This document shows positions 1-38,561 of a stretch of 38,561 bases of DNA, piece by piece. Below the pieces are notes generated by a model. That model was not told the DNA's origin, did not search any database, and worked only from the letters and a program-made list of their open reading frames with translations. This DNA is from Trichlorobacter thiogenes. GTDB taxonomy: Bacteria > Desulfobacterota > Desulfuromonadia > Geobacterales > Pseudopelobacteraceae. Position 1 is the first letter of the stretch; each line of letters begins with the position of its first letter. The stretch is from the NCBI RefSeq assembly GCF_900167465.1, contig NZ_FUWR01000024.1, forward strand, positions 1-38,561, in the 5' to 3' direction. Both the position numbers and the translations under genes were made by a program.

Positions 1-318
1 TTCCAGTTCTTCTGGCGCTATGCCACTGCGGGCTGGGCTGCCAGATTTCTGGATGCTTGGTGCAAAAGAACCATGAGGTCACGCATCATCCCGATGAAGA
101 AGATTGCCAAGATGCTGCGCTCGCATCGGGAGCTGTTACTCAACTGGTTTCGGACCAAAGGGCAGGTTGCCTTGGGGGCCGTAGAAGGATTCAACAACAA
201 GGCTAAAGTGACGTCACGTAAAGCATACGGTTTCAGAAACTTTGAAGTGATGAAAATCGCCTTGTATCATACACTTGGCAACCTGCCAGAACCTGAGGCT
301 ACCCACAGATTCTGCTGA
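1..318 (+). CDS. ISL3-family transposase, C-terminal fragment cut by window edge
   Basis: Frame 1 is open from the first base to TGA at 316-318 (105 codons). The fragment ends with the DDE_Tnp_ISL3 signature: a VEGFNNKAK stretch holding the last catalytic Glu, followed by a YGFRNFEVMKIALYH tail. It cuts and joins the ends of the insertion sequence. The upstream part, with the zinc-binding N-terminus and the first catalytic Asp residues, is outside the window, so it cannot be told whether the copy is intact. The stop codon sits in the terminal inverted repeat. The reading frame is the same as that of the interrupted gene downstream, with a single TGA between them. Confidence 0.88.
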   Translation, partial: FQFFWRYATAGWAARFLDAWCKRTMRSRIIPMKKIAKMLRSHRELLLNWFRTKGQVALGAVEGFNNKAKVTSRKAYGFRNFEVMKIALYHTLGNLPEPEATHRFC

Positions 319-324
319 AGAGCC
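1..324 (+). mobile_element. Right end of an ISL3-family insertion sequence
   Basis: The window opens inside the transposase, and the element ends at 324 with GAAGAGCC (317-324). This is the inward complement of the GGCTCTTC start typical of ISL3-family terminal repeats. The transposase stop codon lies inside this repeat. The next bases (325 onward, AAACATGAC) are already in-frame coding sequence of the interrupted sugar-nucleotide gene, so the border can be placed to the base. ISL3 elements usually duplicate 8 bp of target, here expected to be AAACATGA (325-332). The other copy lies outside the window and cannot be checked. Confidence 0.85.
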
Positions 325-345
325 AAACATGACATCACTGATCTG

Positions 346-2706
346 GTGATGTTGCTCTACCATCAGCCTGAAGTGATTAAGAAATTCTTCCGGGACGGTT
401 CCGATTTCGGGGTCAAGATCACCTATGTTACCCCGATTGAGGATATGGGCACTGCCGGAGCGGTCAAGGCGGCAGAGAAGTATCTGGATGAGCGTTTTCT
501 GGTCATCTCCGGCGATCTGCTGACCGACTTCAACCTGAAAAAGGTGCTGGATTTCCATGCCGACAACAAGGCGATGGCCACCATCACCCTCACCTCGGTC
601 AAAGACCCGCTGCAGTTTGGTGTGGTGATCACTGACAAGGAAAAGCGGATCACCCAGTTTCTGGAGAAACCGGGCTGGGGCGAGGTGATCTCCGACACCA
701 TCAACACCGGCATTTATGTGCTGGAGCCAGAGATCTTCAACTACATCCCCAAGGGAGAAAACTTCGACTTTTCCCAAGACCTGTTCCCGTTAATGCTGCA
801 GAACAGTGACCCACTGTTTGGCTTCTCTGCCAAAGGCTACTGGCGCGACATCGGCAACACCGACTCCTACCGTGAGGCGTACCACGACATCTTCAAAGGC
901 AAGGTTAACCTGAAGATTGACGAGGAAAAACAGGATTTTGTAGGCAAGGACCTGCGGGTCGGGGCTGATGTAACCCTTGAGGATGCCTCTGGCCTGTCTG
1001 GCACCGTGGTAATCGGCGACAACTCCCAGATTCGTGGCGAGGTCCAGATCAAGGATTCCGTGATTGGCCGTAACTGCACCATTGAAGCTGGAGTAAAGCT
1101 CAACCGTTGTGTGCTGTGGGACAATGCCTATGTCAAAAAAGGGGCAAAGGTTACCGACAGCGTGATCTGCGCCAATGTGCGGGTGGGGCAGAATGCGGTG
1201 CTGGATGAAGGGGTGATCGTGGCTGACGACACCTCCATCGGCGATGATGTCAAGATCAAGGCCGATGTCAAGATCTGGCCACGCAAGATGATTGAGGCAG
1301 GCTCCACCGTAACGGCCAACCTGATCTGGGGTGAAAAATGGAAGAAATCACTCTTTGAAGGGGCGATCATCAAGGGACTCTCCAACGTGGAGCTGACCCC
1401 TGAGTTTGTGGCCAAGCTGGGCTGCGCCTATGGCACCACCCTGCCCAAAGGCAGCTATGTGCTGGGCGGCAGGGATGCCAACCGTTCTTCTCGCATGCTG
1501 AAACGCTGCTTTGTGGGTGGTCTGCTGTCAGCCGGGGTCAATGTGCGGGACATGACCATGACCTCGCTGCCGTTGATCCGTTACAAGCTGAAAACCTTTG
1601 GCGAGGTGGGCGGCTTTCACTTCCGCCAATCCAGCGAAGATCCAGCTTCAATGGAGATCATCTTCCTGGATGGTGATGGCCTGGATTTTTCCAGTAACAT
1701 GGCCAAGAACCTGGAGCGGATCTTCTTTAAAGAGAACTTCCGGCGTGCCCACCACACTGAGCCGGGGGCCTTGATTGATATCCCCCAGGCGATTGACTTT
1801 TATCGTGAAGGCTATCTGCGGGCTTTAAATGTGGAAGTCTGCCGCAAGGCTGCCTGGACCGTGGTGGTGGACTTCAACTATTCACCGGCCAGCCAGGTGC
1901 TGCCGATGCTGCTGAATGAGCTGGGCTGCAACGTGATCGCCCTGAACGCCTATGTGGATGATGGCCGTGGCGGCTGCGTGCCCAAGCCGAAACAGGAAGG
2001 GCTACGACAGCTTTCAGCCATTGTCAGCTCTCTGGGTGCCCAGGCCGGTTTCTGGCTTGAACCTGCGGTTGAGTCGATTACCCTGCTGGATGAAACCGGT
2101 ACCATCTACGACGGGATTCAACTGCTGACCCTGGTGATTGCACTCCAGCTCAAGACCGATCAGCGGGGTACCATTGCAGTACCGGTACAGGCACCGTCAA
2201 CCATCGAACAGATGGCACTCAAGAAAAAATGTGGCGTCACCCGCACCAAGAGTAGTGACCGGGCCATGCTGGAGGCGGCTTCCTCATCTGAGGTGATCCT
2301 GGCTGCATCCCCTGATGGCCGTTTTGCCTTCCCCCGCTTTCAGGCAGCCTTTGACGGCATGTATGCCATTGCCAAACTGGTGGAGCTGGGGATTACCGTT
2401 GGTCTGCCGTTTTCACGAGTGCTTGAAGAAGCTCCCAAACGAGCATTCCTGCAGGCCAGCCTTCCCTGCGCCTTTGAGATGAAGGGGGGGATCATGCGCA
2501 AGATGAGTGAGGATTCCCTCGAGCAGGAAGCCTCATTCATCGACGGCATCAAGGTACAGTTTGACAATGACTGGGCACTGGTGCTGCCGGATCAGTACAG
2601 CTCCTTTGTGCATATTTTTGCCGAGGCCAAGGATGAGAAGACCGCTGGCAAGTTGTTGGATGACTATCGCAAAAAAGTAGAGAAGTGGAAGAAAGAGCTG
2701 GAATAG
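346..2706 (+). CDS. Nucleotidyltransferase / phosphomannomutase-like fusion, N-terminus removed by IS insertion
   Basis: This is a large fusion of the mannose-1-phosphate guanylyltransferase/phosphomannomutase type. Order of parts: nucleotidyltransferase domain (about residues 1-185, with GDLLTDFN, EKPGW and NTGIYVLEP motifs), left-handed beta-helix hexapeptide repeats (about 200-310), then a phosphohexomutase-like region (about 370-780, GGRDANRSSRML onward). In-frame native codons begin at 325 directly after the ISL3 end. The usual first ~45 residues, with the GGxGTRxxP nucleotide-binding loop and its Lys, are missing, so sugar-nucleotide synthesis should be lost. Restart is possible at GTG 346 or ATG 349 after the transposase stop. 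The mutase part also lacks a TASHNP serine loop (RQSSEDP stands there) and the DxDxDR metal loop. It is either a pseudogene or a partly working remnant. Six bases separate it from the GH57 gene. Confidence 0.82.
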   Translation: MMLLYHQPEVIKKFFRDGSDFGVKITYVTPIEDMGTAGAVKAAEKYLDERFLVISGDLLTDFNLKKVLDFHADNKAMATITLTSVKDPLQFGVVITDKEKRITQFLEKPGWGEVISDTINTGIYVLEPEIFNYIPKGENFDFSQDLFPLMLQNSDPLFGFSAKGYWRDIGNTDSYREAYHDIFKGKVNLKIDEEKQDFVGKDLRVGADVTLEDASGLSGTVVIGDNSQIRGEVQIKDSVIGRNCTIEAGVKLNRCVLWDNAYVKKGAKVTDSVICANVRVGQNAVLDEGVIVADDTSIGDDVKIKADVKIWPRKMIEAGSTVTANLIWGEKWKKSLFEGAIIKGLSNVELTPEFVAKLGCAYGTTLPKGSYVLGGRDANRSSRMLKRCFVGGLLSAGVNVRDMTMTSLPLIRYKLKTFGEVGGFHFRQSSEDPASMEIIFLDGDGLDFSSNMAKNLERIFFKENFRRAHHTEPGALIDIPQAIDFYREGYLRALNVEVCRKAAWTVVVDFNYSPASQVLPMLLNELGCNVIALNAYVDDGRGGCVPKPKQEGLRQLSAIVSSLGAQAGFWLEPAVESITLLDETGTIYDGIQLLTLVIALQLKTDQRGTIAVPVQAPSTIEQMALKKKCGVTRTKSSDRAMLEAASSSEVILAASPDGRFAFPRFQAAFDGMYAIAKLVELGITVGLPFSRVLEEAPKRAFLQASLPCAFEMKGGIMRKMSEDSLEQEASFIDGIKVQFDNDWALVLPDQYSSFVHIFAEAKDEKTAGKLLDDYRKKVEKWKKELE

Positions 2707-2712
2707 CCGACC

Positions 2713-4902
2713 ATGACCAGACCGATTGACGTCATATTCCTCTGGCATATGCACCAGCCGTACTACAAGGACCCGGTCAAGGGGGAGTACGCCCTGCCCT
2801 GGACCTACCTGCATGCCATCAAGGACTACTATGACATGCCGGCCATTGTGGAGGATACACCAGGGGCGCGGGCGGTGTTTAATATTGTGCCGTCGCTGGT
2901 GGAACAGTTGCTGGACTACGCCGCCGGTACGGCGGTAGACCCGTTCCTGATCAAGGGCCAGATGAATCCGGCAGATATGTCGGAAGAAGACCGGATCTTC
3001 CTGCTGGAGAATTTCTTTTCTGCCAACCGGCAGCGGATGATCGAGCCGCACCGTCGCTACCTTGAACTGCTCTACATGGCAGGTGAAGGCAAGCCCGGTG
3101 CGGTACGGGAGCGGGTCAGGCATTTTAGCCATCAGGATCTGCAGGACCTGCAGGTCTGCTTCTTTCTGGCCTGGACCGGCGAGGCAGCCCGCCGTCGTTT
3201 TCCTGCCTTTCAGCAGCTGCTGGCCAAGGGGCAGGGCTACACGGCAGAGGACCGGGCCCTGTTGTTTGCTACCCAGCGCAAGCTGCTGAACGAGATTGTG
3301 CCGCTCTACAAACGGCTGCATACATCAGGACAGATCGAACTGTCCGTAACTCCCTACTTTCACCCGATCCTGCCACTGCTATGTGATACCCAACTGGCAC
3401 GGGAGGCGATGCCCCGCGTAACCCTGCCCCAGGAGCGTTTCCGCCACCCCGAAGATGCCCGTGCCCATATCTGCCATGGCCTGCGCTATTTTCAGGAGAT
3501 CTTCGGCATTACGCCACGGGGGATGTGGCCTTCGGAAGGCTCAGTCAGCGATGAGGTGCTGCAGCTGATTCGTGACTGCGGTCTGGAGTGGGTGGCAACC
3601 GATGAAGAGGTGCTGGCCCGTTCGCTGGATGGCGGCCTGGGTGAGCACCATGAACGGCTCTACCACCCCTGGCGTTTTAGCACTGCCAAGGGGGATCTGG
3701 GTATCTTCTTCCGCGATCATCAGCTTTCAGACCTGATCGGCTTTACCTACAGCCAGTGGGATGCCCGTCGGGCGGTGGTTGATTTTACCGGTCGCCTGCG
3801 TCAGATAAGCCGTCAGGTAGGTACGGACGGCAAGGTGATTCCGGTTATTCTGGACGGTGAAAATGCCTGGGAATTCTATCCTGACAATGCCTATGACTTC
3901 CTTTCCGGTATCTATGCTGCCGTTGCCGAGGCACCGGACCTGAATCTTACCACCTGCAGCGACGTACTGGAAAAATCCGGTTTTGATGGCCGCCTGCACC
4001 GGATCCATCCCGGCTCATGGATCAATGCCAATTACGGCATCTGGATCGGCCATCCCGAAGAGAACCTGGCCTGGGACCTGGTGGCAGGCGCCAGACGGGC
4101 AATTGTGGAACATCACCCCGAGGCAGCCCACCAGCTGGCAAGTGGTGGCATGGATGGTGATCAGGTGGCCCGCCTGCTCTGCACCTCGCTCTATGCCGCA
4201 GAAGGAAGCGACTGGTTCTGGTGGTTTGGTGATGATCACTTCTCGCCCCACAGTGACCGGTTTGACCGCCTGTTTCGGCAGCATCTCACCAACATCTACA
4301 CCATGCTGGGGATCAGTCCTCCCCGGGAACTGCTGGAACCGATCAAGAAGAAGAGTCCGGCAGGCCTGGTGCGTGAACCAGCTGGCTTCATTGAGCCGGA
4401 TATCAATGGCCGGGTGGGGGATTACTTTGAATGGCTGGCTGCCGGCCTGTTTGACCTGACCCGCCAGGGCTCTGCCATGCACTCGTCTGATCGCCTACTG
4501 CAAGGGTTCTACTGGGGCTATAACCGCGATTCGCTGTTCTTTAGAATTGACGGCATTCAGGAGCTTTCCCGGCTATTGAAAGAGAATGATATTCTGGCAC
4601 TACAGCTGATTGCAGACCGTGAGTATCGCCTGCCGATGCAGCGCAGCATGGAAGAAGGGCTGTTGCTGGTCAGAGAACTTGGAAGCTGGACCCCCACCAA
4701 CAGCTGCTGCCGCTGGGTCATTGACCGCACCTGCGAGGTTGCACTGCCACTGGAAGGGCTGAACCTGCTGCCAAAATCCAAGCTGTTTGTCAGCGTCACG
4801 CTGACCCGCAACAGTGAAGAGATCGGGCGCTGGCCATCTGATGCACCGTTGATGCTTAACTATGAAGGGCCGGACCTGGAAGCCAATGACTGGCTGATTT
4901 GA
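2713..4902 (+). CDS. Glycoside hydrolase family 57 protein (alpha-amylase / glucanotransferase type)
   Basis: This 729-residue protein has the GH57 signatures in order: HMHQPYY near the N-terminus (about residue 12), WPSEGSV (about 276) with the nucleophile Glu, FFRDHQLSD (about 336) with the acid/base Asp, and LDGENAWEFYPDN (about 383). GH57 enzymes cleave or transfer alpha-1,4-glucan, so the likely substrate is glycogen or maltodextrin in the cytoplasm; no signal peptide is seen. The C-terminal ~200 residues form a separate beta-rich region often found in the long form of this family. The start has no clear ribosome site and follows the upstream stop by 6 bases, which suggests translational coupling to the IS-truncated gene. 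The IS insertion may therefore also reduce its expression. Exact specificity cannot be told from sequence. Confidence 0.9.
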   Translation: MTRPIDVIFLWHMHQPYYKDPVKGEYALPWTYLHAIKDYYDMPAIVEDTPGARAVFNIVPSLVEQLLDYAAGTAVDPFLIKGQMNPADMSEEDRIFLLENFFSANRQRMIEPHRRYLELLYMAGEGKPGAVRERVRHFSHQDLQDLQVCFFLAWTGEAARRRFPAFQQLLAKGQGYTAEDRALLFATQRKLLNEIVPLYKRLHTSGQIELSVTPYFHPILPLLCDTQLAREAMPRVTLPQERFRHPEDARAHICHGLRYFQEIFGITPRGMWPSEGSVSDEVLQLIRDCGLEWVATDEEVLARSLDGGLGEHHERLYHPWRFSTAKGDLGIFFRDHQLSDLIGFTYSQWDARRAVVDFTGRLRQISRQVGTDGKVIPVILDGENAWEFYPDNAYDFLSGIYAAVAEAPDLNLTTCSDVLEKSGFDGRLHRIHPGSWINANYGIWIGHPEENLAWDLVAGARRAIVEHHPEAAHQLASGGMDGDQVARLLCTSLYAAEGSDWFWWFGDDHFSPHSDRFDRLFRQHLTNIYTMLGISPPRELLEPIKKKSPAGLVREPAGFIEPDINGRVGDYFEWLAAGLFDLTRQGSAMHSSDRLLQGFYWGYNRDSLFFRIDGIQELSRLLKENDILALQLIADREYRLPMQRSMEEGLLLVRELGSWTPTNSCCRWVIDRTCEVALPLEGLNLLPKSKLFVSVTLTRNSEEIGRWPSDAPLMLNYEGPDLEANDWLI

Positions 4903-5021
4903 AACGATCTTTTTCCGCCCTGGCCCCGCCAATCTTCGGAATGGCTTGTGCGGCGTACTCTATGGTACGCCTCCGCGCCACTCCTTGATTAACGAGTCCA
5001 TAACGAAAAAATCCTCGTTTC
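4901..5021. repeat. Intergenic palindromic element between GH57 gene and galT
   Basis: The 134-base gap is nearly all inverted repeat. The outer arms GAAACGATCTTTTTC (from 4901) and GAAAAAATCCTCGTTTC (5005-5021) are imperfect complements. Inside, GGCGTAC (4952-4958) and GTACGCC (4965-4971) form a 7-bp stem with a 6-base loop. A related AGGCGTAC-N5-GTACG core occurs at 13464-13480. It looks like a dispersed REP/MITE-like repeat; a genome copy count would decide. Confidence 0.5.
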
Positions 5022-5042
5022 TATACAAAGAAGGGTATGTCT

Positions 5043-6068
5043 ATGTCTGAATTGCGTTGGGATCCATTAAAACTGCATTGGGTGATTATTGCCACTGAAC
5101 GGGGCCGCCGCCCGCGGGATTTTCAGGCAGAGCCGGAGCCGCTACCGATCACCTCCTGTCCGTTCTGCTATGGCAACGAAGACAAGACCCCGCCGGAGAT
5201 CTTTGCCATCCGTCCCAGCGGTATGCCCAACACCCCCAATTGGAAGGTTCGGGTGATTCCCAACAAATATCCAGCCCTGCGGATTGAAGGTGAGTTGGAA
5301 AATCGTGGTCATGGGCCCTATGATGTGATGAACGGTATCGGCGCCCATGAGGTGATCATTGAGACACCGGACCACAACAAATCCATGGCAGACCTGACGC
5401 CAGCTGAACTGACTGATGTGCTGATTACCTGGCGGACACGTCTGCTTGATCTGCGACGGGATTTCCGTTTCCGTTACATGATCCTGTTCAAGAACCATGG
5501 CGCACGGGCCGGTGCCTCACTGGCCCATTCCCACAGCCAGTTGATTGCCGTGCCGATGTTACCGCCGGTGGCCACCACCGAACTGAAGGTCTGCCGCACC
5601 CACTATGCCAACAAGGAACGTTGCCTGTTCTGTGACCTGATAACCTTTGAGCTGGAACAAGGGGTTCGGGTGGTGCGGGAGTTTTCCAACTTTGTGACCC
5701 TGGCCCCCTATGCAGCCAGCTTCCCCTTTGAACTGCGCCTGTACCCCAAGCGACACAGCCATGACTTTGCCCTGATGCATGATGCCCAGCTGGCAGAGTT
5801 GGCCGTGGCCCTGAAGGATATGCTGATGCGGGTCAAGCTGGTACTGAAGGATGCCCCCTACAACTTTATCCTGCATACCTGTCCGCCAATGCACAAGCGC
5901 CCTGGTAAACCGGCCATGTGGACCTCGCTGGAGTATGACTACCACTGGCATATTGAACTGGTGCCACGCCTGACCTCCATTGCCGGTTTTGAGTGGGGCA
6001 CCGGCTTCTTTATCAACCCCACCTCACCTGAAGATGCAGCTCAGTTCCTGAGAGAGGCAGAGGTGTAG
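5043..6068 (+). CDS. galT: Galactose-1-phosphate uridylyltransferase
   Basis: This enzyme exchanges UMP between UDP-glucose and galactose-1-phosphate (Leloir pathway), in the cytoplasm. It has the HIT-like catalytic motif HSHSQ (about residue 162), zinc-ligand pairs CPFC (about 38) and CLFC (about 196), and a C-terminal HWHIELVPR histidine motif. The length of 341 residues fits the family. Two ATGs are available. The one at 5037 is only 1-2 bases from the AAGAAGGG ribosome site (5028-5035), while ATG 5043 is 7 bases away, so 5043 is chosen. Its stop is directly followed by the TTG start of the next gene. In Geobacter-type genomes it commonly sits with glycan enzymes such as the GH57 gene here. 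Related ADP-sugar phosphorylases share this fold, so substrate is inferred. Confidence 0.9.
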   Translation: MSELRWDPLKLHWVIIATERGRRPRDFQAEPEPLPITSCPFCYGNEDKTPPEIFAIRPSGMPNTPNWKVRVIPNKYPALRIEGELENRGHGPYDVMNGIGAHEVIIETPDHNKSMADLTPAELTDVLITWRTRLLDLRRDFRFRYMILFKNHGARAGASLAHSHSQLIAVPMLPPVATTELKVCRTHYANKERCLFCDLITFELEQGVRVVREFSNFVTLAPYAASFPFELRLYPKRHSHDFALMHDAQLAELAVALKDMLMRVKLVLKDAPYNFILHTCPPMHKRPGKPAMWTSLEYDYHWHIELVPRLTSIAGFEWGTGFFINPTSPEDAAQFLREAEV

Positions 6069-6932
6069 TTGCCGCATCATCGCTCACTACATACAACTCT
6101 TGATCAACTTTACGCCAGCCGCTCTCAACAGCATCTGGCCAATGATCCGCTCTCTTTCTGTCACCGTTATCACGATCCGGCAGATCAAGAGGTTGCAGCC
6201 CTGATTGCAGCGGTGTTTGCCTATGGTTCGGTCAAGGTTATCAAAGGCAGCCTTTTCCGTATCTTCAGTAGTATGGGTGATTCTCCAACAGGGTTTGTCG
6301 ATGATTTTGATCCCAAAAAACAGAGACAACTCTGCAGCGGCTTTAAACATCGTTTTAACAATGAAAATGATCTGGCAGCCCTGTTCTGGGCCATTCGGCT
6401 GATGCGGCAGCAGTGTGGCAGTATTGAAGGTTTCTTCAGCCAGTTTCACAAGGCCGATGCAGTGACCGTTGAGCAGGGCTTAAACGGTTTTTGTTCGGCA
6501 GTACTGGGGCTGGATTACCAGCCTGTGTTTGGCAAGTCAGGACTAACCCGGGAATCCAGTTTTCGCTTTCTGTTTCCAGCTCCAGCGGGTGGCAGTGCCT
6601 GCAAGCGACTCTGTATGTTTCTGCGCTGGGTGGTACGCCCGGCTGACGGGATAGACCTGGGGCTTTGGCACCAGGTGCATCCAGCTCAGCTGATTATTCC
6701 GGTGGATCGCCATATTGAGCGGATTGGCCGGATGCTGGGGCTTACCAGTAGACAGACACCGGATTGGCGCATGGCCACTGAAATTACGGCTGCACTCAGG
6801 CTGTTTGACCCGCAGGACCCGGTTAAATATGATTTTTCACTCTGCCATCTGGGCATTTCTGAAGGGTGCAACGGCACAAGGTCTGCCTGTTGCCAGACCT
6901 GCCCGGTTGCGCAGCACTGTTCAACAGTATAA
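6069..6932 (+). CDS. TIGR02757 / DUF2400 family protein with C-terminal Fe-S-like Cys cluster
   Basis: This 287-residue protein belongs to the TIGR02757 (DUF2400) family, whose function is unknown. Recognisable parts are the N-terminal DPLSFCHRY...LIAAVFAYGSVK block, the central FLRWVVRP block, and PVDRHIERIGRMLGL near residue 220. The C-terminus carries five cysteines spaced as C-x6-C-C-x2-C-x5-C (about residues 267-284), close to the C-x6-C-x2-C-x5-C cluster of endonuclease III-type glycosylases. This is consistent with a helix-hairpin-helix glycosylase-like fold holding [4Fe-4S], but that is inference. TTG at 6069 touches the galT stop, and GAGG lies 5 bases before it, so the two genes are probably translated together. 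Confidence 0.8.
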   Translation: MPHHRSLHTTLDQLYASRSQQHLANDPLSFCHRYHDPADQEVAALIAAVFAYGSVKVIKGSLFRIFSSMGDSPTGFVDDFDPKKQRQLCSGFKHRFNNENDLAALFWAIRLMRQQCGSIEGFFSQFHKADAVTVEQGLNGFCSAVLGLDYQPVFGKSGLTRESSFRFLFPAPAGGSACKRLCMFLRWVVRPADGIDLGLWHQVHPAQLIIPVDRHIERIGRMLGLTSRQTPDWRMATEITAALRLFDPQDPVKYDFSLCHLGISEGCNGTRSACCQTCPVAQHCSTV

Positions 6933-6937
6933 GTAAA

Positions 6938-6966
6938 TTGACACCAGCGGGTCATTCTGTTACACA
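6938..6966 (+). promoter_or_regulatory. Sigma-70 type promoter for the MJ0042/DUF3426 gene
   Basis: TTGACA (6938-6943), a 17-base spacer and TACACA (6961-6966) lie 62 bases upstream of the ATG at 7029. The -35 box is perfect and the spacing ideal; the -10 box has two mismatches. Confidence 0.55.
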
Positions 6967-7028
6967 ATACGTTGATTTTTCAGCCGTTAATGACAATAAA
7001 GATATTTTCTTCCGACAGGGAGCTGGCG

Positions 7029-8675
7029 ATGATCATTCAATGCGAACAATGCCGGACCAAATTCAAGCTTGACGATGAGAGGGTTTCGGATCGAGGAGTA
7101 AAGGTCCGCTGTGCCAAGTGTCGCCATATTTTCACGGTGCGCAAGGATGTTGGACAGGCCAGTGCGCCGGTTGAGGTCATGCCTGATCTGGCAGCAGTCG
7201 CCATGGCAGCTCCTGTTGCCGCTGCCGATGAAACGGTTCGTATGAGTTTTACTCCAGCGCCTGAACCTGAAGTCACCGCCTTTGCTGCGGAGCCTGAGGT
7301 TGCCTTTGATTTTGGTGCAGCCCCGGTAGAGGCTACTCCTGCAACTGACACCTCCTTCAGTTTTGAACAAGCCGAAACACCAGCTGCAAGCGATTTTGAC
7401 TTTGGCGATGTCTCCTTTACAACTGAAACACCTGCTGCTACGCCAGCTGCAGCAGATTTTGGCGAAATGACCATGGTTATGCCGCCAAAGCAGGCCGCAG
7501 AACAACCTGCAGAGTTTGGTTTTGATTTTGGTGCAGCACCCGTTGCTGCAGAGAGCGCCCCTGTAGACACCGTTGCCTTTGATTTTGGTGACGCCTTTGC
7601 ACCTGGGGCTGATGTCACTGCCCAGACGTCAGCATTTGACTTTGGTGACCAGGGCACTGCTGCCGTGGCCGCCAGTGGCGAGATTGATCTGGGCGGATTT
7701 GACTTTGGCGATGCACCGGCGGTGGCAGCAGCACCAACCAGTATTGACACCACGGACTTCAGCAACTTTACCGCAGCCTCAACAACAAAATCTGCTGTTG
7801 CTGAATCCAGCTTCAGTTTTGATGAAGTAGCACCCCAGTCCACTGCAACCAGTGGAGACAGTTTTGATTTTTCTGGTGTTGATTTTGGCGACGGCCAGAC
7901 GACAACCAAGACAGCAGCCGCACCGGTTGAAGCCTTTAGCCTGGGAGAGATGGACTTCAGCGGTGATACTGCCGCTGTTGCGGTTGACGCCACGGCAACA
8001 GCGCCTGCAGGCAGCACCCTCTTTGCGCCGGTAGATGAGTCCGTCGCCCGGCAGCAGGAACCAGTAAAGCCGGACATCAGCTTTGACGCACCGGCCGGGC
8101 CAGAAGAGCTTCCACCGTCGTCCATTACGTCACGCCGCCGTCAAGGTTCAAGCATGTCAATTTTGATCGCGGTTATCACCATACTGGTACTCGGGGTTTT
8201 GGGCTACATCGCCTACACCTTTATTGGCAACGATTCAAAAGCGGTCTCCCTGTTTGGTAAACCAGGAGTGGCAGCTGATGATGGCAAGATTACGGTTCAG
8301 AACGTCAAGGCCTACTTTATTCCCAAGGCAACTGCCGGTGAGCTGCTGGTTATTACCGGTGAGGCGCTGAACGGTTACAAAAAACCCCGTGCCGCCCTGC
8401 AGGTAAAAGGGATGGTCTTTGGTGCCACCAACCAGGCTGTTGCTACCAAGACCGCCTATGCTGGCAATCAACTGACCAAAGAACAGCTTGCCGAGATGCC
8501 GGCTGACAAGATTGAGGCTGCCATGAACAACCAGTTTGGTGATTCCCTGACCAACCTGGAAGTGCAGCCGGGTAAGACTATTCCGTTCACCATCATTATT
8601 ATCAACCCACCCACGGATGGTAAGGATTTCGGGGTGGAACCGGTGGGATCAACGGTGGCTACGGCTGGCAAGTAG
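7029..8675 (+). CDS. MJ0042 zinc-ribbon / DUF3426 membrane protein with FDFG-repeat linker
   Basis: Domains in order: an N-terminal MJ0042-type zinc ribbon (residues 1-40, CEQC and CAKC pairs); a long acidic, Ala-rich disordered linker (about 45-370) with six FDFG motifs plus VDFG/ADFG/FDFS variants; one membrane helix (about 377-398, MSILIAVITILVLGVLGY); and a DUF3426 domain (about 410-548). The topology suggests a cytoplasmic zinc ribbon and linker with an extracytoplasmic DUF3426 domain. ATG 7029 is chosen because AGGGAG (7016-7021) is 7 bases ahead and the zinc ribbon starts there; a TTG at 6972 would add 19 unlike residues. The function of this family is unknown. The linker is far longer and more regular than a simple spacer needs to be. 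Confidence 0.88.
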   Translation: MIIQCEQCRTKFKLDDERVSDRGVKVRCAKCRHIFTVRKDVGQASAPVEVMPDLAAVAMAAPVAAADETVRMSFTPAPEPEVTAFAAEPEVAFDFGAAPVEATPATDTSFSFEQAETPAASDFDFGDVSFTTETPAATPAAADFGEMTMVMPPKQAAEQPAEFGFDFGAAPVAAESAPVDTVAFDFGDAFAPGADVTAQTSAFDFGDQGTAAVAASGEIDLGGFDFGDAPAVAAAPTSIDTTDFSNFTAASTTKSAVAESSFSFDEVAPQSTATSGDSFDFSGVDFGDGQTTTKTAAAPVEAFSLGEMDFSGDTAAVAVDATATAPAGSTLFAPVDESVARQQEPVKPDISFDAPAGPEELPPSSITSRRRQGSSMSILIAVITILVLGVLGYIAYTFIGNDSKAVSLFGKPGVAADDGKITVQNVKAYFIPKATAGELLVITGEALNGYKKPRAALQVKGMVFGATNQAVATKTAYAGNQLTKEQLAEMPADKIEAAMNNQFGDSLTNLEVQPGKTIPFTIIIINPPTDGKDFGVEPVGSTVATAGK

Positions 8676-8695
8676 ACCGCTGACCAGAGGTTACA

Positions 8696-8737
8696 CAGAA
8701 AAGGCTGCCCGGATTACCGGGCAGCCTTTTCTGTTTG
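8696..8737. terminator. Bidirectional intrinsic terminator
   Basis: A perfect 17-bp inverted repeat (8696-8712 and 8717-8733) with an ATTA loop has A-rich and T-rich flanks on both sides. It lies between two convergent genes and can stop transcription from either side. Confidence 0.88.
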
Positions 8738-8758
8738 CGGCTTCAGAATAGTTTGCTG

Positions 8759-9256
8759 TTAAACGATCTCCACCAGCTTGATATCAAAGGTCAGATCCTG
8801 GCCAGCCAGCGGATGGTTGGCATCCAGGGTCACGGTGGTTTCAGTCACCTCAGTGATCAATACCGGCATGGTTGAGTCATCCTGCAAAACCACCTCAAGT
8901 TGCTGGCCTTCAATCGGCTCAATTTCGCCGTTCAGTTCTGATCGGTCAACAACCGCCACCATCTGGTCGTGACGGGGGCCATAGGCCTCATCAGCCGGGA
9001 TGGTCACCTTGATGCTCTCACCTACAGAAAGCCCCAGTACCGCTTTTTCAAAGCCGGGGATCACGTTGCCGCCGCCGATGGTGAATTCAAGCGGTTCACA
9101 GCCGCAGTCACTGCCGGTACCACAACCGCCAGAGCTGCTGCAATCGCAACCACAGCTATCCTGTTCTGCTGCCTCGGAAGAATCGAAAATTGAGCCGTCC
9201 TGCAGGGTGCCGGTATAATGTACCCGGACGGTATCGCCCTGTTGTGCCTGTGCCAT
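8759..9256 (-). CDS. SlyD-like FKBP peptidyl-prolyl isomerase with Cys-rich insert
   Basis: This 165-residue FKBP-type PPIase of the SlyD class catalyses cis/trans isomerisation of prolyl bonds as a cytoplasmic folding helper. The FKBP core (VHYTGTLQDGSIFDSSE and PLEFTIGGGNVIPGFEKAVLGL) is split by an insert at about residues 30-54 with six cysteines (35, 37, 39, 45, 51, 53) in a Gly/Ser context. The insert-in-flap domain (about 95-145) and the terminal NHPLAGQDLTFDIKLVEI motif are present. Normal SlyD proteins carry metal-binding His/Cys in a C-terminal tail; here the tail is absent and the Cys cluster sits in the FKBP domain. This suggests metal or redox sensing near the active site. The paralogue at 20595-21023 has no such insert. 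Confidence 0.9.
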   Translation of the reverse strand: MAQAQQGDTVRVHYTGTLQDGSIFDSSEAAEQDSCGCDCSSSGGCGTGSDCGCEPLEFTIGGGNVIPGFEKAVLGLSVGESIKVTIPADEAYGPRHDQMVAVVDRSELNGEIEPIEGQQLEVVLQDDSTMPVLITEVTETTVTLDANHPLAGQDLTFDIKLVEIV

Positions 9257-9312
9257 TGGAATATCCTTTCATACCATAAATAACCTGCCCTTCCAGGGGG
9301 CAGGAACTGACG

Positions 9313-9618
9313 TTAGTCGGGAGGGATCAGCTGTTCAATCTGTTGGGTGGTTGCGCCGGTAATCCGCAGGCGTTTGTGTCGCGAGGAGTCTCCGGCAATG
9401 AGGGTAACTGCAGATTTGGGCACCTTGAGCTGCTTTGCCAGAAATTCACGACAACATTCATTGGCTGCCCCATCCACCGGTGGCGAGGTCAGGCGCAGCT
9501 TCAGTTCGCCTTCATGGATGCCACAGAACTGGTTGCGGGAGGCCCTGGGCTGGACAAAGACCCGTAGCAACAGGGTCTCGCCATCCTGCTGCCAGGGAAG
9601 AGGCTGGTTACTGTTCAC
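9313..9618 (-). CDS. yggU: YggU / DUF167 family protein
   Basis: This 101-residue protein has the DUF167 fold signature: LLLRVFVQPRASRNQ, GELKLRLTSPPVDGAANE, then LKVPKSAVTLIAGDSSRHKRLRI. The family is widespread, small and cytoplasmic, with no settled function. The start is GTG at 9618, 11 bases inside the end of the divIVA gene, so the two are probably translationally coupled. It is the last gene of a yggT-divIVA-yggU set. Confidence 0.88.
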   Translation of the reverse strand: MNSNQPLPWQQDGETLLLRVFVQPRASRNQFCGIHEGELKLRLTSPPVDGAANECCREFLAKQLKVPKSAVTLIAGDSSRHKRLRITGATTQQIEQLIPPD

Positions 9619-10057
9619 CGCAGCCGATCATCCGCGCATGGTTATCCAACAACGCCTTGAACTCCATTTCAAACTGCAGCTTCTGGCGGCGGACATCTTG
9701 AATACGCCCCTGCAGATCAGCCACCTTGCGCTCCGCCTCATCCACCAACCGTTTGGCTTGCAGCTGTGCCTCTGAGACAATCAGCTCGGCCTCTTTCTGG
9801 GCATTGGCCTTCATCTCATCGGTAATCCGCTGAGCTGCCAGCATGGTCTCACGCAGATCCTTTTCACGCTGGGCATGTTCACTCAAATCACGGTTCTGGC
9901 GGTTGGCCTGCTCTTTCAGCTCAGTATTTTCACGCAGCAGCCCTTCCATCTCAACCGCCACGGCCTGCAGAAAGCTATCCACATCATCAGAGTCAAGACC
10001 GCCCAGCATCTTGCCCTTAAACTGCTGCTGCCGTATATCCAGGGGTGTAATAGTCAT
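9608..10057 (-). CDS. DivIVA-domain coiled-coil protein
   Basis: This 149-residue protein starts with the DivIVA N-terminal domain (MTITPLDIRQQQF...DSDDVDSFLQ, residues 1-35), which targets curved membrane in studied relatives. A long coiled coil rich in Glu, Ala, Gln and Lys follows (about 36-145). DivIVA proteins organise poles and septa, and in Gram-negative genomes their role is less clear. GAGGT lies 8 bases before the ATG. It sits 6 bases after yggT and overlaps yggU by 11 bases, an arrangement common in Geobacter-like genomes and suggestive of a cell-division or envelope role. Confidence 0.88.
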   Translation of the reverse strand: MTITPLDIRQQQFKGKMLGGLDSDDVDSFLQAVAVEMEGLLRENTELKEQANRQNRDLSEHAQREKDLRETMLAAQRITDEMKANAQKEAELIVSEAQLQAKRLVDEAERKVADLQGRIQDVRRQKLQFEMEFKALLDNHARMIGCGEQ

Positions 10058-10063
10058 CGGGTA

Positions 10064-10387
10064 TTACCTCAATTTCAGGATCATGCTGTAATTAAGCAGG
10101 TACTGGTACAGGGTATTCAGCACCACAATCTGCACCACATAAATCAAGGCGAAAGCCACCAGCGGTGAGAGATCCACCGGTCCCATGGCAGGCATCCTGC
10201 GGCGGATGCGGGACAGTAGCGGCTCCGTCACCCGATAGAGAAAACTGACAATCGGGTTGTACGGATCTGGGTTAACCCAGGTAACCAGGGCCGCAGCGAT
10301 CAGGATATACTTGTAGACCGTCAGCAGACCATCGGTCAATTCAACAATCTTGGCCAATGCGTATAGTATATTGCCGAAAAGGATCAT
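10064..10387 (-). CDS. yggT: YggT family integral membrane protein
   Basis: This 107-residue membrane protein has two hydrophobic blocks: about residues 3-35 (NILYALAKI...YILIAAALVTWV) and 75-100 (LVAFALIYVVQIVVL). Between them lies the family motif NPDPYNPIVSFLYRVTEPLLSRIRR. YggT proteins are inner-membrane proteins of unclear function, linked to osmotic stress in E. coli and to division genes (ylmG/sepF) elsewhere. ATG 10387 is chosen because the MILFGN start fits the family; GGGAGG lies about 11 bases ahead. Longer upstream extensions are not family-like. It leads the yggT-divIVA-yggU operon. Confidence 0.85.
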   Translation of the reverse strand: MILFGNILYALAKIVELTDGLLTVYKYILIAAALVTWVNPDPYNPIVSFLYRVTEPLLSRIRRRMPAMGPVDLSPLVAFALIYVVQIVVLNTLYQYLLNYSMILKLR

Positions 10388-10546
10388 AATGCCAGTAACC
10401 TCCCAAACTTCATAGCCTTGCACTATGCAGCAATCGTTTTGGAAAGTCAAAAGCTCTCTTGCTGCCAGGGCAGCTGATCCCCTTGTCAGTGGGGTGCAAT
10501 TCTGTTAATGCTGTCACACCATTTCATCACTAAGGATACCCACCAT

Positions 10547-11335
10547 ATGCCTGCATCCCGTTTTCTTGATTGTGCCATTGAAGCAGCCCTGGCTGCTGGT
10601 CAGTTACAGCGATCGCGCTTTGATGCCGCCTTTTCAATTGATCTGAAGGGGGCTAAAAATCTGGTGACCGAGCTGGATCTGGCCTCAGAGGCGCTGATTG
10701 TCGATATGATCCATGCCCGCTTTCCTGAGCATGGCATTCTGGCTGAAGAAGGGGATTATCCGGCTGGTGATGGTCAGCATGTCTGGATTATTGATCCCCT
10801 TGATGGCACCACCAACTATGCCCATGGTTTCCCCTGGTTCTGCGTCTCCATCGCACTGTCAGTGGGTGGAGAGCTGGTGGTGGGGGTGATCTACAACCCG
10901 ATGACCGATGAGCTGTTCAGTGCCACGGTCGGTGGCGGTGCCTTCCGCAATGGCCGCAGGCTGTCGGTATCAACCCGTCAGCCGTTGGCAGGCTCACTGC
11001 TTGGCACCGGCTTCCCCTATGATTGTGCCACCGACCCTGAAAATAACTTTGACCACTTTATCCGGTTTCAAAAGGCAGCCCGTGGCATCCGGAGGGCCGG
11101 CGCCGCAGCCCTTGATCTGGCCTATCTGGCAGCAGGACGGCTGGATGGTTTCTGGGAGGTCAAATTGAAGCCGTGGGATGTGGCTGCCGGCACTCTGCTG
11201 GTCCGCGAGGCTGGCGGTCTGGTGACCGCCTTTGACGGCAATGCCTATGACGTGACCAACCACCGCATCCTGGCCAGTAACGGCCTGATTCATGATGAAA
11301 TGATCGCCCTGCTGGCGGAAAAGGAAACACCATGA
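10547..11335 (+). CDS. Inositol monophosphatase family protein (SuhB-like)
   Basis: This 262-residue member of the lithium-sensitive phosphatase family has the metal sites LAEEG (about 68-72), DPLDGTTNYAHG (about 86-97) and KPWDVAAGTLLVREAGG (about 211-227). It should hydrolyse inositol-1-phosphate or a related sugar phosphate; relatives also act on fructose-1,6-bisphosphate or PAP, so the substrate is open. ATG 10547 is used because AAGGA lies about 10 bases ahead and the following sequence matches the family start; ATG 10508 would add 13 residues. Its stop overlaps the next start (ATGA). Confidence 0.88.
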   Translation: MPASRFLDCAIEAALAAGQLQRSRFDAAFSIDLKGAKNLVTELDLASEALIVDMIHARFPEHGILAEEGDYPAGDGQHVWIIDPLDGTTNYAHGFPWFCVSIALSVGGELVVGVIYNPMTDELFSATVGGGAFRNGRRLSVSTRQPLAGSLLGTGFPYDCATDPENNFDHFIRFQKAARGIRRAGAAALDLAYLAAGRLDGFWEVKLKPWDVAAGTLLVREAGGLVTAFDGNAYDVTNHRILASNGLIHDEMIALLAEKETP

Positions 11336-11667
11336 AACGCCCGATTATCGCACTGCTGCTTTCAGGACTGATCCTGCCCGGCATGGGCCAACTGTATCTG
11401 GGACGGCGCAACAAGGGGATCGCCCTGATCATGGCCATCAACCTGCTGCTGCTGGTCTCCCTGTTTTTTGTAATGAAGATCGCCAGCCCGGTGATCGGTG
11501 CTCATCTGACCGGCACCCCCCTGACGCCGGCCCTGATCTTGCAACAACTGCAGCCGTACAGCTTCTGGGCCAAGCTGCTGCTGGCCGCCTTTTTTGGTTT
11601 ATGGGGCTTTAGTCTGGTGGATCTTTTCAGCGCCTTTAAAGGTGAAAACGATGTGTCCCGCAATTGA
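11332..11667 (+). CDS. Small three-helix membrane protein
   Basis: This 111-residue protein has an N-terminal LLSGLILPGMGQLYLGRRNKG block, the pattern seen in TM2/DUF5683-like membrane proteins. Hydrophobic helices lie at about residues 5-18, 29-50 and 80-100. It starts inside the stop of the phosphatase gene (ATGA overlap), so the two are co-translated. Function is unknown. The fabH promoter overlaps its last codons. Confidence 0.75.
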   Translation: MKRPIIALLLSGLILPGMGQLYLGRRNKGIALIMAINLLLLVSLFFVMKIASPVIGAHLTGTPLTPALILQQLQPYSFWAKLLLAAFFGLWGFSLVDLFSAFKGENDVSRN

Positions 11668-11693
11668 CAAACAGCGTTTGTCTGTGCGATAGT
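11664..11693 (+). promoter_or_regulatory. Promoter and possible operator for fabH
   Basis: TTGACA (11664-11669), an 18-base spacer and GATAGT (11688-11693) lie ahead of fabH, with the -35 box on the stop codon of the previous gene. Downstream, CTTTTACG is repeated at 11701-11708 and 11723-11730, 22 bases apart (two helical turns). This could be a binding site for a repressor of fatty-acid genes; that role is inference. Confidence 0.5.
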
Positions 11694-11744
11694 GGTTAAA
11701 CTTTTACGAAGGGACGTTCGCACTTTTACGCGACGGACAGTATA

Positions 11745-12728
11745 ATGATGCAATCCTGTATAATCGGTAGTGGCGCCGGCCTGCCAGAACGGGTGGTTGG
11801 CAATGATTTTTTCTCCTATCTGGTTGATGATGCCGATGAGTGGATCTCTTCCCGTACCGGTATCCGTGAACGGCGTTTTGTCAGCCCTGATGAATCAACT
11901 TCTGATCTGGCAACCCGGGCAGCCCAGGCAGCCCTGCTGGATGCCGGTATCAGCGCTGACGAGATTGACTGCATTGTGGTTGGCACCTCCACCCCGGACA
12001 TGATCCTGCCTGCCACCGCCTGCATGGTGCAAAAAGAGATCGGTGCCAAGAACGCCTTTGCCTTTGATATCAACTCGGTCTGCGGCAGCTTCGTGTTTGC
12101 CCTTGATACGGCAGACAGCTTCATTCGGGCTGGCAAGGCCCGCACCGCCCTGGTAATCGGTGCTGACACCTACTCCAAGATCCTTAATTTTGATGACAAG
12201 ACCACGGCCCCGCTCTTCGGAGACGGCGCTGCAGCGGTCATTATCCGTGGCGAAGAAACCTCAGAAAAAGGGATTCTCACCTCCTTTATCCGTACTGACG
12301 GCAATGGCTGGCCCCTGATTCAGGTGCCGTCTTCCGGCTCACGCAAGCCGGTTACTGCCGAAACCATTGCCGCCAAAGAGAACACCTTCTACATGGCAGG
12401 CAAGCCGGTCTATGTCTTTGCAGTCAGCGCCATTCCTGAACTGATTCAGACGGTCTGCAGCAAGGCCGGTATCCAGCCTGCTGATCTTGACTGGCTGATC
12501 CCCCACCAGGCCAACCTGCGGATTATTGATGCGGTTGCCAAGAAGCACGACATCCCCAAAGAAAAGTTTCTGGTCAACCTGCAGAAATACGGCAACACCT
12601 CGGCTGCCTCGGTTGGTCTGGCCCTGAATGAATTCAGGCAGGATGGCACCATCAAGCCGGGCCAGCTGGTGCTGGTAATGGGCTTTGGTGGCGGACTTTC
12701 CTGGGGTGGTCTGCTGATCCGTTTTTAA
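11745..12728 (+). CDS. fabH: 3-oxoacyl-ACP synthase III (KAS III)
   Basis: This 327-residue KAS III condenses acetyl- or branched acyl-CoA with malonyl-ACP to start fatty-acid synthesis. The catalytic triad is visible: Cys in DINSVCGSF (about 111), His in PHQANLRI (about 251), Asn in YGNTSAAS (about 281). The GFGGGLSWGGLLIRF tail is typical. It stands alone with its own promoter and terminator rather than in a fab cluster. It could be a second initiation enzyme with a different primer preference, or act in a special lipid pathway. The start is ATG 11745 or 11748; no strong ribosome site separates them. Confidence 0.9.
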   Translation: MMQSCIIGSGAGLPERVVGNDFFSYLVDDADEWISSRTGIRERRFVSPDESTSDLATRAAQAALLDAGISADEIDCIVVGTSTPDMILPATACMVQKEIGAKNAFAFDINSVCGSFVFALDTADSFIRAGKARTALVIGADTYSKILNFDDKTTAPLFGDGAAAVIIRGEETSEKGILTSFIRTDGNGWPLIQVPSSGSRKPVTAETIAAKENTFYMAGKPVYVFAVSAIPELIQTVCSKAGIQPADLDWLIPHQANLRIIDAVAKKHDIPKEKFLVNLQKYGNTSAASVGLALNEFRQDGTIKPGQLVLVMGFGGGLSWGGLLIRF

Positions 12729-12752
12729 ACATTCCGATTGAAAGCAGGTAGC

Positions 12753-12784
12753 AAGGGACAGGTGATCAGCCTGTCCCTTTTTTT
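12753..12784 (+). terminator. Intrinsic terminator after fabH
   Basis: A 10-bp stem AAGGGACAGG/CCTGTCCCTT (12753-12762 and 12770-12779) with a 7-base loop is followed by seven T. It lies 25 bases after the fabH stop and argues against any coding start of the next gene before about 12785. Confidence 0.9.
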
Positions 12785-12827
12785 GTGGAACGATAAATCT
12801 GGCACAGCTCCTGCTTTTAACTTCTGC

Positions 12828-13433
12828 ATGAAGACACCTCTGACAGATAGGAGCAGGCCTGCAACGGTGCTGATCTGCTCCCCTGATCCGGTTTTTCGGG
12901 ATCACCTGACGCGACTGCTTGCTGCAATCGGCGGCTATCGTGCAGCGGTGTCTGTCAGCCCTGCAGCCGCGCTTCAATCCGCTTTGGAGCAGCCACCGGA
13001 CCTGCTGATCTGCAGCCATGAGCCAGCTCTGTGTGACGGGATTACTCTGACAACATCGCTGCGGGGCAAGGTCTGGGTGCCGGTGTTACTGGCAGCAAAA
13101 AACTGGACACCAGAGCTGGTAAAAGCGGCAGTTACTGCAGGTGTTGCTGCTTTTCTAGCCAGTTTCCCCACAGAGCCTGAGCTGGCACATGCCCTGATTG
13201 AGGCCCGCATCAGGTTGGAGCATGAAGATCTCCTGCGAACCAAACTGCGTGAATCAGAACAACGGCTGGCTGATCGTAAAGTGATTGAAAAGGCGAAGGG
13301 CTTGCTGATGGAGCAAGAACGGATCAGTGAGGATGCTGCATTTAAATTGATGCGGAGCCAGTCCATGACCCGCAGGGTCAGCATGGCGCAACTGGCCGAA
13401 GAGCTGCTTATTTCAATGTCAAATCAAGGATGA
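12828..13433 (+). CDS. ANTAR-domain RNA-binding regulator with degenerate receiver
   Basis: This 201-residue protein has a receiver-like domain (about 10-125), a helical linker (about 126-145) and a C-terminal ANTAR domain (about 145-195: ADRKVIEKAKGLLMEQ...EDAAFKLMRSQSM...MAQLAEELL). ANTAR domains bind paired RNA hairpins with hexaloops and stop terminators from forming. The receiver lacks the phospho-acceptor: the LLDxxMP motif reads LLICSHEP (Ser63), and the conserved Lys is replaced (FLASFP). Phosphorylation control is therefore unlikely in the usual form. It lies 1.6 kb upstream of nifB, whose leader holds an ANTAR-like hairpin competing with a terminator. Geobacter is known to use an ANTAR antiterminator (GnfR) for nitrogen-fixation genes. 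Whether this is that protein, a paralogue or an unrelated regulator is open. The start follows the fabH terminator; no clear ribosome site is seen. Confidence 0.85.
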   Translation: MKTPLTDRSRPATVLICSPDPVFRDHLTRLLAAIGGYRAAVSVSPAAALQSALEQPPDLLICSHEPALCDGITLTTSLRGKVWVPVLLAAKNWTPELVKAAVTAGVAAFLASFPTEPELAHALIEARIRLEHEDLLRTKLRESEQRLADRKVIEKAKGLLMEQERISEDAAFKLMRSQSMTRRVSMAQLAEELLISMSNQG

Positions 13434-13440
13434 TATCAAG

Positions 13441-13526
13441 ACGGCGAGGATTGAGGCGACGAAGGCGTACGTGCAGTACGTTGAGGAGCTGAAGACGAGC
13501 CAACGCAGAGAGCGCCTTGAGTTGGC
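13441..13526. repeat. Intergenic palindromic repeat
   Basis: Directly after the ANTAR gene lies a GC-rich element with the core AAGGCGTAC-GTGCA-GTACG (13463-13480) and a second pair CCAAC...GTTGG (13501-13525). The AGGCGTAC-loop-GTACG core is shared with the element at 4952-4971 in the other orientation. It is probably a dispersed REP-like repeat. Confidence 0.45.
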
Positions 13527-13533
13527 ATTGGAA

Positions 13534-14439
13534 TTAAAAAAAGCGGCCTGCCGGGCTCGCCATAACCAACCGGTCTGCATGTTCTTCCAGCTCACGCAGC
13601 AGCTTGGGGTCCATCTTCTTCAGCCAGCGTTTAGGGATTGATTCCAGCCCGTAGTAAGCACCGGCCAGCATGCCGCAGATGGCGCCGGTGGTATCAGCAT
13701 CAGCCCCCTGATTCACGGTACCCACCAGACAATCCTCAAAACTTCTCCCCCTGAAAAACCAGTGAAATACAGTCTGCATGGTATCCACGACGTAACCGGT
13801 GGCCAGGCCGCGGTACGGTTCAAAGCAAAACGAAGGAAAGCGGGTGACAAAGCCGTCAACCTCCCGTCGCAGACTGCTTTTCGATGCCCCCTGCAGAATC
13901 TGATGCAGCAGTGTCCCCAGACAAATACAGGCCGCATCGGACAGCGCCTGATGATGGGTCAGCCTGGCCTGCTCCAGCGCATATTTTTTCATCAGCTCAG
14001 TGTCTGGCAGCGACAGCAGGGCAGCCGGCAGCATCCGCATGGCAGCGCCATTGCCACCATCCCACTGATTATACGGCACCTCAAGGGTGCCGTTCAGCAT
14101 AAAGGCCCGGATTCCCTTGCGACAGGTGTCCCCGCAATCCACCGGCCGTGACTTTAGCCAGGCAGCAAACTGCTGGGCAATCGCCTCCCGTGACCAGCCC
14201 TGGTTTTTAGAAACGGCACGGGCAATGCAAAGAGCCATTTCAGTATCATCCGTGACCTGGCCCGGCTTCAGGCGCAACCAGCCACCCCCGATAATCTCTT
14301 TAAAGGTGCCGTATTTGGCTTCAATCTCAGGGGTGGTCATAAACTCAACCGTTGCCCCCAATGCATCGCCGATCGCCATGCCGATAAAGGCGGCGCGGGC
14401 ATGTTCTTTCAGTTCTGTTGGGTCGATGTTCAGGATCAT
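13534..14439 (-). CDS. ADP-ribosylglycohydrolase (DraG family)
   Basis: This 301-residue enzyme is of the DraG/ARH class, which removes ADP-ribose from proteins using two metal ions. Metal-ligand motifs are QVTDDTEMAL (residues 61-70) and GADADTTG (245-252), with the GDALGAT N-terminal block at 24-30. In diazotrophs DraG reactivates dinitrogenase reductase by removing ADP-ribose from NifH. The position next to nifB makes that role possible, but no DraT is in the window and the family also has other substrates. ATG 14439 is chosen because the family domain starts there; ATG 14505 would overlap the divergent gene. It is head-to-head with a macrodomain gene 30 bases away. Confidence 0.88.
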   Translation of the reverse strand: MILNIDPTELKEHARAAFIGMAIGDALGATVEFMTTPEIEAKYGTFKEIIGGGWLRLKPGQVTDDTEMALCIARAVSKNQGWSREAIAQQFAAWLKSRPVDCGDTCRKGIRAFMLNGTLEVPYNQWDGGNGAAMRMLPAALLSLPDTELMKKYALEQARLTHHQALSDAACICLGTLLHQILQGASKSSLRREVDGFVTRFPSFCFEPYRGLATGYVVDTMQTVFHWFFRGRSFEDCLVGTVNQGADADTTGAICGMLAGAYYGLESIPKRWLKKMDPKLLRELEEHADRLVMASPAGRFF

Positions 14440-14469
14440 GAAAAATCTATAAGCAAGGAGTGTTCCCGG

Positions 14470-14904
14470 ATGCGTGAGCAGCAGATTGATATCTGGTCGT
14501 ATCAAGGTCAGGCCATCATTGCCATTACCACCAACGGCTCACTAACCCGCGACGGCAGGGCTATTATGGGCAAGGGGGTGGCCAAACAGGCCGCAGAACG
14601 TTTTCCTGAGCTTCGCAGCCAACTGGGCAGGCTGCTGCAGGTGCGTGGCAATCATGTCCATGAGATCCTGCTTGGGCTGGTCAGCTTTCCGGTGGAAGAG
14701 ACGCCGTTTTCATTGCCTGAACTGAGCCTGATCAGGCGCTCAGCCGAAGAGTTACGGCAGCTGGCAGATCAGTGTGGCTGGAACGCCGTGGTCGTTCCAC
14801 GGCCTGGCTGTGGAGGCGGGGGGATGCGTTGGCAGGAGGTGAAACCGATGCTGGAAGAATTTTTTGATGATCGTTTCATCGTTGTGTCTGCACCAGAACA
14901 GTAA
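14470..14904 (+). CDS. Macrodomain-like ADP-ribose-binding protein
   Basis: This 144-residue protein resembles single-domain macrodomains (ALC1/DarG-like type): AIIAITTNGSLTRDGRAIMGKGVAKQAAERFP at the N-terminus, with a GxGVAxxxAxxFP-type ligand loop, and PRPGCGGGGMRWQEVKPML near residues 114-132 forming the second ligand loop. Macrodomains bind ADP-ribose, and some hydrolyse ADP-ribosyl bonds. ATG 14470 has AAGGAG (14455-14460) 9 bases ahead. It is divergent from the ADP-ribosylglycohydrolase, so the pair looks like an ADP-ribose removal module. A NifA-type site for the nifB promoter sits in its last codons. The physiological substrate is unknown. Confidence 0.8.
   Translation: MREQQIDIWSYQGQAIIAITTNGSLTRDGRAIMGKGVAKQAAERFPELRSQLGRLLQVRGNHVHEILLGLVSFPVEETPFSLPELSLIRRSAEELRQLADQCGWNAVVVPRPGCGGGGMRWQEVKPMLEEFFDDRFIVVSAPEQ
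14885..14900 (+). promoter_or_regulatory. NifA-type upstream activator site (TGT-N10-ACA)
   Basis: TGT (14885-14887), ten bases and ACA (14898-14900) match the NifA enhancer consensus exactly. The centre is about 110 bases before the predicted nifB start of transcription, a usual distance for sigma-54 enhancers. It lies inside the end of the macrodomain gene. Confidence 0.65.
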
Positions 14905-14976
14905 AATTGCTCAATAAAGTATCACCGCCAGGTTGCGGCAACAACCAACACGCTGATATCACTTCAAAATAAAAAC

Positions 14977-14991
14977 TGGCACGCTCTATGC
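14977..14991 (+). promoter_or_regulatory. Sigma-54 (-24/-12) promoter of the nifB operon
   Basis: TGGCACG-CTCT-ATGC matches the TGGCACG-N4-TTGC consensus with one mismatch; GG and GC are 10 bases apart as required. The predicted transcript starts at about 15002-15003. Confidence 0.85.
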
Positions 14992-15006
14992 CTATGGGTA
15001 ATTATC

Positions 15007-15055
15007 CAGGCAACGGCGCCTGCGAAGAGAAATCTTCGTGGCGCCGTTTCTTTTT
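15007..15055 (+). promoter_or_regulatory. ANTAR-type antitermination leader of nifB
   Basis: The leader RNA can fold in two mutually exclusive ways. Form 1 is a hairpin CAGGC-AACGGC-GCCTG (15007-15022) with a six-base loop having A at position 1 and G at position 4, the recognition pattern of ANTAR proteins. Form 2 is a terminator stem AACGGCGCC (15012-15020) with GGCGCCGTT (15040-15048), an inner CGAAGA-GAAA-TCTTCG stem, and TTTCTTTTT (15047-15055). Form 1 uses the 5' arm of form 2, so a protein holding the hexaloop hairpin would allow read-through into nifB. Only one hexaloop hairpin is seen after the predicted transcript start; known ANTAR targets usually have two. Confidence 0.7.
15012..15055 (+). 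terminator. Intrinsic terminator in the nifB leader
   Basis: A strong stem (9 bp plus 6 bp inner, GAAA tetraloop) with a T-rich tail ends 16 bases before the nifB ATG and lies downstream of the sigma-54 promoter. A terminator placed between promoter and gene implies attenuation or antitermination control. Confidence 0.85.
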
Positions 15056-15071
15056 GAAAGGAGTGTAGATC

Positions 15072-15893
15072 ATGGCAACAACCTGTGAGCAGATGAAAAA
15101 GATTCAGGGGCATCCCTGCTTTGAACAAAACCACCACAAGACCGGCCGGATGCATCTGGCTGTGGCACCGGCCTGCAATATTAAGTGCGGCTACTGCACC
15201 CGCAAACATGATTGCGCCAATGAATCACGGCCTGGCGTTACCAGTCGCTTGATGACTCCGTCCGAGGCGCTGGATAAGGTGCGTGAGGTGATGGCCTCCC
15301 CTATCCTGGGGCCGACCATGCGGGTGGTGGGGATTGCCGGACCTGGCGATCCGCTGGCCAATCAACAGACCTTTGAGACCTTCAAGCTGGTGGGTGAAGC
15401 ATTTCCCGACCTGATCAAGTGCATGAGCACCAATGGCCTGCTGCTGCCTGAATCCTTGGACCGCCTGCATGCCCTGGGGCTGCACAGTCTGACCGTCACC
15501 ATCAATGCGGTAAATCCAGAGACTGCAGCGCAGATTTACCGCCATGTCTACTACCACGGCAAGCGCTACAGCGGTAAAGATGCCGCCGAGATCCTGCTGG
15601 CCAGCCAGTATGAAGGGGTACAGCGGGCTGTTGAGCTGGGCATGGTGGTCAAGGTGAATACCGTGTTGATCCCCGGCATTAACGAGGCCGAGGTCCCGCA
15701 GATTGCAGAGCGGATTAAAGGGCTGGGCGCCTTTGTCATGAACGTCATGCCGCTGATTCCCCAGGCAGACTTGGCACATATTCCAGCGCCAAGCACAGAG
15801 CAACTTGCGGAAGTACGTAACAACAACGAGCGGATCATCAGCCAGATGCGGCATTGCAAACAGTGCCGGGCCGATGCAATCGGACTTTTGTAA
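15072..15893 (+). CDS. nifB: Nitrogenase cofactor biosynthesis protein NifB (radical SAM, no NifX domain)
   Basis: NifB is a radical SAM enzyme that fuses two [4Fe-4S] clusters and inserts carbide to make NifB-co, the precursor of FeMo-co. The 273 residues show HPC (14-16), the radical SAM cluster CNIKCGYC (Cys35, 39, 42), the RKHDCANESRPGVTS signature, PGDPLA, and the C-terminal CKQCRADAIGLL (Cys262, 265). The C-terminal NifX/NafY-like domain found in many proteobacterial NifB proteins is absent, so this is the short form. AAGGAG lies 8 bases before the ATG. It leads a nifB-GNAT-nifV-small HTH operon behind a sigma-54 promoter and leader terminator. Confidence 0.96.
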   Translation: MATTCEQMKKIQGHPCFEQNHHKTGRMHLAVAPACNIKCGYCTRKHDCANESRPGVTSRLMTPSEALDKVREVMASPILGPTMRVVGIAGPGDPLANQQTFETFKLVGEAFPDLIKCMSTNGLLLPESLDRLHALGLHSLTVTINAVNPETAAQIYRHVYYHGKRYSGKDAAEILLASQYEGVQRAVELGMVVKVNTVLIPGINEAEVPQIAERIKGLGAFVMNVMPLIPQADLAHIPAPSTEQLAEVRNNNERIISQMRHCKQCRADAIGLL

Positions 15894-15919
15894 GAGATCA
15901 GGAAGAGAAAGGCCGCATT

Positions 15920-16720
15920 ATGCAGATCAGCAACTTCACCCCCAATGATATCCATCCTTTTTTGTCCATGGCAAAAGACGAAGGTTGGATCAGCACTCGT
16001 CATGAGCTGGCCTTTCTGCTGGAACGCTCACCGGAGGGCTGCCTGGTCTGCCATGAGGGTACCAAGCCGGTTGGCTTTGTCACCGCAGTGCGGCATGGCC
16101 GCTCAGGCTGGATCGGCAACCTGCTGGTTACTGCTGATGCACGGGGGCGGGGGATCGGAACATCGCTGTTCAAACAGGCAATGCAGGTACTGCAGCGGTC
16201 TGATGTCCAAACGGTCTGGCTGACCGCATCCCTTGCCGGACGGCCGATCTACGAACGAAGTGGTTTCAGGGTTTGTGATCGTATCAGACGTTGGGAGGGA
16301 ATAGGCACAGAGCCGATTGAGGTGCACGATGCAAAGCCACTGGAACCGGGTTGGGAAGAAATTGATTTTCTGGGCTGGGGTGACTCTCGGAACGAACTAC
16401 TAGCCTACGCCGCATCAAACGGAACAGCAGCCGGGACAGAAGAAGGTTTTCTAGTAGTGCAGCGACTGGGTAGCAGTCAACAGATCGGCCCCTTTGGCGC
16501 ACTGAACAGCGCCACGGCTGAAAAACTGCTTGAACAGATGCTGCCGGGAACCGGAAAGGTACTGCTGGATGTACCGTCATCAAACCGGGTTGCCTCAAAA
16601 CTGCTGACCAGCCGGGGTTTTACGGTTAGCAATGAAGTGGATCTGATGTACGCCGGACAGCCGCCAGCCTACCACGCGGAGCATATTTACGGGCTGGCCA
16701 GCATGGGCAGTATGGGTTAA
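15920..16720 (+). CDS. GNAT family N-acetyltransferase (two-domain)
   Basis: This 266-residue protein has an N-terminal GNAT domain: acetyl-CoA loop VTADARGRGIGTSLFKQAM at about 73-91 and YERSGFRVCDRIRRWEG at about 113-129. A C-terminal half (about 140-266) with a second degenerate GNAT-like fold resembles the YitH/Acetyltransf_18 arrangement. It transfers acetyl groups to an unknown amine. ATG 15920 is supported by AAAGG 7 bases ahead. It is 26 bases after nifB and 15 before nifV, so it is probably co-transcribed. A role in nitrogen fixation is suggested only by position. Confidence 0.85.
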   Translation: MQISNFTPNDIHPFLSMAKDEGWISTRHELAFLLERSPEGCLVCHEGTKPVGFVTAVRHGRSGWIGNLLVTADARGRGIGTSLFKQAMQVLQRSDVQTVWLTASLAGRPIYERSGFRVCDRIRRWEGIGTEPIEVHDAKPLEPGWEEIDFLGWGDSRNELLAYAASNGTAAGTEEGFLVVQRLGSSQQIGPFGALNSATAEKLLEQMLPGTGKVLLDVPSSNRVASKLLTSRGFTVSNEVDLMYAGQPPAYHAEHIYGLASMGSMG

Positions 16721-16735
16721 GCAAAGGAGCTTGCC

Positions 16736-17881
16736 ATGATCAACACAAACAACATCATCATCGATGATACCACCCTGCGGGATGGAGAACAGACCGCCGG
16801 TGTGGTTTTTTCCCGCCGTGAAAAACTGGCCATTGCCCGCCTGCTGGACCTGGTGGGGGTGCAGGAGATTGAATGCGGAATTCCGGCCATGGGAGAGGAT
16901 GAGCAGAACAGCATCCGCGCCCTGGTGGAGATGGAGCTGTCTGCCCGTCTGATCACCTGGAACCGGGCCTTGATCCCTGAAATTCAGGCCAGTATTGATT
17001 GCGGCATTCAGGCCGTTGATATCTCGCTCTCGGTCTCTGATCAGATGATCAGCCGCAAGTTGAAGAAAGACCGCAACGCAGTCAAAGAGCAACTGAAGGT
17101 GGCACTTGGCTTTGCCAAACAGCATGATCTGTATGTCTCGGTTGGTGGTGAAGATGCCAGTCGGGCTGATCTGGGCTTTCTGGTTGAACTGCTGCAGATT
17201 ACCCGTGAACTGGGTGGTGACCGCTTCCGGTTCTGCGATACCCTTGGCATCATGGACCCCTTTACCATGTACGACAAGGTGGCCTGGCTGCGGGCTGCCG
17301 TACCTGAGGTGGAGATTGAGGTCCACACCCACAATGACCTGGGTATGGCCACCGCCAACGCCATTGCCGGAATCAGGGCCGGTGCCCGTTTTGTGAACAC
17401 CACCGTCAACGGCCTGGGTGAGCGGGCCGGCAACGCTGCCCTTGAAGAGGTGGTGATGGGGTTGAAGCATGCCTGCGGTATTGAGACCGGCATTGATACC
17501 CATCGATTCCGCGAACTGTCCCTGATGGTGGCCAAGGCCTCCCGGAGGGAGCTTCCCTCCTGGAAGGCAGTGGTGGGAGAGCGGGTCTTTGCTCATGAAT
17601 CAGGGCTGCATGCCGATGGCGTCCTGAAAGATCCCCATAATTATGAGGGGTTTGATCCGGCAGAGGTGGGGCTGGTGCGCCAGATTGTGGTGGGCAAGCA
17701 TTCCGGTGCCAGCGGCATGATCGAGCGCTATCGCGAGCTGGGAATTGTGCTGTCCCGTGATGATGCCGGGCTTTTACTGCCGGTGGTACGGCTTGAGGCG
17801 TTACGCCGCAAGCGTGATCTGAAAGACCGGGAACTGGTAAATATTTATCTAAACGGAGCAGAGCTGCTGAAGGCAGCTTAA
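16736..17881 (+). CDS. nifV: Homocitrate synthase
   Basis: NifV condenses acetyl-CoA and 2-oxoglutarate to R-homocitrate, the organic ligand of FeMo-co. The 381 residues carry DTTLRDGEQTAGVVF (11-25), the metal ligands in EVHTHNDLGMATANA (about 197-211), NGLGERAGNAALEEVV (about 222-237) and the HESGLHADGVL block (about 285). The sequence follows the NifV pattern rather than the 2-isopropylmalate synthase pattern, lacking the C-terminal leucine-binding domain. AAAGGAG lies ahead of the ATG. The nif operon context strongly supports NifV over a lysine-pathway enzyme. Confidence 0.95.
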   Translation: MINTNNIIIDDTTLRDGEQTAGVVFSRREKLAIARLLDLVGVQEIECGIPAMGEDEQNSIRALVEMELSARLITWNRALIPEIQASIDCGIQAVDISLSVSDQMISRKLKKDRNAVKEQLKVALGFAKQHDLYVSVGGEDASRADLGFLVELLQITRELGGDRFRFCDTLGIMDPFTMYDKVAWLRAAVPEVEIEVHTHNDLGMATANAIAGIRAGARFVNTTVNGLGERAGNAALEEVVMGLKHACGIETGIDTHRFRELSLMVAKASRRELPSWKAVVGERVFAHESGLHADGVLKDPHNYEGFDPAEVGLVRQIVVGKHSGASGMIERYRELGIVLSRDDAGLLLPVVRLEALRRKRDLKDRELVNIYLNGAELLKAA

Positions 17882-17891
17882 GGAGACGACC

Positions 17892-18125
17892 ATGTGTACA
17901 TCAGGAACGACCGTACCGATTGCCGAGGCAGCCACGTTGCTGGCTACAACTGAGACACGGGTATTGATGATGCTGAAGAAGAACGAACTGCAGGGTAATC
18001 AGGTTGATGGTGAGTGGTTTGTTGATAAGGCCTCACTGCAACTTTGCGGTAAACCGCTTCCATCGGATATCGTCAAAAAGGGATGTGGTGGCGGCTGTGG
18101 CAGCGGCGGTTGCGGCAGTCATTGA
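17892..18125 (+). CDS. Small excisionase/MerR-like HTH protein with Gly-Cys tail
   Basis: The protein has 77 residues. About 8-50 look like an excisionase/MerR-type winged helix (PIAEAATLLATTETRVLMMLKKNEL...EWFVDKASL). The last 15 residues are Gly and Cys rich (three Cys in GCGGGCGSGGCGSH), a tail suited to metal or Fe-S binding. AAGGAG lies ahead of the ATG and nifV ends 10 bases upstream, so it is in the nif operon. Function is unknown; it could sense metal or help cofactor supply. Confidence 0.75.
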   Translation: MCTSGTTVPIAEAATLLATTETRVLMMLKKNELQGNQVDGEWFVDKASLQLCGKPLPSDIVKKGCGGGCGSGGCGSH

Positions 18126-18144
18126 TTTCTTAAAGGCCATGACA

Positions 18145-18250
18145 ATAGCACGCGGATAACGCTGATTTGGCGGATATGCGCGGATTGCAAACCATTTTGT
18201 CTGGATAATCAGCGGAAATCCGCTCAGATCAGATTTGATCCGCGTGCTAT
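18145..18250. repeat. 106-bp inverted-repeat element
   Basis: ATAGCACGCGGAT (18145-18157) and its exact complement (18238-18250) bound a sequence with several CGGAT and GCTGAT units in both directions. It looks like a small MITE-like or REP-like element between the nifV operon and the next two genes. No coding sequence is seen in it. Confidence 0.75.
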
Positions 18251-18279
18251 GATTTTTGGGGTTTTACTCGGAGGTTCGT

Positions 18280-18570
18280 ATGTTGGTCGTCAAGGCATTT
18301 GATCTGAAATTCAAATATCGCAAATATGTAGAAACCCGCGACGAGCCGAAATTCTCCGGCCTGCCAGATCCTTCCCCATTTAACCGGGATGACCTGTACG
18401 AAGTCCTGCCGATGCTGGGTGCGGTGATGGATCAGCTTGGCACCGATGATGGTGATGTTCTGAATCGCCTAGAAGATTTTCTCAACACCATGCCGCGTTT
18501 CATCACCAATCGAGACGAAACCTTTCACTATCTGGTGGGCTGCGGCAGCCAGATGATGGAAGGCTATTAG
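18280..18570 (+). CDS. Unknown 96-residue protein next to nitrogenase-associated gene
   Basis: No family is recognised. The protein is soluble, with charged N-terminus (KAFDLKFKYRKY), a proline-rich middle (SGLPDPSPFNRDDLYEVLP) and a helical C-terminal half. ATG 18280 has GGAGG 5 bases ahead; a TTG at 18256 would add eight residues upstream of the ribosome site. It is 12 bases before the ArsC-like nitrogenase-associated gene and probably forms an operon with it. A role in nitrogen fixation is inferred from position only. Confidence 0.7.
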   Translation: MLVVKAFDLKFKYRKYVETRDEPKFSGLPDPSPFNRDDLYEVLPMLGAVMDQLGTDDGDVLNRLEDFLNTMPRFITNRDETFHYLVGCGSQMMEGY

Positions 18571-18582
18571 CAGGAGGAGATT

Positions 18583-19017
18583 GTGGCACATATTACGTTT
18601 TATACAAAGATCGGCTGTTTAACGTCTCAGAAACAGCTGGCGCTGTTGCAAGAGGCAGGACATCAGGTGCTGCTACAGGATCTGCTGGCCCACTCCTGGA
18701 CTGCAGAAGAGCTGAAATCCTACTTTGGTACGCTGTCGGTACAGGAGTGGTTCAATCCTAATGCCACGCGGGTCAAAACAGGCGAGCTTGATCCAGAGGC
18801 CTATGCTGCTGATGAGGCGCTTGCCTTGCTGCTTGAGGATCACCTCCTGATCCGGCGACCTTTGCTGGAATCTGGTGGTAGCAGGAAATGCGGATTTGAT
18901 CCGGCTGCGATCCATGATTGGGTCGGACTTGCCAAGAATGGCGATGCCTTTGTGTTCAGGGGCGATCTCTCCAGTTGTTCCAATCCCGATGTTGTTGCGC
19001 ACCAGTCCTGTCTCTAA
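18583..19017 (+). CDS. ArsC/Spx-like nitrogenase-associated protein (NifO-like)
   Basis: This 144-residue protein has the thioredoxin-fold ArsC/Spx family start ITFYTKIGCLTSQKQLALL, with a CxxS motif at Cys12-Ser15, and WFNPNATRVK in the middle. It matches the nitrogenase-associated class TIGR01616, which includes NifO of Azotobacter. The exact role is unsettled; proposals involve nitrate/molybdenum effects on nitrogenase. The start is GTG 18583, with AGGAGG 5 bases ahead. Pairing with nifB/nifV supports the call over arsenate reductase. Confidence 0.87.
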   Translation: MAHITFYTKIGCLTSQKQLALLQEAGHQVLLQDLLAHSWTAEELKSYFGTLSVQEWFNPNATRVKTGELDPEAYAADEALALLLEDHLLIRRPLLESGGSRKCGFDPAAIHDWVGLAKNGDAFVFRGDLSSCSNPDVVAHQSCL

Positions 19018-19050
19018 GCAATGAAATTCTAATCTTGTTTCAGGAGGTTA

Positions 19051-19079
19051 TTGAATATAAGAGGTTTATGGTCTAGTAT
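19051..19079 (+). promoter_or_regulatory. Sigma-70 type promoter for the lipoprotein gene
   Basis: TTGAAT (19051-19056), a 17-base spacer and TAGTAT (19074-19079) precede the lipoprotein start by about 55 bases. The spacing is ideal and each box has one or two mismatches. Confidence 0.55.
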
Positions 19080-19133
19080 GCCTTCAACATGCTACAAAGA
19101 CCAATCCTATTGGAAACAGAGGAGTTAGCGCCA

Positions 19134-20267
19134 ATGCCCATGAGACCACATATTCTGGTAGTACTCAGCTTGATCAGTTTTCTGGCAGCCGGTTGTACCC
19201 ATACGCTTCCACCCCACCAGGAAGTTAATCAGGCCTTGCACAAGACCCTGAACTCAAGTGGCTACAACTACAGCTCGAAAAGTAGGATCACCAACCTGAC
19301 CGTGCCGGTTAAGGATCTGGAGGCAGCTGCATCCAAACAGCAGTATCTTGAAAAGGGGCTGGAGGCGGCGCGGGGGCTTTCTATTATTGCAGATGGCGCC
19401 ATTGACATGAAGGCCAAAAAATCCGAGGTGCTGTACAACCTTCACTATGATCAGGACAATCTTGAGGTCTCAATCAAGGTACCACTGCTGCTTGATTATT
19501 CCAATCAGACCCTGTACATCGGCACCACGCTCTTTAACACCATCTTTCCCATGCCACCGGCCAGCAAAGGCAAGTTGATCAAGGTTGATCTGAATGATCT
19601 GCTGAAACTTACCGGTGATAAATCTGACAAACTTAAAAACATGCTTGGCCAGAAAAACTTCGATGCGGTTAACGAGGGCTTTAAACAAGGAATTTTAAAA
19701 GGCTTTGCCAATCTGAAGGATGAACGCTTTAGTGACCAGCCGCTTTCCGGTGATGACAAGGCAGCAGGTGTGGTCAGACATATCAAGGTAACCCTGAATC
19801 ATGAGGAATCAGTTGCCCTGCTGCTTACCATTGCAGACACTCTGATCCAGCGGCTGTATCAGGATGGCGTGCTGAGCAAGGAAGAGTACGGCACGCTGAT
19901 GATCCTGACCGACAAGCAGAAAATTGATACCTATCTGGCAAAATTCAGCATGGCTGCCACCCTTGATATCGGGCTGACATCAGTAGGACAGATCAGCCGC
20001 ATTGAAAGCCGCTTTACGGCGGTGGGCAAGGATAACCGCTACCAGGTCGGCCTGGAGAACATCAGTGGTTTCAGTCGCTATGATGCCCCGCTCTTTTCGA
20101 TCAAGCCGGAACTGACCGGCACCGTAGACTACAAAGAAATCCTTGAAGTATATCTGGCTGCAAAGGCAACAGCAAAGGCAGAAGCCGCAGCTGCTGCTGC
20201 AGCAAAAGCCAAAGTTGCCGAGCAGGAAGAGCCTCCTAAAGAGGAAGAAAAGAAGATCGCTGAATAA
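19134..20267 (+). CDS. Predicted lipoprotein of unknown function
   Basis: This 377-residue protein has a signal peptide ending in a lipobox (SFLAAGC, Cys about 21). A mature domain of mixed alpha/beta pattern follows, with no family I can name. The C-terminus (about 340-377) is a low-complexity Ala/Lys/Glu stretch likely to be helical and flexible. ATG 19134 is chosen because GAGGAG is 9 bases ahead and the signal peptide starts there. It has its own promoter and is convergent with cowN. Envelope location is likely; the function is unknown. Confidence 0.8.
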   Translation: MPMRPHILVVLSLISFLAAGCTHTLPPHQEVNQALHKTLNSSGYNYSSKSRITNLTVPVKDLEAAASKQQYLEKGLEAARGLSIIADGAIDMKAKKSEVLYNLHYDQDNLEVSIKVPLLLDYSNQTLYIGTTLFNTIFPMPPASKGKLIKVDLNDLLKLTGDKSDKLKNMLGQKNFDAVNEGFKQGILKGFANLKDERFSDQPLSGDDKAAGVVRHIKVTLNHEESVALLLTIADTLIQRLYQDGVLSKEEYGTLMILTDKQKIDTYLAKFSMAATLDIGLTSVGQISRIESRFTAVGKDNRYQVGLENISGFSRYDAPLFSIKPELTGTVDYKEILEVYLAAKATAKAEAAAAAAAKAKVAEQEEPPKEEEKKIAE

Positions 20268-20277
20268 GCTGACGAGA

Positions 20278-20315
20278 CAGAAAGCTGTTGGCCATCAAAG
20301 GTCAGCAGCTTTCTG
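20278..20315. terminator. Shared hairpin between lipoprotein gene and cowN
   Basis: CAGAAAGCTG and its complement (20278-20287 and 20306-20315) form a stem with inner TGGCC/GGTCA pairing. It overlaps the last codons of cowN. Neither side has a long T tract, so termination is probable but not certain. Confidence 0.5.
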
Positions 20316-20598
20316 CTTCAATTCGGTCCAGTAGCTCAAGTGCCGGCTGATCATCGTATGACTCAAACAGTTCTCTGATGTTATTGATGTAGGCATGGAT
20401 CAGGTACAGCTCATCCTGACTGAAACCGCTGGTTTCAGCCGGCTGCTTGATCCGCTCCAGTTTTCCCTTGAACAGCTCCCAGAAACGGTTGGTCTTGGCA
20501 GGGTCATCAATATGCTGGCGAAGCAGCTCCATCAGCTTGCGTGCGTTGGAGTCACCATCAATCCCCACAAACGAAACATAACGATCAGGTTTACTCAT
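20302..20598 (-). CDS. cowN: CowN, N2-fixation sustaining protein in the presence of CO
   Basis: CowN protects molybdenum nitrogenase from inhibition by carbon monoxide. The 98-residue protein has the family features in order: [23 protein letters not shown] (4-26), [19 protein letters not shown] (29-47), [18 protein letters not shown] (62-79) and the acidic [12 protein letters not shown] end. ATGA overlap with the upstream FKBP gene shows translational coupling. It is the third gene of a zinc ribbon-FKBP-cowN operon that starts behind a -24/-12 promoter motif. Its presence fits the nifB/nifV genes 3-5 kb away. Confidence 0.93.
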
Positions 20599-21023
20599 TC
20601 CACTGCATCCAGACGTAGCGCAAAGGTCAGATCAAGTCCTGCCAGGGGATGATTGCCGTCCAGAGTCACCTCCTGCTCATTCTGGTCAAGAACAATCAGT
20701 ATCCGCTCTCTGCCGCCGTTAAACTCAATCCGTAGTTTTTCCCCGATCCGCAACTCCCGATCTGCAGGAAACATATCCCGTTTCACCTTGATAATGTTAG
20801 CGTCAAGACGTGGTCCATAGGCATCTGCAGCCAGTATGATAATGTTTTTTGTCTCACCCGCAGTCATGCCGATGATGGCCTGTTCCAGTGCTGCAAAGAC
20901 CTGATCAGTGCCGATGGTAAAAGTCAGAGGACTGTTTTCTTCGGTACTGTCAAAGATCCTGCCGTTGTCCAGGGTGCCAATGTAACTGACCGTAATCGTG
21001 CTGCCATGCTGAGCCTGTTTCAT
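20595..21023 (-). CDS. SlyD-like FKBP peptidyl-prolyl isomerase in the cowN operon
   Basis: This 142-residue FKBP has the SlyD arrangement: FKBP N-part ([26 protein letters not shown]), AYGPRLD, insert-in-flap region (about 70-120) and [20 protein letters not shown]. It lacks both the Cys insert of the paralogue at 8759-9256 and a His-rich C-tail. ATG 21023 has AAGGAG 8 bases ahead; the longer open frame upstream belongs to the previous gene. ATGA overlaps join it to the zinc-ribbon gene before it and to cowN after it. It could help fold or protect a nitrogenase component or CowN itself; this is inference from gene order. Confidence 0.9.
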
Positions 21024-21343
21024 AGGTGTGTCTCCTTGTCTGGTTGTGGACAGCCACAGGTGCCGCAACTGCAGATTCGCAGGCCGCATACACTGCAACT
21101 GGGGTTTCCGGGGTCTCGTCCATCCACTGTCTTGCCGCAGCCTGGACAGCTGTAGCGGTAAAAGGCAAAGCCGCAGTTTCGGCAGTACAGCATACCCTCT
21201 GCATTCGGTTTGACTACGACATCAATGGATTCGCAGATCAGGCAGACCGAGGCCATTTCCGGGCAGTTTCTAATCCCGTCCCGCTGGGAACGATACTTTT
21301 TGAACAGTCGTTTTCCTTCAGCGCGGTCTATTGGTAGTGGCAT
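21020..21343 (-). CDS. Cys-rich multi-zinc-ribbon protein, first gene of the cowN operon
   Basis: This 107-residue protein contains four CxxC knuckles (CLIC, CRNC, CPGC, CSVC) and a CSCGTCGC tail, enough for two to three zinc or Fe-S sites. The N-terminal 30 residues are charged and helical (RAEGKRLFKKYRSQRDGIRN). No named family is recognised. ATG 21343 lies 9 bases after AGGAGG; the TTG at 21352 touches the ribosome site and is unlikely. It is translationally coupled to the FKBP gene by ATGA. A metal-dependent role linked to nitrogenase protection is possible from context only. Confidence 0.8.
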   Translation of the reverse strand: MPLPIDRAEGKRLFKKYRSQRDGIRNCPEMASVCLICESIDVVVKPNAEGMLYCRNCGFAFYRYSCPGCGKTVDGRDPGNPSCSVCGLRICSCGTCGCPQPDKETHL

Positions 21344-21375
21344 GGGATACAACCTCCTGACTGATAACCACTGGT

Positions 21376-21392
21376 ATGCAACTTCATTGCCG
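21376..21392 (-). promoter_or_regulatory. Sigma-54-like (-24/-12) promoter of the zinc ribbon-FKBP-cowN operon
   Basis: Read on the minus strand, CGGCAATGAAGTTGCAT has GG and GC 10 bases apart and a perfect TTGCA -12 box. Transcription would start at about 21365, 22 bases before the first ATG. No perfect TGT-N10-ACA site was found upstream, so the activator is unknown. Confidence 0.6.
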
Positions 21393-21585
21393 TCTGCTTG
21401 TTTTTGCAGCTAAACATGCAAGCGTATCGTACAGGACTACATAGCGGAACGATGATGCACTTTGTAACCGGCTTGTTTTATTGCATTTAATTCGAATGGC
21501 GAGTTGGCATGGCACATGAAAGGAAAATGTTACAATCTAACAAGCGGCTGCCTTTGCAGTCGATACACCGAAAGGGGTGGTAATT

Positions 21586-22176
21586 GTGCATACTATTCAG
21601 GCAACGACGCCGGAATCTAAAACACGGGTGACGCTCCATCACCATGGACTACAACGTTATGAGCTTGGCCTGCATGGGCGGCTTGAACCTGGCTGGGCAG
21701 GTCGTTTGAGTAACGGCATGGCACAACGCAAGGTTAACATCATGCGGGTTGAAGCTGCCCGCAGTGCTGGCTGGAAGTGGCGTTCAACCATTGATCTGGA
21801 TTTTTTTGCTGCTGCTGCCAAGCCGGATACGATTGATTTTGTATCGTTGATCCAAGCCCCGACGGCACCGGCACCAGCGTCAGTAGAGCTGCTGATTGAT
21901 GATTACCTGCTGGAACGCTCTACCCGTTGCGAAGGGAGTCTCTATCTGGAGATAAGCGGTCCTGACCGGCTTGGTCTGCTGTCATCACTGCTGAACACCT
22001 TCAGCCTGTATTCGCTGTTTCCGGCCGAGATGCGGGTTGAGACGCAGAGGAAACGGGTCTTTGACCGATTCTGGCTGAAAGGACTGGGTGGCAGCTCCCC
22101 ATCAGAAGAGGCCACAACAGCTATCAGAGAGCGGATGCAGGAATGTATGCAGGTAAAGCGGAGATCCATAGCTTAG
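21586..22176 (+). CDS. Tandem ACT-domain protein
   Basis: This 196-residue protein appears to hold two ACT-type domains: about 10-65 (GLQRYELGLHGRLEPGWAGRLSNGMAQRKVNIMRVEA) and about 115-190 (SLYLEISGPDRLGLLSSLLNTFSLYSLFPAEMRVETQ). ACT domains bind amino acids or other small ligands and are found in GlnD and glycine-cleavage regulators. No catalytic domain is attached, so it is probably a sensor acting on a partner. GTG 21586 is 8 bases after AAAGGGG; GTG 21577 overlaps that site. It is divergent from the cowN operon and could sense nitrogen status, which is inference. Confidence 0.75.
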   Translation: MHTIQATTPESKTRVTLHHHGLQRYELGLHGRLEPGWAGRLSNGMAQRKVNIMRVEAARSAGWKWRSTIDLDFFAAAAKPDTIDFVSLIQAPTAPAPASVELLIDDYLLERSTRCEGSLYLEISGPDRLGLLSSLLNTFSLYSLFPAEMRVETQRKRVFDRFWLKGLGGSSPSEEATTAIRERMQECMQVKRRSIA

Positions 22177-22203
22177 ACGAACCTCATCCAAGCCCGTAAC
22201 AAG

Positions 22204-22246
22204 AACGCCCCTTATCCATTCTCTGATCAGAATGGCAAGGGGCGTT
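22204..22246. terminator. Hairpin between ACT-domain gene and yjdM
   Basis: AACGCCCCTT (22204-22213) pairs with AAGGGGCGTT (22237-22246), with an inner CCATTCT/AGAATGG stem. It is a strong hairpin between convergent genes but lacks a clear T tract. Confidence 0.7.
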
Positions 22247-22275
22247 GTGCGTAGCACTGCGCTGGCACCGGTACG

Positions 22276-22614
22276 TCAGGCCTTTTTGACAAACTCCGAT
22301 TTTAATCCCATGGAACCGAACCCGTCGATCTTGCAGTCGATATCATGATCACCATCCACAATCCTGATGTTCTTCACCTTGGTGCCGACTTTGACCGATG
22401 ATGACGCCCCCTTAACCTTCAGGTCCTTGATCACGGTTACGCTATCGCCATCCTTCAGCTCAGTGCCAAAGGCATCCCGTACCACTCGCTCGCTAACCGT
22501 CTCCTCTGCCGCCGTCATTGGCCATTCATGGGCACACTCCGGGCAGACATACTTTTCTCCATCTTCATAGGTGTAGGCAGAACTGCAGGACGGACATTTG
22601 GGTAATTCACTCAT
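22276..22614 (-). CDS. yjdM: YjdM (PhnA) zinc-ribbon protein
   Basis: This 112-residue protein starts with a zinc ribbon (CPSC at about 7-10, CPEC at about 24-27) and continues with the PhnA domain, [23 protein letters not shown]...[27 protein letters not shown]. It was once linked to phosphonate use, but phn genes are absent here and the true role is unknown. ATG 22614 has AAGGA 8 bases ahead. Confidence 0.93.
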
Positions 22615-22667
22615 TGCTGGTTTCCTTTTCAATTTTTGATGCGGCTACGAATTAAAACAAGGGCAGG

Positions 22668-23852
22668 CTATCCCTGCGGCACGATCTGTACACAATGGGC
22701 GCTGGCCTCGGCCCGGCTTCTGGCCTCATCAGTGCTTGCACCCTGGGTCAGGCTAACCCCCATCCGGCGGCCGGGCCTGGTATCCGGTTTGCCAAACAGC
22801 CGCAGCTTGGCAGTGGGGATGTTCAGGGCATCGGAAACACCTTCAAACCGCACATTATCCTGGCTTTCTGTGGCCAGAATCACATGGCTGGCTGACGGTG
22901 CCAGGTTCAGGATCTCAGGCACCGGCAGCCCCAAAATGGCCCGTACATGCAGCTCAAACTGGCTCAGATTCTGGGAGATCATAGTCACCATGCCGGTGTC
23001 GTGGGGGCGGGGCGATACCTCACTGAACAGCACCGTATCGCCTTTGATAAACAGCTCTACCCCGAAGATACCATAACCGCCCAGGGCGGTGGTTACTGCC
23101 TCTGCCTGACGCCGGGACTCGGCCAGGGCTGCTGGTGACATGGCCATCGGCTGCCATGACTCGTGGTAATCCCCCTTGATCTGCACATGGCCGATGGGCG
23201 GGCAGAAGGAAGTACCGCCAACGTGGCGGACCGTCAGCTGAGTGATCTCGTAATCAAAGTCGATAAAGCCCTCGATGATAACCGTGTCCGAGGCGCCGCG
23301 TGCGCCATCCATGGCGTACTGCCAGGCAGTATCCACCTCGGCTGCGGTTTTCACCACGCTCTGCCCCTTGCCGGATGAACTCATGATCGGCTTAACCACA
23401 CAGGGGAATCCGATGTTGTCGGCAGCAGCGCGTAGTTCTGCTGCGCTGGAGGCAAAGGCATAGGGTGCGGTTGGCAGGCCCAGCTCCTCTGCTGCCAGCC
23501 GCCTGATCCCTTCACGGTTCATAGTCAGGTTGGCGGCCCGGGCCGTGGGGATCACCCGTTGCCCTGCCTGCTCCAGCTCCAGCAGAAAGACCGTATCAAT
23601 CGCCTCAATCTCCGGCACAATCAGGTCAGGCCGTTCTGCCTCTATTACCCGGCGCAGTGCCTCTCGATCCAGCATGCTGATCACGTGGCTGCGGTGGGCC
23701 ACCTGCATGGCCGGTGCATCAGCATAGCGATCAACCGCAATCACCTCAACACCCAGACGTTGCGCCTCAATGGCTACTTCCTTACCCAGTTCTCCTGATC
23801 CCAACAACAGCAATTTGGTGGCTCCAGCCTTTAATGGTGTTCCAATGGTCAT
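22668..23852 (-). CDS. purT: Phosphoribosylglycinamide formyltransferase 2
   Basis: PurT makes formyl-GAR in purine synthesis from formate, ATP and GAR, independently of folate. The 394-residue ATP-grasp enzyme shows [22 protein letters not shown] (13-34), EIEAIDT (79-85), ATP-binding [14 protein letters not shown] (about 150-163) and [15 protein letters not shown] (about 274-288). GGAGG lies 10 bases ahead of the ATG. The length and motifs are full and normal. Confidence 0.96.
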
Positions 23853-23932
23853 ACGGTGACATCCTCCATGGATAGCGTTATTCAGATTGCAAGAAATAAA
23901 ACCGTTGTGCGGGCAAACTTATTTCAGCATTA

Positions 23933-23961
23933 TTGACAGTACTATTAAACTGTTGTACACA
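23933..23961 (+). promoter_or_regulatory. Sigma-70 type promoter for the small secreted protein
   Basis: A perfect TTGACA (23933-23938), a 17-base spacer and TACACA (23956-23961) lie about 40 bases before the ATG at 24000. Confidence 0.6.
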
Positions 23962-23999
23962 ATTTCAAGCTAAATAAACTCCATAAAGGACATAATCGC

Positions 24000-24401
24000 A
24001 TGCAACGTACACTTTTTATCCTATTATTTGCAATAATTTGCTCCGGACATGCATTCGCTGCTGACAATATCTGTAGCGTTGCCGGACCTTTTGTCAATTC
24101 AACGAGCATTCAAATAGACGGTTTTGCCGACAAAAATGCTTTGCGCACCTTTGATGGGTCTGGAAGTATTCGTGATGTTAGAAGCGGTGGATTGGCATCG
24201 AAATTCACTTTTATTGTTGACTGTGGTAACAACGTATTAGTCGAGGTTCCAACGAGTTCACCACAAGCATCAAATGGCGCAAAAATAGGTGATTCCATTT
24301 CTTTTTCAGGTAAGTTCAACGGGATGTCACGCAGAAGGTATGTAAATACCCATACTTGGTACTTAATGGTAAGTTTGGCAGATAATGCCTCAGTATATTA
24401 G
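24000..24401 (+). CDS. Small secreted protein of unknown function
   Basis: This 133-residue protein has a typical signal peptide (MQRTLFILLFAIICSGHAFAAD, cleavage after AFA at about residue 20). The mature part has two Cys and a beta-rich pattern that could be an OB-like fold (FTFIVDCGNNVLVEVP, GDSISFSGKF). AAAGGA lies ahead of the ATG. Its base composition is more AT-rich than purT and earlier genes, marking the left edge of the accessory block. I recognise no family. Confidence 0.7.
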   Translation: MQRTLFILLFAIICSGHAFAADNICSVAGPFVNSTSIQIDGFADKNALRTFDGSGSIRDVRSGGLASKFTFIVDCGNNVLVEVPTSSPQASNGAKIGDSISFSGKFNGMSRRRYVNTHTWYLMVSLADNASVY

Positions 24402-24535
24402 TACCTGAAGGATTGTAGGTGTGCCATCGCTTGGTATGGTCTGAGCTGTCTCGTATTTGTCCTCTTTGACCGATTCATGCGCATAAGCACGTGAATCGGT
24501 ACTCTCTATTCATAAAAACTGCCACTTTTCCCCGA
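24402..24535. repeat. Intergenic gap with 9-bp inverted repeat
   Basis: ACCGATTCA (24469-24477) and TGAATCGGT (24492-24500) form a perfect stem between convergent genes. There is no T tract, so it is a weak terminator candidate. Nothing else is seen in the gap. Confidence 0.4.
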
Positions 24536-25786
24536 TTACCGATGTTTCAGCACAAACATGAAAACATAGAAGAGAAACATGATAATGCCGATGGCTATGG
24601 CTATCGGCCCGCCCTGTGTGGCAGCAGCTGAAGATTTGCCGCTTTCCGTCAGTGATACTGCCTGACCGGTCTGGGGCTTTTTATCAAAAAACGTATCTCT
24701 GTCCCTGATGATCGCCTGGGGGATCAAGACCGGTGTCCGGGTTGTGATGCCATCCATTTTTTTAACTGCCGTACCGATTGCCAGAAACTCTATCAACCCT
24801 CCGCCAAGCTCATAGACATGAATCTTGACGCCAACCACCTCGTCAGCGCCGTAACGTTGTGCATCAGCCTGAATCCTGTCCAGCGCCTTTTCCCGTGCTT
24901 CGTACAAAAGAGAGGTCAGGACATCAACCTCACCACGTACCATTGATTTGAAGATCGATTTTATACCACCCACAATCCCCAGTGAATAGACTGAAACCCC
25001 CATGACCAGGCGGATCGGCATATAGCCGATGTTGATCATATTCCACATCTCTTCGTTGGTCATGTCCGAAGTGATCGGCTGGGTAGCATACTCAGCCAGA
25101 GCCGGGTGTGAAGAGGCGGTCCCCAGCATCAGCATCTCCTGGGCACCCATCAGCGGAGTAATGGTGGTGTTTATGCCGATCACCGCATTAGCCTTGCACT
25201 GCCGTGCCTCTCTGGTGATCCGTTCAAGGGCAAGATGCCGTGTCCGGTCGAATATCTCAGAATATTCCTTGACCTCCCCCCTGCCCAGGCTTCGCAGAAA
25301 GCCGAAAATATTGCCCCCAAGTCCGATGGAGTAGGCCACGTTGCCGATAACATACTGAACCGGTTTGAATCCGCAATCAGCCTGGCAGTACAGCTCCTGC
25401 GCATCTGCAGAGGTGGAGAAAGAGAGGGTTTCGTTCGCTGCATCGGCAACATGCACGACAGAGCCGATGGATAGAAATTCAATGTTGCTGCCGTGGCTGA
25501 TCAGTTCCGTGGTGACACCGGTAACACCGGTACCGCCGCTTGCTTTTGCCTCTTCCAGCATCCGGTTGATTGCATTTATACGGCCATCATGGATCAGGCT
25601 GGTGACATCCGGGATCTCACCGCCAAACAGAATATTCAGGCCTGCGGTCAGGCTGCCAAGTATCCCCAACGCAAAGACACTGTTGCCGATACAGATATTG
25701 CCGGGGCTCAGGGAAAGCTTCTTCAGGCAGTAGATCTCGTTTCCGGAGAGATTGGTTACATGGCTGTGGGAACGTACGTTTGACAT
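24536..25786 (-). CDS. Triple YbjQ/UPF0145-domain protein with C-terminal membrane anchor
   Basis: The 416 residues hold three tandem YbjQ/UPF0145 (DUF74) domains, at about 18-120, 135-235 and 258-360. Each has the pattern of a YSxG-type strand, a long helix of EAR..AL.RI...A...GA and a final VxGxxT/K strand with a hydrophobic end. A linker and one membrane helix close the protein (about 394-412, GIIMFLFYVFMFVL). Single YbjQ proteins are ~105 residues, form pentamers and are annotated as heavy-metal-binding, so a three-domain membrane-anchored form is unusual. ATG 25786 follows GAGGT. It is the last gene of a leftward block. Function is unknown. Confidence 0.85.
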   Translation of the reverse strand: MSNVRSHSHVTNLSGNEIYCLKKLSLSPGNICIGNSVFALGILGSLTAGLNILFGGEIPDVTSLIHDGRINAINRMLEEAKASGGTGVTGVTTELISHGSNIEFLSIGSVVHVADAANETLSFSTSADAQELYCQADCGFKPVQYVIGNVAYSIGLGGNIFGFLRSLGRGEVKEYSEIFDRTRHLALERITREARQCKANAVIGINTTITPLMGAQEMLMLGTASSHPALAEYATQPITSDMTNEEMWNMINIGYMPIRLVMGVSVYSLGIVGGIKSIFKSMVRGEVDVLTSLLYEAREKALDRIQADAQRYGADEVVGVKIHVYELGGGLIEFLAIGTAVKKMDGITTRTPVLIPQAIIRDRDTFFDKKPQTGQAVSLTESGKSSAAATQGGPIAIAIGIIMFLFYVFMFVLKHR

Positions 25787-26037
25787 GGGTACCTCGTAAT
25801 CAAAGGGATATCGCTTGTTACCATGAGAAGTGATACCGGAGAAAGGCTTTTCGTGCAAAAGCGCAAGGAAATAACAGAAGAACAGATAGTTAACTATACC
25901 TTATGCAACACCTTGCCGGTGCATTTGAAATGCATTCCAACTATCTGCGGTTCTTTGTGATCTTTGCGTTCAGTGGCGGCTAACTGCTTTTCCCAGGATT
26001 ATTTGATCTGCGCCAATGATCAGCTCCACCCGACTGT
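25787..26037. other. Non-coding gap between propeller-like gene and UPF0145 gene
   Basis: No convincing coding sequence. The stretch at about 25940-25985 (GCGGTTCTTTGTGATCTTTGCG...) resembles the CACAGAG-type repeat at 38124-38240 in its complement, suggesting an old intergenic repeat. Confidence 0.3.
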
Positions 26038-27216
26038 TTACGCAAGACACACCCGCACGCGGTTGATCAGGTCTACGGTGTCTAAAACCTTTTCTTTACC
26101 TTCCCGGTCCTGTTTGAGCAGGTATTTACCGTTAGAGAAGACAATATCGCCGTTTTTCCCCAGGTCAAAGTCAATCACGCCCTTTTTGAGGCAGGTAAGG
26201 CTGCCGTCTTTCTCCAGCCGCGTTAATTCCCAACTGCGGGGGGCGATGCCGGGAAAAGAATCACCTTTATCGCGGTTCTCTTTAAGCGTCTGTTCAGCAT
26301 TGATCATATTTTCGTTAATGAACAGATCTTTGGGATCCTTGTTTTTAGCCTTCGTAGGATCAGGCCCGGCTGTGGAGAGCGGTTCGCCGGTGTAGCGCAT
26401 GCTGAAGAGTTGCAGAAAAGAATAGACAGCCCGCCCCAGACGGTACGGGATCAGAACAATATCCTTGAAGGTCATACCTTTCGAGCCGGGTTTTTCGTGT
26501 GGCCGTTTGATAAAGTAGAGCCTGTCTTCGCGGTCAACCTTGGGCAGAAAACAGTCGTGTCTGGGCAGGGAAACCAACTCAGAAATTGTTCCAGAATCGA
26601 GGTCAAGCCGGTTGATAACCTTCTCGCCCAGCTCTAAAAAGCGTCCTTCCCCATCCTTGCCAACGCCTGCAGAATCATAAAAAATCGAGCGGCTGGCTTG
26701 CTTTCCCCAAACCGGGTTTTCGTCAAAGCAATCACCTTCTGTTATTTTCCGGTAGCGCGAGTTTTTAGGTTCAAACAGGGCTAAATGTCGCTCCCACGGA
26801 CAGTCCTGAACTGAGACAACAAGCTCACCGGTCACAGGATGGCAATCAAGGTTCATAAACCTGGTCATGCTGTCATGGATGATGTGGCCCTCATCTTCCC
26901 CGTCATTCTTCGGGTTCTTTAGAAACAGGCCTGAATAGTCCTCAACATCCAGGGAATAGACGATCATGCCATCTTTCGCAAAGGCAAGACCGTTTACATT
27001 CGCCCGAGCATGTATCTCCTCTGAATCCGGCCCGGAACTTGTGCGGACTCCCTGAAAGGCTGCGCCCATTCCCTCGGTCTTCCAGGCGTTCTTCTTCTGG
27101 ATCGATTCACGGTTTTTATTGTACTTTTCCAGATACTGGCTGCTGCCAAAGGCTGTAAGGCCCCCTTCGCGGCAGCCAAGCCGGTTCTTTGTTGCGAATA
27201 CAATCATATCGTCCAT
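26038..27216 (-). CDS. Beta-propeller-like cytoplasmic protein of unknown function
   Basis: This 392-residue protein has no signal peptide. It shows repeated strand-turn units such as NGLAFAKDGMIVYSLD, NLDCHPVTGELVVSVQD and DFDLGKNGDIVFSNGKYLLK, which look like TolB/WD-type propeller blades. About 240-290 is a non-repeat insertion with PYRLGRAVYSFLQLFSM. AAGGAG lies 8 bases before the ATG. No family name is certain. It sits between the DUF4424 and UPF0145 genes, both in the same direction. Confidence 0.7.
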   Translation of the reverse strand: MDDMIVFATKNRLGCREGGLTAFGSSQYLEKYNKNRESIQKKNAWKTEGMGAAFQGVRTSSGPDSEEIHARANVNGLAFAKDGMIVYSLDVEDYSGLFLKNPKNDGEDEGHIIHDSMTRFMNLDCHPVTGELVVSVQDCPWERHLALFEPKNSRYRKITEGDCFDENPVWGKQASRSIFYDSAGVGKDGEGRFLELGEKVINRLDLDSGTISELVSLPRHDCFLPKVDREDRLYFIKRPHEKPGSKGMTFKDIVLIPYRLGRAVYSFLQLFSMRYTGEPLSTAGPDPTKAKNKDPKDLFINENMINAEQTLKENRDKGDSFPGIAPRSWELTRLEKDGSLTCLKKGVIDFDLGKNGDIVFSNGKYLLKQDREGKEKVLDTVDLINRVRVCLA

Positions 27217-27242
27217 GAAAATGTCTCCTTGCTTTGAGCAAC

Positions 27243-27262
27243 GGCGGGGAAATAACCCGCCC
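27243..27262. repeat. GC-rich hairpin
   Basis: GGCGGG and CCCGCC flank GAAATAAC upstream of the propeller-like gene. It could be a weak terminator or attenuator for that gene. Confidence 0.35.
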
Positions 27263-27273
27263 GACCGGCATCG

Positions 27274-27317
27274 AACTGCCTAGTTGGGACTTCGCCTTTT
27301 TAGTCTTCTGCCTTTTT
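27274..27317. repeat. 44-bp dispersed repeat, copy 1
   Basis: The sequence starting AACTGCCTAGTTGGGACTTC matches 30102-30145 at 41 of 44 positions in the same orientation. Both copies lie in gaps between genes of the leftward block. A shorter inverted trace (CCAACTAGGTAG) is at 29551-29562. Confidence 0.75.
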
Positions 27318-27387
27318 ACTTTTGTCTCGAGTCCAGGGCTGAGCCCTTCCGGGGCTTTCGGTCTCCACACAACATCAGATCAGGTGA

Positions 27388-28296
27388 TTATTCTGTTTTG
27401 CTGATAAACAGCAATTCCAGATTACGTTTCGGGATGAAATTCTGCTTATGAAACTGATAGGTCTTTGAATCGGTTTTTACCAGTTCTTCATCGAAACAGA
27501 GACTCAACAGATCTGATGCATTCTGCTTTTTAATAATCAGCCTGAAATCTTTGATCGGCCCCTGCCAGTTTTTAGCGGTCATAAGAATATAGCTTAGGTG
27601 TTCCCAATTTACGCCATGGACCCCGCTTTGCTTTCTGATGGTGGACTGGGCATTCTCATTCAGGCAGGTACTCTTTTTGAATGTCTGTATAATTTCACTG
27701 GCGGGGCGCGGAACACCGCTTGATATACTCGGTTTGTAGCTGTGGCTGATCGCCACAGGTTTGCCAGCTGGGAATGTCTGCTTCCAGATAAAGTACTCGC
27801 TGATTGTAAAACGGGGCGAATTATTTTTATCAAGCCATCTGGCCGGAAGTTGTTTTTTGTTATTTGGATATTCACCCTCTTCAAGAGAGGCTACCGCATT
27901 AACATCCCACCCCAGTTCAAAAAAATTCTGTGTAATATCCTGACCATTGTCAAGCAGCACAACCAACTTGCGTTCGGTCTTTACCTGCTTACCATTAACC
28001 ATCAGCTTGAAATCGGCAATTTCACTATGGTCCCCTTGCCCGAAATACATTGGAGGCATGGGGAAGGCGATCGGTATTGTCAGTTCCTTCTGACTGGTGT
28101 TTGTAAATACGTATTCGACCAGTACCTTTTTCTGACTAATGGTCAGCACCTCCTTATCCATGCTGATGTCAGGCTCTGCTTTGAATTTGATGGTTCCGTT
28201 AGAGTCACCAAAACTGGAATCGTTCGCAGATGCAAATCGGCAAACCAGTAAAGCTGAGAACAACAAGGCGATTGATAGTAATTTGCAGGTTTTCAT
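27388..28296 (-). CDS. DUF4424-like secreted protein
   Basis: This 302-residue protein has a signal peptide (MKTCKLLSIALLFSALLVCRFASAND). The mature part matches the DUF4424 pattern: LTISQKKVLVEYVFTNTSQKELTIPIAFPMPP (about 51-82), a VNGKQVKTERKLVVLLDNGQDIT block, ISEYFIWKQTFPAGKPVAISHSYKPS (about 165-190) and a C-terminal FRLIIKKQNASDLLSLCFDEE block. It is periplasmic or released. Function unknown. AAGGA precedes the ATG. It is AT-richer than the core genes on the left. Confidence 0.8.
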   Translation of the reverse strand: MKTCKLLSIALLFSALLVCRFASANDSSFGDSNGTIKFKAEPDISMDKEVLTISQKKVLVEYVFTNTSQKELTIPIAFPMPPMYFGQGDHSEIADFKLMVNGKQVKTERKLVVLLDNGQDITQNFFELGWDVNAVASLEEGEYPNNKKQLPARWLDKNNSPRFTISEYFIWKQTFPAGKPVAISHSYKPSISSGVPRPASEIIQTFKKSTCLNENAQSTIRKQSGVHGVNWEHLSYILMTAKNWQGPIKDFRLIIKKQNASDLLSLCFDEELVKTDSKTYQFHKQNFIPKRNLELLFISKTE

Positions 28297-28371
28297 ATTT
28301 GTTCCTTATGTACCGATATCCCTCTGGGAATGCCTTGCGCGGCGATTTTTACCACGACATATGTTCTCAGG

Positions 28372-29406
28372 TTAGCTCCTTCGTTCAATCAGCTCCTTCA
28401 GCGGGACGGGAAGAAAACCGCGGAGGGTGCTGCTAATCTTCTTTTCATGCCGTTGCCATACAATCCCGATGTATATGACGCCAAGGCCAATGCCGGTCAG
28501 AACGAACGGGAACATCATGCTGTCCTTAAAAACATCATAAGCCAGATGCCCGATATATCCGGCTGCGCCCAAACCTCCGAACACAGCAAATACTCTGCGG
28601 GAAAGTATTGATCCTACGACTATCATTATGAGGTTAATGCATAGGTATATGAATTTATTCAATTCGCTGTTTGAGTTCATCATGGATAAACCACCCCAAA
28701 ATGCTAACACCCCAAATATGTAAAGCCAAAAGGCAAAATCCTTTTCGAATCGTGATCGGATATCCACCCAGAAGGCCATCAGACAGATAAACAGGCCGAA
28801 CCAGAGTGATACGAGCTTTCGCAGGTCCCAGCTTGCGTCTGCTTCGCCAAAAAGTAATGGCGTCAAGTCCATGCTCATATACCAGAGCGTCACGGCCACC
28901 GGCATTACCAGAAACGGGAAGCGATAGCGCCACAGCATGATAGCGCCGGTTGCGAGCGTGGCGAGTTCCATCAAAATCCAGCGCCAGTTGATGTGCGTAT
29001 GATACTCCCGGTAAACGTGGCCTTCCGGCCAAAATCCGAGAGCAACTTGTAAGCCGTAGACTGCCAGTGGCGTCAATACCACGACAAAGGTTGCCATGAT
29101 ACCGGCAGGTATTTGCAGATGGCGACGTGTGAGGAAAAACTCAGTAAGCCCGAGGCCTGCCATTCCGTAAGCGAGAGCAATGCCAAAGAGTCCCCATCCA
29201 CCGAACCGCTCCCACCCGAGGTTCATGAACAAGCTCATTGCTCCAATGGCAATCAGACCACCGAGGTAATAAAGTATGTGAGTGAAATGAAAACTCGGAG
29301 TGTCTTTTCGTTGTTCAAATAAAAACTGCCAAAGCTGCTCAGCTTGCAACTCCGTTACAATGCCCTGTGCAGTTGCCTCTCGAAGACGTTCTCGGTTTAT
29401 TTCCAT
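28372..29406 (-). CDS. DUF2157-like polytopic membrane protein
   Basis: This 344-residue protein has a cytoplasmic N-terminus (INRERLREATAQGIVTELQAEQLWQFL, 3-29), followed by about ten hydrophobic segments from residue 40 to 325. The N-terminal helical motif plus repeated TM pairs fits DUF2157-type proteins. The start at 29406 has AGGAG 6 bases ahead, and this ribosome site overlaps an attC-like hairpin (29413-29469). Function unknown. Confidence 0.8.
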   Translation of the reverse strand: MEINRERLREATAQGIVTELQAEQLWQFLFEQRKDTPSFHFTHILYYLGGLIAIGAMSLFMNLGWERFGGWGLFGIALAYGMAGLGLTEFFLTRRHLQIPAGIMATFVVVLTPLAVYGLQVALGFWPEGHVYREYHTHINWRWILMELATLATGAIMLWRYRFPFLVMPVAVTLWYMSMDLTPLLFGEADASWDLRKLVSLWFGLFICLMAFWVDIRSRFEKDFAFWLYIFGVLAFWGGLSMMNSNSELNKFIYLCINLIMIVVGSILSRRVFAVFGGLGAAGYIGHLAYDVFKDSMMFPFVLTGIGLGVIYIGIVWQRHEKKISSTLRGFLPVPLKELIERRS

Positions 29407-29412
29407 TTGTTC

Positions 29413-29469
29413 TCCTAACGGTTCGGCAGAACAGCGCGGTTTTAAGCCGCTGCTTCTGTCTGGTTAAAG
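29413..29469. repeat. attC-like imperfect hairpin
   Basis: TCCTAAC (29413-29419) and GTTAAAG (29463-29469) bound an imperfect inverted repeat (GGCAGAACAGCG...GCCGCTGCTTCTG) with unpaired bases, a shape like a short integron attC site. The outer bases do not fully meet RYYYAAC/GTTRRRY, and no integrase is present. The role is uncertain. Confidence 0.3.
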
Positions 29470-29554
29470 CTTTCACCCTGCTGTGAGAAACGGTTCGGGA
29501 GCCAGGTTATGTGTGTGGTTGTCCTCCGGCTAGCTGATTATGCCTCGCGGCCAA

Positions 29555-30004
29555 CTAGGTAGCGGTTGGTATAAGGACAAAAATCTTGTTGCAGCGATTA
29601 CACATATATGAATCGTCCCAAGCCGCTTTTAGCGGAGGCCAGGTTTTTTTGTTGTATTGGAACGCAAAACAGACCCACAACACTGAGACCGCCATCCATG
29701 CATAGGTGAACAAATGGCCGCCCCAAAACTTTGGCCCGAATACTTGGGCGACTATGTGTAAAATGTAAATTGCCAGAAGCGGTTTTAGATAGGATTGCTT
29801 TTCTGGTGGGGTGGCCCGCTGCGACGCAGCCGTTTGGGATATTCCTGTGGTTGAAGTGGAAGCGACACCGCCACCGAAACTGCCACAACTACCACCGATA
29901 CCTGAAGTCGAAGAGGTGGTGTTGATTTCTGACAGTCCTGCTTCATAAATAACAGAAAGGCGTTGAATATTTTCGCTCTTGCACGCCGGGCAAACGTAAT
30001 CCAT
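29555..30004 (-). CDS. Split zinc-ribbon membrane protein
   Basis: This 149-residue protein has one zinc knuckle at each end (CPAC at about 5-8 and CNRC at about 136-139). Between them are a Ser/Gly/Thr-rich linker (about 25-65) and two membrane helices (about 75-95 and 102-120). The two halves would form one zinc ribbon if both ends lie in the cytoplasm, as two helices predict. ATG 30004 follows GGAGG by 5 bases; a TTG at 30016 lies on the ribosome site. Function unknown. Confidence 0.75.
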   Translation of the reverse strand: MDYVCPACKSENIQRLSVIYEAGLSEINTTSSTSGIGGSCGSFGGGVASTSTTGISQTAASQRATPPEKQSYLKPLLAIYILHIVAQVFGPKFWGGHLFTYAWMAVSVLWVCFAFQYNKKTWPPLKAAWDDSYMCNRCNKIFVLIPTAT

Positions 30005-30087
30005 AAAATCCTCCAAGGTGATGCTTCTTCAAAAAGTTGCTTTGCAACGGCTCCTGGGTAACGCATGACGAATAAAGAAAGTTCAGA

Positions 30088-30162
30088 AGGTCTAACGGTT
30101 CAACTGCCTGGTTGGAGCTTCGCCTTTTTAGTCTTCTGCCTTTTTGCCAAATGTGTAGACCT
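30088..30162. repeat. 75-bp inverted-repeat-bounded element, attC-like
   Basis: GGTCTA (30089-30094) and TAGACC (30156-30161) bound a region that starts with GTCTAAC, a perfect RYYYAAC box. The far end reads TGTAGAC instead of GTTAGAC. It contains the second copy of the 44-bp repeat (30102-30145). Size and ends resemble an integron attC, but the match is incomplete. Confidence 0.35.
30102..30145. repeat. 44-bp dispersed repeat, copy 2
   Basis: It matches 27274-27317 at 41 of 44 positions in the same orientation. It begins AACTGCCTGGTTGGAGCTTC and ends in GCCTTTTT. Confidence 0.75.
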
Positions 30163-30233
30163 TACACTCATTTCTTCTTTTTTCTCGTTTCCCGTTTTAA
30201 GGCAGTAACCGCCGGAACAGAACAGTTTGCAAG

Positions 30234-30632
30234 CTATTGTCCAGTAAGGGGATTGCCCATGGGGCGGGCTGCATAATCCTTGTCTACGAGTTTTCCAGCC
30301 TTGTTAAATGTGTAAGAAGCGATGTAAGTTGTACCAACATCAACACTTACTCCCTGTGTGGACACATTTTTCATGTAAACATGTACTCTCTTGCCATTCA
30401 TTTTCTTGATTTCTGCTGGAGAGCCAAGAAGTGTCTTGAGGTTAGCTTCAGAGGACTGCCCAACAACCAATTTTCCATCGTTAAACTGTGCTTGGGCCGC
30501 TTCAATCGTCCTCGGTGGCGGCTCACCTTCCTTGCCAGTAAGCATGTATTTGTAGCTATCTGTTACTGGCGCACAACCTGTTAAGAAAGCTACAATACCA
30601 ACAACTAGCGTTTTTTTTACAATTCTTTTCAT
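30234..30632 (-). CDS. SmpA/BamE-like lipoprotein
   Basis: This 132-residue lipoprotein has a signal peptide ending in lipobox FLTGC (Cys about 20). The mature part has the small SmpA/BamE-like pattern: GKLVVGQSSEANLKTLLGSPAEIKKMNGKRVHVY (about 53-86), then YIASYTFNKAGKLVDKDY (about 103-120). BamE itself assists outer-membrane protein assembly; this is a distant relative and its partner is unknown. AGGAGA precedes the ATG. Confidence 0.82.
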   Translation of the reverse strand: MKRIVKKTLVVGIVAFLTGCAPVTDSYKYMLTGKEGEPPPRTIEAAQAQFNDGKLVVGQSSEANLKTLLGSPAEIKKMNGKRVHVYMKNVSTQGVSVDVGTTYIASYTFNKAGKLVDKDYAARPMGNPLTGQ

Positions 30633-30750
30633 TCTCTATAATCTCCTTTTCAGATCTGCCCTTCCTCCGTTTTGGGATGTTGGCCAAATTCAACTTGTGC
30701 TCCGCTCATCCCGCCAAATAGGCCATCTGGCCTGCGGTCATCTACTGGTG

Positions 30751-31593
30751 TTATCGTGCCACATGGGTAAGCGACATCGCCACGGCAAGAAAACCTAAAA
30801 GTACAAAATAGAGCAGTGATATCTGTATCCTGGTTTTCTTATCCACCTCAAAATATTCTGATGGCGCTGACTTTCTGTTCTTCCATAGTTCATACACATT
30901 ACGACCGGCTGGCAGAAGAATTAAAAACAGGATCGGGTTGTAAGAACGGAAAAACATGATCAGGATGCCGATAAAACCAAAGATCCAGATTTTGGGTGAG
31001 AGTGCGGCAACAACCCTCCCGCCATCAAGCGGGCTAACCGGAATCAGGTTGAAGAGGTTAAGGAAAAAACCGGTGTACGCAACCGCCATCATAAAAGAAC
31101 TACCGGTGTAGAGCGCTGCTGACCAGCACAGCATGGCGCCGCCTGTGCCGACAAGTGGCCCGTAAATTGCCGTCCATGCCTCTATTCTCACGTTTTTTGG
31201 CTGTTCTTTCATGGCGATGTAGGCACCGACAAAGGGGATAAAGACAGGGGCGCCGGCCTTTACACCAAACTCGCGGAGCGCATACACATGTCCCATCTCA
31301 TGAACTAAAATCAGCAGTACAAACGCAACGCCGTAGGCCCAGCCCCAGGCCAGGGCATAGGCCCACATGCTGAGCACCATGGTAAGGCCGGTTTTTAAAA
31401 CCGCGGCAAGCTTAAGCGTCTTAAGTCCGATAAACAGCGGTTTCAGGAACTTAAGGACAAATGCCCCACCAACGGCAAGGGTTGCAATGATGCCGGAACG
31501 GCGTGGCTTTTCTGGCGGATTGTCTGCAGTGGCTGTCGCAATAGCCGTTGCTCCATCTATCGTGACTGTTTCCGGTGCGCTCTCTGTGCTCAT
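30751..31593 (-). CDS. Site-2 protease family (M50) membrane metalloprotease
   Basis: This 280-residue protein has an N-terminal cytoplasmic tail (1-35) and about six hydrophobic segments. The zinc-site helix HEMGH lies at about 102-106 (LVHEMGHVYALREFG), and the second motif NLIPVSPLDGGRVVAAL (about 187-203) supplies the Asp ligand. It should cut substrates within the inner membrane. Relatives of this short, PDZ-less type are often encoded beside DUF2167 proteins, as here (two genes upstream). The substrate is unknown; membrane-anchored regulators or neighbouring membrane proteins are candidates. Confidence 0.88.
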   Translation of the reverse strand: MSTESAPETVTIDGATAIATATADNPPEKPRRSGIIATLAVGGAFVLKFLKPLFIGLKTLKLAAVLKTGLTMVLSMWAYALAWGWAYGVAFVLLILVHEMGHVYALREFGVKAGAPVFIPFVGAYIAMKEQPKNVRIEAWTAIYGPLVGTGGAMLCWSAALYTGSSFMMAVAYTGFFLNLFNLIPVSPLDGGRVVAALSPKIWIFGFIGILIMFFRSYNPILFLILLPAGRNVYELWKNRKSAPSEYFEVDKKTRIQISLLYFVLLGFLAVAMSLTHVAR

Positions 31594-31654
31594 AACGGCC
31601 TGTTTCTGCTCGACTCATTTGGTATGGAGCCGACGCATTGAACTGATCCCATCC

Positions 31655-32110
31655 TTAGTTTTCCTCTGGCTGCGCTGTTACCATTTCCTGTTCCTCAGAC
31701 GTAAAAGAGAATTTGTACGCTTCATAAACCGCTAACCCGTAAAACAGAAGATCCATGGGCTGAGAGGTTTCTTTTAAAAGATCCATAACAATGGTGGGTG
31801 TCAAGTTTTGAAGCACACTCATCACCGTCAGGTGTTCCTGTTTTGCAACCAGAATCACCGTGGTCAGCAGGTTTCCTGCAACGCAGCCAACAAGGGCAAT
31901 GACAGCAGCGATTATGCCAAAAACCACTGTCGTACCTTTGCCAAGATACTTCATCGAATAGCCCACAAGGAAACCGACGCCAACCGCCATCCATCCGATC
32001 TGGTACCCTGTTGCTACGGTAATAAGTGCCCAGGCTATTGCCCCGACGATTGCAGCAACGCATCCTGCAATGATTCCAAGAATAAGGTTTTGGTTGTCAG
32101 TCGTATTCAT
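31655..32110 (-). CDS. Four-helix membrane protein of unknown function
   Basis: This 151-residue protein has hydrophobic helices at about 8-32, 37-53, 60-88 and a weaker one at about 118-135. It has a GIIAGCVAAIVGAIAW start and conserved-looking GYSMKYLGKG between helices 2 and 3. GGGAG precedes the ATG. It lies between DUF2167 and the site-2 protease and is probably co-transcribed with both. Confidence 0.75.
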   Translation of the reverse strand: MNTTDNQNLILGIIAGCVAAIVGAIAWALITVATGYQIGWMAVGVGFLVGYSMKYLGKGTTVVFGIIAAVIALVGCVAGNLLTTVILVAKQEHLTVMSVLQNLTPTIVMDLLKETSQPMDLLFYGLAVYEAYKFSFTSEEQEMVTAQPEEN

Positions 32111-32179
32111 GTGATTCTCCCTTTTCAGATGTGACGTGAGGTGATTAAACGTACGTTGCTTGCAGTGTTGCTACAGTTT

Positions 32180-33052
32180 TTATTCTTTCTTCTTAAACAG
32201 TTTGACAATATAGCCGCCCAAGGCAGCAACACCGACAATGATCAGCTTTTTTGCTGCCAAAAGCGCGGCAAACAGTTTGGCAAACAGGCCCGCTTTTGCG
32301 GCAACACCACCAGCAACAAGCGCAGCGATACCATAGGCAGCGGTTTTATCGGTTTTTGCATCATAGTCGGCGTAGGTGTAACCGGCATTGAAGTTGGTAA
32401 AAGCAAGCACCGTCTGCATGTCTTTTTCAACAGTGCCAAGCTGGTCAATGCCGGAAACCGCGTTAAGCACAAGAACACCTTTTCGCCCTAAAAGACGGAT
32501 GTTGTAATTCAGTGTATGTTCCTTTTCACCGTTAAAACTGAGCTCTTTAGCCCAGTAGAGTTTGTGGGCTGATTTGTCGTAGCGCGGCTTTGCTGCCCAA
32601 CCAACAAGCTCCAAGGTTTGGTGCCCGGCCTTCTGGCGCTCTTTGTTCGCCTCGGCAACGCCTTCCTTCATCTCCTTTAATAAATCATCGTAATTGATAC
32701 TGTCTGCATCCTTGTCTGAAACATGGCCGTCTTCTTCATAGGTGATGACCACTCCCCAACTATTCTTTGAAGTAGGGCCAATATCAGCAGGAAAGATCAT
32801 GCCGAGCGTGCCGTCGCCCGATGGGTTTCCCCAGGCATTCACAAGAACCTGTTCAGTATCTTTGGGTGATAAGTAGCGGAACGTATCTGGAATCTTGATG
32901 GTTGCCATGCTGCCTGGAAGAACAATCGTACCTTTTTGGTACTTCAGTGATGCCTCAAATTCAGCATCCGTCATTTTCCCCTTCTCGGCTGCATATACAG
33001 GCACGCAGGTAAACAGAACCAGGCAGATAAATAGTAGGGCCGTTTGTCGCAT
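32180..33052 (-). CDS. DUF2167 membrane protein
   Basis: The 290 residues comprise a signal peptide (1-21), a periplasmic DUF2167 domain (GTIVLPGSMATIKIPDTFRYLSPKDTEQVL at about 40-69, IFPADIGPTSKNSWGVVITYEEDGHVSDKDADSINYDDLL at about 86-125, then VGWAAKPRYDKSAHKLYWAKEL) and a C-terminal hydrophobic tail (about 245-285). Family function is unknown. AAGGAG lies 8 bases before the ATG. It is the first clear gene of the leftward block and lies two genes from an M50 protease, a pairing seen in other Proteobacteria. Confidence 0.88.
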   Translation of the reverse strand: MRQTALLFICLVLFTCVPVYAAEKGKMTDAEFEASLKYQKGTIVLPGSMATIKIPDTFRYLSPKDTEQVLVNAWGNPSGDGTLGMIFPADIGPTSKNSWGVVITYEEDGHVSDKDADSINYDDLLKEMKEGVAEANKERQKAGHQTLELVGWAAKPRYDKSAHKLYWAKELSFNGEKEHTLNYNIRLLGRKGVLVLNAVSGIDQLGTVEKDMQTVLAFTNFNAGYTYADYDAKTDKTAAYGIAALVAGGVAAKAGLFAKLFAALLAAKKLIIVGVAALGGYIVKLFKKKE

Positions 33053-33155
33053 TGTAGCTTCTCCTTCGTAGGTGGATGGGGCGTTGTGCTGCTGACTTGG
33101 TTAAAGGGTGGTTTACGTGTGTAGACCGGTGCTTTTTTCAAGTGGAATAGCTTGT

Positions 33156-33356
33156 TCAGCAGATTTTTAAATTGGCGTGATACCTAGTGATATAGCTCAA
33201 GGTTTGGGTGTCGTCAAATGACCAACCTGATTTTTTACCCCCCGGCAGCATAGGCTTTGATGCCTCCAGGCCACCTAAAACCGCTCCAGTCTTTTGCTGA
33301 GGGCGATATCGCCTTACTTCAAATTTGTACCAAGCTGCATCGTCTTTTTCCTGCAA
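33156..33356 (-). pseudogene. Small coding remnant upstream of the DUF2167 gene
   Basis: A 66-codon frame (TTG start, no ribosome site) encodes a charged peptide (KDDAAWYKFEVRRYRPQQK...GWSFDDTQTLSYI) that reads like a piece of a real protein. The frame continues upstream for a few coding-like codons (REISYS) before a TGA. It may be a gene fragment or a short leader gene. Evidence is weak. Confidence 0.25.
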
Positions 33357-33390
33357 CGAATAGCTGATCTCTCTTCACCTGCCTCTGGTC

Positions 33391-33418
33391 ATAAAAACAG
33401 CACTGGCACTGTTTTTAT
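33391..33418. terminator. Bidirectional hairpin terminator
   Basis: ATAAAAACAG (33391-33400) and CTGTTTTTAT (33409-33418) form a perfect 10-bp stem with an 8-base loop and T5 on either strand. It insulates the leftward accessory block from the rightward TonB operon. Confidence 0.75.
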
Positions 33419-33497
33419 GCACACGGTCGTAATTTGCAATTCTTACAACAGATCTCAACATGTTGATTTTTAATGCCTATCCAGAAATGTACGTTTT

Positions 33498-33512
33498 TGG
33501 CACGCGTTATGT
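33498..33512 (+). promoter_or_regulatory. Possible sigma-54-like element ahead of the TonB operon
   Basis: TGGCACG-CGTT-ATGT has the same -24 half as the nifB promoter, but the -12 GC reads GT. It lies 40 bases before the methyltransferase ATG. The mismatch is in a key position, so this is tentative. Confidence 0.3.
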
Positions 33513-33551
33513 AGTTGCATATATAGCGTAATGACAGAGGAGGAAACAAGC

Positions 33552-34214
33552 ATGCAGATTGACGCCAACAAGTTTGACACCATTGCCCGTGGTCCGTTTG
33601 CGCCGGTATATCCGCTGCTGGCCAGTCAAATCCTTGCACGTAGCAGTATTACCAATGGTGTCTGCCTTGATCTGGGCAGTGGTGGCGGCTATCTGGGGCT
33701 GGCCTTGGCCTTTCGCAGCAGGTTACGTGTCTGTCTGCTGGATGAATCAGACGACATGCGCATGATTGCAGAACAAAACATTGCTGAACACCAGCTAGAT
33801 AACCGGGTGGTGGCAATTTGCGGAGATGTACACAACATTCCGCTAAAAAGCGGCAGCGTAAATCTGGTGGTAAGCCGTGGCTCCATCTACTTCTGGAATG
33901 ATCTTGCCCAGGTATTGCGGGAGATCTGGCGGGTGCTGGCGCCGGGCGGGCAGGTCTGCATTGGCGGTGGATTTGGCTCTAAGGAGCTGCGAGAGGAGAT
34001 CATCCGCAAGATGCGAGAGAAAGAACCGGATTGGCAGCCCAAGTGCCGCGGGTTTGGTGATGATCATTTTTATGATGCAATCAAGGTGGCAGGGATACCG
34101 GATGCAGGGTTGCTGAAGGATGAAAGCGGTACCTGGGTTGTGTTCAGTAAGCCATTTGATCTTCCGCTGCAAACAGTATCATCAGATTTTGCAACCGCCT
34201 GTGAATACAAATGA
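33552..34214 (+). CDS. Class I SAM-dependent methyltransferase
   Basis: This 220-residue protein has the Rossmann methyltransferase motif I CLDLGSGGGYLGLAL (about 36-50), the acidic end of strand 2 (LLDES), ICGDVHNIPLKSGSVNLVVSRG (about 87-108) and IWRVLAPGGQVCIGGG (about 123-138), as in Methyltransf_11. The substrate is unknown. ATG 33552 lies 9 bases after GAGGAGG. It is coupled to the periplasmic binding protein and TonB receptor genes, so it may modify the ligand that this system imports, or a metallophore. Confidence 0.85.
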   Translation: MQIDANKFDTIARGPFAPVYPLLASQILARSSITNGVCLDLGSGGGYLGLALAFRSRLRVCLLDESDDMRMIAEQNIAEHQLDNRVVAICGDVHNIPLKSGSVNLVVSRGSIYFWNDLAQVLREIWRVLAPGGQVCIGGGFGSKELREEIIRKMREKEPDWQPKCRGFGDDHFYDAIKVAGIPDAGLLKDESGTWVVFSKPFDLPLQTVSSDFATACEYK

Positions 34215-34228
34215 ACCGGAGAACTGCC

Positions 34229-35260
34229 ATGAAACTGCTGCTTTCAGCATCTCTGAGTGTCTTGTTGCTACTGCAGACCGGAACCGGCCATGCCCGCGAG
34301 ATAACCGATATGACCGGCAGAAAGGTGCTGGTGCCGGATCGGATCAGCCGGGTCTATGCCAGCTCACCTCCAGCCAGCTACCTGCTCTATGCCATGGACC
34401 CAACCCTGATTGTTGGGCTTAACTCTCCTTTGAATGAAACAGAGAAGCGGTTTCTCAAACCTGCGGTCCGCTCGCTGCCGGTAATCGGCAGTTCAGTCGG
34501 CCAGGGCAAGAACATGAATACAGAACTTCTGCTGAAGGCCAGGCCGGATATTGTGCTGGTCTGGGCCTGGCAGCAGCCACAGATTAATGCCAGGTTTGAG
34601 CATGTTTTCCGGCAGTTGAAGATTCCGGTGGTGCAACTGCGGATTGATTCGCTGCGGGATTATCCGGCAGCGCTTACCTTTTTGGGCTCGCTGCTGCAAC
34701 GGGAAAAACGGGCTGCCAAATTGCGGAGCTATGCTGAAGAAACATTGAAGTCAGTTGATCAGGCAGTGGCGGGTATCAAACCGGAACAGCGCCCAACGGT
34801 CTATTACGCCGAAGGGCAGGATGGCCTGGCCACTGAACGGGATGGCTCCTTCCATGCCGAGTTGATCGGGCTGGCTGGCGGCAGAAATGTGCATCGCGGA
34901 GAGGCGCTGGATCATTACGGCATGGAAAAGATCAGCATGGAGCAGGTCATGCTCTACAACCCGCAGATCATGCTGGCGCAGGAGGCTCCGTTTTTAGCAG
35001 CAGTTGGCCGAGATCCACGCTGGAAATCAATCAAAGCGGTGCGGGATGGCCGGGTCTACCGCATCCCCCGCGCACCGTTTAACTGGTTTGATCGCCCCCC
35101 GTCATTCATGCGCCTGTTGGGACTGCGCTGGCTGACCAACCGGCTGCATCCTGATCTCTACCGTTTTGATGCTGCTACTGAGACCAGGCGCTTTTACCGA
35201 CTGTTTCTGGGGATAGAGCTGAATAACAAGGATCTGATGGAGATACTGAAGCAGAGCTGA
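34229..35260 (+). CDS. Periplasmic ABC-transporter substrate-binding protein (BtuF/FecB class)
   Basis: This 343-residue protein has a signal peptide (MKLLLSASLSVLLLLQTGTGHA) followed by a Peripla_BP_2 fold. Lobe 1 starts REITDMTGRKVLVPDRISRVYASSPP and includes NTELLLKARPDIVLVW (about 92-107); a linking helix and lobe 2 follow, with YAEGQDGLATERDGSFHAELIGLAGG (about 186-211) and WKSIKAVRDGRVYRIP. The class binds cobalamin, haem or ferric siderophores. ATG 34229 is 8 bases after GGAG; ATG 34211 overlaps the upstream stop and would extend the signal region. The permease and ATPase are not in the window. Confidence 0.87.
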   Translation: MKLLLSASLSVLLLLQTGTGHAREITDMTGRKVLVPDRISRVYASSPPASYLLYAMDPTLIVGLNSPLNETEKRFLKPAVRSLPVIGSSVGQGKNMNTELLLKARPDIVLVWAWQQPQINARFEHVFRQLKIPVVQLRIDSLRDYPAALTFLGSLLQREKRAAKLRSYAEETLKSVDQAVAGIKPEQRPTVYYAEGQDGLATERDGSFHAELIGLAGGRNVHRGEALDHYGMEKISMEQVMLYNPQIMLAQEAPFLAAVGRDPRWKSIKAVRDGRVYRIPRAPFNWFDRPPSFMRLLGLRWLTNRLHPDLYRFDAATETRRFYRLFLGIELNNKDLMEILKQS

Positions 35261-35342
35261 AACCGGTGTCTCTACAAAGCAGTACTGCGTCTATCGTTAT
35301 AACAATAATTACATAACGGCTGATGCCGGACAGGAGGAAACA

Positions 35343-37325
35343 ATGAAAAAACAGGTGATAATGGGCGTTGCCCTGCTTGCGCTAGGCAGTGCAGTGACAC
35401 AGGCAAGTGCTGAAGAGCAGGCAGTGGAAATGGGTGGCGTTGGTGTTACCGGGAAAAAGGACAAGCAACCGGTCTACAGCGCAACCACGGTGCCGGCCAG
35501 CGCCTCTGCCACGGTGGAGGAGTTCAGCCGTGAGGATATCCAATCTATTGCCCCTGCCAGTGTCTATGACATTGCCGCGCTGTCACCTGGTGCGCGGGTG
35601 GAGTTTCAGGGACGCAAGGGGATGAATGCGTTGCAGTTGCGGGGTGGCGATACCGTGGGAATCATCCTGGACGGGGTCTACATCCCCTGGTCCCAGGCCT
35701 CCCGAATTATGGCCCAGTTTCCGGTGGATGCAATTGAATCGGTCAGGATCGTACGGGACAGCTCTGCCGTCACCCTTGGCCCCTTTGTGGCCTTTTCTCC
35801 GGCCATGAGCCATGACAACGTGCCATCCCCCGGCCTGGGCAGCTCAAACCAGGGCTTTATGGTGATCACCACCAAAAAGGGCAAAGGGCCGGAGCTGGGC
35901 GGGATTGCCGAATACGGCAGCCTTGATACCCGTAACTTCCAGCTCTACCACGGCAACAGCAAAGGGCCGTTTTCCTACCGGATGGTGGGTACCGCCTCCG
36001 GCACCAGCGGCAGGGCAGGTTGGAACAATGCCGCCAATAATCTCTCACTGCTGTTAAATGGCAATTATGATAGCACGGCGCTGAAGGCGGATTTCCTGAT
36101 CTATTACGCCAATGGCCGCCGCGAGATCCAGCGATCCACGAAGGACAGCACCGCCTATACCTCACTCTGGAACTATGACCCGCTGGAGTCGCTGCAAATC
36201 GCCCTGAACCTGCATAAACCGTGGAATGCGGTGCACACCACCTCGCTCTCCTATGCCCGTGGCCGGGTTACCGACGATGAATACCTCAAGAGTTCAACCA
36301 GTACAACCATCCCCCAGGCAGTACGGCAGGAGGATCAGGTGGAAACCTGGCACCTCTGGCATGTGGCAGCCACGGAAAACAACCGGCTGACCGGCGGTTT
36401 TCAGGCCTTTCTCTGGAAAAGCCCTACCGGCCAGTTCTTCTATGAAGGGGTACCCCGCAAGGAAGACCTGTTCTCCGGCTATCTGCAGGATGAATACAAA
36501 TTCAACAACCGGCTGACTCTGGATGGCGGGGTGCGGGTTGATACCAAGCTGATTGAGCAAGGCTCGGATAAATATTCACCCCTGCAGGCCACCAACAAGA
36601 AGATTGAAAATGAATGGCAGCAACCGGCCATCAGTATGTCAATCGGCAGCTCGTACCAGCTGAATGAGCAGCACAAACTGCTGGCACGGATGGGTTACAC
36701 CCGTCAGGAAGCTGATACCTTTCTGGCAACCGTGGGCAACAAAACCCTGAACACGGAAGAACGGTTCAAGTACGAAGCAGGGGTTGAGGCCAGCTATCAC
36801 CCGGCCTTTAATCCCAGCGTTACCCTGTTCCTGTATGACATCAACAACTTTGCCTATTCAGCAGCCACCGGCGGCAGCGGCTCATCGGTCTACAACATCT
36901 ACGACACTGCCAACATCATCCGCAAAGGGGTTGAAACATCCGTTAAGGGCAGCCTGCCCTGGGGCTTTGGCTACCATGCGGGCTATTCCTACATCACCAC
37001 CAACCGGGGCGACACCAACAAAGTTATGCCCCATCACAATGTCAGTCTACGGCTGTCCCACCAGATTGGCGGCCTGGAAAGCAACCTGATCCTGAACTAC
37101 GTCGGTCCCTATGAAAACAACTTCCTTTCAGTGGGTAACATCTACCGTCCAGCCGGGGAATATACCCGTGTAGACCTGAATGTCAGCTACAGCTTCAAGC
37201 TGGATAAGGCCCAACTGCGGGCCACGGTCTATGGCCGCAACCTGCTGGATGACCGCTATGTGACCATTGCGGGCTGGCAGGATCAGGGTATCACCTGCGG
37301 CGCTAAGCTGGAAGTTGCGTTCTAA
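35343..37325 (+). CDS. TonB-dependent outer-membrane receptor
   Basis: This 660-residue receptor has a signal peptide (1-23), a plug domain (about 45-180: VEEFSREDIQSIAPASVYDIAALSPGARVEF, then GIILDGVYIPW and IESVRIVRDSSAV) and a 22-strand-type barrel ending in the conserved aromatic C-terminus (KLEVAF). It imports a large ligand such as a metal chelate using TonB energy. AGGAGG lies ahead of the ATG. The neighbours (binding protein and tonB) make a dedicated uptake set. The ligand cannot be told; cobalamin, haem, siderophore and molybdenum/nickel chelates are all possible. Confidence 0.92.
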   Translation: MKKQVIMGVALLALGSAVTQASAEEQAVEMGGVGVTGKKDKQPVYSATTVPASASATVEEFSREDIQSIAPASVYDIAALSPGARVEFQGRKGMNALQLRGGDTVGIILDGVYIPWSQASRIMAQFPVDAIESVRIVRDSSAVTLGPFVAFSPAMSHDNVPSPGLGSSNQGFMVITTKKGKGPELGGIAEYGSLDTRNFQLYHGNSKGPFSYRMVGTASGTSGRAGWNNAANNLSLLLNGNYDSTALKADFLIYYANGRREIQRSTKDSTAYTSLWNYDPLESLQIALNLHKPWNAVHTTSLSYARGRVTDDEYLKSSTSTTIPQAVRQEDQVETWHLWHVAATENNRLTGGFQAFLWKSPTGQFFYEGVPRKEDLFSGYLQDEYKFNNRLTLDGGVRVDTKLIEQGSDKYSPLQATNKKIENEWQQPAISMSIGSSYQLNEQHKLLARMGYTRQEADTFLATVGNKTLNTEERFKYEAGVEASYHPAFNPSVTLFLYDINNFAYSAATGGSGSSVYNIYDTANIIRKGVETSVKGSLPWGFGYHAGYSYITTNRGDTNKVMPHHNVSLRLSHQIGGLESNLILNYVGPYENNFLSVGNIYRPAGEYTRVDLNVSYSFKLDKAQLRATVYGRNLLDDRYVTIAGWQDQGITCGAKLEVAF

Positions 37326-37330
37326 GAAAG

Positions 37331-38101
37331 ATGCAACTGCTGTGCGGTGACATCTATTGGCGTGGGGGGCATGGAACCAGCACTACGCGCCGGTTCAGGT
37401 CAGCCTTGATCGGGTCGTTGCTGATCCACTGCACGCTGGGCGGGCTGGCAACTGCCGTGGTGCTGCAAAAACCGACTCTGCAGGAACCGGTGGTGATCGA
37501 TCTGACCACGGCATCGCTCCCTGAACCGCAGACGCAGCAGCAAGCACCAAAGATGACTACCCGGAGCAGAAGCAACACTACTGCTCCGGCAAGGTCGGCG
37601 CCGCAATCGCTTCCTCCTCCGGTAGCGGCGCCGGCTTCAAAATCGCCAGCAGCAGCTTCCCAGCCGGTTGCAACCCTGTCGGCAAAAACCGATGGCGCAC
37701 CGCAGCAGGCCACGGTGGGCGGCACAAACAAATCAGTTGGCGGAGGCGTAACTGCCCCAGGTGAAGGCGTTGGGACAAAGGGAAACGGACAGGTAGCCGC
37801 AGAGACCAAAGAAACACTGCAGAAACGCTACTTGCGGGAACATTTTGCCTACATCCGCGACCTGATCGGCAAAGAACTGCGCTACCCGCGCCAGGCGATC
37901 CGCATGAACTGGAGCGGACGGGTCACGGTTTCATTTCTGGTTTTGGTGGACGGCAGTGTCTCAGATCTGCGGGTAAGTCACAGTAGCGGCGTATCACTGT
38001 TGGACAGAAACGCCATTGAAACGGTTGAACGTGCCGCACCGTTTCCCAGACCACCGGTCAGTGCGCGGCTGGTTATGCCGGTGGATTATGTCCTTGAGTA
38101 G
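37331..38101 (+). CDS. tonB: TonB family protein
   Basis: The 256-residue TonB has an N-terminal membrane anchor (about 24-46, ALIGSLLIHCTLGGLATAVVL), a Pro/Ala/Ser-rich periplasmic linker (about 50-155) and a C-terminal TonB domain (about 165-256: KELRYPRQAIRMNWSGRVTVSFLVLVDGSV, then LLDRNAIETVERAAPFPRPP). It passes proton-motive force to the receptor encoded 5 bases upstream. ExbB/ExbD are not adjacent, so it probably uses a shared pair elsewhere. Confidence 0.9.
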   Translation: MQLLCGDIYWRGGHGTSTTRRFRSALIGSLLIHCTLGGLATAVVLQKPTLQEPVVIDLTTASLPEPQTQQQAPKMTTRSRSNTTAPARSAPQSLPPPVAAPASKSPAAASQPVATLSAKTDGAPQQATVGGTNKSVGGGVTAPGEGVGTKGNGQVAAETKETLQKRYLREHFAYIRDLIGKELRYPRQAIRMNWSGRVTVSFLVLVDGSVSDLRVSHSSGVSLLDRNAIETVERAAPFPRPPVSARLVMPVDYVLE

Positions 38102-38123
38102 CTAACCTTAAAACGACAGTTAG

Positions 38124-38240
38124 CCACAGAGGTCACAGAGAAACACAGAGAACTACAAGAAAATCAGCTTTTAACGCCTCACCCAAAAGGGAATCAGGTC
38201 GCTTGTTGTGCCTTCCTGCTTTACCTCTGAGACCTCTGTG
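38124..38240. repeat. CACAGAGG-type inverted repeat element
   Basis: CCACAGAGGTCACAGAG (38124-38140) and CTCTGAGACCTCTGTG (38225-38240) are imperfect complements bounding ~115 bases without coding sequence. The motif resembles a common dispersed intergenic repeat. Confidence 0.5.
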
Positions 38241-38430
38241 ATCTTGTATGTTCAGCGTGTAGCATCTAATGTTCTTTCAAGTAGCCAGGGAATGACAGCT
38301 TGATCGTGTTTTGGGACACCAAGCCCGTCACAGAGCGTAAGGCGTCATTCCCTTCCTCCCAATAGCCCGAACAGTTGACTGGGGACCATCTGGATCCCGC
38401 ATTCTGCAAGAACGGGAAAGGAGAAAGACT

Positions 38431-38561
38431 ATGGGAAAGAATCTGTTTATCGGCATTGATGTTTCTAAAGCTATTCTTGATGTTGGTGTCATTCCAACAG
38501 AAGAAGTAAAACGTTTCACCAATGATGCTGATGGTTGCAAAGCGCTTATCTCCTGGCTGTC
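38431..38561 (+). CDS. IS110-family transposase, N-terminal part cut by window edge
   Basis: The first 43 codons of an IS110-type DEDD transposase are present: NLFIGIDVSKAILDVGV with the first catalytic Asp in GIDVSK. AAAGGAG lies 8 bases ahead of the ATG. The rest is outside the window. The ~155 bases upstream (from about 38276) without coding sequence probably belong to the element's left end, but the border cannot be placed. Confidence 0.85.
   Translation, partial: MGKNLFIGIDVSKAILDVGVIPTEEVKRFTNDADGCKALISWL

Follow-up and report, generated by a model that had tools for sequence, protein, structure and literature searches.

What lets a transcript that starts in front of nifB in Trichlorobacter thiogenes reach the gene? 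In the 38,561-nt stretch of DNA analysed here (the window), the leader of nifB holds a hairpin that overlaps an intrinsic terminator, and an initial annotation had read this arrangement as a gate: an RNA started by sigma-54 polymerase would be let through by an RNA-binding protein of the ANTAR type. Such a system has a reported counterpart in Geobacter sulfurreducens, where Ueki and Lovley are said to have described in 2010 a GnfR/GnfK system that antiterminates part of the nif genes, with an ANTAR-type regulator, master control of its gene and a His-Asp phosphorelay. The available part of PMC7962754 calls gnfR the response regulator of nitrogen fixation and gnfK the kinase, and Geobacter is counted among the organisms with ANTAR RNAs linked to nitrogen use in that of PMC8164766.

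The nifB leader of Trichlorobacter thiogenes

The sequence TGGCACGCTCTATGC (TGGCAC-N5-TATGC; 14977..14991, forward strand) precedes nifB and carries, at the fixed spacing, the GG at -24 and the GC at -12 of a sigma-54 promoter. In all 65 family nifB leaders the top-scoring site 5' of the hairpin element is a GG/GC box at the same spacing, which bears out the promoter proposed initially. These leaders were obtained from 76 genomes of the family, 66 of them with a nifB match; upstream DNA was read for the 66 primary copies and for four of the 11 second copies, and the primary copy of one genome (G036), located at a contig end, was left out. With +1 placed 12 nt past the final base of the -12 element, the RNA is predicted to start at about 15003 and the GGC arm of the hairpin at +7. 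The nifEN promoter of G. sulfurreducens is of the sigma-54 type by primer extension, according to the available part of PMC2725144.

The TGT-N10-ACA sequence noticed further upstream does exist (14885-14900, within the upstream ORF 14401-14904). As a NifA-type enhancer site it was rejected: such a sequence occurs in 5 of 65 family leaders, which is chance level (about 3.6 expected; 0.056 per 250 nt).

The leader RNA contains the hairpin CAGGC-AACGGC-GCCTG (15007..15022, forward strand), a predicted antiterminator of 5 bp recognised from sequence, folds and family comparison. Its six-base loop AACGGC (15012-15017) has the A1 and G4 of ANTAR targets, and the hairpin reaches -7.0 kcal/mol when folded alone. 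The intrinsic terminator (15012..15055, forward strand; folds, and paired changes in relatives) consists of a stem at 15012-15048 and a T-rich run at 15049-15055, which ends 16 bases 5' of the ATG at 15072. Its stem takes up the loop and the 3' arm of the hairpin, so that bases 15012-15022 are common to both structures. The RNA 15002-15074 folds with a z-score of -4.79, which 0 of 200 shuffles equalled. When the transcript is folded as it grows, the hairpin (-7.3 to -9.2 kcal/mol) stands until about 15040; terminator pairing appears from 15043 with -15.2 kcal/mol and reaches -27.3 kcal/mol by 15049. The mutual exclusion claimed for the two structures is thus reproduced by the predicted folds, with the switch at about 15040-15043. 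Two simple terminator scans missed this terminator, the stem of which has one unpaired base, and an Rfam search of the whole window at gathering thresholds gave no match.

The leader is followed by a short-form nifB of the radical SAM type (15072..15893, forward strand; TIGR01290, E 9.8e-100, 334.3 bits, just below the cut-off of 343.65). A GNAT acetyltransferase gene (15854..16720) and nifV (16736..17881), both on the forward strand downstream of nifB, are possibly transcribed in the same unit.

Related leaders in the family and the order

The case for the switch had been made to depend on conservation of the hairpin in relatives, and the element is kept in all 65 family nifB leaders. The motif GGCAAYG lies within 220 nt of every primary nifB copy, together with the promoter box, and the loop has A at positions 1 and 2 and G at position 4 throughout; the search pattern required these bases, and no leader failed it. 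Among the second nifB copies the element was absent from all four that were read. Second copies at L119-L121 have another leader terminator lacking the hexaloop, with the form GGAGGCCG...CGGCCTC in L120 and L121. Outside the order, GGCAANGNNGCC was found in 0 of 33 nifB leaders (rate in shuffled leaders 0.0), and 3 of the 33 passed a less strict search for an A1/G4 hexaloop of any sequence on a 5-bp stem with T5 after it. This set excluded L076, L079 and L082, of which two are fragments from a single Geobacter genome and one is a partial match. An A1/G4 hexaloop from outside the order was seen in a Bacillota MAG nifB contig (L051, about 1092-1150), where GAGGC-ATAGGC-GCCTT overlaps a terminator-like repeat.

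The terminator pairs of the nifB leaders change together among relatives. In the nifB hairpin three inner pairs are nearly invariant and the outer pairs showed no clear covariation support, the outer pair being formed in 24 of 64 leaders. Leaders of nifH are more informative on one point. T. thiogenes has a second leader with the same loop AACGGC before nifHDK (contig C33), and GGC-AAAGGC-GCC or a close form occurs in 28 of 30 nifH loci fetched from the family, in which 65 genomes have nifH; the two genomes lacking the element at the fetched site (G056, G059) have matches to the covariance model R3 beside another nifH copy. In 26 distinct rows the outer pair of the nifH hairpin is AU in 16, CG in 6, GU in 2, UA in 1 and unpaired in 1, and its covariation score exceeds those of all 500 shuffles, in statistics that ignore relatedness. 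This pair falls at a base that is bulged or left out of the terminator stem. Changed-pair and pair-type counts over the nifH hairpin were not above shuffles (465/500 and 116/500 as high), so that covariation support for this hairpin amounts to one pair. The outer pair is formed in 19 of 25 other leaders, which were chosen by model score after exclusion of one R3 match without a hexaloop (G070:C35).

The search with a covariance model across related nif leaders that the initial annotation had suggested was carried out with R3, which was built from nifH leaders only. R3 recovers the nifB leader of T. thiogenes (E 7.1e-5). With E up to 0.05 it has matches in 71 of the 76 family genomes, and with E up to 0.01 in 133 of the 141 genomes that represent the order, most of these matches being counted without single inspection. 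Twenty extra matches were fetched, and 19 have the element. The genes downstream are nifEN in 11, nifX-like in three, nifV in two, ETF in one and unassigned in two; for the four named kinds, one gene apiece was checked against Pfam, and the others were called by reading. T. thiogenes itself has two further, weak and partial R3 matches, C33:112997 (E 0.023) and C29:115741 (E 0.031). Its nifEN has a -24/-12 site and neither attenuator nor GGCAANG, and by eye no GGCAANG was found upstream of two nifH-like genes on contig C31 and one on contig C23. A second match of R1 in G060 was rejected as a plain terminator without a hexaloop.

Further structures came up in the nifH leaders. By eye, L216 (about 7175-7200) and nifH leaders among L227-L256 have a hairpin just 5' of the nifH ribosome site, such as GCTCAC-GGATTG-GTGAGC or CCCAC-AGATTG-GTGGG, with arms that seem to covary and a loop RGATTG or RGATGA. 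The nifH leader L314 (G132) apparently holds two hexaloop-terminator units in tandem.

The ANTAR protein and its gene

A protein of 201 aa (12828..13433, forward strand; start codon uncertain) with a receiver-like domain and an ANTAR domain (PF03861, E 2.9e-19) is encoded 1.6 kb upstream of nifB. Its PF03861 match (13257-13409) is the single one in the T. thiogenes genome, which makes it the only ANTAR protein detected there; PF00072 stayed under the cut-off. The protein aligns along its full length to 1s8n and to EutV (6wsh). In the family, PF03861 matches 70 of 76 genomes, and 55 of the 66 genomes with nifB have the ANTAR gene on the same strand at most 10 kb upstream of it (median 1.9 kb); in ten it lies elsewhere or on another contig, and in one it was not found. 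Two near-complete genomes (G035 and G075, loci L123 and L151) keep the ANTAR gene and have no match for nifB (E 1e-60) or nifH (E 1e-100).

The space between the ANTAR gene and nifB is occupied by a DraG gene (13534-14505, reverse strand; TIGR02662, 444.6 bits against a cut-off of 337.05) and by the ORF 14401-14904 (forward strand), which is weakly DarG-antitoxin-like (36.1 bits against a cut-off of 250). With these two, ADP-ribosyl control of nitrogenase would lie beside the RNA switch.

Residues Arg142, Lys149, Glu160 and Tyr164 of EutV touch the hexaloop, according to the available part of PMC8934654. With this numbering transferred through the alignment to EutV 6wsh, the first three are kept in 49 of 49 ANTAR proteins, and the position of Tyr164 is Tyr or Phe in all 49. 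The nifB leader resembles the EutV system of Enterococcus faecalis, as far as it is laid out in the available parts of PMC8934654 and PMC3369931, in these RNA-contact residues and in an A1/G4 hexaloop that overlaps the stem of an intrinsic terminator.

The receiver is another matter. The phospho-acceptor Asp is missing in 15 of 15 Trichlorobacter genomes and replaced by Ser in T. thiogenes. Other ANTAR proteins of the family (27 read, the fragment L127 left out) keep the Asp in 26 cases and the full D-D-D-T-K set in 25, the exceptions being L137 and L151; in other families, 2 of 7 proteins read (G106, G131) have Glu at this position. GnfR/GnfK, with which the locus shares an ANTAR-type regulator and would share nif antitermination and control of the antiterminator gene, reportedly works by a His-Asp phosphorelay, for which all 15 Trichlorobacter proteins lack the usual acceptor. 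Similar in this respect would be NasS/NasT, NasR/nasF and AmiC/AmiR, which serve nitrogen metabolism and in which ANTAR output is not switched by classical phosphorylation. They differ in that control is exerted by a bound sensor protein or a sensor domain. The Trichlorobacter receiver has lost the usual site of phosphorylation, so that the gate would be set by the amount of ANTAR protein, or else by a ligand or a partner.

The sequence TGGCACAGCTCCTGC (12800..12814, forward strand) before the ANTAR gene is itself a -24/-12 match of the sigma-54 type. All 15 ANTAR genes of the genus have such a match upstream of the receiver, compared with 0.18 expected by shuffling, as predicted for an antiterminator gene under sigma-54. 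So do 28 of the 32 from outside the genus, compared with 0.38 expected; four have none. These counts cover genes with more than 200 nt of upstream DNA, two with less being left aside. Sigma-54 promoters before ANTAR genes have been predicted in other proteobacteria (PMC12316311, available part).

One hexaloop and the proposed switch

The target of EutV, as described in the available part of PMC8934654, comprises a recruitment hairpin (P1) and an antitermination hairpin (P2), both hexaloops being needed at a set spacing. A linker longer by 20 nt abolishes antitermination, and in the published model an ANTAR dimer visits the two hexaloops in turn, beating the moving polymerase. The same text asks how much single hexaloops matter. 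The initial annotation had seen only one in the predicted nifB transcript, and rightly so: the GGC arm begins about 6-7 nt from the predicted +1, and a hexaloop about 7 nt from the RNA start leaves no room for P1 of the EutV model. With this start, no second hexaloop lies upstream at the set spacing. By analogy with EutV, which uses P1 for recruitment and a fixed linker, this would speak against an ANTAR switch with a single hexaloop.

The nifB leader could nevertheless be an ordinary dual-hexaloop target, if transcription started upstream of the point predicted from the -24/-12 box or if our scan missed a weak P1. Besides the precedent of EutV with its P1 and P2, leaders from beyond the family point this way. 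Among 31 nifH leaders of other families, their starts checked, 14 are listed as having an upstream hairpin with a stem of 5 bp or more and a 6-nt loop, in which position 4 is G in all 14 and position 1 is G in 13 and A in one. An upstream A1/G4 hexaloop is present in two leaders of G106 (L316 and L317), of which one belongs to nifH and the other to an unassigned gene. From these hairpins, dual forms may exist in the order. Within the family the numbers run against such a target, as 52 of 65 nifB leaders have a GGC arm that begins between +5 and +15 (between +42 and +73 in the other 13), and P1 candidates (A1/G4 hairpins with a stem of 4 bp or more, located 5' of the main hairpin and after +1) were found in 1 of 65 nifB leaders with 0.27 expected and in 0 of 28 nifH leaders with 0.51 expected, or 3 of 28 if 3 bp are allowed. 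None was seen in the leaders read outside the family, two of nifB and six of nifEN. We regard a dual target at nifB as unlikely. A hairpin of the form GAATAC-GNYGNN-GTATTC, found 5' of the ANTAR hexaloop in nifH leaders of families f2-f4 (L312, L322, L323, L340, L343, L346), could be either a P1 variant or a DNA inverted repeat.

It is less likely still that the GGCAACG element is read by another RNA-binding protein, or by a DNA-binding regulator near +1, while the ANTAR protein acts elsewhere. The stem of the g4 nifB leaders has three contiguous pairs, so that sequence rather than structure might be read, and the match between protein and leader is imperfect across the order. Twelve genomes have no ANTAR match, and R3 matches in ten of them; seven of the ten are less than 90% complete, which does not apply to G003 (90%), G086 and G087, and the latter two have the hexaloop before nifEN. 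A repeat search for an ANTAR protein in G003, G086, G087, G097 and G136, made without a positive control, returned no match. Conversely, six genomes have an ANTAR protein and no R3 match: G013, G062, G063 and G072, which do carry the nifB leader, and the aforementioned G035 and G075. Against another reader stand the covariation of the outer pair in nifH leaders and the fixed loop base G4, which is among those contacted by EutV (PMC8934654, available part). Also, the distance between hairpin and promoter varies from +5 to +73 and the overlap with the terminator is kept, as expected for an RNA and not for a DNA site. That the terminator is a mere insulator or constitutive damper is hardly credible: terminator-like sites are frequent under loose criteria (7 in 2 kb, 1.9 expected), but in the nifB, nifH, nifEN, nifX and nifV leaders read a terminator stands between the promoter match of the gene itself and the start codon, and its 5' arm is common to the hexaloop hairpin.

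The nifB leader is therefore very probably a transcription attenuator that is opened by the nearby ANTAR protein after a sigma-54 start. This reading, as first proposed, gains support from the linkage of the ANTAR gene to nifB (55/66), the invariant A1 and G4, the covarying outer pair of nifH leaders and the sharing of the element by several nif operons, all of them comparisons of sequence. In the mechanism we propose, sigma-54 polymerase with an enhancer-binding protein would start the nifB RNA at about 15003 and would also transcribe the ANTAR gene, whose own -24/-12 match would serve as promoter. The earliest RNA to leave the polymerase would fold into the hairpin 15007-15022. If ANTAR protein is lacking, the terminator 15012-15055 would displace the hairpin and transcription would end before nifB; if it is present, it would bind the A1/G4 hexaloop and hold the hairpin, a single hexaloop being sufficient, and the polymerase would pass. 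Sigma-54 and its activator would thus make both the ANTAR protein and the nif leader RNAs, a feed-forward AND switch.

The kind of switch is already known, given the nif antitermination attributed to GnfR and the ANTAR RNAs tied to nitrogen use in Geobacter. For a leader with a single hairpin at the start of the RNA, and for a receiver that has decayed, a search of the open literature (subscription papers lay outside it) returned no description. A stronger claim would be that a single A1/G4 hexaloop is enough for ANTAR antitermination of nifB throughout the order, and that the Trichlorobacter antiterminator does without phosphorylation and depends on dosage instead, forming the second input to a feed-forward AND gate with sigma-54; on present comparisons we hold the odds of this to be even. 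If one hexaloop is indeed enough order-wide, the P1 recruitment step of the EutV model would not be general. The nif leaders of the order form a natural test set, with one hexaloop in those nifB and nifEN leaders that were read, an extra hairpin in some nifH leaders outside the family and a decayed receiver in one genus. For the organism, the arrangement suggests that synthesis of the nitrogenase cofactor is gated twice.
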